Notes under the pieces: generated by a model
What the model was told of the DNA's origin: nothing
What the model saw: the letters and a program-made list of their open reading frames with translations, nothing else
Databases searched by the model: none
Program-made: the position numbers and the translations under genes
Shown here: positions 1-39,312 of the stretch, one piece after another
Layout: each line of letters opens with the position of its first letter
Numbering within the stretch: position 1 is the stretch's first letter
Assembly (NCBI GenBank): GCA_030650845.1
Contig: JAUSDC010000157.1
Location: forward strand, 1 to 39,312
Source: Candidatus Methanoperedens sp.
GTDB taxonomy: Archaea; Halobacteriota; Methanosarcinia; Methanosarcinales; Methanoperedenaceae
Direction of reading: 5' to 3'
DNA length: 39,312 nucleotides

Positions 1-32
1 ATCCTGTCGATCCTGTCTGAAAATCACAAATA

Positions 33-608
33 TTACAGCACGCCTTTCGTGCTCGGAACGCCTGTTCCACTGACTTTGACCGCTCTTTTCAACGCCACCG
101 CGAACGCCTTAAAAAGCGCCTCGATCTTGTGGTGGTCGTTATCTCCAGTAACAGCAAGGTGTGCGTTGATGCCTGCATTGCTCACAAGGGATTCAAAGAA
201 ATGCCGTGTATTCTGGGGATTGAAACCGCCAATACTCTGACTCCCAAGTTTTGCATCAAAAGCGAGGCAGCTCCTGCCGCTTATGTCCAGGGCTGCTGTC
301 GCGAGCGCTTCATCCATCGGTATTCGGGCATCTGCGAACCTCTCGATCCCTTTCTTTTCACCGAGTGCTTTTTTCAGGGCGCTTCCCAGGGTTATTCCCA
401 CATCCTCTACTGTGTGGTGGTCATCCACGGTCAGGTCTCCCCGCGCTTTTACCATGAGGTCAAAGGAGCCATGTTTTCCAAAAGAGTTGAGCATGTGGTC
501 AAAGAATGCAATGCCTGTGTTGATGTCAGTCTTCCCGGTACCATCAAGCGATATCTTGACTTCGATATCGGTCTCGTTCGTTTTCCGTGTGATATTTGAT
601 TCCCGCAT
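33..608 (-). CDS. hisB: Imidazoleglycerol-phosphate dehydratase
   Basis: This 191-aa protein dehydrates imidazole glycerol phosphate to imidazole acetol phosphate in cytoplasmic histidine synthesis. It shows the two metal-binding HHxxE boxes of the family: [10 protein letters not shown] at about residue 62 and [15 protein letters not shown] at about residue 155. The conserved FFDHML and [14 protein letters not shown] stretches are also present. The length fits a monofunctional HisB dehydratase, with no fused phosphatase. The ATG at 606-608 has a TATA-like box about 24-32 bp upstream and almost no leader, so a leaderless transcript is likely. It lies downstream of the S-layer gene on the same strand but is separated by a hairpin and has its own promoter. 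hisA is also in the window, about 16 kb away, so the his genes are dispersed here. Confidence 0.97.
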
Positions 609-630
609 GAGAGTTTTATATTAATTAGTA

Positions 631-640
631 GGAATATAAA
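631..640 (-). promoter_or_regulatory. TATA box of hisB
   Basis: On the minus strand this reads TTTATATTCC, 23-32 bp before the hisB ATG. In archaea this spacing puts transcription start at or next to the start codon, and no Shine-Dalgarno sequence is visible, which agrees with a leaderless mRNA. Confidence 0.5.
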
Positions 641-668
641 GGTATTGTAAAGGCTTAAAAATAAAATG

Positions 669-685
669 AAGGGGCTTTGCCCCTT
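669..685 (-). terminator. Hairpin terminator after the S-layer gene
   Basis: AAGGGG and CCCCTT form a perfect 6-bp stem around a 5-nt loop, about 9 nt beyond the S-layer stop codon. On the minus strand it is followed by a T-rich stretch. The plus strand is also T-rich on the far side, so it may be symmetrical. It separates the S-layer unit from hisB. Confidence 0.55.
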
Positions 686-693
686 CTATTGTT

Positions 694-3600
694 CTATTTT
701 TTATATTTCAAATATACAGCTGAGATAATTCCTAATATGACGATAACACCAATGATCAAAAACAGATTTATCTGTGGTGTTGTTCCGCCAGTAGTAGCTG
801 CTGCTTCTGGTGTTCCTGCCTGTGTGGTCTGTGAAGGTGTTGCATCTGAAGGTGATGTTGATGAAACACTTGCTGATTTCAACCCCGTTATTGCAAAGGG
901 CGAGAAGCTTATGGTCTTACCTTCGAAGTATGTGTATGTGCTGTCTCTTGTCTTTTCTGATGTTTCCAGCGTTATCCATTTTGCACCGTCCCATCTGACA
1001 AGTTTGGTATCACCGCGTGCGATTGCATTGCTGTCGAACCATGAGTTCTCAACCCTGAACACAACTATCGCTTCTTTGATGTTATTTGAAGTTGCAAATC
1101 CTGATGTTCCGACCCATATGTTGAAATTTTTATATACAGTGCCTGGCGCTGCTTCTTTTACAAGAGTGGATGTGCCTTTGAGCACCTCTACTGCTGTGTT
1201 TATCGATCCTGCATTGACGTTGCCTGTAATGTTGACGAATGTCACTGGATTGCTTGCGTTCTTGAACCTGTAGGATGTAGGTTTATCTTTATAGATCGAT
1301 TCCTCGTATTTTTCTTTCAGCTCGATATTACTATAGTTCTCGCCCGATGCGCCACCGCCTCCTCCGCCACCACCACCGCCGCTGCTGGTATAGATATTTC
1401 CACCTCCTCCAGAAGGCTGTGGGACTAATCCAGCAGCCAGGCCAAATGTGCTAAGATGGTTTACCTTTACCCACACATTACCAGGGTTATCGCCAGATAT
1501 CTTTACTCTGCCACTGTCAATTACCCAGTTTGGATTATTTGTCAGGAGCTTTGTCCAATTATTATCTGTTGTATTAAGCCAGTAAATGAACATATTATCT
1601 TCATTCAAATCACCCGATCCAATTAAGTCATCACCATTCAGATCGAGGTCAGCTGTGTTGTAGTACATTCTTATGAGGACACTCTGGACTTCAGATACGT
1701 TGCTGGCATCAAGGCCGGTTAAGTTGACCTCAACGATTTTTCCGACAGCAAGTTGACTGGATGAGGCAAAAGCAGAACTGTTAAGATTGTTGATCTCTGT
1801 CCCATTTGTTATAGCTGTTATTGTGATGGTGACATTGGTTTGATTGATATTTGAAATGAATTCTATCTCTGTGTCAGTTTCATTTATTGCATCAATTTTT
1901 ACCGGTACACTGCTATTGACATCTAATTTGGTCTGATTTACATTATTGTTGACATATACTTGTATGTAAGTTGTGTTGGTATTACCTGCTTTATCTAGAG
2001 CATTTAATTCTAGTGTGTTATTCTGATCAGAAGCATATTCCACTCGTTCCAAGAATTTATTATTCGAAACAATTAAGTCGTACTTCTTTACAATAACATG
2101 GGCCTCATTTTTTATCGTTAATTTAGCGGAATATATGTTATCATCAATAACTTCTCCTCTGACCATGTTATCTATGAATCTGATATTGTTATTATTCAAA
2201 GGCCCGGTTATATTAACAGCAGGTTTTTCCATATCAAGTACGATACTTTCACTCTTGGGAGATGATTCGCCTAAGATATTCCAGGTTTTGAAATAAACGC
2301 TTCTTGGTCCATTTCCGGTTGTCAAAGTCCATGATCTTGTTGTTGCATAATTTTCCCATAGGCTCCATGTTGTACGATCATTACTAAAGCTCATTTTTTG
2401 TGCATTAATAGCTGATACACTCAAAGTAACTGAGGTGGAATTCGTATATGATGCACCGTTATTGATATTAATAGTTAGATCTGAAGGTGGCTGATTCAAT
2501 ACTCCTGTTATTACAGTCATCTCAGGATAATATTGCAGATCTGATGTGTTATTTATTCTGAATCGCAATCCATCGGCTATGTTTATTGTACTACCCTGTG
2601 CAAGTGTTATTGAATTCTCATTTTTCAGCTTCAGCAATGGATAAGTCATATCTACCATAAGAAGCCCTATCTTATCCCCTGGTCTGATTTCCATAATATT
2701 TTCTGAAATCAACCATGTGTATTTTAATCGAACACTATCGGTTGTTGGACTTGCGGTTATGTTGTCAATATATGTAACAAAAATAGGAACATTCCCCTCA
2801 CGACCAATATCATTCTCAAAATAGGTATAAACTCCACCTTCCCATGAGACTTTATTGTCTTTCTTAACACCATTCTTACTTAATTCAAGCCACACATATA
2901 TCGGGGACGTTTTGGCATCAATGGAATTTGCAGTTAATGACCAGCCTTCACCCAAATCCCATGTTTCACCTATCGTAAGGGTTTTCTCATCTACGGCTGT
3001 CTGTTCAAACAAAAGCTTTGATAATTTATTATTCTTTCCGTTGATTGCCACATATTTCCTGCCGAACCAGCCGGTTACATTATAATATTTCCCACCAGAG
3101 GGGATCGAATAATAACCTTCTGAATCATTCAATCCATATTCCACGTTTAGATTCTTTTCACTTGAGACCATAAATTTCATTGGCACCATGGTCGTGTTGT
3201 ACCAGAGATTTTCTTTGTCAATCGTTCTTGTTTCGTTATTGAGTGCGTTTATTTGCAGTTTCTCTGTCTGCTCACCTACATTTTTATCATACCAGAACCC
3301 AGGGAAGTTCAATGCGTTCCAACCCAATACATTGGGTTCACCGGAAATATTCTTGGTAACAACTGGAGTTACAGTAATAGTTGAGTTTGCAGTGTTTGTC
3401 AACCCATTTGCATCCTTTACACTCATTGTTATTCTGTGAGTTCCAGGACTTAATGAGAAAGTTAAGATTCTTTTCTCATTTCCCAGGAATCCATCTATGT
3501 TCGATGTCCATGAATAATTGTATGGATCTGGACTACCCCTTGCAGACCCGGATAATACCATCATTTCACCTTGCATAATAGTTGTGTTATCTGGCGGAGA

Positions 3601-5549
3601 TAATATTTCAACTGACGGGGGGGAAATATTCAAACTTTTACTTGTGAATGGATAAAACCTTATTGAATTGCTGTCTGTTACTTTGAAACCTATATTTCCC
3701 AACAAGTCAATTAAAGAGCCTTGTGATAACGAAACACCAATATTATTTTTTAAAACGATGGGATCAATTTGATCAACAGTGAATAAACTTATCTCATCCC
3801 CCAAAGATATTTTTACGGGATTATCTGATAGTAAATATGCATGATTAATTTCCACTTTTGCACCAGATATATTCACATATGCTGAAAATATTGGCACATT
3901 ATTGATACCAGAAATGCTCGTATTATAAAGCATTGTATGTGTCCCAACATCAGCAGAAGTACCTGGGCTGATAATTGTTCGATACACCTCAAATCCATTT
4001 TGTCTTAGAGACAATGTCACTGCATTACCATTTATCCCAGTTGGCGTTAAAGTGTAACCGTTCCCAAGGTTCCATGTTTCGCTCTCGTTAAGGGATTTCC
4101 ATCGATCATCCAAGAACCATCTGGAAATTGATATAGAGCAGACGGGTGTACAAACAGGTAGATCAACAGTGTTGGACGAAGTATTATATGAGTACAGAGG
4201 TGCAAATTTTTCACCCTGCCATCCGATCATATAATATTCACTTATTTCTGGATTTTTTGAGGTCAATTTGACAGTATGAGTTGAATATACTATTTTTTCT
4301 TTATCGATGGAGCTATCCCCAGAAAATCCTAAGAAAGAAAGTTCCTCAGTTGATATATTGGTATTAAGATCATACCAGAATCCCGGAAAATTTAGGGCAT
4401 TCCACGTCATGGTTGGTGATGAATCATCAAAGACATTTCCACGAAGTTCAAATCTATCCATGGGAGGCAAACCGACCATAGGATAAAATCTCAATACTGA
4501 TGCATTATCTGCTACAATGAACTTCAAGTTGCCCATAACGTCAACTACTGAATTCTGTGATAGACTGACTGAGCTGTCTGTGTTCCGCAATTTAATTGTT
4601 CCTATAGAACCATCCTCTATAACCTCCATGACTCCATATTTATCACCGGTCTTGATTTCGGTAACAGTCGTCGAAACAGCCCATGTGTACTTCAGCTGGA
4701 TAAAGTCTGTTGTCGCACCTGAGAACACTGAATCCACATATGTTACGAATATTGGTACATCTGTTTCATTTGCAAGTGAAGCCTTGGTGTATGTATACAC
4801 CTGTCCATGGACAATGATCTTATCATCCAGTTTTACTCCATCCTTACTCAGAGCAAGCCATGCCTGCCTAGGAGAAGTAGTTGTATCGATTGACTGGGCA
4901 GTGAGTCTATATCCATCTCCAATATCCCATACATCACCTATTGTTAATGTTTTCTTGTCTGTTGTGGTTTGTTCGTAAACGAGTTTGGCGAGCTTGTTTC
5001 CCTTACCGTTGAGAGCTGCATACTTTTCTGCCTGCCAGCCTACCTTAGCGTAGTAGCCACCGCCGGTCACGTTACCCGCACCATCTGTAGCGTCGACCGC
5101 ATCCTTTACAAGGGCAGCGTTAAGTCCATTCTCAACATTCAAATTTTTTTCGGAATTGACTTTGAACTGAACTGCTCGAACTGAAGCATCGTATAATAGT
5201 TTATCTTTATCAATGGTTCTGGAGCTGATGTTAACTATTTTCAAATTTTCGCTCATCAGATCATCTTTGAAGTCATACCAGAACCCTGCGAAGTTATACG
5301 CGTTCCAGCTTGCAACGCACGAAGTTCCCACGCATCCAGTAGCATTGGGGGCATGGGAAGTAAATCAAATACTTCACCCCTTATTTCGAAACCTCCACCT
5401 CCACTACTGCTACTACTTCCACCGCCGCTTGGTGGAGCCAATGGGTATGCAAGTGCATCTGAAAAACCTCCCACTAATAATAACATCATTATTGTTGTTC
5501 CAAAAGCTATTCTTGAGATATGCTCTAATCCAAAATTTCGAGATAACAT
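694..5549 (-). CDS. Giant S-layer protein, frameshifted near the 5' end
   Basis: Cell-surface lattice protein of the Methanosarcinales S-layer family. The first segment starts at ATG 5549 (AGGTG 6 nt upstream) and encodes a signal peptide with core TTIMMLLLVGGFSDALA, a Gly/Ser-rich linker and the repeat start FEIRGEVFD. It then leaves frame at about 5347-5351; the remaining 1545 codons continue in another frame. Three S-layer modules of roughly 260-290 aa follow, each opening with a WNAxNFxGFWYD motif and closing near an RFYP or QYYP motif. A PKD/Ig-like domain (after PPSVEILSPPDN) sits between modules 2 and 3, and two Ig-like segments follow module 3. A PGF-pre-PGF-like domain comes after a long glycine run encoded near 1350-1390. 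The C-terminus is a membrane helix (FLIIGVIVILGIISAVYL) followed by KYKK. There are many N-glycosylation sequons. Adding one C to the run restores a single frame of about 1,618 aa. It may be a real mutation, phase variation or a sequencing error. Confidence 0.88.
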
Positions 5550-5920
5550 TTCATCCACCTATTTTCCTTTTTTCAATTACAATTCCACCATGCGATTATT
5601 CGCACATATTTCCCATTGATTACGAAAATACTATTATTTCACCACTTTTTATGCATTTCCATAAATCAATTATTAATTGTGTAATATCTTTCACGTATAT
5701 AATACTTTCTAAATTTGTTTATGATGATCCTTATCATTATTATGTGGATTGTCTGAAGAATAAAAACGAGGTTATATCGCGAAATGCTGATTGAGTCCCC
5801 TCTATGTGGTCAATCCCCTTAGCCTCATGTGCAGCCTCGTATCTCTCCATTATCAGAGCCTGCGTATTCCACGTTGAATAAAAAAGAAGAAATGTGAATT
5901 GATTGATCAGGTATATTAGA
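5550..5920. other. S-layer upstream region and chromosomal flank of the element
   Basis: No convincing gene. On the minus strand a TATA-like stretch (TATTATATAC, about 5696-5706) could drive the S-layer gene with a leader of about 120 nt. TGCGA and TCGCA at 5591-5604 form a small palindrome inside that leader. At about 5880-5893 the minus strand has a T-rich run (CTTCTTTTTTATT) roughly 30 nt beyond the displaced tRNA 3' end, which is plausibly the original tRNA-Ser terminator now separated from its gene. A 36-codon open stretch, 5740-5850 minus, shows no recognisable family. Confidence 0.45.
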
Positions 5921-6108
5921 GCGCCGAGGGGGGGATTTGAACTCCCGGGGGGCTTTCGCCCCACAAGCTTTCCAGGCATAGGGGATTCTTCCCCTATAAC
6001 CCCTTCAATAACTTTACTGATACTGATTTTATTGATTCTTGCAGTAGTTGATAAAACCCAATAAAGTGAGTCTGGTATTGTAATAGATTTAAATCCTGCC
6101 TTTGTCAT
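5740..6108 (-). CDS. Integrase N-terminal part (intN) with RHH-like domain, split by integration
   Basis: The first ~63 codons (6108 to about 5920) are the 5' end of the element's integrase gene. After the attachment core the frame runs into unrelated chromosomal sequence and stops at 5740. Residues 6-37 look like a ribbon-helix-helix fold: a short strand KSITIPDSL, helix YWVLSTTARINK, then ISISKVIEGVIG. The rest up to the core is GEESPMPG, followed by core-encoded residues. Rejoining to intC across the identical core is in frame (period 7,527 = 3 x 2,509) and gives about 331 aa, close to the roughly 335 aa of the SSV1 integrase. ATG 6108 is preferred; an in-frame TTG lies 9 nt upstream. It overlaps the 3' end of the preceding 50-codon gene, so in the circular form int would be the last gene of the ardC operon. 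Confidence 0.8.
   Translation of the reverse strand: MTKAGFKSITIPDSLYWVLSTTARINKISISKVIEGVIGEESPMPGKLVGRKPPGSSNPPLGALIYLINQFTFLLFYSTWNTQALIMERYEAAHEAKGIDHIEGTQSAFRDITSFLFFRQST
5921..5977. repeat. Attachment site, distal copy (displaced tRNA-Ser 3' end)
   Basis: This 57-bp sequence is identical to 13448-13504. It is the 3' half of the original chromosomal tRNA gene, displaced by insertion. On the minus strand the bases after the discriminator G are CTC here, but CCA in the copy that now completes the tRNA, so the original gene probably did not encode the CCA tail. Both copies are read in the same protein frame (residues PGKLVGRKPPGSSNPPLG), which lets the integrase frame run through the site. 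Confidence 0.93.
5978..5997. repeat. Inverted repeat beside the attachment core
   Basis: ATAGGGGA and TCCCCTAT form a perfect 8-bp inverted repeat with a 4-nt centre, directly next to the 57-bp core on the element side and inside the intN reading frame. It could be an integrase or RHH binding site flanking the core in the circular form. That role is inference. Confidence 0.45.
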
Positions 6109-6241
6109 TATATTCAACCATCTTTACTATTTCCTGCAAACATACAAGCACCTTATTATATTGCTTTTCATCCATTACGTAATATTTCATTAGTTCAGCT
6201 TTTGACCAGCCTGCCTTAAGCTTCTGTGAAAAGGATTTCAT
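6089..6241 (-). CDS. Small 50-aa protein of the ardC-int operon
   Basis: ATG 6241 overlaps the ardC stop by 4 nt (ATGA), and the gene runs to TAA at 6089-6091. The 50-residue product starts MKSFSQKLKAGW, is rich in Lys, Met and Tyr, and looks helical with no membrane segment. The end overlaps the intN start by 20 nt. Translational coupling on both sides supports it being real. I recognise no family. By position it could be a partner or regulator of ArdC or the integrase, but nothing in the sequence proves this. Confidence 0.6.
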   Translation of the reverse strand: MKSFSQKLKAGWSKAELMKYYVMDEKQYNKVLVCLQEIVKMVEYNDKGRI

Positions 6242-6996
6242 GCCATCACCTTTGTCCTATCAATAACATAGCTCACAACCTTCTCGATTCGTCCCAGGCA
6301 TCCCATCAATTCCTTGAAGCTATAATGTTCAATGTATTCCTTAACATTGCCAAGGGGCACTTTATAGCCCATTAGATGTCCTATTACCGCACCGCTGAAC
6401 TCCGCTGTTACTTCCTGATCATTCCGCTGCCCCGCCTTTAATCCATTCAGCCTATCATCGACCGCATGGCTTAATTCATGCAAGAATATTTCAATATCAG
6501 GGGATGCAAGCCTGATTTCTTTCCTGCCCGGATTGTACGAACCATAAACCGCCCCATTGAACCTTACTGCATCAATTCTTAACCCCAATTCCTGAATTAT
6601 GCCATCAAATTGATATGGTATATCTATTTTATAGTCCTTTATTACTGGCGCGCCTTCTGTATCTTCAAACCTGAATACAGGAATCCCCCTGAAGCCTGCA
6701 AGTATCTGTTTATCCTCTATGGTCTTTTCATCTATGACCTTCCTGAACATTGGCGCGAGTATATAGAAAGCCTTTGACCCCTTCTTAATATATCTGCCTT
6801 CTTGCTTCCACTGGTTGAATCCCCTAGCATCTTCCGTATCATTCAGATACATAATTATGCGATTAAGGAAGCTCCACTTATCAGAAGGAATTACACCGCC
6901 TTTGAATACAGCATGGGCGACTTTTTCAAGGTTTCTATCATCGAACATCTTAAGAAGGGTATCCATTGCTTCTTTAACATGGTTTCGAGGGATCAT
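6238..6996 (-). CDS. ArdC-like antirestriction protein with zinc-peptidase motif
   Basis: A 252-aa protein with the two-part layout of ArdC proteins. The N-terminal part (residues about 1-90) has the ssDNA-binding-type signature ARGFNQWKQEGRYIKKGSKA followed by FYILAPMF. The C-terminal part has the metallopeptidase motif FLHELSHAVDD at about residue 170 and a downstream acidic region QEVTAEFSG that could supply the third zinc ligand. ArdC proteins of conjugative plasmids protect incoming DNA from host restriction; that role in this archaeal element is inferred from the family. The start ATG 6996 is preceded by GAGAGGGATT. It is the fourth gene of a tightly packed minus-strand operon. Confidence 0.85.
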   Translation of the reverse strand: MIPRNHVKEAMDTLLKMFDDRNLEKVAHAVFKGGVIPSDKWSFLNRIIMYLNDTEDARGFNQWKQEGRYIKKGSKAFYILAPMFRKVIDEKTIEDKQILAGFRGIPVFRFEDTEGAPVIKDYKIDIPYQFDGIIQELGLRIDAVRFNGAVYGSYNPGRKEIRLASPDIEIFLHELSHAVDDRLNGLKAGQRNDQEVTAEFSGAVIGHLMGYKVPLGNVKEYIEHYSFKELMGCLGRIEKVVSYVIDRTKVMA

Positions 6997-6998
6997 TT

Positions 6999-7106
6999 TT
7001 AATCCCTCTCTCTATTTCGATCTCGCTTTTCTTCTTCAAACTCCCTATTCATTTCTCGCGCTTCACGAATACGAATTCTTACATCTTCATCAAAAAAGAA
7101 AGTCAT
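6999..7106 (-). CDS. Tiny 35-aa charged protein
   Basis: ATG 7106 overlaps the stop of the upstream 50-codon gene (ATGA) and the frame ends at TAA 6999-7001, 2 nt before the ardC start. The product, starting MTFFFDEDVRIRIRE, is extremely rich in Arg and Glu and should be one long charged helix. The family is unknown. Support comes from tight packing and coupling rather than homology; it could also act mainly as a leader that couples translation to ardC. Confidence 0.5.
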   Translation of the reverse strand: MTFFFDEDVRIRIREAREMNREFEEEKRDRNRERD

Positions 7107-7255
7107 AGGGTTTCCCCCATTTCTTTCAATATTGTTTCGTATCCAACCATTGTGAAAGCGTACTGCTCCCAGGTTATTCTGCCGCTTGATAGTAGTTGTT
7201 CACCGACGATTCTAGCTTCACGGAAAGCCTTTTTAACTTGTTCGATTGTTTCCAT
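7103..7255 (-). CDS. Small 50-aa helical protein
   Basis: ATG 7255 has GGTGA a few bases upstream, located in the stop region of the preceding Cys-rich gene, and the frame ends at TGA 7103-7105. The product, starting METIEQVKKAFREAR, looks amphipathic and helical, with a central SSGRITWEQYAF segment. I recognise no family. It is the second gene of the ardC operon. Confidence 0.55.
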   Translation of the reverse strand: METIEQVKKAFREARIVGEQLLSSGRITWEQYAFTMVGYETILKEMGETL

Positions 7256-7260
7256 ATAGT

Positions 7261-7398
7261 TCACCTTTTACAACAAGGTGAGCCGCGCCCTTGGGTGCTG
7301 AACACACCGCAGGGGCAAACTTGCTCACTTTTCTTACAATGTTCAATATGTATCCATTGATGATAATCGTTTTGGTAACAACAGCCTTCTATTACCAT
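7261..7398 (-). CDS. Small Cys-rich protein, probable zinc-binding
   Basis: This 45-aa product runs from ATG 7398 to TGA 7261-7263. It has seven cysteines, in CCYQNDYHQWIHIEHC, CPCG and CCKR, and four histidines, spaced as in small treble-clef or zinc-ribbon proteins. It is the first gene after the AT-rich divergent promoter, so it is probably expressed first when the operon is switched on. Such micro zinc fingers are common in archaeal viruses and plasmids as DNA-binding regulators; that role here is inference. Confidence 0.55.
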   Translation of the reverse strand: MVIEGCCYQNDYHQWIHIEHCKKSEQVCPCGVFSTQGRGSPCCKR

Positions 7399-7408
7399 AA
7401 TAACCCAT

Positions 7409-7420
7409 AAATATATATCA
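7409..7420. promoter_or_regulatory. Shared TATA region between the ardC operon and the AbrB-like gene
   Basis: The sequence AAATATATATCA lies between two divergent genes. It is about 24-34 bp from the AbrB-like ATG (7443, plus) and about 11-22 bp from the Cys-rich gene ATG (7398, minus). The nearly self-complementary TATA could serve both directions. The AbrB-like product is a candidate to bind here and control both transcripts. Confidence 0.5.
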
Positions 7421-7442
7421 ATTTGACACCTAAAGGTAATAT

Positions 7443-7586
7443 ATGGCTAAAACTACCATTTTGATAAAAGATAAGAATTTCAGGATTGTAATACCTGAAG
7501 CTGTGCGAAAAGCTGAAAAACTAGAAATTAATGATATTGTGGAAATTGATATAAGAAAAATAGGGAAAGCTGAAACAAAAGGTTAG
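7443..7586 (+). CDS. AbrB-like swapped-hairpin regulator
   Basis: This 47-aa protein fits a single SpoVT/AbrB swapped-hairpin DNA-binding domain: a beta strand TTILIKDKNFRIVIPE, then AVRKAEKLEINDIVEIDI, the usual 'xIxIPxxVRxxLxIxxGDxVxI' pattern. It is shorter than most antitoxin-type AbrB proteins and has no attached domain. AGGTAA lies just before the ATG. It lies head-to-head with the ardC operon and upstream of the PH-domain gene, and probably represses the element's own promoters. No toxin partner of the PIN type is adjacent. Confidence 0.72.
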   Translation: MAKTTILIKDKNFRIVIPEAVRKAEKLEINDIVEIDIRKIGKAETKG

Positions 7587-7678
7587 AAAGCGAAAATGAT
7601 ATTAAAATAGAAAGATATTTACCATAGTTAATATTCTAAGTGGATGAATAAATAAATCAATAAAAAAAGGTGGTTTAA

Positions 7679-8089
7679 ATGTGGACAATAGATGATCATA
7701 TTCAAAAAGACGAAAACATCTTATATACAGGTAGTCCCGAATGGATTGGATTTTTTTGGCTTTTTGTTCTTGCTTTAATTACAATATTTACAGTAATAAT
7801 CCCGATAATTCTCATAGTACTAATATATCTGACAAAATCATCAACAATATATGCAATAACAAATAAAAGAGTTATTGGAAGATCAGGGATTATTTCTGAA
7901 GACTTTAAATCTTCAACCTTTAAACATATAACTTCGTTAAGAGTTAAACAAGGAATAGTCGGTAAATTATTCGGTTTTGGAAATATAATTATAGATACTT
8001 CTGGAAGCGGTTTAGGTGTTGAATTCATTTGGCGTTACGTCAATAATCCTGTACAAGTAAAAAATGAAATAGAGAAACATATTGAATAG
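7679..8089 (+). CDS. Membrane protein with bacterial-type PH domain
   Basis: A 136-aa protein. The N-terminal part (DENILYTGSPEWIGFFW) and two hydrophobic segments at about residues 25-58 form a membrane hairpin. A small PH-like beta domain follows (STIYAITNKRVIGRSGIISE, then HITSLRVKQGIVGKLFGFGN and IIIDTSGSG), as in YdbS/YdbT-like bPH_2 proteins. The AGGTGG upstream of ATG 7679 is a good ribosome site. The function of these proteins is generally unknown; in an integrated element a role at the membrane, such as interaction with the host envelope, is only a guess. Confidence 0.75.
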   Translation: MWTIDDHIQKDENILYTGSPEWIGFFWLFVLALITIFTVIIPIILIVLIYLTKSSTIYAITNKRVIGRSGIISEDFKSSTFKHITSLRVKQGIVGKLFGFGNIIIDTSGSGLGVEFIWRYVNNPVQVKNEIEKHIE

Positions 8090-8337
8090 ATATTTTTGGG
8101 TTTCTTAGCGCCAAATTCGGAAAGAAAGCAGCAACCTGAAGCCGTATTCATAGGAAGACTGAGGATGTCCGAGAATGCACGATCGTGTGGGCTTTAGGGT
8201 AAAGCACTTATTGTCGGCTGTGTATATCTGCATAGTCGCATTTCTTGGTAGGATGCCCAAAAAAAAATTTCAGATTTTTAAAGATCAATATCGGAAGTTA
8301 TTTGATAATGAAGGTTATATATTCGAGGGAGGGAAGA
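8090..8337. other. Spacer with two palindromes before the 4-TM gene
   Basis: No gene is evident; the in-frame upstream extension of the next gene lacks a ribosome site. The stretch is less AT-rich than its neighbours. It contains the perfect palindrome CACGATCGTG (8178-8187) and GCTTTA/TAAAGC (8191-8205), a 6-bp hairpin with a 3-nt loop. It could hold a structured leader or a small RNA, but nothing known is recognised. Confidence 0.35.
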
Positions 8338-9198
8338 ATGCCAGGTACTATACCACAATGGATTACAGATATTGAGAGTGATGAGAAGGATTACAAGAAA
8401 AAACGCAATGATATTTTCATTTTTTCATTATTCATATTTATTGCATATGCAATTGTTGTTCAATTAAAATTTTTAAATAATTTATATGTAGCAATATTAA
8501 CTGTAATTATATTACTGATTTTAATAGTGTTTTTAAGTAAAATACAAGCTCAAGAACTTAATCTGCCAAATCTATTAGCAGCAAATTTATTCAATATTGG
8601 AACAGAGCTTGAAGCCTTCGATTCAACATCGCCAAGTTATTTAAAACGGAATCAACAATATTTAAAAAATTGTCAGAGGATATTGAATGATTTATTTGTA
8701 GAAGACAGCTATTTTATTGAAGATTATAAAAAATTTTTAAACAACATAGATAATATTATTCTACGTATAAATTACTTTTATTCGATTAATTCAAAACCTA
8801 CTAATCATAGCATTTCATCGGATTTAAAAGCATTAGCTGAAACCATCCACAATGATTATAAAAACTTAAAACCAGTGCATACAGCATACGTGGAAGGAAT
8901 ATTATCTAATTTACAAGCAATAGAACCAAAACCACTCAATATATCCTTCATAAATAAGTGGCTTAAATCATTTATTACTGGTTGGTATAATATTTCATAT
9001 TCTTATAGAGCAGCTTCCACCCTTTTATTCATTGGAATAATTACTTTTTCCTCTTTATCTATTGGAATGATCTATGTTTTGGGTATGGAAAACCAACTGT
9101 CGTATAGTAATTCTATTATGGGGGCAATTGCTATAATAGCAGGTTCGATAACTCAAATAGATAAAATAGTGCCAAAAGAAAAAATTAAGTTTTCTTGA
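8338..9198 (+). CDS. Unknown membrane protein, four predicted TM helices
   Basis: Start chosen at ATG 8338, which has GAGGGAGG 6 nt upstream; the frame is open further upstream without a ribosome site. The 286-aa product has a charged N-terminus (MPGTIPQWITDIESDEKDYK), two adjacent helices (IFIFSLFIFIAYAIVVQL and YVAILTVIILLILIVFL), and a soluble helical middle of about 130 residues rich in Asn, Leu and Lys. Two more helices close the protein (LLFIGIITFSSLSIGMIYVL and IMGAIAIIAGSI), then a short Lys-rich tail. I recognise no family. The layout, paired helices around a helical core, resembles membrane effectors of defence or exclusion systems, but that is speculation. Very AT-rich codon use suggests recent acquisition. 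Confidence 0.7.
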   Translation: MPGTIPQWITDIESDEKDYKKKRNDIFIFSLFIFIAYAIVVQLKFLNNLYVAILTVIILLILIVFLSKIQAQELNLPNLLAANLFNIGTELEAFDSTSPSYLKRNQQYLKNCQRILNDLFVEDSYFIEDYKKFLNNIDNIILRINYFYSINSKPTNHSISSDLKALAETIHNDYKNLKPVHTAYVEGILSNLQAIEPKPLNISFINKWLKSFITGWYNISYSYRAASTLLFIGIITFSSLSIGMIYVLGMENQLSYSNSIMGAIAIIAGSITQIDKIVPKEKIKFS

Positions 9199-9252
9199 CA
9201 TCGCGAACATGAAAAATGGATTTGATATGTTTGTATATCAAACACCCGTAGG

Positions 9253-9315
9253 AAGTTTTGCTCGCGTATGCGAAGCATCGCAGACTGCCCGCAGGCAGGA
9301 TGCTGAGCAAAGCTT
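9253..9315. repeat. GC-rich multi-stem structure between convergent genes
   Basis: Nested inverted repeats in an otherwise AT-rich gap. The outer stem 9253-9263 pairs with 9305-9315 (11 bp, one G-T). Stem 9274-9279 pairs with 9299-9304 (6 bp), directly stacked on the outer strand. CTGCC 9285-9289 pairs with GGCAG 9294-9298 (CGCA loop). A second inverted repeat, TTTGATAT/ATATCAAA, lies at 9221-9242. It could be a non-coding RNA, a REP/MITE-like repeat, an origin structure or a two-way terminator. Confidence 0.5.
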
Positions 9316-9470
9316 ACTGAAAAAGTTTTACCATTCTTTCTTAAGATACTACCACTACTATAATATATTATATAGGGCACTCCCATCTATTGCTTGTGGT
9401 TTTTGAACATCAAAAAATGAATTGCTTGAGCCGGTTGTGAAAGTTTTATATTTATAATTTTATTGAAATA

Positions 9471-11057
9471 CTATATCTTAGAATGTGAATATCTTTTCTT
9501 TCTCTTTAGGTTGAACAAGAAAGTCGGCACATCTTTGGTTTTAATTAGCTCAAATGCAAGTTCTTTTTTTATCCTTTCTGGAACTATTCCAAGAACATAG
9601 ATCCTTCTGTCATGGATAAGCCCGCGATTTCTATGTATTACGTCTATCATTTCGTTTTCTTCCTCTACACGCTGAATAATTTCTAATTCTGTCCCTATAT
9701 AATCCGGAAACTTGCCTTTATCTACATAAGGAAAATTTGAAGGATTTAAGCTGGCGTTATATAGTCCATTGTATTTTCTCACTTTTTCACCGATAGATAG
9801 CGTGTATGTGCCTATAATTATCAGAACATCTTTGTTTTCAAACTTATTCAATCCTGAAGTATCTCCGAAATGTGCAGCCTCAAATCCCCATGCGGTGTCC
9901 ATTTTTTTAGTGGCGTCATATTGAGTATATTCTTTATAGGTTATTACGCCCACATTTTTCTTCTTGTAGATTTTGTCTATTTTTTGTAAAAAATCAATCA
10001 CATATTTTTCTTCTAACTTCCTTCTGCCAAACCCTTTGTTAGTTATTTGATAGCATTTTGTATCTTTATTTTCCAGATTAGATGTATGAATTCCAAAGGT
10101 TAAATGGTCTGTAGCTGGAAACTCTCTTTCGTATCTGGCAAGCAGGTCTTTGAATAACTGTTCATCAAATCCAGCATGTGATAATACAATCTTCGTCCCT
10201 GCTTTTGCCATATCAAATGCTTTGTAAATGCGTGGTTCGTAATATACCTCTTTATTATAATTGTATATTTTGCCATATTTTAGGTAACCTTTTAGCATGT
10301 TAATATCAAATTTCTGCACTTCCTTTAAAATGTCGATATCCTGTTTTTTTATGGCATTAACTATAACTTCTTTTTTGATATGTGCTGCAATATTGATGTA
10401 TTTTTCAAGAAATTCATAGTCTTTATTTTCAACTGCATTGGAAAAATCCCATAAAACATTCTCCAATAATGGTTTAGTGGTACTCCCTTCAGCCTCAAAT
10501 TCCCATATATCTTTCCATTCTGCTTTATCTTTATCAAATTCATAATTCAATGCAATTGCTATAGAACCATTTACTATATCATCTGCTTTAAACCAAAAAG
10601 GGGTGGTTTCTGTTATCTTTTCTTCTATGAAGATTTTATCAAATCCATCTTCTCCGCTTCGTGGAAATAAGTATTCGGTATTCAAATACTCTGTTGGTGC
10701 GCCTACTCGGAATGTGTTATTAAACTGCTCCCTATAATTGCATTTTTTGCTGCAAGTTTTACAAATAAAAGTACCATATAAACCAACACTATCAAACTTG
10801 TTAAAATCTGGATGCTTGCAAAAGTGCTTTTGTCCATACCAGTGGCAAAATCCATCAACTTTCTTTTCGCATTCTTTAAGCCAATTATGACGTTTTGTTA
10901 AAATAGCTATATTTTCCTCTGGATGCTTATTACAGTAATTTCGAATAAATGTACTTTTTCCTGCTCCTTGCTGTTGGTTTAATGTGGTGATGTCCTCTTC
11001 AAATTTTATTTTCCCCATATCTGAACGTAATTTTTTAATAGCTTTTTTATCTACCAT
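9471..11057 (-). CDS. Putative helicase-like ATPase with Cys cluster
   Basis: This 528-aa protein (ATG 11057 preferred; an in-frame TTG lies 9 nt upstream) looks like the SF2-type helicases of archaeal plasmids and viruses. Motif I is NQQQGAGKST near residue 30. A Cys/His-rich segment follows at about residues 70-110 (FCHWYGQKHFCKH, then CKTCSKKCNYREQF). The Walker B-like motif is DKIFIEEK. Motif III-like VLSHAGFDEQLFKDLL lies near residue 300, motif V-like GDTSGLNKFENKDVLIIIGT near 415, and a final IIQRVEEENEMIDVIHRNR segment resembles motif VI. The Cys cluster between motifs I and II is placed like the Fe-S or zinc insertion of XPD-like or phage helicases. It is the largest gene of the element and the best candidate for its replication protein. 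The Walker A lacks the usual first Gly, and the Walker B has EE in place of DE. Confidence 0.65.
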   Translation of the reverse strand: MVDKKAIKKLRSDMGKIKFEEDITTLNQQQGAGKSTFIRNYCNKHPEENIAILTKRHNWLKECEKKVDGFCHWYGQKHFCKHPDFNKFDSVGLYGTFICKTCSKKCNYREQFNNTFRVGAPTEYLNTEYLFPRSGEDGFDKIFIEEKITETTPFWFKADDIVNGSIAIALNYEFDKDKAEWKDIWEFEAEGSTTKPLLENVLWDFSNAVENKDYEFLEKYINIAAHIKKEVIVNAIKKQDIDILKEVQKFDINMLKGYLKYGKIYNYNKEVYYEPRIYKAFDMAKAGTKIVLSHAGFDEQLFKDLLARYEREFPATDHLTFGIHTSNLENKDTKCYQITNKGFGRRKLEEKYVIDFLQKIDKIYKKKNVGVITYKEYTQYDATKKMDTAWGFEAAHFGDTSGLNKFENKDVLIIIGTYTLSIGEKVRKYNGLYNASLNPSNFPYVDKGKFPDYIGTELEIIQRVEEENEMIDVIHRNRGLIHDRRIYVLGIVPERIKKELAFELIKTKDVPTFLFNLKRKKRYSHSKI

Positions 11058-11562
11058 TTCTCTCAATTCCTATTTTCCGTAAAATATCTACTACGGATAC
11101 TCTTTCAACATTTATAGAATTGTGGCAAACCTATTTAGTCATTGTTGGTCAAAATATTGCGAATGTAATAAATAGAAGGAAACCATATTTGGTTAATGCA
11201 TTTTGATAAATTCGCTATCCAAATGCTCAATTCCGCATGCTGCCTTCTTTCAACAAACTTTTTGGTAGCATGCAATTTTTGGCTTAGCGTTAGCTTTTAT
11301 ATAAATACAGCATTATTTCGTATGTTCGTGCTTTAACGAACAGTTCCTTTGAGCCGATGATAAGGATACTTGATATGTGTATGTTGGATTTACATAGCGC
11401 ACGAGAACAAAGAAAAGCCTATGGGAAAAATGCTGTCAAATCTTTCAGTCTGAGCAGATTTCACACCACAAAGTTGTAATGGGGTTCAATGCACCATCTA
11501 TTTTTTTATCACTATCGGTACTTTCATATAACAGTATCACAATTTAAGTTTGAGGCTGTGGC
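11058..11562. other. Intergenic region with hairpins, possible origin or promoter region
   Basis: About 500 nt upstream of the helicase-like gene without a clear gene. It has a 10-bp hairpin with one G-T pair (11235-11244 with 11264-11273), a strong TATA-like TTTATATAA at 11296-11304, and a 6-bp hairpin GTTCGT/ACGAAC at 11324-11341. A 40-codon open frame (11357-11479, plus) is possible but unsupported. Non-coding AT-rich sequence with inverted repeats beside the putative helicase gene would fit a replication origin; this is inference. Confidence 0.4.
11235..11273. repeat. Hairpin upstream of the helicase-like gene
   Basis: GCATGCTGCC and GGTAGCATGC pair over 10 positions (one G-T) around a 19-nt loop. 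It contains the palindromes GCATGC on each arm. It lies 178 bp upstream of the helicase-like start and is a candidate iteron or initiator-binding structure. Confidence 0.45.
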
Positions 11563-12180
11563 ATGTCATTAACTAGATTTCAAAATTTTATTAAAAAACT
11601 TGACAGACCTGAAGATCATTATAAATCATTAACTGAAATAATGAGGGATTTACAACCGATAGCATTCTTAATTTCAGCTTCATTAATCTTATCAGTTTTT
11701 CTTGGAAATAAACCGATCAGTCAAGGATATGCGGTTTTTGCGAGTGTTTTATTTTTTATGGCATATGTAGGGATCGTTGTTTTTAATATTTTTAAATACA
11801 AGTGGTTTTTTTATTGGGGATTATCTTTAATCGTATTGGGTATAACTTTTCTGTATTATTCATTTGGAGATGTCATTTCAATAATTTTAAAAAGTAACAT
11901 TGATAAAAATTTTTCTTTTGCAGTTTCTTTGGTCGTAATATCTATGGTTATTATCTTGAATAAATTTTCATTAGATTATAGTAATAATAAAAATATTTTT
12001 TATAAAATTCTCCGCATTTCGTTTTGGGTTGAATTAGTTTTAATTCTAATATTTCTTACCGTAAGTATATACTTAAACATCTATATATTCACTATTGGAT
12101 TATTTTTAATAGGGATTTTGTTAATGATGAATATTATTTTAATACCATTATCACAGATGTTGAATAGTAACAATAAATGA
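11563..12180 (+). CDS. Unknown membrane protein, about six TM helices
   Basis: A 205-aa protein with a 30-residue charged N-terminus (MSLTRFQNFIKKLDRPEDHY) and about six hydrophobic helices, starting at PIAFLISASLILSVFLG and ending at FTIGLFLIGILLMMNIILI. There is no soluble domain and no recognised motif. It stands alone in the plus direction, with GAGGCTG shortly before the ATG as a weak ribosome site. Codon use is strongly AT-rich, like the 4-TM gene at 8338. No function can be assigned. Small multi-pass proteins in mobile elements often serve in entry exclusion or membrane defence, but no evidence distinguishes these. Confidence 0.65.
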   Translation: MSLTRFQNFIKKLDRPEDHYKSLTEIMRDLQPIAFLISASLILSVFLGNKPISQGYAVFASVLFFMAYVGIVVFNIFKYKWFFYWGLSLIVLGITFLYYSFGDVISIILKSNIDKNFSFAVSLVVISMVIILNKFSLDYSNNKNIFYKILRISFWVELVLILIFLTVSIYLNIYIFTIGLFLIGILLMMNIILIPLSQMLNSNNK

Positions 12181-12319
12181 ATTTTCTTGAGTATATCTAT
12201 ACAATATAGACTACACATTCAACCACAAAAACAAAGCCCAGAACAGGGCGTTGGAATGAACTTTTCAACGAGGAAAAGCTTATTGTGGAAAACGCTGTCA
12301 AACATTTAAGTAAGAATAA

Positions 12320-12613
<294 letters not shown>

Positions 12614-12639
12614 TTTCTGATTATTTCAAAGGTATGCAA

Positions 12640-13446
12640 CTAACCTAATATTTTGATGTTCGCTTTACTGTAAATCTCCTTCAACACTTCCGGCGAATAA
12701 TCGCTATAATGTCGCGCTAATACGCTTTGGGGCGTTCTTCCACAAAAACAATCTATGTATCTATCCTGCACCCCTGCCTTGCTCATTTCCCTTGCGAACA
12801 CAGAACGAAGGGTTTGGGCTGACATGTTGATACCTGTTTTATCAGCAACATCTTTAAAAACATGGGATATGGTGTTTCTTGAAGTGTTAAAGGGTTTTTC
12901 ATCGTATATTTCTGCAGTCTCTTCATTGTAAAACGAAATCCAAGCATTTTTCGTGCTGCCATCGTGGGACTGTGGTATTATCATCCTCTGTGCATTATCA
13001 ATTTTTGCGCTTAACAGTTCTGAAACCCTCAATCCTGAACTTCCAAGCATAATAAAAATAATTCGATATTTTGGCAATGGTAAGGCATCATAGAAGGTTA
13101 TTAACTGCTTCTTGTTTGGTAGAATCTTTGGTTTGAAACCAATGGCTGGAAATTTGAAATCCTCAATAATTTCTGGTTGTTTAAGAAAATCTCTGAAATA
13201 TATCTTAAGTGCAGAAAGGTAGTTCTTATATGTGGCATTTGATTTCGTAATTTTAACTTGTTCCATGAATTCCTGAACATTGAGATTAGATTGCTGGAAA
13301 ACCTTGAGATTTCTTAAATGGTTATCTACTGTCGCACCAGAAAGGTTTTTCTGAACACATAAGAACTTTTTAAAATCTGACATTGAAAATGTATTCGTAT
13401 AGTACTTTTCCTTTTTATGGACTGCACCATCATTTTCAAAAATCAT
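12640..13446 (-). CDS. Integrase C-terminal part (intC), tyrosine recombinase
   Basis: This piece holds the core-binding and catalytic domains of the split SSV-type integrase. The N-terminal SAM-like part has TVDNHLRNLKVFQQ and NYLSALKIYFRDF. Catalytic motifs: the first Arg in LGSSGLRVSELLSA, the second Arg in AQTLRSVFARE (a Gln stands where most family members have His), and the nucleophile Tyr in SVLARHYSDY. The 268-aa frame starts at ATG 13446, which shares its A with the tRNA CCA end. The frame is open through the tRNA 3' half (a GTG at 13491 is possible), as needed to join intN in the circular element. In the integrated state this half lacks the RHH-like head, so it may be inactive or only partly active. 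Confidence 0.88.
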   Translation of the reverse strand: MIFENDGAVHKKEKYYTNTFSMSDFKKFLCVQKNLSGATVDNHLRNLKVFQQSNLNVQEFMEQVKITKSNATYKNYLSALKIYFRDFLKQPEIIEDFKFPAIGFKPKILPNKKQLITFYDALPLPKYRIIFIMLGSSGLRVSELLSAKIDNAQRMIIPQSHDGSTKNAWISFYNEETAEIYDEKPFNTSRNTISHVFKDVADKTGINMSAQTLRSVFAREMSKAGVQDRYIDCFCGRTPQSVLARHYSDYSPEVLKEIYSKANIKILG

Positions 13447-13534
13447 GGCGCCGAGGGGGGGATTTGAACTCCCGGGGGGCTTTCGCCCCACAAGCTTTCC
13501 AGGCTTGCGCCTTGGGCCGCTGGGCTACCTCGGC
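13446..13534 (-). tRNA. tRNA-Ser (GGA), attachment target of the element
   Basis: The minus-strand sequence folds as a class II tRNA. Acceptor 5' GCCGAGG pairs with CCTCGGC, discriminator G is followed by encoded CCA, and the anticodon stem CAAGC/GCTTG encloses loop CTGGAAA with anticodon GGA (codons UCC/UCU). A long variable arm GGGGCGAAAGCCCC and a T-loop TTCAAAT complete it. The T-stem has one A-C mismatch. The 5' part is chromosomal; the 3' part from the anticodon loop on was supplied by the element and preserves the tRNA. It lies downstream of cbf5 on the same strand. A TATA-like stretch (TTTTTTATAC, about 13617-13626) would imply a long leader. Confidence 0.92.
13448..13504. repeat. Attachment site, proximal copy (inside tRNA-Ser)
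   Basis: The second copy of the perfect 57-bp direct repeat, forming the 3' part of the functional tRNA-Ser gene. It spans the anticodon loop, variable arm, T-arm, acceptor 3' strand and the first base of CCA. Crossover in or near the anticodon loop is typical of SSV-type integrases. Confidence 0.93.
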
Positions 13535-13675
13535 ACGCGGGTCTTAAACCATGCCGGTAAAAATGAAATCGATACTCTAGTAACGAACCATCTTCGAGCA
13601 CTCAATACATTTTTGAAGTATAAAAAACCTGTCAAGACATTCTAGAGACTTTTTTTTATATTCAGGTTGAAGTTC

Positions 13676-14680
13676 CTATTCTTTTGCCTTCCAGCCTTTG
13701 GGGTAAGTGCCAGGTTCCATGAACACCCTGTCAGTAGTCACGACGATTCCAGTAGCAGCTCTTAATATATCAAGCGTCTTCATCTGCGCCACACCGAAGG
13801 ACACAGCTTCGCCCTTTTGAGAAAACACAGCCACAGGATCTCCTTTCTCGATATCGCTCTCAAGCGTCAGCACACCAGGCGCCGCAAGACCTGCGCCATG
13901 GCAGATAGCATCAACTGCATTATCCCGGATAACGATCTTCGGAAGGTGCGTAAGTGCTCGCTCCATTGGTTGAATTGCCTTTCGAAGCATCGCTTCATTG
14001 CCATTTTCCTTCCATTCCACAAATGCATCCTTAAGATCGTGAAGCGTTACCATCGTTTCATCCTCGCGAAAAGGTCCGCTCTTAGAGCGCCGCAGTTCCT
14101 GCATGTGCGCTCCTGTACCCATAGCCATTCCCATATCGTGGCATAATTTCCTTATGTATGTCCCTGCCTCGCAACCCACCCTGAAAAGGACATTTTTATC
14201 CTCAACTTCGAGAAGTTCAATATAATAAATATTTCTTACCCTTGTCTCCCTTTTCACAGCTGAAATTATCGATGGCTTCTGGTATATTTCCCCTTTGAAT
14301 TCACGGAAAACGCTCTTTAACTCTTTTTCCGGTACCTGCGTATGCAATTTCATCAGGCAGATGTATTCTTTTCCAGCAGTCAGGAGCGCATCAACAGCCT
14401 TTGTAGCATGTCCCAGCATAACCGGGAGCAGTCCTGTCACGTTCGGATCAAGTGTTCCGCTGTGCCCTGCTTTTTCAAGTTCCAGGATCTTTTTCACCCA
14501 TGATGTAACTTCATGGCTGGTGGGTCCCGCCGGCTTATCAAGATTGACCACGCCTTTTTGAATGTATTCCGTTATTGACCTATCTTCAGGTCGAATGCCG
14601 GATTTTTCACCGCCGGCTTCCTCTGATTTAACAAAAGTCTCTCTTTTTATTTCAGATGGCAACAGGTTCAATTCAGGCAT
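13676..14680 (-). CDS. cbf5: tRNA/rRNA pseudouridine synthase Cbf5 (dyskerin homologue)
   Basis: A 334-aa archaeal Cbf5, the catalytic subunit of H/ACA ribonucleoproteins that turn uridine into pseudouridine in rRNA and may also modify tRNA position 55. The TruB-type catalytic core has GVVNLDKPAGPTSHEV and the catalytic Asp in AGHSGTLDPNVTG. The Cys/Gly motif VGCEAGTYIRKLCHDMG and the RRSKSGPF loop follow. The last ~80 residues (LPKIVIRDNAVDAICHGAGL through MEPGTYPKGW) form the PUA domain. ATG 14680 overlaps the end of cmk by 13 nt. It is the last protein gene of the adk-DUF106-cmk-cbf5 operon and sits next to the tRNA gene that hosts the element. Confidence 0.96.
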   Translation of the reverse strand: MPELNLLPSEIKRETFVKSEEAGGEKSGIRPEDRSITEYIQKGVVNLDKPAGPTSHEVTSWVKKILELEKAGHSGTLDPNVTGLLPVMLGHATKAVDALLTAGKEYICLMKLHTQVPEKELKSVFREFKGEIYQKPSIISAVKRETRVRNIYYIELLEVEDKNVLFRVGCEAGTYIRKLCHDMGMAMGTGAHMQELRRSKSGPFREDETMVTLHDLKDAFVEWKENGNEAMLRKAIQPMERALTHLPKIVIRDNAVDAICHGAGLAAPGVLTLESDIEKGDPVAVFSQKGEAVSFGVAQMKTLDILRAATGIVVTTDRVFMEPGTYPKGWKAKE

Positions 14681-15189
14681 TCGACCGCTTTCCCGACTAT
14701 TTCACATATTTCTTCAGGTTTCAACCTTGAAGAATCAATAACAATGTCATAAACTGATAAATCCTTTATGTCAATATTATAGTAATTAAGATATCGCACC
14801 CTTTCGCATTCCTCCCGTTCTGATGTCTCTTCCATTGCAGACGAAACCGGTTTATCCTCTCTCTTCGCGATGCGCTCTGCCCTTATCTCAAGAGGGGCTT
14901 TGAGCCATACCTTCAGGTCAGCATCCAGAAGGAAACCTGAAAGTCTCCCTTCAAGGATGATGTTGTCATTTTCCTTTGCGATCTTCTTTTGTGTATCGTC
15001 AAGCTTCCGGTCTATTTCGTCATTGTAACTTGCCAGAGTTCCGAATTCATCAAGCGACATGCACCTATCATTTGCAAGTTTCCTGAAAATATCTCCCATG
15101 GATACGAGTTCCATACCAAGTTTAGCTGACAGCATTTTCGAGAGTGTGCTCTTGCCGCTGCCCGGAGGTCCACTGATGGTTATCTTCAA
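14668..15189 (-). CDS. cmk: Cytidylate kinase, archaeal type
   Basis: A 173-aa kinase that phosphorylates CMP and dCMP with ATP. The P-loop is ISGPPGSGKSTLSK at residues 4-17, the NMP-binding region contains SMGDIFRKLA, and IILEGRLSG and APLEIRAERIAKRED form the later core and lid motifs. The length is typical of archaeal Cmk. The start is TTG 15189, directly after the TAA of the DUF106 gene; no in-frame ATG lies nearby that keeps the P-loop, and GGCGGA precedes it. The gene is translationally linked to its neighbours and overlaps cbf5 at its 3' end. Confidence 0.94.
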   Translation of the reverse strand: MKITISGPPGSGKSTLSKMLSAKLGMELVSMGDIFRKLANDRCMSLDEFGTLASYNDEIDRKLDDTQKKIAKENDNIILEGRLSGFLLDADLKVWLKAPLEIRAERIAKREDKPVSSAMEETSEREECERVRYLNYYNIDIKDLSVYDIVIDSSRLKPEEICEIVGKAVECLN

Positions 15190-15786
15190 TTACATTCCGC
15201 CTATGTTCAAAGCCTTTCTTGTTATCTGGCTCACGGGCATTGAACATATGAAGTACCAGAATAACCAGTACTGGATCTCCCAGAAAACTTTGTCAGTCAA
15301 TCTATGCTCTCCCCAGAATGGGAAAATGATAGAGGAATTAGGCGCCTGGGAAATAGCAAGATAGACCCAGAAAAAAAGCGGGATCGAAATTATGCTGATA
15401 TACAGCATGGGCTTGAACTGCTGTTTCATCATCTGCATCTGGTCTTCCATCATTTCACCCTGCTGCGCCTGTAATTTTTTCATTTTAGCAGCATTGTTGC
15501 TTAACTGAGCCTGTCTCATCTCCTTCTGTATTGTCTTCATCTTTTCCTGGATGCGCCTCGTGAGCTCCCAGTCCATGGTGTATTTCTGGATAAGGGAAGC
15601 ATACAGACCTGTAATTGCTGCAAGGATGAATATTATTATATGAAGCGGTAGTATCGACAGCAATGGATTCAATAATTCCCCGACCAGTTTTCCGATGATA
15701 TCCCTCAGGTCTGGTATCAGTATGATGCCGAACATCATAAATAATCCAAGCCATATAGCCAATTTACCTATCGCTTTCTTAATCAT
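15190..15786 (-). CDS. DUF106/EMC3-type membrane insertase subunit
   Basis: A 198-aa membrane protein of the DUF106 family, archaeal relatives of EMC3/TMCO1 in the YidC/Oxa1/Get1 insertase superfamily. Helix 1 is LAIWLGLFMMFGIILI and helix 2 is IIIFILAAITGLYASLI. A cytosolic coiled-coil hairpin of about 60 residues (RRIQEKMKTIQKEMRQAQL, then KKLQAQQGEMMEDQMQMMKQ) carries the methionine-rich face expected to bind hydrophobic clients. A third helix is YISIISIPLFFWVYLAI. Placement between adk and cmk matches many archaeal genomes, where it follows secY; secY itself is not in this window. It overlaps adk by 8 nt. Confidence 0.92.
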   Translation of the reverse strand: MIKKAIGKLAIWLGLFMMFGIILIPDLRDIIGKLVGELLNPLLSILPLHIIIFILAAITGLYASLIQKYTMDWELTRRIQEKMKTIQKEMRQAQLSNNAAKMKKLQAQQGEMMEDQMQMMKQQFKPMLYISIISIPLFFWVYLAISQAPNSSIIFPFWGEHRLTDKVFWEIQYWLFWYFICSMPVSQITRKALNIGGM

Positions 15787-16426
15787 AGTTCTCCAGAACT
15801 TTTTTAATATCTATAAATATTGCTGAAATGTCCTTGCTTCCATCGATCCTTCGCAGGATGTTCTTCTTCGAATAATAGTTTATCAGAGGCTGTGTCTGTT
15901 TCTTATAAACTACCAGTCTGTTCCTTATAGCATCTGCTTTATCATCCTCGCGCTGATATAACTTTCCTTTACAAGCATCGCATATACCTTCTTTTTCAGG
16001 CGGATTAAAAACCATATGAAAACTTGTGCCGCAGGCGCACATTCTTCTCCCCGAGAGACGTCTTATTAGTTCCTCATCATCAACGTCTATATTCAGGACA
16101 ACATCGATTTTCCTGCTGGATTCTGTAAGGATCATCTGGAGAGCATCTGCCTGTGGTATGGTACGTGGATATCCGTCAAGAAGAAATCCTCCCGAACAGT
16201 CAGCCCTTGAAAGCCTGTCTTTTATAATTGTTATCAGAAGTTCATCAGGGACAAGTTCTCCTCTTGACATATACGATTTTGCTTTTAGTCCCAGAGGTGT
16301 GTTATTGCTGATATTTTCACGCAGCATATCTCCTGTAGAGATGTGAGGGAGGGAAAAATTCTCAGAAATTTTTTTTGCCTGTGTACCTTTTCCTGCTCCA
16401 GGTGGACCGAGTAAAATAATATTCAT
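15779..16426 (-). CDS. adk: Adenylate kinase
   Basis: A 215-aa kinase that interconverts AMP plus ATP and two ADP. It has the P-loop GPPGAGKGTQAKK (residues 7-19), the AMP-binding segment ISTGDMLRENI, the GFLLDGYPRT motif, and a full-length LID. The LID contains a four-Cys set, CxC in MCACGTSF and CxxC in ICDACKGK, so it likely binds zinc. The LID arginine region REDDKADAIRNRL is intact. This is the long bacterial-type Adk rather than the short archaeal AdkA. It is the first gene of the operon; the genes upstream, hisA and beyond, are divergent. Confidence 0.96.
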   Translation of the reverse strand: MNIILLGPPGAGKGTQAKKISENFSLPHISTGDMLRENISNNTPLGLKAKSYMSRGELVPDELLITIIKDRLSRADCSGGFLLDGYPRTIPQADALQMILTESSRKIDVVLNIDVDDEELIRRLSGRRMCACGTSFHMVFNPPEKEGICDACKGKLYQREDDKADAIRNRLVVYKKQTQPLINYYSKKNILRRIDGSKDISAIFIDIKKVLENYD

Positions 16427-16724
16427 TTCAATCTTTCCCGTAATAGTATTGACAATATTAAAGCTTATTCAAAAGATTCAGCGAAAAAAAACGGGATTGA
16501 TCGTTAGGAGGGCAAAAGCCGGAAGAATAGTATCGTTGACGGGATTTAGGAGGAAACTACATGTCGGCTTTTGCCTTACGTTTCTTACGTCAATTGACGA
16601 TATAAACTTTACGGATTTGATTTTGAAAAATTCTTATTTTATTTATTTGTGTGGATATAAGTAACTTTATATACGTTTCAGTGTGAGGGAAACATTAAAA
16701 ACCATAAAGTATGGAAGTGACCTC
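16427..16724. other. Divergent adk/hisA intergenic region with long inverted repeat
   Basis: No convincing gene. GGCAAAAGCCG (16511-16521) and CGGCTTTTGCC (16565-16575) form a perfect 11-bp inverted repeat with a 43-nt centre. The 12-bp palindrome CGTCAATTGACG follows at 16588-16599. A TATA-like TTTATATAC lies near 16668-16676 for hisA. The repeat could be a small RNA hairpin, a mobile-element remnant or an operator. Confidence 0.45.
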
Positions 16725-17447
16725 ATGTTCAAAATAATCCCTGCAATAGACCTAAAGGATAGCAAATGCGTTTCCCTTATCCAGGGAATTCCCGGAACTG
16801 AGAGAGTATCTCTTGACAATCCCATTGGCATTGCCGCGCGATGGGTAGAGGAAGGCGCCTCTGTGCTGCATCTCATCGATCTTGACGGTGCGATAGAGGG
16901 AAGACGTTTGAACAGTCCGATCATCGAATCCATTGTTAAAGAATTCGATATCGAAATACAGGTTGGAGGCGGCATCAGGTCAAAAGATGATGTTGAAAAA
17001 CTGATAAAAATCGGAGTGGATAGAGTGATCCTCGGAACTGCTGCTGTGAAAAATCCCCTTCTTGTCGAGGAACTGACAACAGAATTCGGGAGCGAGCGGA
17101 TCATAGTGGCTCTTGATTCAAAGGATGGTAAGGTAACAACGCATGGTTGGGCAAAGCAGTCAGCATTCTCAGCAGTTGAATTAGGAAGGAAGTTCGAAAA
17201 ACTTGGAGCCGGGAGTATCCTTTTTACGGATATCAATACAGAAGGATTGCTTAAAGGTGTGAACCCGAAACCGACACAGGAACTTGTACTGGCGCTGGGC
17301 ATACCTGTGATAGCATCCGGAGGGATCACCACGCTAAAGGATATTGTAGCAATTAAACGAACTGGTGCAAAAGGTATTGTTGTGGGCGCTGCGCTATATG
17401 TGGGGAATTTTACCTTGAGGGAAGCGCTCGAACTGGAAGAATTTTGA
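16725..17447 (+). CDS. hisA: ProFAR isomerase HisA
   Basis: 1-(5-phosphoribosyl)-5-[(5-phosphoribosylamino)methylideneamino]imidazole-4-carboxamide isomerase of histidine synthesis, a TIM-barrel enzyme of 240 aa. The first catalytic Asp is in IPAIDLKDSKCV and the second in VALDSKDGKV. The phosphate-binding loops GGGIRSKDDV and ASGGITTLKDI are both clear. I chose ATG 16725 because family members start close to the FKIIPAIDL strand; an in-frame GTG at 16683 would add 14 residues without homology. TATA-like sequence lies about 50 bp upstream. It is transcribed alone, convergent with nadM. Confidence 0.95.
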   Translation: MFKIIPAIDLKDSKCVSLIQGIPGTERVSLDNPIGIAARWVEEGASVLHLIDLDGAIEGRRLNSPIIESIVKEFDIEIQVGGGIRSKDDVEKLIKIGVDRVILGTAAVKNPLLVEELTTEFGSERIIVALDSKDGKVTTHGWAKQSAFSAVELGRKFEKLGAGSILFTDINTEGLLKGVNPKPTQELVLALGIPVIASGGITTLKDIVAIKRTGAKGIVVGAALYVGNFTLREALELEEF

Positions 17448-17456
17448 GAATTTATA

Positions 17457-17969
17457 TTATACTTGGTCAGACTGGGCAATCGTGATAAGCCTCTTCTCAC
17501 CATCAATAGCATGAATTATCTCAACTACCTTATCAGGAACAAATTGCTCCCATCTATCCCCTATTAGCATCCTTCTTCTTATCTCAGTTCCTGAATAATT
17601 GCCCCGCTGGAACAGGGGCGACTGTTTGACCTCGATCCCTGCTTCGCCAAGGAGTTCGCTCACAAGAGGATTATTGGTATATGCTATCTCAAAAGATGGT
17701 ACCATGGATTTAACATGCGCAACCCATAGCGAATTGCGCTGGATGTCCTCTATTGGTATGACATAATGCTTGATCCCAATTTCTTCAAGCGCACCTGAGA
17801 CCATGAGCACGCGTTCACCTGCAGTAAAAGGATTCTCTATCTCATGGCTTTTCTGGGCGCTCCCGATGCCGATTATTATCTCATCGACTTCCTGGGCTAT
17901 CTCCTTCAGGACCTGATGATGTCCAAGATGGTATGGCTGGAACCGCCCCAGATAAAGGCCTCGGCGCAT
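17457..17969 (-). CDS. nadM: Nicotinamide-nucleotide adenylyltransferase, archaeal type
   Basis: A 170-aa NMN adenylyltransferase that makes NAD from NMN and ATP. The nucleotidyltransferase signature HLGH is in GRFQPYHLGHHQVL (residues 9-22), and the second motif, SGTEIRRRM, appears near residue 125 in NYSGTEIRR. IGSAQKSHEIENPFTAGER is the typical archaeal NadM central block. The start ATG lies 1 nt past the fpoF stop, with GGAG inside the end of fpoF, so it is probably co-transcribed with mer and fpoF. This links cofactor supply to energy metabolism, though the link may be incidental. Confidence 0.94.
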   Translation of the reverse strand: MRRGLYLGRFQPYHLGHHQVLKEIAQEVDEIIIGIGSAQKSHEIENPFTAGERVLMVSGALEEIGIKHYVIPIEDIQRNSLWVAHVKSMVPSFEIAYTNNPLVSELLGEAGIEVKQSPLFQRGNYSGTEIRRRMLIGDRWEQFVPDKVVEIIHAIDGEKRLITIAQSDQV

Positions 17970-17970
17970 A

Positions 17971-19335
17971 TTACTCCTTTGGCTTTGCCGGTTTTTCAGT
18001 CTTTACAACGTTCTCAACTACTTCTACTTCTGGAGGAGGAATCTTTTCGATCCTCTCTTTGCCCCAGGGTCTTATTGGGGTATCTCGGCTCCATATTTCC
18101 TTCAAAAAACCGCGCCAGTCCCACTTATTGTTCTTATGCTTCATCCCGGTCAGCTTCTTGATCATTTCCATGTTTATGGGCTTGTCCGAGTAATCAAGGT
18201 CTTTGACCTTGTTGAGTAATTGTTCTCCTTTTTCAGTCCTGACAAATATGGTGCTCCAGCCGTCGTCAGAACCAACCGAGCCAACAGAGATATCGGCGAA
18301 ATAAGATGTATAATCCTGGCAATAATGACACGCTTTCCTGGCCATTGAAGCCACATCCTTTATGGGAACTTCTTTTGTCTCTTTAGTTGTGTTGACCACA
18401 AACTTCCCTTTATGGAAATTCATCTTTACCGCATCCCTGATGTCCACACCCATGACTTTGGGTATGACTTCTGAGGTCATTATCTCATCTGAGAAGCTTT
18501 CCATGCAGATCAGACCTATTATAAGTTCAATCTTGTTGAAATTCTCTCTGAATAGACTGGCGCCGTGCACCTGGCATGGAACTCCTACCAGTGCTACTTT
18601 CTTATATTTTTTAAGAATGTTGTGGATGGGATCTATATATGCTCTTGTCTCATCGCGCATATGCCAGTCATGTGATATGAGGGGCGTTTCAGCAGAATCG
18701 ATATAAGCGCGATGTATATCTCTCATGGTCGCCACGACAGGTTGATATGTATATTTTGTCCCTGCTGCTTTATCAACATCTTCCGGGCTTGTGAATATTG
18801 TGATCTTTGTTGACCATGCGTCGTTCCTGACGATCCCAATGGCACAATCTATTTCGCCCTGTGAAAGTAAGGACTTGAGAATTTGCGAAACTGCAGCGCC
18901 GTCCTGGCCCTTGAGAGTTTTACTTTTTCCAGCTTTCATCGTCCTGACATTGTTGAATTCATCAGTTGTGGGGAAGCCGTCAAGTATCGGGCACACACGT
19001 TCACAGGCATAACAGTTCACACACGGGTTGGTTTCTGCCTTCAAGGGATTGATATTATGGAAAACGGATTCGGTCTTAAGTTCCATCTTCTTATAATTGC
19101 CCTTATCTACGGAGACATCAATAGTATCTCTCCGAACGACGGGCGCATTCATCGGGCAGATCGCTTCACAGGTGCCGCATGAACTGCAATAATTATACTG
19201 TATTACATCTGCGACTTTCGGAAGCCCCACATTGGGGGCACTTAGATCGCCAAGTCTTGAAAGAACATTTGGTTGATCTGATTTCAGTATGCCTTTTGAT
19301 ATTGATAATGTGGGGGTTTCCGAATGTGTTATCAC
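17971..19335 (-). CDS. fpoF: F420H2-oxidising subunit, FpoF/FrhB family
   Basis: This 454-aa protein oxidises F420H2 with FAD and passes electrons through Fe-S clusters to the membrane F420H2 dehydrogenase. It has two 4Fe-4S binding sets, CSSCGTCEAICP (about residues 50-61) and CVNCYACERVCP (about 107-118), followed by the FrhB-type core (LVGVPCQVHGASLF, and ACHYCQDYTSYFADISVGS). In Methanosarcina, fpoF lies next to mer, as here. It is about 100 residues longer than the Methanosarcina FpoF, with an N-terminal extension of about 40 residues and a C-terminal Pro/Glu/Lys tail. The GTG start has GGAGG 8 nt upstream, located at the end of mer. FrhB-family proteins also serve ferredoxin:F420 reactions, so a soluble role is possible. 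Confidence 0.88.
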   Translation of the reverse strand: MITHSETPTLSISKGILKSDQPNVLSRLGDLSAPNVGLPKVADVIQYNYCSSCGTCEAICPMNAPVVRRDTIDVSVDKGNYKKMELKTESVFHNINPLKAETNPCVNCYACERVCPILDGFPTTDEFNNVRTMKAGKSKTLKGQDGAAVSQILKSLLSQGEIDCAIGIVRNDAWSTKITIFTSPEDVDKAAGTKYTYQPVVATMRDIHRAYIDSAETPLISHDWHMRDETRAYIDPIHNILKKYKKVALVGVPCQVHGASLFRENFNKIELIIGLICMESFSDEIMTSEVIPKVMGVDIRDAVKMNFHKGKFVVNTTKETKEVPIKDVASMARKACHYCQDYTSYFADISVGSVGSDDGWSTIFVRTEKGEQLLNKVKDLDYSDKPINMEMIKKLTGMKHKNNKWDWRGFLKEIWSRDTPIRPWGKERIEKIPPPEVEVVENVVKTEKPAKPKE

Positions 19336-19336
19336 T

Positions 19337-20332
<996 letters not shown>

Positions 20333-20389
20333 TTAAAAGTCAAAGGTTCTTTCATATTTAAAAGCATATTGGTTTTGTTCTGCGAAATA

Positions 20390-21010
20390 TCATGAATATT
20401 GACTTGCCAGCATCAATGACATTCGTATCTGCTCATTTGCACCCCGGTTCACAATATCCTCATGCCCCGGATACATGACGCTCACATCAAGAAGCGTTAG
20501 CTTTTTTATGGACTCGATAAGTTTACCTGCATTCCCACCTGCAAGGTCGGTGCGCCCGAAGCTTCCATCAGGGAAAACCGTGTCCCCTGAGAACAGCGCC
20601 TTTTCTAGCGCGCTGTACAGGCATATACCTCCGGGGGTATGTCCCGGGGTGTGTATCACCTCAAGTCCCCCGAAGATCTCCCCCCCTGAAAGAAGAATAT
20701 CAGGAATAACTGATGGCGCTCTTTCCCCGAAGAGTTCGGATGCGCTGCCCCTTGGATTGTTAAGAAGTGGAGCATCATCTTTATGGATCGCGATCTTTGC
20801 ACCAAAGGCTTTCGCGACCTGTGCCGCCCCGCCTGAATGGTCATAATGGCAATGAGTGAGTATGATAGTCTCCAGTTCTCCAGGTTTTATTAACTTTTCA
20901 AGCTGGGAAATGATGGCTTGCGCATCCATGCCAGCGTCCACAAGTATTTTCCCGTCGACCAGATACGCATTTGCGTCATAGGGGGAATTCTGCAATCTTA
21001 TGACATTCAT
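20390..21010 (-). CDS. Metallo-beta-lactamase fold hydrolase, glyoxalase II-like
   Basis: A 206-aa single-domain MBL protein. Metal ligands are visible in order: HxHxDH in LTHCHYDHSGG (residues about 52-62), His in IHTPGHTPGG, Asp in ALFSGDTVFPDG, and His in VMYPGHED near the C-terminus. The GSFGRTDLAGG loop is typical of hydroxyacylglutathione hydrolase-like proteins. The substrate is unknown; archaea lack glutathione, so another thioester or thiol-linked substrate is likely. It stands between mer and metG with its own short upstream region. Confidence 0.9.
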   Translation of the reverse strand: MNVIRLQNSPYDANAYLVDGKILVDAGMDAQAIISQLEKLIKPGELETIILTHCHYDHSGGAAQVAKAFGAKIAIHKDDAPLLNNPRGSASELFGERAPSVIPDILLSGGEIFGGLEVIHTPGHTPGGICLYSALEKALFSGDTVFPDGSFGRTDLAGGNAGKLIESIKKLTLLDVSVMYPGHEDIVNRGANEQIRMSLMLASQYS

Positions 21011-21149
21011 AAGCCTATATAACTCATTATCATTTAAAAAATGGCAACATGATGAAAATATTTATTAGTAAAGAGAGACTATTATATAATGGGGCAATCG
21101 GCATCGCATCCATCCCCTCCGATGTTTCCGAGAAGCCCCCTTTACTTAA

Positions 21150-23171
21150 TTATCGTACTTTCGTCCCTTCCTTAACGTTTTTTTCCGGCATCAGTAGCAC
21201 TGCCCCATCAATATCACCTGCAAGTACCATCCCGCGCGACTCCACGCCGAACAGTTTTGCGGGCTTCATATTAGCCATCACAACTACCTGCCTCCCTACA
21301 AGCTCAGCAGGATTGTGGGATTTCGCAATCCCTGCGACTATCTGCCGCTTCTCGCCGATGTCCACTTCCAGCTTCAGCAGCTTGTCAGAACCCTTGACAT
21401 TCTCAGCAGTTAGCACCGTACCGATCCTGATATCAAGTTTCTGGAACTCCTCGTAGGTTATCTCAAGTTTCTCTTCCTTTACTTCCTCTGAATGCTTTCT
21501 TTCTTTCGATATCGCGATCTTGATCCTCTTATCAAGGATAGTCTCCATTTCCTTTATCTTCTTGTCTTCAAGTTTTGTGAACAGTATTTCTGGCTGTTCA
21601 AGCTTGTTTGAGGATATCTCCTCAAGCGCCTCCTCCAATTTTGCGGCGTGGACATCGCCTTTCAGCCCAAGCTGCTTCCATGCAATTTCCATTTTTCCCG
21701 GTAATATGGGCTCAAACAGGAGCACCAGCGCTTTCCCTATCTGGAGGCAGTTCTTCAAGACATGTTTGCAGGAGTCAGGATCATTCTTTATGATTTTCCA
21801 GGGCTCTTTGGACTGGAAATACGCATTCCCGTACTGCGCAAGTTCCATCATTGCATCTGTGGCTTTCTTGAATTCATATTCATCAAACCCTGCTACGACC
21901 GTGTTGATAGTTGATCCTATTTTCTCATAGATCTCTTTATCAACCTCACCGTCTGGAACCGCGCCAAAGTTCTTGTGGGCAAAATGCAGCGTCCGGTGGA
22001 GGAAGTTTCCCAGCGCCCCAACGAGCTCGTTATTGACCTTGTCCTGGAAGACCTTCCAGGAGAAATTAAGTTCCTTTGTATGAGATGTGTAATTCGAAAT
22101 GTAATACCGCAACAGGTCAGGATGGAATCCGTGGTCAAGATAATCCTCATCAACCCAGACCACATAGCCCCGGCTTTTTGAGAATTTCTTATCATCAATT
22201 TTTAACATGCCTGAAGCAACAACAGCCCAGGGCTGCGTGTATCCTGCGCCTTTTAGCATCGCAGGCCAGAAGATGCAGTGATGGTAGGTGATATCCTCGC
22301 CTATGAAATGGATAATTCGCGAATCCCTGCGCCAATACTTTTCCCAGTCGCCGCCAGTGTTTTTCGCCCACTCTTCAGTGAAGGAAATGTAACCTATGGG
22401 CGCATCCACCCATACATACACTACCAGGTCGTCGTGACCCGGGAACCTCACGCCCCATTCAAGATTGCGCGTGATGCACCAGTCTTTTAATTCCTTTGCC
22501 CATTCCTTTGCGTAATTTATTGCATTGGAGGTTCCACCAAGCGTTTTCAGGTATTCCTGCAGGAAACTGGCAAATTCTGATAACTTGAAAAAGAAATGCT
22601 CCTGCTCCCTGTACTGTGCAGGGTTGCCGCATATCCTGCACTTTGCGTTCTTTATCTCTCCGGGCTCAAGATGCTTTCCGCATCCCTGGTCGCACTCGTC
22701 TCCTCGAGCAAGTTTTCCGCAAAAAGGGCACGTACCTTCTACGAACCTGTCTGGAAGGAACCGCTCGTCATGGGGGCAGTATGCCAGCCTTATGACTTTG
22801 GGATACACGTATCCCTTATCGATAAGTGCTTCAACGATGCTGTTCGTCCGTGCGTGGTTGGTGGGAGAATCCGTGTTCCCGAAGAAGCTAAAATCAATTT
22901 CCATTCGTTTGAAGATGTTCTCAAAATGATCATGATATTTATTTACCAGTTCAGTAGGTGTGATCTTGAGTTCTTCTGCATTCACCACAATGGGGGTGCC
23001 GTGAGCATCGGAACCGCATACGAACGTAGCGCTTTGCCCCTGTTTCCTGAGGGCGCGGACAAATATGTCAGCTGGTATGTATGTACGCAGGTGCCCGATG
23101 TGGCATTTACCATTTGCGTATGGAAGGCCGCAGGTTACGAGTACGGGTTCATTGGATGGAAAATTGGACAT
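21150..23171 (-). CDS. metG: Methionyl-tRNA synthetase with C-terminal tRNA-binding domain
   Basis: A 673-aa class I synthetase that charges tRNA-Met. The HIGH motif is in [15 protein letters not shown] (residues 18-32), and the KMSKS motif appears as [13 protein letters not shown] zinc-knuckle region carries the sets CPFCG, CDQGCG and CRICG. The helical anticodon-binding domain covers about residues 390-540. The final ~105 residues, from [11 protein letters not shown] to the end, form an EMAPII/Trbp111-like OB-fold tRNA-binding domain ([17 protein letters not shown]). A TATA-like stretch (ATTTTATATC, minus, about 23197-23206) lies about 26-35 bp upstream of the ATG, so the mRNA is probably leaderless. 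Confidence 0.97.
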
Positions 23172-23385
23172 GGGATTCTAACATGGAAGTTCAGATATAA
23201 AATACATTTCTCAAAGTTCATTGATTTCAGGACTGCACGATTTATTTCAGGGCTACATAAAGTTTATATATGAACATGTTGCATTATGGTTTGTCAGTTA
23301 GCTAATTAGTAACTTATAGATATTGGAATTGACCATCTGTTATTACTTTTTTAGATATATTGAATAAATAAACGGAGATATATAA

Positions 23386-23586
23386 ATGGGTTTTGAAAGA
23401 AAAGAAGGCCGCTCTGGCGGCTTTAGACCAACAGGTCCGAGAGATATGCACATGGGTCCAAGAGAAATGTTCAAGGCAACCTGTGCTGACTGCAAACAGG
23501 AAACTGAAGTACCCTTTAAGCCATCGGGTGACAGACCTGTATACTGCAGGGATTGCTATCAGAATCATAGACCAAAAAGATTCTAA
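23386..23586 (+). CDS. Small CxxC-x17-CxxC zinc-binding protein
   Basis: A 66-aa protein with a basic Gly/Arg/Met-rich N-terminus and one zinc-ribbon-like domain: CADC, exactly 17 residues, then CRDC, ending YQNHRPKRF. This matches the 'CxxC-x17-CxxC' family common in methanogens and in some candidate bacterial phyla. The basic tail and RGG-like N-terminus suggest nucleic-acid binding, which is inference. ATG 23386 has CGGAGA upstream, a TATA-like TTTAGATATATTG about 25-35 bp before it, and a strong hairpin terminator behind it. It is therefore a well-expressed single-gene unit. Confidence 0.85.
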   Translation: MGFERKEGRSGGFRPTGPRDMHMGPREMFKATCADCKQETEVPFKPSGDRPVYCRDCYQNHRPKRF

Positions 23587-23599
23587 ATAGAACACAAAA

Positions 23600-23642
23600 C
23601 GGGCGCTGATATGAAAATATCGTCGCCCGCAATCTTTTTTTT
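23600..23642 (+). terminator. Strong hairpin terminator with T-run
   Basis: CGGGCG (23600-23605) pairs with CGCCCG (23624-23629), with an inner stem GATAT/ATATC around a GAAA loop, followed by eight T at 23635-23642. It ends the CxxC protein gene and may also insulate it from the convergent ftrB gene. Confidence 0.8.
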
Positions 23643-23676
23643 ATATTTACTCAGATACTGTATTACTGTAATTGTA

Positions 23677-23943
23677 TCATTTAACGAAAAGCCCACATTT
23701 GCATGAACCTCTTTTTTGAATGTCAAGGGTTCTATGTATGCAGGGACAAATAAGATCCTTATCTTTTTTAGGGTCTCCTGTTACCTGACGGCAGCCGCAG
23801 TACTGTACCCCATATTCCCTCTTATTCTGTGCAAGACCTTTTATTGCCTGAACAACTATGTCATAATCAGTATTTAATTTCAAACCGTTTTTAGTTGCAT
23901 AGTCTTTTGCCCATTCATAAATCTGGCTCTCAATATCATCCAT
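23677..23943 (-). CDS. ftrB: Ferredoxin:thioredoxin reductase catalytic subunit
   Basis: An 88-aa protein with the cysteine pattern of the FTR beta chain: CGCR (in YCGCRQVTGDPKKDKD), CPC (in LICPCIHRTL) and CKC (in GSCKCGLF). These form a 4Fe-4S cluster beside a redox disulfide that passes ferredoxin electrons to thioredoxin-like proteins. The family is known in Methanosarcina as ferredoxin:disulfide reductase. I chose ATG 23943, which has AAGTGATC just upstream; a GTG 9 nt earlier is less likely. No variable (alpha) subunit or thioredoxin gene is adjacent. Confidence 0.9.
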   Translation of the reverse strand: MDDIESQIYEWAKDYATKNGLKLNTDYDIVVQAIKGLAQNKREYGVQYCGCRQVTGDPKKDKDLICPCIHRTLDIQKRGSCKCGLFVK

Positions 23944-23983
23944 AGTGATCACTTCTCATTTATTGAATGAATGTTCTCATAAA

Positions 23984-24823
23984 TTAACATAACGAATCGA
24001 ACTTCCCGCACATCTTCAGCGGTTCCGCATCTTTCCAGACCATATCGAAGTAGCTTTTCATTTCCTTTGCAAGCTTTTTATCCCTCACATGCACTATTGC
24101 GAATAGCTCCTCTTTTCTAATAGGACTATTGATCTTAATATTCACCATATCATCATCGATTATATCAAAAAGTGTGGATGAGAAACTGGTTATCCTGCAC
24201 TCCAGGTTTTTTCCCAGATACCTGAATATACTTTTTATGTTTTCATCTATGGATCTTTCAGCATTGTTGAGATCCCGGTCTATAAGCATCCTGAATTTCA
24301 CACCCCGCTCAAGCGCCCTTAACATTGCTTTTGTAAGTTCGCTCTCCGGCTTTTTAGACAGCACATAGTTCGAGAACTCTGGATAGCCCACAGTAATCCT
24401 CATTTCCTTATTTACCATGTTCAATTGTTCTATGATAATATCCAAAACCGCGCCTGTTCCCATAGCAGCAGTCCAGAACTGCTTGTTCTGAGGTGATCTT
24501 TTTATCCCGAGAAGTTCCTTCTCGATCTCAGATGCCATATCATCAAGCGCCAAAGACTGATGCTTCAGCTTGAAACGCTGTGCTTCAATGAGGTATTTTA
24601 TTGATGTTGAAGGGTCAACAGCAATGAACTTCCTGGGTCGTGTCTCCTGGCTGTGTATTACCCTTTTCTCAAGAAGTTCGTTAAGGATGCTGTACATCCG
24701 TCCCAGTGGAACTCCTGAAGTCGAGGAAATAAGATTTGCATCAGCAGAGCCGAGGCGAAGAAGGGTTAGATACACGTCAGCCTCGTACTTGGTAAGGCCA
24801 AAACTTCGCAGGTTTTCAAACAT
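23984..24823 (-). CDS. TrmB-family transcriptional regulator
   Basis: A 279-aa regulator. The N-terminal winged helix spans about residues 1-75 (LRSFGLTKYEADVYLTLLRL, then SGVPLGRMYSILNELLEKR). A short helical linker (AQRFKLKHQSLALDDMASE) and a C-terminal phospholipase-D-like TrmB sensor domain follow (ITVGYPEFSNYVLS through FDMVWKDAEPL). It is divergent from the RND exporter operon with about 120 bp between starts and so probably controls it, perhaps with a small-molecule effector. An inverted repeat ATTTAA-7-TTAAAT at 24848-24866 is a candidate operator. Confidence 0.88.
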   Translation of the reverse strand: MFENLRSFGLTKYEADVYLTLLRLGSADANLISSTSGVPLGRMYSILNELLEKRVIHSQETRPRKFIAVDPSTSIKYLIEAQRFKLKHQSLALDDMASEIEKELLGIKRSPQNKQFWTAAMGTGAVLDIIIEQLNMVNKEMRITVGYPEFSNYVLSKKPESELTKAMLRALERGVKFRMLIDRDLNNAERSIDENIKSIFRYLGKNLECRITSFSSTLFDIIDDDMVNIKINSPIRKEELFAIVHVRDKKLAKEMKSYFDMVWKDAEPLKMCGKFDSLC

Positions 24824-24847
24824 AAGAATGATTGTATCGTTTTCTGT

Positions 24848-24866
24848 ATTTAAATTTATCTTAAAT
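24848..24866. promoter_or_regulatory. Candidate TrmB operator
   Basis: ATTTAA and TTAAAT arms with a 7-nt spacer lie 25-43 bp before the trmB start and about 80 bp before the RND start. The position overlaps where the TATA box of the regulator gene should be, consistent with autoregulation. This is weak evidence, because the region is AT-rich. Confidence 0.3.
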
Positions 24867-24946
24867 AAACCTATTATTGAGTTGTTTTTAGAGTGAAAGG
24901 TTTATTAGAAACTTCAAATAATAAGGACATTCTCAAAAGAGGTAAA

Positions 24947-26122
24947 ATGGATCTCCTTCAAAGATCACTTATAAAACTTGCTGAAATACAAAAAAAACAC
25001 ACAAGATCAATTGCTGTTTTGGTGATCATTTTAACAATAATTCTGGGGATAGGACTCAAGGATCTGACGATAAACTCAGATTTCAGGAAGGAGATGCCGA
25101 CAGATCTCCCTATATTTGCGCTTAATGACCGCATCACTGATAAATTCGGAGGAGAGGACATAGTTGTCATAGCAGTGCAGATCGATGAGTCGGTTGATCT
25201 GAAAAGCGCGGTCAGGGACATCAGAGACCCCAGAGTGATACAATCCCTGATCTTCCTGGATGAGGAATTAAGAAATGAGCCGACCATAATCAGCGTTGTT
25301 TCGCCTGCCAGTTTATTCAGGGGAAAAGAGAACGTTACGCCGCAAGAAATCACAAAAACACTGAACACTCCCCAGGCAAACGCATTCTTCAGCCGGAATT
25401 ATAAAATGGGACTCATGTATATAACAGCAGATATCGGTTCAGGGGAGGAGCAGATACAGAAATTTGATGCATTCATACAGAATCGCATTGATAATTCACC
25501 AAAGCCCCCCGGAGTAAAGTTTGGAATAACAGGAGCACCCACTCTCAGGATGACTATTTTTGATCTACTGAAAAGCGATGCTGTTTTTACACTGATCGTG
25601 GCAGCAGTTATTATTTTGCTCCTGCTTTTCATTATGGAGGGCTCATACACACAGGGTATTCTGGTTTTTGCTCCTCTGTCACTTGGATTGATCTGGACCA
25701 TGGGAACACTGGGCTGGCTTGGAATACCGCTATCAGTGGCGACCGTAGGTCTCAGTTCAATGATACTGGGTCTTGGAGTTGAATACGGCGTATTCGTGCT
25801 TAGCAGATATAATGAAGAGCGAGCCAAAAAGAACAGCCAGCTTGATTCCATGAAAACCACAGTATGTGGGATCGGGTCAGCGGTGATCGGATCGGGATTG
25901 ACCACTATAGTAGGTTTTGGAGTGCTTTCATTTTCAACAGTGCCCATGATACAGCATTTAGGACAGACCCTTGCTCTTGGAATAGCATTCTGTCTTCTTG
26001 CAGCGCTATTTGTCAACCCCGTCTTCATTCTGCTGGAAGAGGAGTACGAGTACTGGAACACTCACAGGAAGCTTGAAAATCTTGCAGCAAAAAAAGAAAT
26101 CCATGTACAAAGAGGAATGTAA
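24947..26122 (+). CDS. Half-size RND (MMPL-type) exporter, first gene
   Basis: A 391-aa inner-membrane protein of the RND/MMPL superfamily. It has an N-terminal helix (SIAVLVIILTIILGIGL) and a large external loop of about 170 residues containing a porter-like segment (IQKFDAFIQNRIDNSPKPPG). Five more helices follow, including FTLIVAAVIILLLLFIM and GLGVEYGVFVLSRYNEE, the GxxxxY-type helix 4 motif of RND pumps. Start ATG 24947 has AGAGG 5 nt upstream; an in-frame GTG at 24893 lacks one. It is only half of a usual HAE3/MMPL protein and is followed 1 nt later by a second, related half, so the two probably form one transporter. Confidence 0.87.
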   Translation: MDLLQRSLIKLAEIQKKHTRSIAVLVIILTIILGIGLKDLTINSDFRKEMPTDLPIFALNDRITDKFGGEDIVVIAVQIDESVDLKSAVRDIRDPRVIQSLIFLDEELRNEPTIISVVSPASLFRGKENVTPQEITKTLNTPQANAFFSRNYKMGLMYITADIGSGEEQIQKFDAFIQNRIDNSPKPPGVKFGITGAPTLRMTIFDLLKSDAVFTLIVAAVIILLLLFIMEGSYTQGILVFAPLSLGLIWTMGTLGWLGIPLSVATVGLSSMILGLGVEYGVFVLSRYNEERAKKNSQLDSMKTTVCGIGSAVIGSGLTTIVGFGVLSFSTVPMIQHLGQTLALGIAFCLLAALFVNPVFILLEEEYEYWNTHRKLENLAAKKEIHVQRGM

Positions 26123-26123
26123 T

Positions 26124-27314
26124 ATGGGTAACAAAATAATCCAGACGTATTCAAACATTGTCACCCGGTTTCCTGTCATAGTTCTGGTAGTCATGCTTCT
26201 GGTATCTGTGATCGCCATCCAGATGGCAGGTACGATACAGACAAAAAAATCAGATGTCAAATCCATGCTTCCTCAGGATGTCGAAGCCATAAACACCCTG
26301 AACAGCATCGAGAATGAGTTTGGAAGCACAAATATGGTATCATTCGCAGTAGAGATAGATCCGGCATATACAGGTTCGGACGAGGTGCGGGATGTAAGAG
26401 ACCCCAGGGTTATGCTGTATTTAGACCAGCTTTCGACCCTTGCACTGCATACCGATAATGTTATAGAGGTCACAAGCCCTGCATCAGTTTTGAGGCTACT
26501 GAATGATGGTCGACTTCCTCAATCGATAAGAGAAGTCCAGGAAATTACAGATCAGAATGGGCTTTTTGATAGATCTATCAGCAAGGATTACACAATGGCT
26601 CTTGTCTCTATCCGCACAACCGATGATGTGGACCTCTCCAAACTTGAACCTGAACTTGAGAAAATACTACAACAAGTACCAGAACCGCCAGGAATAACGG
26701 CAAGCCTCGCCGGCAGTGTGATGGAAAGCCAGAAAATGGAACAGGCAATAGCGCCTGATATGGGAAAGACCTCTGCATATTCGCTTATAGGGATTCTGAT
26801 AATCATATTGGTTCTATTCCGCTCAATTAAATACGGACTCACACCTTTGACCACCATAATTTTTGGAAGCATCTGGGCAATGGGTTACGTCGGGCTTATC
26901 GGAATGGGGATGAGTTCGCAGACATCAGGTGTGTTATCGATGATAATGGGCATCGGAATAGATTTCGGGATCCAGGTGGTTACAAGGTACAGGTTCGAGT
27001 TGGAAAACATGTCAACATTGAAAGCACAACATCCACAATTTAAACTTGATCACAGGGAGGCGATGGCAGTAACCCTGAACAACGTAATTTATCCCATGTC
27101 AACTACAACGCTTGCAGCACTGATAGGTTTCCAGGCAATGTCTCTTGGCAGGCTGACATTCCTCGCAGATATGGGGACTATGATGAGCTATGGCGTCGCT
27201 GCATGCATGGTCGCAGCAATAACAGTCGTCCCTGCCATAATTCTCACGGTCGATACAATAGATATGAAAGATGCATTTAGAAAATTAATGAACAATTTGA
27301 AGGTAAGAACATGA
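26124..27314 (+). CDS. Half-size RND (MMPL-type) exporter, second gene
   Basis: A 396-aa partner of the preceding gene with the same layout: helix 1 (FPVIVLVVMLLVSVIAIQMA), external loop with IENEFGSTNMVSFAVEI, then five helices, including LIGILIIILVLFRSIKYG and IMGIGIDFGIQVVTRYRFELE. The two halves share RDVRDPRVM-type and VTSPASVLR-type segments in the loop, so they are paralogous. ATG 26124 has AGAGGAA 8 nt upstream; the stop overlaps the start of the next gene (ATGA). Proton coupling and the substrate are unknown. Hopanoid, lipid or drug export are known roles of HAE3 relatives. Confidence 0.87.
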   Translation: MGNKIIQTYSNIVTRFPVIVLVVMLLVSVIAIQMAGTIQTKKSDVKSMLPQDVEAINTLNSIENEFGSTNMVSFAVEIDPAYTGSDEVRDVRDPRVMLYLDQLSTLALHTDNVIEVTSPASVLRLLNDGRLPQSIREVQEITDQNGLFDRSISKDYTMALVSIRTTDDVDLSKLEPELEKILQQVPEPPGITASLAGSVMESQKMEQAIAPDMGKTSAYSLIGILIIILVLFRSIKYGLTPLTTIIFGSIWAMGYVGLIGMGMSSQTSGVLSMIMGIGIDFGIQVVTRYRFELENMSTLKAQHPQFKLDHREAMAVTLNNVIYPMSTTTLAALIGFQAMSLGRLTFLADMGTMMSYGVAACMVAAITVVPAIILTVDTIDMKDAFRKLMNNLKVRT

Positions 27315-28591
27315 AGAACAAGTTACTAAAACAGATCATAGTATATGGCGTACTGACAATTTTATTATCAGTAACTGTCAGCCCGGTTATCGGCGCACCT
27401 CTTACAGGGGCACAGGGAAACAGGATACAGGCAAATTTCATGAGCCAGGACCCTGACCCTGCAGATGCTGGAAAAGATTTAGACCTTAGATGGCAGGTCG
27501 TAAACACAATTTCAGGTACAATTGATAACTTGAAGTTCCATCTGGATGCGGATTATCCACTGTTGTTTGAGTCTGGAGATTCTCCTGATAAGGATCTAGG
27601 AGCATCTGCAGGTACAAATGATAACCAGGTTTTTTATGTGCTCCATTATAAACTCAGGGTGGCTGACAACGCCATCAAAGGAACGTATAATATTACGTTG
27701 AGCTGGGATACAGGAAACGGATGGACAAAGAAAGAATACCCGATTTACATTGATCCTAAAAGGGCAGATTTCGTTGTTGGGGCACTTGTAACCTCTCCTG
27801 AGAAGCTGATAGCAGACACGAATGAGGCAAAGCTATCTGTGGATATTAACAACATAGGGAAGGGCAACGCAGAGAATGTTAAAGTTAAATTATTATTACC
27901 TGTTGGGTTCAAATCCAGTTTCAGTTATTCGGATGAGGATAGCCTCGGGATAATTGCAAAAGATGGCAGTAAAACTGCGACCATTTATGTGGATGTGGAT
28001 GAAAATATTAAAGAAGGTGACTTCCCGGCTAAACTTGAGATCACATATAAGGATGAAAATGATGATAACGCCACGTACAGGACAAAAACCCTTGAACTCA
28101 TCCTGCCAATCAGGCCTGCCCCTTATCTCATAGTGGGATATGTAAACACAACCCCGGAGAACCTTGTACCAGGAAGCAAAGCGCAAATTCAGATCAATGT
28201 CAAGAACGCAGGAAATAAAAAAGCTGAGTCTGTTTCTTTGCGTGTTTTCAAGGATGCATCCCAGCCTTTCGAGTTCAATGAAAAATCGGACTTCGTAGGA
28301 AAGTTAGAACCAGGTGAAAGCGGTGACGCTATATTAGGGTTCACGGTTGATGAGAATACACCAGAGAAGAAATATCTACTGGATGTAGAACTCAGAGGCA
28401 TTGATGAAAAGAATAACGTTGTGATATTCAGACGCACGGTAGCTTTGGTTGTAAATCCAAAAGAAAAAGGTTTACCATATGTTGGTTTGATCGGAGGAAT
28501 TATTGCGATAATTGGCGCGGTTTCTTTGATGTATTATTCGAAGAATAAAATGGAGAGAAAATCCCGAACAAAAAAATCCAGAAAGGTTTAA
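27311..28591 (+). CDS. Exported DPDP-type beta-sandwich protein of the RND operon
   Basis: A 426-aa surface protein with a signal peptide (IVYGVLTILLSVTVSPVIGA), three Ig-like/CARDB/NEW3-type beta domains (residues about 40-150, 155-265 and 270-385) and a C-terminal membrane helix (YVGLIGGIIAIIGAVSLMYY) with a basic tail. The first domain starts with SQDPDPADAGKDLDLRWQVV. The ATG overlaps the stop of the second RND gene, so expression is coupled. Proteins annotated as 'S-layer domain (COG1361)' next to archaeal exporters may act as extracytoplasmic partners; this one is a paralogue of the protein at 32077 in the ABC operon. Confidence 0.85.
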   Translation: MKNKLLKQIIVYGVLTILLSVTVSPVIGAPLTGAQGNRIQANFMSQDPDPADAGKDLDLRWQVVNTISGTIDNLKFHLDADYPLLFESGDSPDKDLGASAGTNDNQVFYVLHYKLRVADNAIKGTYNITLSWDTGNGWTKKEYPIYIDPKRADFVVGALVTSPEKLIADTNEAKLSVDINNIGKGNAENVKVKLLLPVGFKSSFSYSDEDSLGIIAKDGSKTATIYVDVDENIKEGDFPAKLEITYKDENDDNATYRTKTLELILPIRPAPYLIVGYVNTTPENLVPGSKAQIQINVKNAGNKKAESVSLRVFKDASQPFEFNEKSDFVGKLEPGESGDAILGFTVDENTPEKKYLLDVELRGIDEKNNVVIFRRTVALVVNPKEKGLPYVGLIGGIIAIIGAVSLMYYSKNKMERKSRTKKSRKV

Positions 28592-28599
28592 ATAATAAT

Positions 28600-28617
28600 T
28601 TATCATTTAAATGATAA
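28600..28617. repeat. 18-bp perfect palindrome
   Basis: TTATCATTTAAATGATAA reads the same on both strands. It lies 8 bp after the stop of the exported protein gene and 2 bp before the ATG of the truncated ATPase. It is a good candidate for an operator or a mobile-element end, although an AT-rich palindrome may occur by chance. Confidence 0.5.
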
Positions 28618-28619
28618 TC

Positions 28620-28844
28620 ATGCAAAAGATAAACTTCATAGATAGAGGCCGAGAACTTAATTTTCTGGAAGGGCTGCATTATAAAAAAAGTGGTCTTGTC
28701 GTAATTTATGGACGGAGAAGGGTTGGGAAGACAGAATTGATAAAACAGTTCATCACAGGTAAAAATCATCTCTATTACCTTGCAGACAAAAGAGGTACAG
28801 AAATAAACGCCAGGAATAGTTTTGAAATGAAGGGATGGAATTGA
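28620..28844 (+). pseudogene. N-terminal remnant of an archaeal AAA ATPase
   Basis: Only 74 residues remain of an archaeal ATPase (PF01637 type with C-terminal DUF234 or nuclease-like domains, usually 350-460 aa). The start NFIDRGRELNFLE, the P-loop IYGRRRVGKTELIKQF and the following NHLYYLADKR strand are typical. The frame then changes to RNSFEMKGWN and stops. Nothing of the rest is found before the convergent MFS gene. It is a decayed copy; its intact relatives form multi-copy families in archaea. Confidence 0.75.
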
Positions 28845-28855
28845 TTATGCCCATC

Positions 28856-28873
28856 GAAAAATGGATATTTTTC
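28856..28873. terminator. Possible AT-rich hairpin between convergent genes
   Basis: GAAAAAT and ATTTTTC form a 7-bp stem with a 4-nt loop, overlapping the stop codon of the MFS gene. It could end transcripts from both sides. Support is weak because of the low GC content of the stem. Confidence 0.3.
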
Positions 28874-30242
28874 ACCTCACTTTTCCCCTTGCAAGCGATG
28901 CAAATATCCCAAAGAAACAAAAAACTGCAAAAACCAAAAAAGCCGCATTCATACTCTTGATAAAAACAGGATAATAAACTGGTGTGATCTGCACGTTCCC
29001 CAGGTACACGGCAACTATCAGGGTCGCGATCCCCATGCTGAGCATCTGTCCTGTCAGCCTCATTGTTCCAAGAGTCGCAGAGGCTACTCCATAAAACTTC
29101 TTCTCGACAGAACTCATGACAGCATTCACATTCGGGGATGAGAACAGGGCAAATCCGAAACCAAGTATGATAAGACTTGCCACAATATATTCTACCGCTG
29201 TCGCAACATTTAAGAAGCTAAGAAGAAAAAGCCCTGCTGTCGTGAAAGCCATCCCTGCCGAGGCGACAACTCTGGGTTCTATCCTATCTGAAAGCCTTCC
29301 TGCCACAGGTGAGAAAGCAGCCATGACCACAGGCTGGGCAACAAGGATCAATCCGGCTGTTTGTGGATCAAATCCTTTTATGTTCTGCAGATAAAGGCTT
29401 ATGAAAAATGCGACCGCGAAGGTTGCGCTGTAGTTTATGAGAGCTGCAATCATAGAAAAAGTAAAGACCAGATTTTTTAAAAAGAGATTCATATCAAGCA
29501 CAGGATATCTTGTTATTGTTTCCCATTTAACAAAAGCCACAAGTCCAATTATGCTAACAAGGATCAACTGAGTCCCCTGAATCGTTGGCAGAATTGAAAA
29601 ACCATACATCATCGCAGCAAGCGATAATCCATATACTGCAGAGCCGACCATGTCAAGTTTCTCACCTTTAGCATCAGCCCATTCGCCATTCATTTTCAAG
29701 AAAATTAATGCGATTATAATCAGCTCAAGGGGCAGATAAGATGCGAAGATACTCCTCCAGCCAAAATGCTGGGTCAGGAACCCGCTCACAACAGGTCCAA
29801 GTGAGAGACCAAGATAAACTCCGGCGACATTTATCCCCAGCGCTTTTCCTCTTTCTCCAGGAGGATATACCGATGTCAATATCGCCATTCCAGTCCCGAA
29901 TATCATCGCTGCTCCTATTCCTTGCATAACCCGAAGAGCGATAAGCTCCATCTCGTTGAAAGAGAACACAAGGAGAATAGATGCGATAATATCGATAGCT
30001 ATTCCGTATTGGAATATCTTTTTCCTGCCGTATATGTCGGCTATCTTTCCAAATGGCACAAGGAACATCGCAGCGGCTAAAAGATATGCTGTAGAGACCC
30101 AGCTTAACATGACAACATCCATGGAGAATTCCTTACCGATGGAAGGAAGTCCTATGAATACCGAGGAGCCCATAAAAGGCGCCAGAAAAGAACTCATCGT
30201 TGTAATAAGCAATACAATATTCTTATTTACTATATTGTTCAT
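28872..30242 (-). CDS. MFS exporter, DHA2 (EmrB/QacA-like) type
   Basis: A 456-aa inner-membrane protein with about 14 predicted helices. MFS motif A is in FGKIADIYGRKKIFQYG (loop 2-3), motif C is in GVYLGLSLGPVVSGFL (helix 5), and AGRLSDRIEPRVV is the second A-like loop. 14-helix DHA2 members export drugs and other organic compounds by proton exchange; the substrate here cannot be read. The ATG has GGTGAT just upstream. The gene is divergent from the membrane winged-helix gene at 30334, which may regulate it. Confidence 0.92.
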   Translation of the reverse strand: MNNIVNKNIVLLITTMSSFLAPFMGSSVFIGLPSIGKEFSMDVVMLSWVSTAYLLAAAMFLVPFGKIADIYGRKKIFQYGIAIDIIASILLVFSFNEMELIALRVMQGIGAAMIFGTGMAILTSVYPPGERGKALGINVAGVYLGLSLGPVVSGFLTQHFGWRSIFASYLPLELIIIALIFLKMNGEWADAKGEKLDMVGSAVYGLSLAAMMYGFSILPTIQGTQLILVSIIGLVAFVKWETITRYPVLDMNLFLKNLVFTFSMIAALINYSATFAVAFFISLYLQNIKGFDPQTAGLILVAQPVVMAAFSPVAGRLSDRIEPRVVASAGMAFTTAGLFLLSFLNVATAVEYIVASLIILGFGFALFSSPNVNAVMSSVEKKFYGVASATLGTMRLTGQMLSMGIATLIVAVYLGNVQITPVYYPVFIKSMNAAFLVFAVFCFFGIFASLARGKVR

Positions 30243-30333
30243 GAATCACCGTAATTGCTATCATATTATACGGGAAAAGATATAATAAATACCTATCATA
30301 TAAAGTCACAATTCATGTTCAACACAGGTTGAA

Positions 30334-30861
30334 ATGACACTCAAATTAAATATTGTAAAGCAATGGATATTGATATCATCTATAGTATTGATCTTTTCAG
30401 TCCTCCTGCTTATTGATAGATTGCTGGCAACAGGTCCGGTTCAGCTTATAATGGAAGATGGCAAGGCTATCCCCATAGAGGGAGCTTCTTATTTCTCATT
30501 TAACGAGGTTTTGCTACTTATCTTGACAGCCTGGCTTGGCGGAATGTCTTTCCTGTACATAATCCAGTTTTCAAGGGAGAAAGAAACTCAAGATATATCA
30601 ATGAAAGAATCTAAAGAGATCACAGAGGTCCCTGAAAGTAAAAGTTCAGCCATTTTTGCCGCCAATATACTTGAAGGCGATGAGAAGATAATATTCCAGA
30701 ATATCATAGATAACGACGGAATATTACAGAGGGATATTATTATGAAGACGGGTTTCTCAGAACCGAAGGTGAGCAGGCTTCTTGACAGGATTGAAAAAAG
30801 AGGGCTGATAATACGTCAGAGGAATGGGATGGGGAACAGGGTATTGCTGAAAAAGGAATAG
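30334..30861 (+). CDS. Membrane-anchored winged-helix protein
   Basis: A 175-aa protein with two N-terminal membrane helices (WILISSIVLIFSVLLLI and EVLLLILTAWLGGMSFLYII) flanking a short external loop, then a cytoplasmic linker and a C-terminal winged helix (DEKIIFQNIIDNDGILQRDI, then TGFSEPKVSRLLDRIEKRGL and IRQRNGMGNRVLL). It resembles the archaeal membrane-bound HTH (MarR/IclR-like) regulators. It could sense envelope signals and regulate either the divergent MFS exporter or the downstream ABC operon. No ligand site is evident. Confidence 0.85.
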   Translation: MTLKLNIVKQWILISSIVLIFSVLLLIDRLLATGPVQLIMEDGKAIPIEGASYFSFNEVLLLILTAWLGGMSFLYIIQFSREKETQDISMKESKEITEVPESKSSAIFAANILEGDEKIIFQNIIDNDGILQRDIIMKTGFSEPKVSRLLDRIEKRGLIIRQRNGMGNRVLLKKE

Positions 30862-30945
30862 CTCCGGCACAATTTCATATTTTTGAAACTGGTTTCACGC
30901 GAATTTCAGGTAATTCTTATATGGTCTTTCATCCTATGACGCACA

Positions 30946-31344
30946 ATGAACCTATGGAAAATACTGGCATTGGTCATGATCGGTCTGCTGATCATTGCGA
31001 TCGGCTTCAGGCTAAATTTCATCGAGGGACATACCTTCCCGCTTAACGAAACTGAGAAGGCTTTTGCTATAAACACTGCGAAGACCGCGTTGAAAGATGA
31101 GATCGAGGGCAAGAACTATACTGTTACTGTCCAGGATCGCGGGAGGATAATACCTTCTGAGAATGGTGATAAAAGGATCGTTCGCGTTGTTTTCTCTCAT
31201 GGAAATATAACATTAACCGCTCTTGTTGATATGGGAACGGGAAATGTCTTGGAATTGAGCCGGATAGAACGCAGCGGGTGGATGGCAGAAAATCCGGGTC
31301 AAATGCCAAAGCGCGGAGGATTCCAGCATCTTTTTGGCCGGTGA
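30946..31344 (+). CDS. Single-pass exported protein, PepSY-like, of the ABC operon
   Basis: A 132-aa protein. An N-terminal uncleaved signal/anchor (LALVMIGLLIIAIGFRL) is followed by an extracytoplasmic domain of about 90 residues, with KTALKDEIEGKNYTVTVQD and TALVDMGTGNVLELSRIE reminiscent of PepSY-type strands. A TATA-like TTCTTATATGG (30914-30924) lies about 25 bp before the ATG, so this is probably the leaderless first gene of the operon. It overlaps the ATPase gene by 11 nt. The function is unknown; a regulatory or accessory role in the exporter is likely from context. Confidence 0.7.
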   Translation: MNLWKILALVMIGLLIIAIGFRLNFIEGHTFPLNETEKAFAINTAKTALKDEIEGKNYTVTVQDRGRIIPSENGDKRIVRVVFSHGNITLTALVDMGTGNVLELSRIERSGWMAENPGQMPKRGGFQHLFGR

Positions 31345-32071
31345 TATTATAGAGACCATAATAGAACTGCAGGATGCCTGGAAAATCTACAAAATGGGTG
31401 AAGTTGAAGTACCTGCGCTAAGGGGAGTAACCGTTGAGATCAAAAAAGGGGACTTCGTAGCAATAATGGGCGCTTCAGGAAGCGGGAAATCAACAATGAT
31501 GAACCTTATCGGCTGCCTTGACCTCCCTTCCAGAGGCAGCATCTACCTGAAATCCCAGGATATCAGCAAATTAAGCGAATCAGATCTTGCCTCTTTGAGA
31601 GGCAAGACCATTGGCTTCATATTTCAGCAATATAACCTGATCCAGTCGATGTCTGCTTTTGAGAACGTGATGCTTCCCCTGGAATTTTTGGAATATGATG
31701 AAAAGAAGGCAGCAAATAGAACAAGAGAAATACTAAAATTAGTGGGTTTGAGCGATAAGATGCAATATCGCCCAACGCAGCTTTCCGGAGGTCAGCAGCA
31801 GAGGGTTTCGATAGCAAGAAGCCTTGCAAGCGATCCTGAGATAGTCCTTGCTGACGAACCGACAGGAGCTCTTGATAGCGTCACAGGCAGGGAAGTCCTG
31901 GATATGCTCAAAAGCCTGTGGAAAGAACAAGGAAAAACAATAATCATGGTCACTCACGACCTTAATCTTGCAAAATATGCCCATACGATAATTGAATTGA
32001 AAGATGGGGAGATCTTGAGAATATCTGAAAATCATGAGGTGAAAGACCCCGTATTTAAATACGGGGACTAA
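31334..32071 (+). CDS. ABC transporter ATPase, MacB/LolD type
   Basis: A 245-aa cytoplasmic ATPase. Walker A is GASGSGKSTMMNLIG (about residues 44-58), the Q-loop is in FIFQQYNLIQSM, the signature is LSGGQQQRVSIARSLA, Walker B is IVLADEPTGALD, and the H-loop is MVTHD. The sequence is closest to the LolD/MacB/FtsE group that drives MacB-type mechanotransmission permeases. The start is TTG 31334, inside the end of the previous gene; no in-frame ATG lies before the conserved region. It is followed by the exported DPDP protein and a MacB-like permease. Confidence 0.93.
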   Translation: MAGDIIETIIELQDAWKIYKMGEVEVPALRGVTVEIKKGDFVAIMGASGSGKSTMMNLIGCLDLPSRGSIYLKSQDISKLSESDLASLRGKTIGFIFQQYNLIQSMSAFENVMLPLEFLEYDEKKAANRTREILKLVGLSDKMQYRPTQLSGGQQQRVSIARSLASDPEIVLADEPTGALDSVTGREVLDMLKSLWKEQGKTIIMVTHDLNLAKYAHTIIELKDGEILRISENHEVKDPVFKYGD

Positions 32072-32076
32072 TAGAA

Positions 32077-33474
32077 ATGAAAATAGAAATGAACAGAAGA
32101 ATGTTAGCGGTTTTAATAATTCTGGTATTGACAGCTTACACACCTGCAGTTCTTGCAGCTCTGGCAGGTTCATCAGTATTGGAAGTAAGTCTTTCGAACT
32201 ATGATCCTGATCCTGCGATTGCGGGAGATAATGTAGATATACGAATAGGCATTGAGAATATTGGAGGCACAGATATAACGAATCTAATAATGGAAGTTGT
32301 ACCCGCGTATCCTTTTGAACTTGTTACGGGTGAAAACGCAGTTCAGGATGTTGGAATAGTTGAGGGTTATCAGGTGGATTCTACTGCAAACCTGAAGATC
32401 GTGAAGTACACGATGAAAGTAAACAGGGATACTCCAGCAGGAAGTTACGAACTCAAAGTCAAGTATTATGAACAGGGTTCAACTGATATGACTCAGAAAA
32501 GCCTGTATATTGATGTAAAGAGCAGGCAAAGTGCTGAAGTCATACATATTGACAGGTCCACTCTTGTTCCTGGAAAGGAATCCGGCCTGAAGTTCACGAT
32601 AAATAATGTCGGGAATGCGCCATTGCGGGATCTGACCTTCTACTGGGAAAATACTGATAATATAATTCTTCCTGTTGGAAGTGACAATACCAGGTACATC
32701 AGGTACATTGAGATCGGCAATGGTACTGAGCTGGATTACCAGGTGATCGCAGATACCAATGCTGTGCCAGGACTGTACAAATTGAACTTATATCTGAGTT
32801 ATGAAGATTCAATTTCTAACAGAACGAATAAAATATCCACTATTGCAGGAATTTATGTAGGCGGAGGAACTGATTTTGATGTTTCGTTCTCAGATAATGC
32901 GAACGGTCAAATGTCATTCAGTATTGCAAATATTGGAAGCAATCCTGCCTCCTCAGTATCTGTGATCATTCCCCAACAGCCAGGCTGGAGAGTGACAGGT
33001 TCAAATTCAGTGATCATAGGCAATCTGAACAAAGGAGATTACACAGTCGCAGGCTTCAAATTGCAATCATCAGCGAGCAATATGACGTCCCAGGATTTCC
33101 AGAATAATTACCAGAATCGGATGGGACGGAGCAATAACAGCAATCAGGAAAGACCCATGCAACGATCAATGAACAGTTCAACAGATGGAGTGCTCATGCA
33201 AATAGCGTACACCGATACCATGGGAGAAAGAAAGATAGTTGAGAAACAGGTCAATGTGGGATCTGGGAACACTGCATCTGCGGACTTACAAACAGCCATG
33301 CAGGGACGACGAGGCGCAGCTTCACAGGATGGTGTCTTCTCAAGTTATGCTTTATACCTCATAGGAATAGTGGCTTTTGCAGGAATATTCCTTGGATACA
33401 GGAAATACAAGAGTTGCAAATTGATGGATCCGGATTTCAAAATAAAAGATCTATTAAAACGAGGGAAGAAATAA
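32077..33474 (+). CDS. Exported DPDP-type beta-sandwich protein of the ABC operon
   Basis: A 465-aa surface protein with a signal peptide (MLAVLIILVLTAYTPAVLA), several CARDB/NEW3-type beta domains, a low-complexity Asn/Gln/Met/Arg-rich stretch (about residues 335-370), and a C-terminal membrane helix (YALYLIGIVAFAGIFLGY). The first domain has LSNYDPDPAIAGDNVDIRIG, matching the protein at 27311 in motif and spacing (DPDPA, AG, YP and D-x-G at the same places). It sits between the ATPase and permease genes, so it is probably an extracytoplasmic partner of the exporter, in the place where bacteria have MacA. That role is inference. Confidence 0.85.
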   Translation: MKIEMNRRMLAVLIILVLTAYTPAVLAALAGSSVLEVSLSNYDPDPAIAGDNVDIRIGIENIGGTDITNLIMEVVPAYPFELVTGENAVQDVGIVEGYQVDSTANLKIVKYTMKVNRDTPAGSYELKVKYYEQGSTDMTQKSLYIDVKSRQSAEVIHIDRSTLVPGKESGLKFTINNVGNAPLRDLTFYWENTDNIILPVGSDNTRYIRYIEIGNGTELDYQVIADTNAVPGLYKLNLYLSYEDSISNRTNKISTIAGIYVGGGTDFDVSFSDNANGQMSFSIANIGSNPASSVSVIIPQQPGWRVTGSNSVIIGNLNKGDYTVAGFKLQSSASNMTSQDFQNNYQNRMGRSNNSNQERPMQRSMNSSTDGVLMQIAYTDTMGERKIVEKQVNVGSGNTASADLQTAMQGRRGAASQDGVFSSYALYLIGIVAFAGIFLGYRKYKSCKLMDPDFKIKDLLKRGKK

Positions 33475-33493
33475 TAGGTTTCTTGGGTTCAAA

Positions 33494-34735
33494 ATGAAGC
33501 TCGGAAAATGTTTCAAGCATGCATTCAATATGGTGCTCCACAGCAAGCTACGCAGCTGGCTGACAATAACAGGCATTGTCATAGGAGTGGCAGCAGTGAT
33601 CGCAATAGTATCCATAGGGGATGGGATGCAGCAATCATTGAACGCACAATTAAACGCTCTTGGCGGCGATATTGTGACGATATCCCCTGGATTTGAACGC
33701 GGCGGGGGATTTTTCCAGATGAGGGGCGGTGGCGACGGAGGAGGTTCTTCTGGACCTCAGGCAACCACCAAAGAAATTGTACTTGGCAGAAGTGATGTGC
33801 AGGCATTGAAAGGTATACCTGATATTGCCCTTATCGATACGAATATCAGAGGTAGCGTAGATGTATCATATCTTGGCAAGAAAGGAAGGATATCCATAAC
33901 AGGTGTTGACCAGAGTGTCTGGTCCCAGATCACTACGAGTAAAATAAAAACTGGCAGGATGCTTGATTCTGCGGATCAGAATGTTATTGTAATCGGAGGG
34001 AGACTTGCATCATCGTATTTTGACCAGCCTCTCGGGATAAATAAGATGACCATGATAAACGGCAGCGCTTTCCGGGTCGTTGGGATCCTGGATGACCAGA
34101 GCAATAGCATCTACATGCCTATCCAGATGGCATACCAGGTTATCCCGGAAAAGACGAACGGTATCTACGATACTCTTGTGGTGAAGATAAAGGATGAAAA
34201 TTTTCTGGATGAAGTCATCACGAAGATCCAGGACAAACTCATGATCGCAAGACATGTTACTCAAAAAAACATGGACTTTTCAGTTTCTTCAAGGAAGGAA
34301 ATGCAGCAGGCACGAGCAGATACGATGAGTTCGATGAACACGTTTCTTCTTGCGATAGCAGCGGTTTCATTGATCGTGGGTTCTATCGGGATAGCAAATA
34401 CAATGTTCACCTCGGTCCTTGAAAAGACCAAAGAGATAGGAATAATGAAAGCTGTTGGCGCACGCAATCGTGACATTCTACTGATATTCCTGTTCAATGC
34501 AGCATTTATTGGGCTTGTTGGAGGGATTTTAGGCATAATCCTCGGAACAATTCTTTCAGGGTTCATGCCAGTGCTTATGGGAGGTCTTCCTCTGGCAAGA
34601 GGTACAGCAATAGTCACATTGAATTCGATAACTATGGCGTTATCAGTTTCGGTTACCGTGGGAATAATTGCCGGGATAATACCGGCATATCAGGCATCAA
34701 AATTGAAGCCTGTTGATGCTTTAAGATACGAATAA
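33494..34735 (+). CDS. ABC transporter permease, MacB/FtsX type
   Basis: A 413-aa permease with the four-helix MacB layout: an N-terminal helix (LTITGIVIGVAAVIAIVSIG), a large extracytoplasmic domain of about 220 residues with a MacB-core start (MQQSLNAQLNALGGDIVTI), then three helices (FLLAIAAVSLIVGSIGIANT, FLFNAAFIGLVGGILGIILG, and ITMALSVSVTVGIIAGIIPA) and the terminal AYQASKLKPVDALRYE motif. A Gly-rich loop (RGGGFFQMRGGGDGGGSSG) is inserted early in the extracytoplasmic part. With the ATPase and the exported DPDP protein it forms a MacB-type exporter; the substrate is unknown. Confidence 0.94.
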   Translation: MKLGKCFKHAFNMVLHSKLRSWLTITGIVIGVAAVIAIVSIGDGMQQSLNAQLNALGGDIVTISPGFERGGGFFQMRGGGDGGGSSGPQATTKEIVLGRSDVQALKGIPDIALIDTNIRGSVDVSYLGKKGRISITGVDQSVWSQITTSKIKTGRMLDSADQNVIVIGGRLASSYFDQPLGINKMTMINGSAFRVVGILDDQSNSIYMPIQMAYQVIPEKTNGIYDTLVVKIKDENFLDEVITKIQDKLMIARHVTQKNMDFSVSSRKEMQQARADTMSSMNTFLLAIAAVSLIVGSIGIANTMFTSVLEKTKEIGIMKAVGARNRDILLIFLFNAAFIGLVGGILGIILGTILSGFMPVLMGGLPLARGTAIVTLNSITMALSVSVTVGIIAGIIPAYQASKLKPVDALRYE

Positions 34736-34768
34736 TTTATAATCCCTATCACACATTAATCCATCATT

Positions 34769-35950
34769 ATGGAACAATCTAAAAACGAAAAACTCTTCAC
34801 GAAGAACTTTATCCTTACAAGTCTTTCCACATTCACCCTTTTCACAAGCTTCTATTTCCTGCTCATCACTCTCCCTTTTTATATCCAGAAGCTCGGAGGG
34901 TCGGAATCTGAAATAGGCTATATTATCGGGGTGTTCACGATCTCGGCAGTGTTTCTTCGCCCTTTCATAGGAAGGGAGGTTGACAAACATGGAAGGAAGA
35001 AATTGCTTGTAGCAGGTATGGTCGTATTCCTCATATCTATGATGCTATATAATTATACAACAGATGTCACTTCGCTTCTTCTTCTCAGGATCCTTCACGG
35101 CATCGGGTGGGGCGCAGCCACCACGGCAGCATCTACGCTTATTGCAGATATCGCCCCTCCTGCCCGAAGGGGAGAGGCTATGGGTATTTTCGGGATGTCA
35201 TCCAATGTGGCGATGGCAATAGGTCCTGTCCTCAGCATGATACTGCTTAAAGAATATGATTTCCCTGTACTTTTTTCAGTATGCGCTGCGATCGCGCTCA
35301 TATCCCTGCTTCTTGTGCTTCCCATATCCGAGAAGATCGTAATACGCCCGAAAACCCCACTTTTTAGCAAAGAAGCGCTTTTCCCCTCTGTATTAATGTT
35401 CACTATCTCATTGACATACGGCTCAATAGTGTCATTCCTACCCTTATTTCAAGAGAAACAGGGTGTATCAAATGCCGGCATATTTTTCTCTGTATTTGCA
35501 ATTACACTTATTCTTGTCAGGGCGCTGGCAGGCAAGCTTTCTGATATAAAAGGAAGGAAGTTTGTCATAGTGCCCGGAATGATCATAATATCTCTTGGTT
35601 TATTTTTTGTGGCGACAGCGAGCTCACTGACTACTTTCCTTGTTGCAGCGCTCCTCTATGGCCTTGGTTTCGGTCTTTTCCATCCCACATTGATGGCTCT
35701 CCTGGTGGACAGGGTGAGCCCTCAGGGGCGAGGTGCTGCTATGGGAACTTTCACCGCAGCCTTTGACCTTGGTATAGGGGTGGGTTCGATAATAATGGGT
35801 ATTGTACTACAGTTCGCAGGCGTTGTGCTTAAAGAGAAGTTCGGAGAGTTCGCCGGGTTTTCTGCCATATATATTCTTGGCGGGCTTATCGTTCTTGCGG
35901 CTGCTGTGCTATTTACTTTAAAATACAATGAAAATAAAAGAGATGCATAA
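34769..35950 (+). CDS. MFS transporter, 12 TM
   Basis: A 393-aa major facilitator protein with about 12 helices. Motif A is VDKHGRKKLLVAG in the loop after helix 2 and KLSDIKGRKFVIVPG in the second half. The helix 5 region is GMSSNVAMAIGPVLSMILL. A TATA-like AATTTATAATCC (34734-34745) lies about 25-35 bp upstream of the ATG, so the mRNA is probably leaderless and separate from the ABC operon. The stop overlaps the next gene by 1 nt. The substrate is unknown; the family includes drug and metabolite exporters. Confidence 0.9.
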   Translation: MEQSKNEKLFTKNFILTSLSTFTLFTSFYFLLITLPFYIQKLGGSESEIGYIIGVFTISAVFLRPFIGREVDKHGRKKLLVAGMVVFLISMMLYNYTTDVTSLLLLRILHGIGWGAATTAASTLIADIAPPARRGEAMGIFGMSSNVAMAIGPVLSMILLKEYDFPVLFSVCAAIALISLLLVLPISEKIVIRPKTPLFSKEALFPSVLMFTISLTYGSIVSFLPLFQEKQGVSNAGIFFSVFAITLILVRALAGKLSDIKGRKFVIVPGMIIISLGLFFVATASSLTTFLVAALLYGLGFGLFHPTLMALLVDRVSPQGRGAAMGTFTAAFDLGIGVGSIIMGIVLQFAGVVLKEKFGEFAGFSAIYILGGLIVLAAAVLFTLKYNENKRDA

Positions 35951-36927
35951 TGGATATATTCTCTCATGCGCTGCTTCCATATCTAATCGGGACCTCCTTT
36001 AAACAAAAAAAAGAAGATATAACCGCGTTCGTACTTGGCGGTATAGCCCCTGATATTGATATTCTTATCATGTGGATCAACTTTGTTTATCCCACGTTCT
36101 TTCTAATTACTCACCGCGGCATAACACATTCCCTGTTCTTCGGATTTATCACTGCTATCTGTGTCCTGTATCTGGCATCACGTTCCAGGATAAGATCATA
36201 TATCAGGCGCTTCATCAATTTTGAACCTGTTATCAATGGAAGGTCAATTGGTTTTGCCTGTGCGGGGGCAGCGCTCCACCTTTTCCTGGATTACATGACC
36301 ACGCGTGGCGTTCCGCTTCTTTTCCCCCTCACTACAATGCGATATTCAGCTGAACTATTCTTTTATACAGACTTATCCCTTACGATATTGAGCCTCCTTA
36401 TCATAATATATCTCTATAAAAAGCCGCAGCAAAAGAATGCCGTAAAATTTCTTCTTATTTTCCTTTTGATCTTTGCTATGATCGGAACTGTCAGATTAGT
36501 AGAGAAAAGCGGTGCAGAAGGATTTTTCAATGATGCAGAATTGAAAGCTTACTCCACAACCAGCCCTTTTGACTGGTATGTCGCGGGAGGAAGTGGTGAG
36601 GAAATAAGAATATATGAATACAACGGACTTGAGAGACGTTCGGTGTATAATGAAACTGTGAAAATGATCGATGTATCGAAGTCTGGAGACGGGATGGACA
36701 GGGCGCTGTCAACTGCAGAAGAACTTCCCCAGGTCAAAATGTTCAGGTGGAGAGCTTATGCAGTGGCTGTTAATGCATCTTTCGAAGAAGAAACCTGGTC
36801 GTTCGTTTATTATGATCCTGTTCAAAGAGCCATGTTTAAGGACGTGCCTCATATTTTCAACGGGGTTGCAAGAGGTTTCGGTTCCATGAACGTGACAGTG
36901 AAAGGAAATATAGCGGTCGCTACATGA
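35950..36927 (+). CDS. YdjM-like membrane-bound metal-dependent hydrolase family protein
   Basis: A 325-aa protein. The N-terminal half is the YdjM/DUF457 membrane domain (residues 1-180), with MDIFSHALLPYL, GGIAPDIDILI, HRGITHSLFFG and ALHLFLDYMTTRGVPLLFP. These carry the conserved His and Asp residues at the membrane face. The C-terminal half, after a helix (FLLIFLLIFAMIGTVRLVE), is a soluble, probably extracytoplasmic beta-rich domain. The start is ATG 35950, overlapping the MFS stop by 1 nt, so both are co-translated. The reaction of this family is not established. Confidence 0.85.
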   Translation: MDIFSHALLPYLIGTSFKQKKEDITAFVLGGIAPDIDILIMWINFVYPTFFLITHRGITHSLFFGFITAICVLYLASRSRIRSYIRRFINFEPVINGRSIGFACAGAALHLFLDYMTTRGVPLLFPLTTMRYSAELFFYTDLSLTILSLLIIIYLYKKPQQKNAVKFLLIFLLIFAMIGTVRLVEKSGAEGFFNDAELKAYSTTSPFDWYVAGGSGEEIRIYEYNGLERRSVYNETVKMIDVSKSGDGMDRALSTAEELPQVKMFRWRAYAVAVNASFEEETWSFVYYDPVQRAMFKDVPHIFNGVARGFGSMNVTVKGNIAVAT

Positions 36928-36970
36928 AAAATATCAGAACAATTTAGAAAAAAATACAAAAACATAAAAT

Positions 36971-36995
36971 ATTGTTCCGGAATTACCGGAACAAT
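36971..36995 (-). terminator. Hairpin terminator after ftsZ
   Basis: ATTGTTCCGG and CCGGAACAAT form a perfect 10-bp stem with a 5-nt loop, 5 nt beyond the ftsZ stop codon on the minus strand. It is followed on that strand by a T-rich tract. It also lies between convergent genes. Confidence 0.7.
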
Positions 36996-37000
36996 AGACT

Positions 37001-38194
37001 TTAAATTACTTTGAAATACCAGAGCAGACCAAGCACTATCAAGACAATTAAGATGATCCAGATATACATGCTGCTGCTTTTTTCCTCTTCTTTTGGCGGC
37101 TCGACCTTTGTGATAGGTCTGGGCCTTGGAGGCTCGACCTTTGGTCTTACAATAGGTTCAGGTGCTGGTTCTTCAACGACACGCTGCTCTTCAGAACGCT
37201 TATCTGCAATGCGCTGCATTTCCTCGCCTGATAGGAACGGGCTCTCAACACCGGTCAGAACTGCCATTACGCGTACCATACCGGTAAGATTATTATCGAC
37301 TTTTGCGCCCCAGATGATTCTCTTTGTGTTAGGGACTTTATCCATGATGAGTTCGCCTGCGACCGCAACTTCCTCAAGTGTCAGGTCTTCTCCACCAACT
37401 ATGTGGACGAGAACGCCGTAACTTGCAGAAATGTCCCTGACATCAAGCAGTGGTGTGCTTAAAGCCTGTGCGACAGCCTTTTCTACTCTGTTAGGGCCGT
37501 CACCTTCGCCTATGCCTATGGACGAAACGCCACCTCGTTCCATGACAGCGCGAAGGTCAGCATAGTCAAGGTTGACAAGGCTTGGCTGTGTAATTGTGTC
37601 TGTGAGGTTCTTTACAAAAGCTCCAACAAGTGCATTTGCTACGTTAAGAGCCTCTTTTAATGGAAGATTCCCTGCTACCTCTCTTAATTTTGAGTTATCG
37701 ATTATAACTACTGAGTCGCATGTCTGGGCAAGCAGGTTTATTGCCTCTCTTGATTTTTCCCTTCTTGACATTTCGATCGTGAACGGAATGGTTACGCATC
37801 CAATTGTGAGCGCACCCAATTCTCGTGTGATCTCAGCTACGACCGGCATGGCGCCGGTTCCAGTTCCGCCGCCCAGCCCTGCTACCAGGAATACAAGGTT
37901 CGCTCCTTCAAGCTCTTCCTTCAGTTCTTTTACGTTCTCACGGGTTGCCTGCGCTCCCATTTCAGGGTAGCCACCGCAACCATGTCCGTGACACAATTTT
38001 TCTCCAAGCAGTATCAACTTATCAGCTTTCTGAACATAAAGATGATTAACATCAGTGTTAGCAGCAATGATCCTCCCGCCTGAAATGCCTTTTTCTGCGA
38101 TCCAAGTCGTTATATTACAACCAGCGCCACCAAGCCCGACTACAGCGACAGATGGTTTTGCTGTTTTTGCAAATTCTTTTAAGTCTGTTACCAT
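37001..38194 (-). CDS. ftsZ: FtsZ-family GTPase with predicted C-terminal membrane anchor
   Basis: A 397-aa tubulin-like GTPase that polymerises into the division ring. GTP-binding motifs: VVGLGGAGCN (residues 18-27), AANTDVNHL, the tubulin signature GLGGGTGTGAMPVVAEI (about 108-124), and the synergy (T7) loop NLDYADLRAVM. The second domain ends near residue 320 (MVRVMAVLTGVESPF). A Pro/Glu/Arg-rich linker follows, and the protein ends with a hydrophobic stretch, YIWIILIVLIVLGLLWYF, then KVI. Archaeal FtsZ normally has a short conserved tail bound by SepF, not a membrane helix. ATG 38194 has GGAGAT upstream. It lies downstream of srp54 with a gap of about 75 nt and ends at a hairpin terminator. 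Confidence 0.93.
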   Translation of the reverse strand: MVTDLKEFAKTAKPSVAVVGLGGAGCNITTWIAEKGISGGRIIAANTDVNHLYVQKADKLILLGEKLCHGHGCGGYPEMGAQATRENVKELKEELEGANLVFLVAGLGGGTGTGAMPVVAEITRELGALTIGCVTIPFTIEMSRREKSREAINLLAQTCDSVVIIDNSKLREVAGNLPLKEALNVANALVGAFVKNLTDTITQPSLVNLDYADLRAVMERGGVSSIGIGEGDGPNRVEKAVAQALSTPLLDVRDISASYGVLVHIVGGEDLTLEEVAVAGELIMDKVPNTKRIIWGAKVDNNLTGMVRVMAVLTGVESPFLSGEEMQRIADKRSEEQRVVEEPAPEPIVRPKVEPPRPRPITKVEPPKEEEKSSSMYIWIILIVLIVLGLLWYFKVI

Positions 38195-38269
38195 TTTAAA
38201 TCTCCTTCAAAACTATAATTATCTATTTTAATAGCGTTTTAACTATTTAAGTGTTTTCGAGTGCAATAA

Positions 38270-39312
38270 CTACATTCCAAATTTCTTCATCATTTTTTGT
38301 ATGTTAAATTTGCCTCCCTTCATACCTTTAATGGTTTTTTGCATCATTTTATGGTATTTCAGAAGCTCACGGACCTCATCATATTTCGTCCCTGAACCAC
38401 GCGCTATACGCGTGATCCTTGAACTATTAATGTGTTTTGGCTCATCCAGTTCGTTCTCGTTCATGGAATCCATGATGAATTTGTACTTTTTCAGCTTATC
38501 CTGAGTTACGCTGTACATATCATCAGAGACGTTAATCCCGAGTTTACCCATCGGCAGCATCTGCATTACCTGCTTTAGAGGTCCCATCTTATTCATTGCT
38601 TCCATCTGCTTATACATATCCTTGAGCGTAAATTTGCCGCTTAGCATCGCCTCAACATCAAGGTCATCGCCTTTTAGCGTTTCTTCTGCTTTCTCAAGGA
38701 GAGATTTTATGTCACCCATACCCAGCAAGCGGGATATGAACCTGTCAGCTTCGAATTTTTCAAGGTCGTCAGGGGTTTCACCGGTTCCAATAAAAGCGAT
38801 CGCTGTGTCAGTATCAGAGACCGCGGAAAGTGCACCTCCTCCTTTTGCCGTCCCGTCAAGTTTGGTAATTACAACGCCAGTTATCCCGATCGAAGCGTTA
38901 AATGCCTTTGCCTGCTCACTGGCAAGCTGACCCATCGCAGCATCAAGCACGAGCAACTTTTGCTCTGGGTGAGCGATCTTGTGTATATCCTCCATCTCTT
39001 TGATGAGATCTTTCTCAAGGGCATGCCTGCCTGCAGTGTCTATGATCTTAACATCGAATTTCTCTATGGCTTTGAGCCCGCGTTGCACAATGGCAGTGGC
39101 ATCCTTTACATCCTTTTCGCCATAGAAGAATATCCCATTCCTGTCGCAGTGTGTTTTTAGCTGTTCGTAAGCTCCGTGCCTGAACGTATCTGCACAGATG
39201 ACGGCGGCTTTAAGCCCTTTTCTCTGGAAGTAGCGAGCCAGCTTTGCTGTCGTGGTGGTCTTGCCGCTGCCCTGGAGACCGACCATCATGATCGTCTGGG
39301 AGACCAGATTCA
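38270..39312 (-). CDS. srp54: Signal recognition particle GTPase SRP54 (5' part outside window)
   Basis: The C-terminal ~347 residues of SRP54; the reading frame runs off the window edge at 39312, so the N domain and start are missing. GTPase motifs: G1 [17 protein letters not shown]2 [15 protein letters not shown]3 [12 protein letters not shown], and G4 [16 protein letters not shown]. The Met-rich M domain that binds signal sequences and 7S RNA covers the last ~150 residues ([53 protein letters not shown]). It acts in co-translational targeting to SecY. It lies upstream of ftsZ on the same strand. Confidence 0.97.

Follow-up and report, generated by a model that had tools for sequence, protein, structure and literature searches.

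A run of very short reading frames around an ArdC-like gene, ending in an integrase gene, raises the question of which of these frames encode proteins and how their expression is controlled. We addressed it in a window of 39,312 nucleotides, which is contig C9 of a 3.4-Mb archaeal genome (Table 1). All frames named in a first-pass annotation, which saw five micro-genes and intN in tight single-strand coupling, were found on the minus strand. The coupling was borne out: ATGA overlaps join the first 50-aa gene (p50up) to the 35-aa frame (7106-7103) and ardC to the second 50-aa gene (p50dn; 6241-6238), a gap of 2 nt separates the 35-aa frame from ardC, and the operon continues into the integrase, as had been proposed, through a 20-nt overlap between p50dn and intN. 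The idea that the small frames are genes held for both 50-aa frames, which are under purifying selection. It failed for the 35-aa frame, for which a homolog search detected none, and for the 45-aa frame, which lies over an RNA leader. Judged from sequence conservation, p50up, the ArdC-like gene and p50dn are the conserved genes before intN.

Table 1. Features of the integrated element, its operon and its leader in the window, and loci of the second leader family.
Feature	Position	Strand	Remarks
Integrated SSV-type element	5921..13504		about 7.5 kb; 57-bp direct repeats and split integrase joining in frame
Left att repeat, inside intN	5921..5977		57 bp, 100% identical to 13448-13504
intN, N-terminal part of split integrase	5921..6108	-	ATG 6108; in frame with intC across att
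p50dn, 50-aa three-helix (HTH-like) protein	6089..6241	-	homologs; predicted model pLDDT 89
ArdC-like protein, 252 aa	6238..6996	-	HELSH metallopeptidase motif
35-aa frame	6999..7106	-	ATGA-coupled; without detectable homolog
p50up, 50-aa first gene of operon	7103..7255	-	alternative upstream GTG at 7264 possible
Conserved structured leader RNA	7253..7338	-	86 nt, ends on ATG of p50up; covariance model 74 bits
Leader P1	7328-7323 / 7283-7278	-	GUGAGC / GCUCAC
Leader P2	7316-7310 / 7293-7287	-
Leader P3	7308-7305 / 7297-7294	-
Ribosome-site hairpin	7280-7275 / 7267-7262	-	CAC 7280-7278 common with outer end of P1
45-aa Cys-rich frame, rejected as gene	7261..7398	-	frame unconserved, overlies leader
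TATA-like promoter element	7405..7419	-	best TATA-like match, 95 nt before P1
Divergent MazE/AbrB-like small regulator	7443..7586	+	also beside ardC in G005, G027, G003
531-aa P-loop protein	9471..11066	-	28% identical homolog in G027 element
intC, catalytic part of tyrosine recombinase	12640..13447	-	PF00589, PF16795
tRNA-Ser (GGA), integration target	13446..13534	-	ARAGORN and Rfam
Right att repeat	13448..13504		3' part of tRNA-Ser
Second leader loci L163-L182	G003:C12, G003:C22, G008:C86, G008:C31, G017:C49, G000:C248, G000:C98, G012:C76, G023:C117

Joining the ends of the element unites intN and intC in a single frame of 996 nt (331 aa), read from the ATG at 6108 through the left att repeat into the sequence beyond the right att repeat; in the window, the open frame of intN extends to 5740, into host DNA. 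Both integrase domains scored above their cut-offs (PF16795, Phage_integr_3, 29.3 bits against 27.0; PF00589, 30.8 against 27.1). We classify the element as an integrated element of the SSV ('suicidal') type with predicted recombination activity; an att site inside the integrase's own gene, which is split on insertion, is textbook behaviour of such integrases (PMC8371274). Like SSV1, pTN3 and pT26-2, which carry SSV-type (type I archaeal) integrases, it combines a tyrosine recombinase containing PF16795 with an att site within the integrase gene, a tRNA target and an insertion that divides the gene into intN and intC. The att repeats found here, of 57-58 bp, slightly exceed the 40-50 bp usual for SSV-type integrases (PMC8371274), and, unlike in the known systems, a structured leader stands before an ardC operon whose final gene is intN. 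Because intN is cut off from intC in the integrated state, the operon then yields no whole integrase, and the circular form alone unites it with a complete integrase gene. The earlier suggestion that the module integrates or excises DNA must be qualified accordingly. Elsewhere in the element, the 531-aa protein carries a GAGKST P-loop and Cys clusters, scored above the cut-off of no family and is perhaps the replication helicase of the element. A 93-aa frame (12332-12613, plus strand) adjoins intC and looks nuclease-like by eye.

Related sequences were found in G005 and G027, two genomes placed in the same genus as that of the window. In the sister species G027, a related element lies between 58-bp repeats at a tRNA-Thr and encodes an integrase about 50% identical to that of the window. 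It repeats the order leader, 50-aa gene, ardC, 50-aa gene, intN, so the module is conserved in another archaeal element, as the first-pass annotation had anticipated, minus the 35-aa slot. This recurrence, together with the purifying selection on both 50-aa proteins, indicates that the arrangement exceeds chance. G005 carries a related integrase (61%) overlapping a tRNA-Ser, with its ardC operon on the opposite strand about 18 kb away. The slot of the 35-aa frame is empty in both genomes; in G030:C94, an unrelated frame of 44 aa takes its place.

The identification of an ArdC-like gene in mid-operon was upheld by motifs and fold. The HELSH and EVTA motifs seen in its alignment correspond to the HExxH and ExxA of gluzincins, as defined for the ArdC C-terminal domain (PMC7213743). 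In a predicted model of moderate confidence (pLDDT 68), the protease domain had R388 ArdC (6sna) as its top fold match (Z 11.6 over 125 residues, 3.8 A; next protein, 6.8); searching PDB with the sequence alone returned no significant match. The N-terminal, ssDNA-binding ArdC-N domain reached 18.7 bits in the window protein, below the Pfam cut-off of 22.6, and 26.6 bits, above it, in a close relative. Relatives occur in 11 genomes of the genus (the window's own counted, and some being fragments), in one genome of another family of the order, in Archaeoglobi and in 739 bacterial plasmid records, while an ArdC query found none in viral contigs. Hence, the protein resembles R388 ArdC in its HExxH and ExxA motifs, its metallopeptidase-domain fold and its carriage by mobile elements, and differs from it in the sub-threshold ArdC-N domain, the archaeal operon and an antirestriction function that is putative here. 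By analogy, it may protect incoming DNA.

Both 50-aa genes are conserved at the amino acid level, with dN/dS well under 1, in line with their proposed coding status. At eight leader-linked loci, p50up aligned without gaps and with 20 invariant positions. Its pairwise dN/dS (NG86) was 0.06-0.44 (median 0.16) where measurable, the 12 of 28 pairs with saturated dS being left out, and changes by codon position numbered 371/328/680, third positions changing about twice as often. Further p50up homologs exist beyond these eight loci; the consensus protein had no matches in plasmids. For p50dn, dN was 0.17 and dS 0.91 between the window and G027 (ratio 0.18). Relatives of p50dn were found in nine genomes, including another family of the order, and a search of phages with one of them gave no matches. 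We read its predicted model as HTH-like; a comparison of the fold with PDB gave weak matches only, several of them to HTH proteins and none significant. Since p50dn overlaps intN, a role as a regulator or directionality factor is plausible.

The 45-aa Cys-rich frame fared differently from the 50-aa genes. The first-pass annotation took it as the real first gene of the five-gene micro-operon, and in the window it is indeed open, with an ATG, downstream of a TATA-like stretch. However, the nucleotide matches that BLAST found for this region at other loci in the genus contain frame-disrupting indels, 15 of 19 other homologous loci lack the ATG, and the peptide differs between loci. The nucleotide conservation is explained by the covarying RNA structure that the frame overlies. 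Moreover, with transcription starts estimated from the general rule for their spacing from the TATA box, the ATG (7398) precedes the estimated start, near 7387. We rejected the frame and consider it very improbable that it is a gene; tiny frames over structured leaders can masquerade as micro-genes. In most leader copies, the TATA box is located 38-41 nt ahead of P1, a spacing that predicts an RNA starting where the leader starts. The window departs from this, with its box about 95 nt ahead of P1, a shift of about 55 nt compared with most copies. The divergently encoded MazE/AbrB-like protein may be a repressor acting on the shared promoter region.

A covariance model built from 15 aligned leader matches detected 20 strong copies, of which 19 belong to the genus and the remaining one to a second genus of the same family. 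A further copy, in an IMG/VR virus contig, was found by pattern and confirmed with the model, and the 21 copies score 55-104 bits. Over these distinct copies, 93.7% of cells were paired, compared with 41-51% in slid controls, and 11 of 21 pairs had changed on both sides, compared with a shuffle mean of 4.2; some inflation is likely, as the controls take no account of phylogeny and the structure guided the alignment. RNAalifold recovered the same helices when the structure was not supplied. Compensating changes include GGUG/CACC to GGAG/CUCC, AUUCC/GGAAU to ACCUU/AAGGU, and GCCCCUG/CAGAGGC to both GCCUGUG/CACAGGC and GCUCCCG/CGGGAGC. Four of the six pairs of the ribosome-site hairpin covary, and P1, almost invariant, is the helix least tested by covariation. 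An extension of P1 through a 5' AGGAA arm is complementary in most copies but shows no covariation (382 of 2000 partner shuffles scored as high), and we do not claim this extended helix.

Every one of the 21 copies ends on the ATG of a small gene, and 18 of these first genes stop in ATGA or GTGA. They comprise groups of 50 aa, of 62-68 aa and, in viruses, of 43-49 aa, plus a few unrelated or broken frames. The next genes encode ArdC, a SWIM zinc-finger protein with ArdC, canonical ArdC with p50dn (G000:C212, G011) or viral proteins. The contexts are mobile, namely tRNA-inserted elements, provirus-like loci and the IMG/VR virus contig; around the leader in G005:C65, G014:C5, G024:C75, G032:C43 and G001:C35, we read the genes as terminase, portal, protease and tape-measure. 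On the 25-kb virus contig (IMGVR_UViG_3300013137_000093, locus L162), the leader (10967-11050) lies between apparent portal and prohead protease genes and is followed by a 49-aa frame and then a p50dn relative; two fragments from this locus had no match in Pfam. At the provirus-like locus L114 (G001:C35), two leader copies 0.8 kb apart (11837-11919 and 12682-12767) stand directly before two integrase-like genes.

Searches with the 4227 covariance models of Rfam gave no match over the leader, either in the window at E values up to 5 or in five copies at E values up to 10, and nothing relevant in its flanks. Among 186 genomes of the order, the leader was confined to Methanoperedenaceae, and among 393 genomes sampled from the phylum, it was found in the window's own genome alone. 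In viral contigs, the first and third DNA patterns matched none and the second matched one virus. In the papers searched, outside subscription journals, we found no report of these leaders. The sequence evidence identifies the family as a new point: it is a conserved leader of Methanoperedenaceae mobile elements and (pro)viruses, and of one metagenomic virus.

Four p50up relatives that precede a DUF932-like gene follow an unrelated leader with the three-way junction GCC-GAUUUU...AAAAUC-GGC. Its model gave 17 strong places, spread over six genomes, with multiple copies, up to four, on single contigs. This second leader, of about 115-130 nt, covaries strongly (98.8% paired, two-sided changes in 12 of 24 pairs), had no match in Rfam, and precedes p50up/DUF932, RadC-like (UPF0758), DUF1848, SWIM-type and other genes. 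The presence of relatives of one 50-aa protein behind two different leaders supports leader control of p50up as a theme. Separately, G014:C1 (486043-486338) has p50dn immediately after p50up, with no ArdC gene between them; the hairpin leader ahead of the pair is a third, unrelated one, and the ribosome site is part of it.

What, then, does the leader do? Its position at the start codon, the covarying ribosome-site hairpin and the coupling overlaps together suggest that the whole operon is controlled at the level of translation via its first small gene, and we infer that the leader works as RNA, modulates translation and responds to some switching signal. The most likely reading is an early or establishment operon whose translation is controlled in cis by this RNA. 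We think it probable that the locus is such an operon of an SSV-type element, with translation controlled by the folded leader and coupled onward. A single transcript starting from the TATA box (7419-7405) would carry the folded leader (7338-7253), that is, the P1-P2-P3 domain and then a hairpin including part of the p50up Shine-Dalgarno. The fold would set the efficiency of ribosome initiation on p50up, and coupling through ATGA/GTGA or near-overlaps would pass translation on to ardC, HTH-like p50dn and intN. This leader would likewise serve the small-gene operons of viruses and other mobile elements in the family. As in riboswitches and other cis-acting translational leaders, a conserved covarying 5' leader ends at the downstream ribosome site; unlike known riboswitches, it has no Rfam match and occurs so far only in mobile elements and viruses of one archaeal family. 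Against this reading, part of the GGAGG is in the hairpin loop, and computed pairing of the ribosome site averaged 0.48, not above that of shuffled upstream sequence (0.62). In the ensemble, the hairpin competes with pairing by the 5' arm, an interaction that itself shows no covariation; the hairpin prevails in most copies and the alternative fold in about a quarter. Two competing folds would fit a two-state switch.

That the ribosome site is only partly masked in these ensembles would also suit a true leader RNA that is constitutive, acting in mRNA stability or ribosome loading, or one that is the binding site of an element-encoded protein, p50up or p50dn, that represses its own operon. The lack of ligand evidence and the presence of p50up or p50dn directly behind many leaders are in keeping with such roles, to which we give a sizeable, if minority, chance. 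However, the same leader precedes operons without p50up, those with first genes of 62-68 aa, and p50up relatives follow an unrelated leader. Hairpins also fold in DNA, and the conserved stretch is found in mobile elements beside ardC-type genes, so it might instead act as DNA, either as an operator, as a recombination or replication signal, or as a single-strand promoter of the Frpo kind, from which establishment genes would be read on incoming single-stranded DNA. In bacterial plasmids, genes of the leading region have Frpo hairpins in front of them (PMC11541004), and the window likewise has a fold before establishment or anti-restriction type genes of mobile DNA. Frpo promoter elements are inside the hairpin, whereas the ordinary archaeal TATA element, the one promoter element examined here, is outside the fold and 38-41 nt upstream in most copies, and the fold lies within the transcribed leader. 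The structure also ends at a near-fixed distance from the ATG, its last hairpin holds part of the ribosome site, and some copies lie within operons for viral structural proteins, flanked by what appear to be portal and protease genes. A role as DNA is thus unlikely.

Few cis-acting control RNAs are, to our knowledge, known in archaea. Translational control by the leader would concern both viruses and integrated elements of anaerobic methane oxidisers, which have this leader in common, and its covariation is sufficient for the design of tests. More tentatively, Methanoperedenaceae viruses and integrative elements might share at least two unrecognised RNA switches before small coupled genes, which would detect a shared signal, of the host or of entry, and activate genes for establishment and anti-defence as well as integrase genes. 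This broader view is rather doubtful at present; if true, it would reveal an RNA-level decision system of the archaeal mobilome. The leader itself would offer a direct handle on the timing of entry-gene expression in a host that is not yet easily manipulated.
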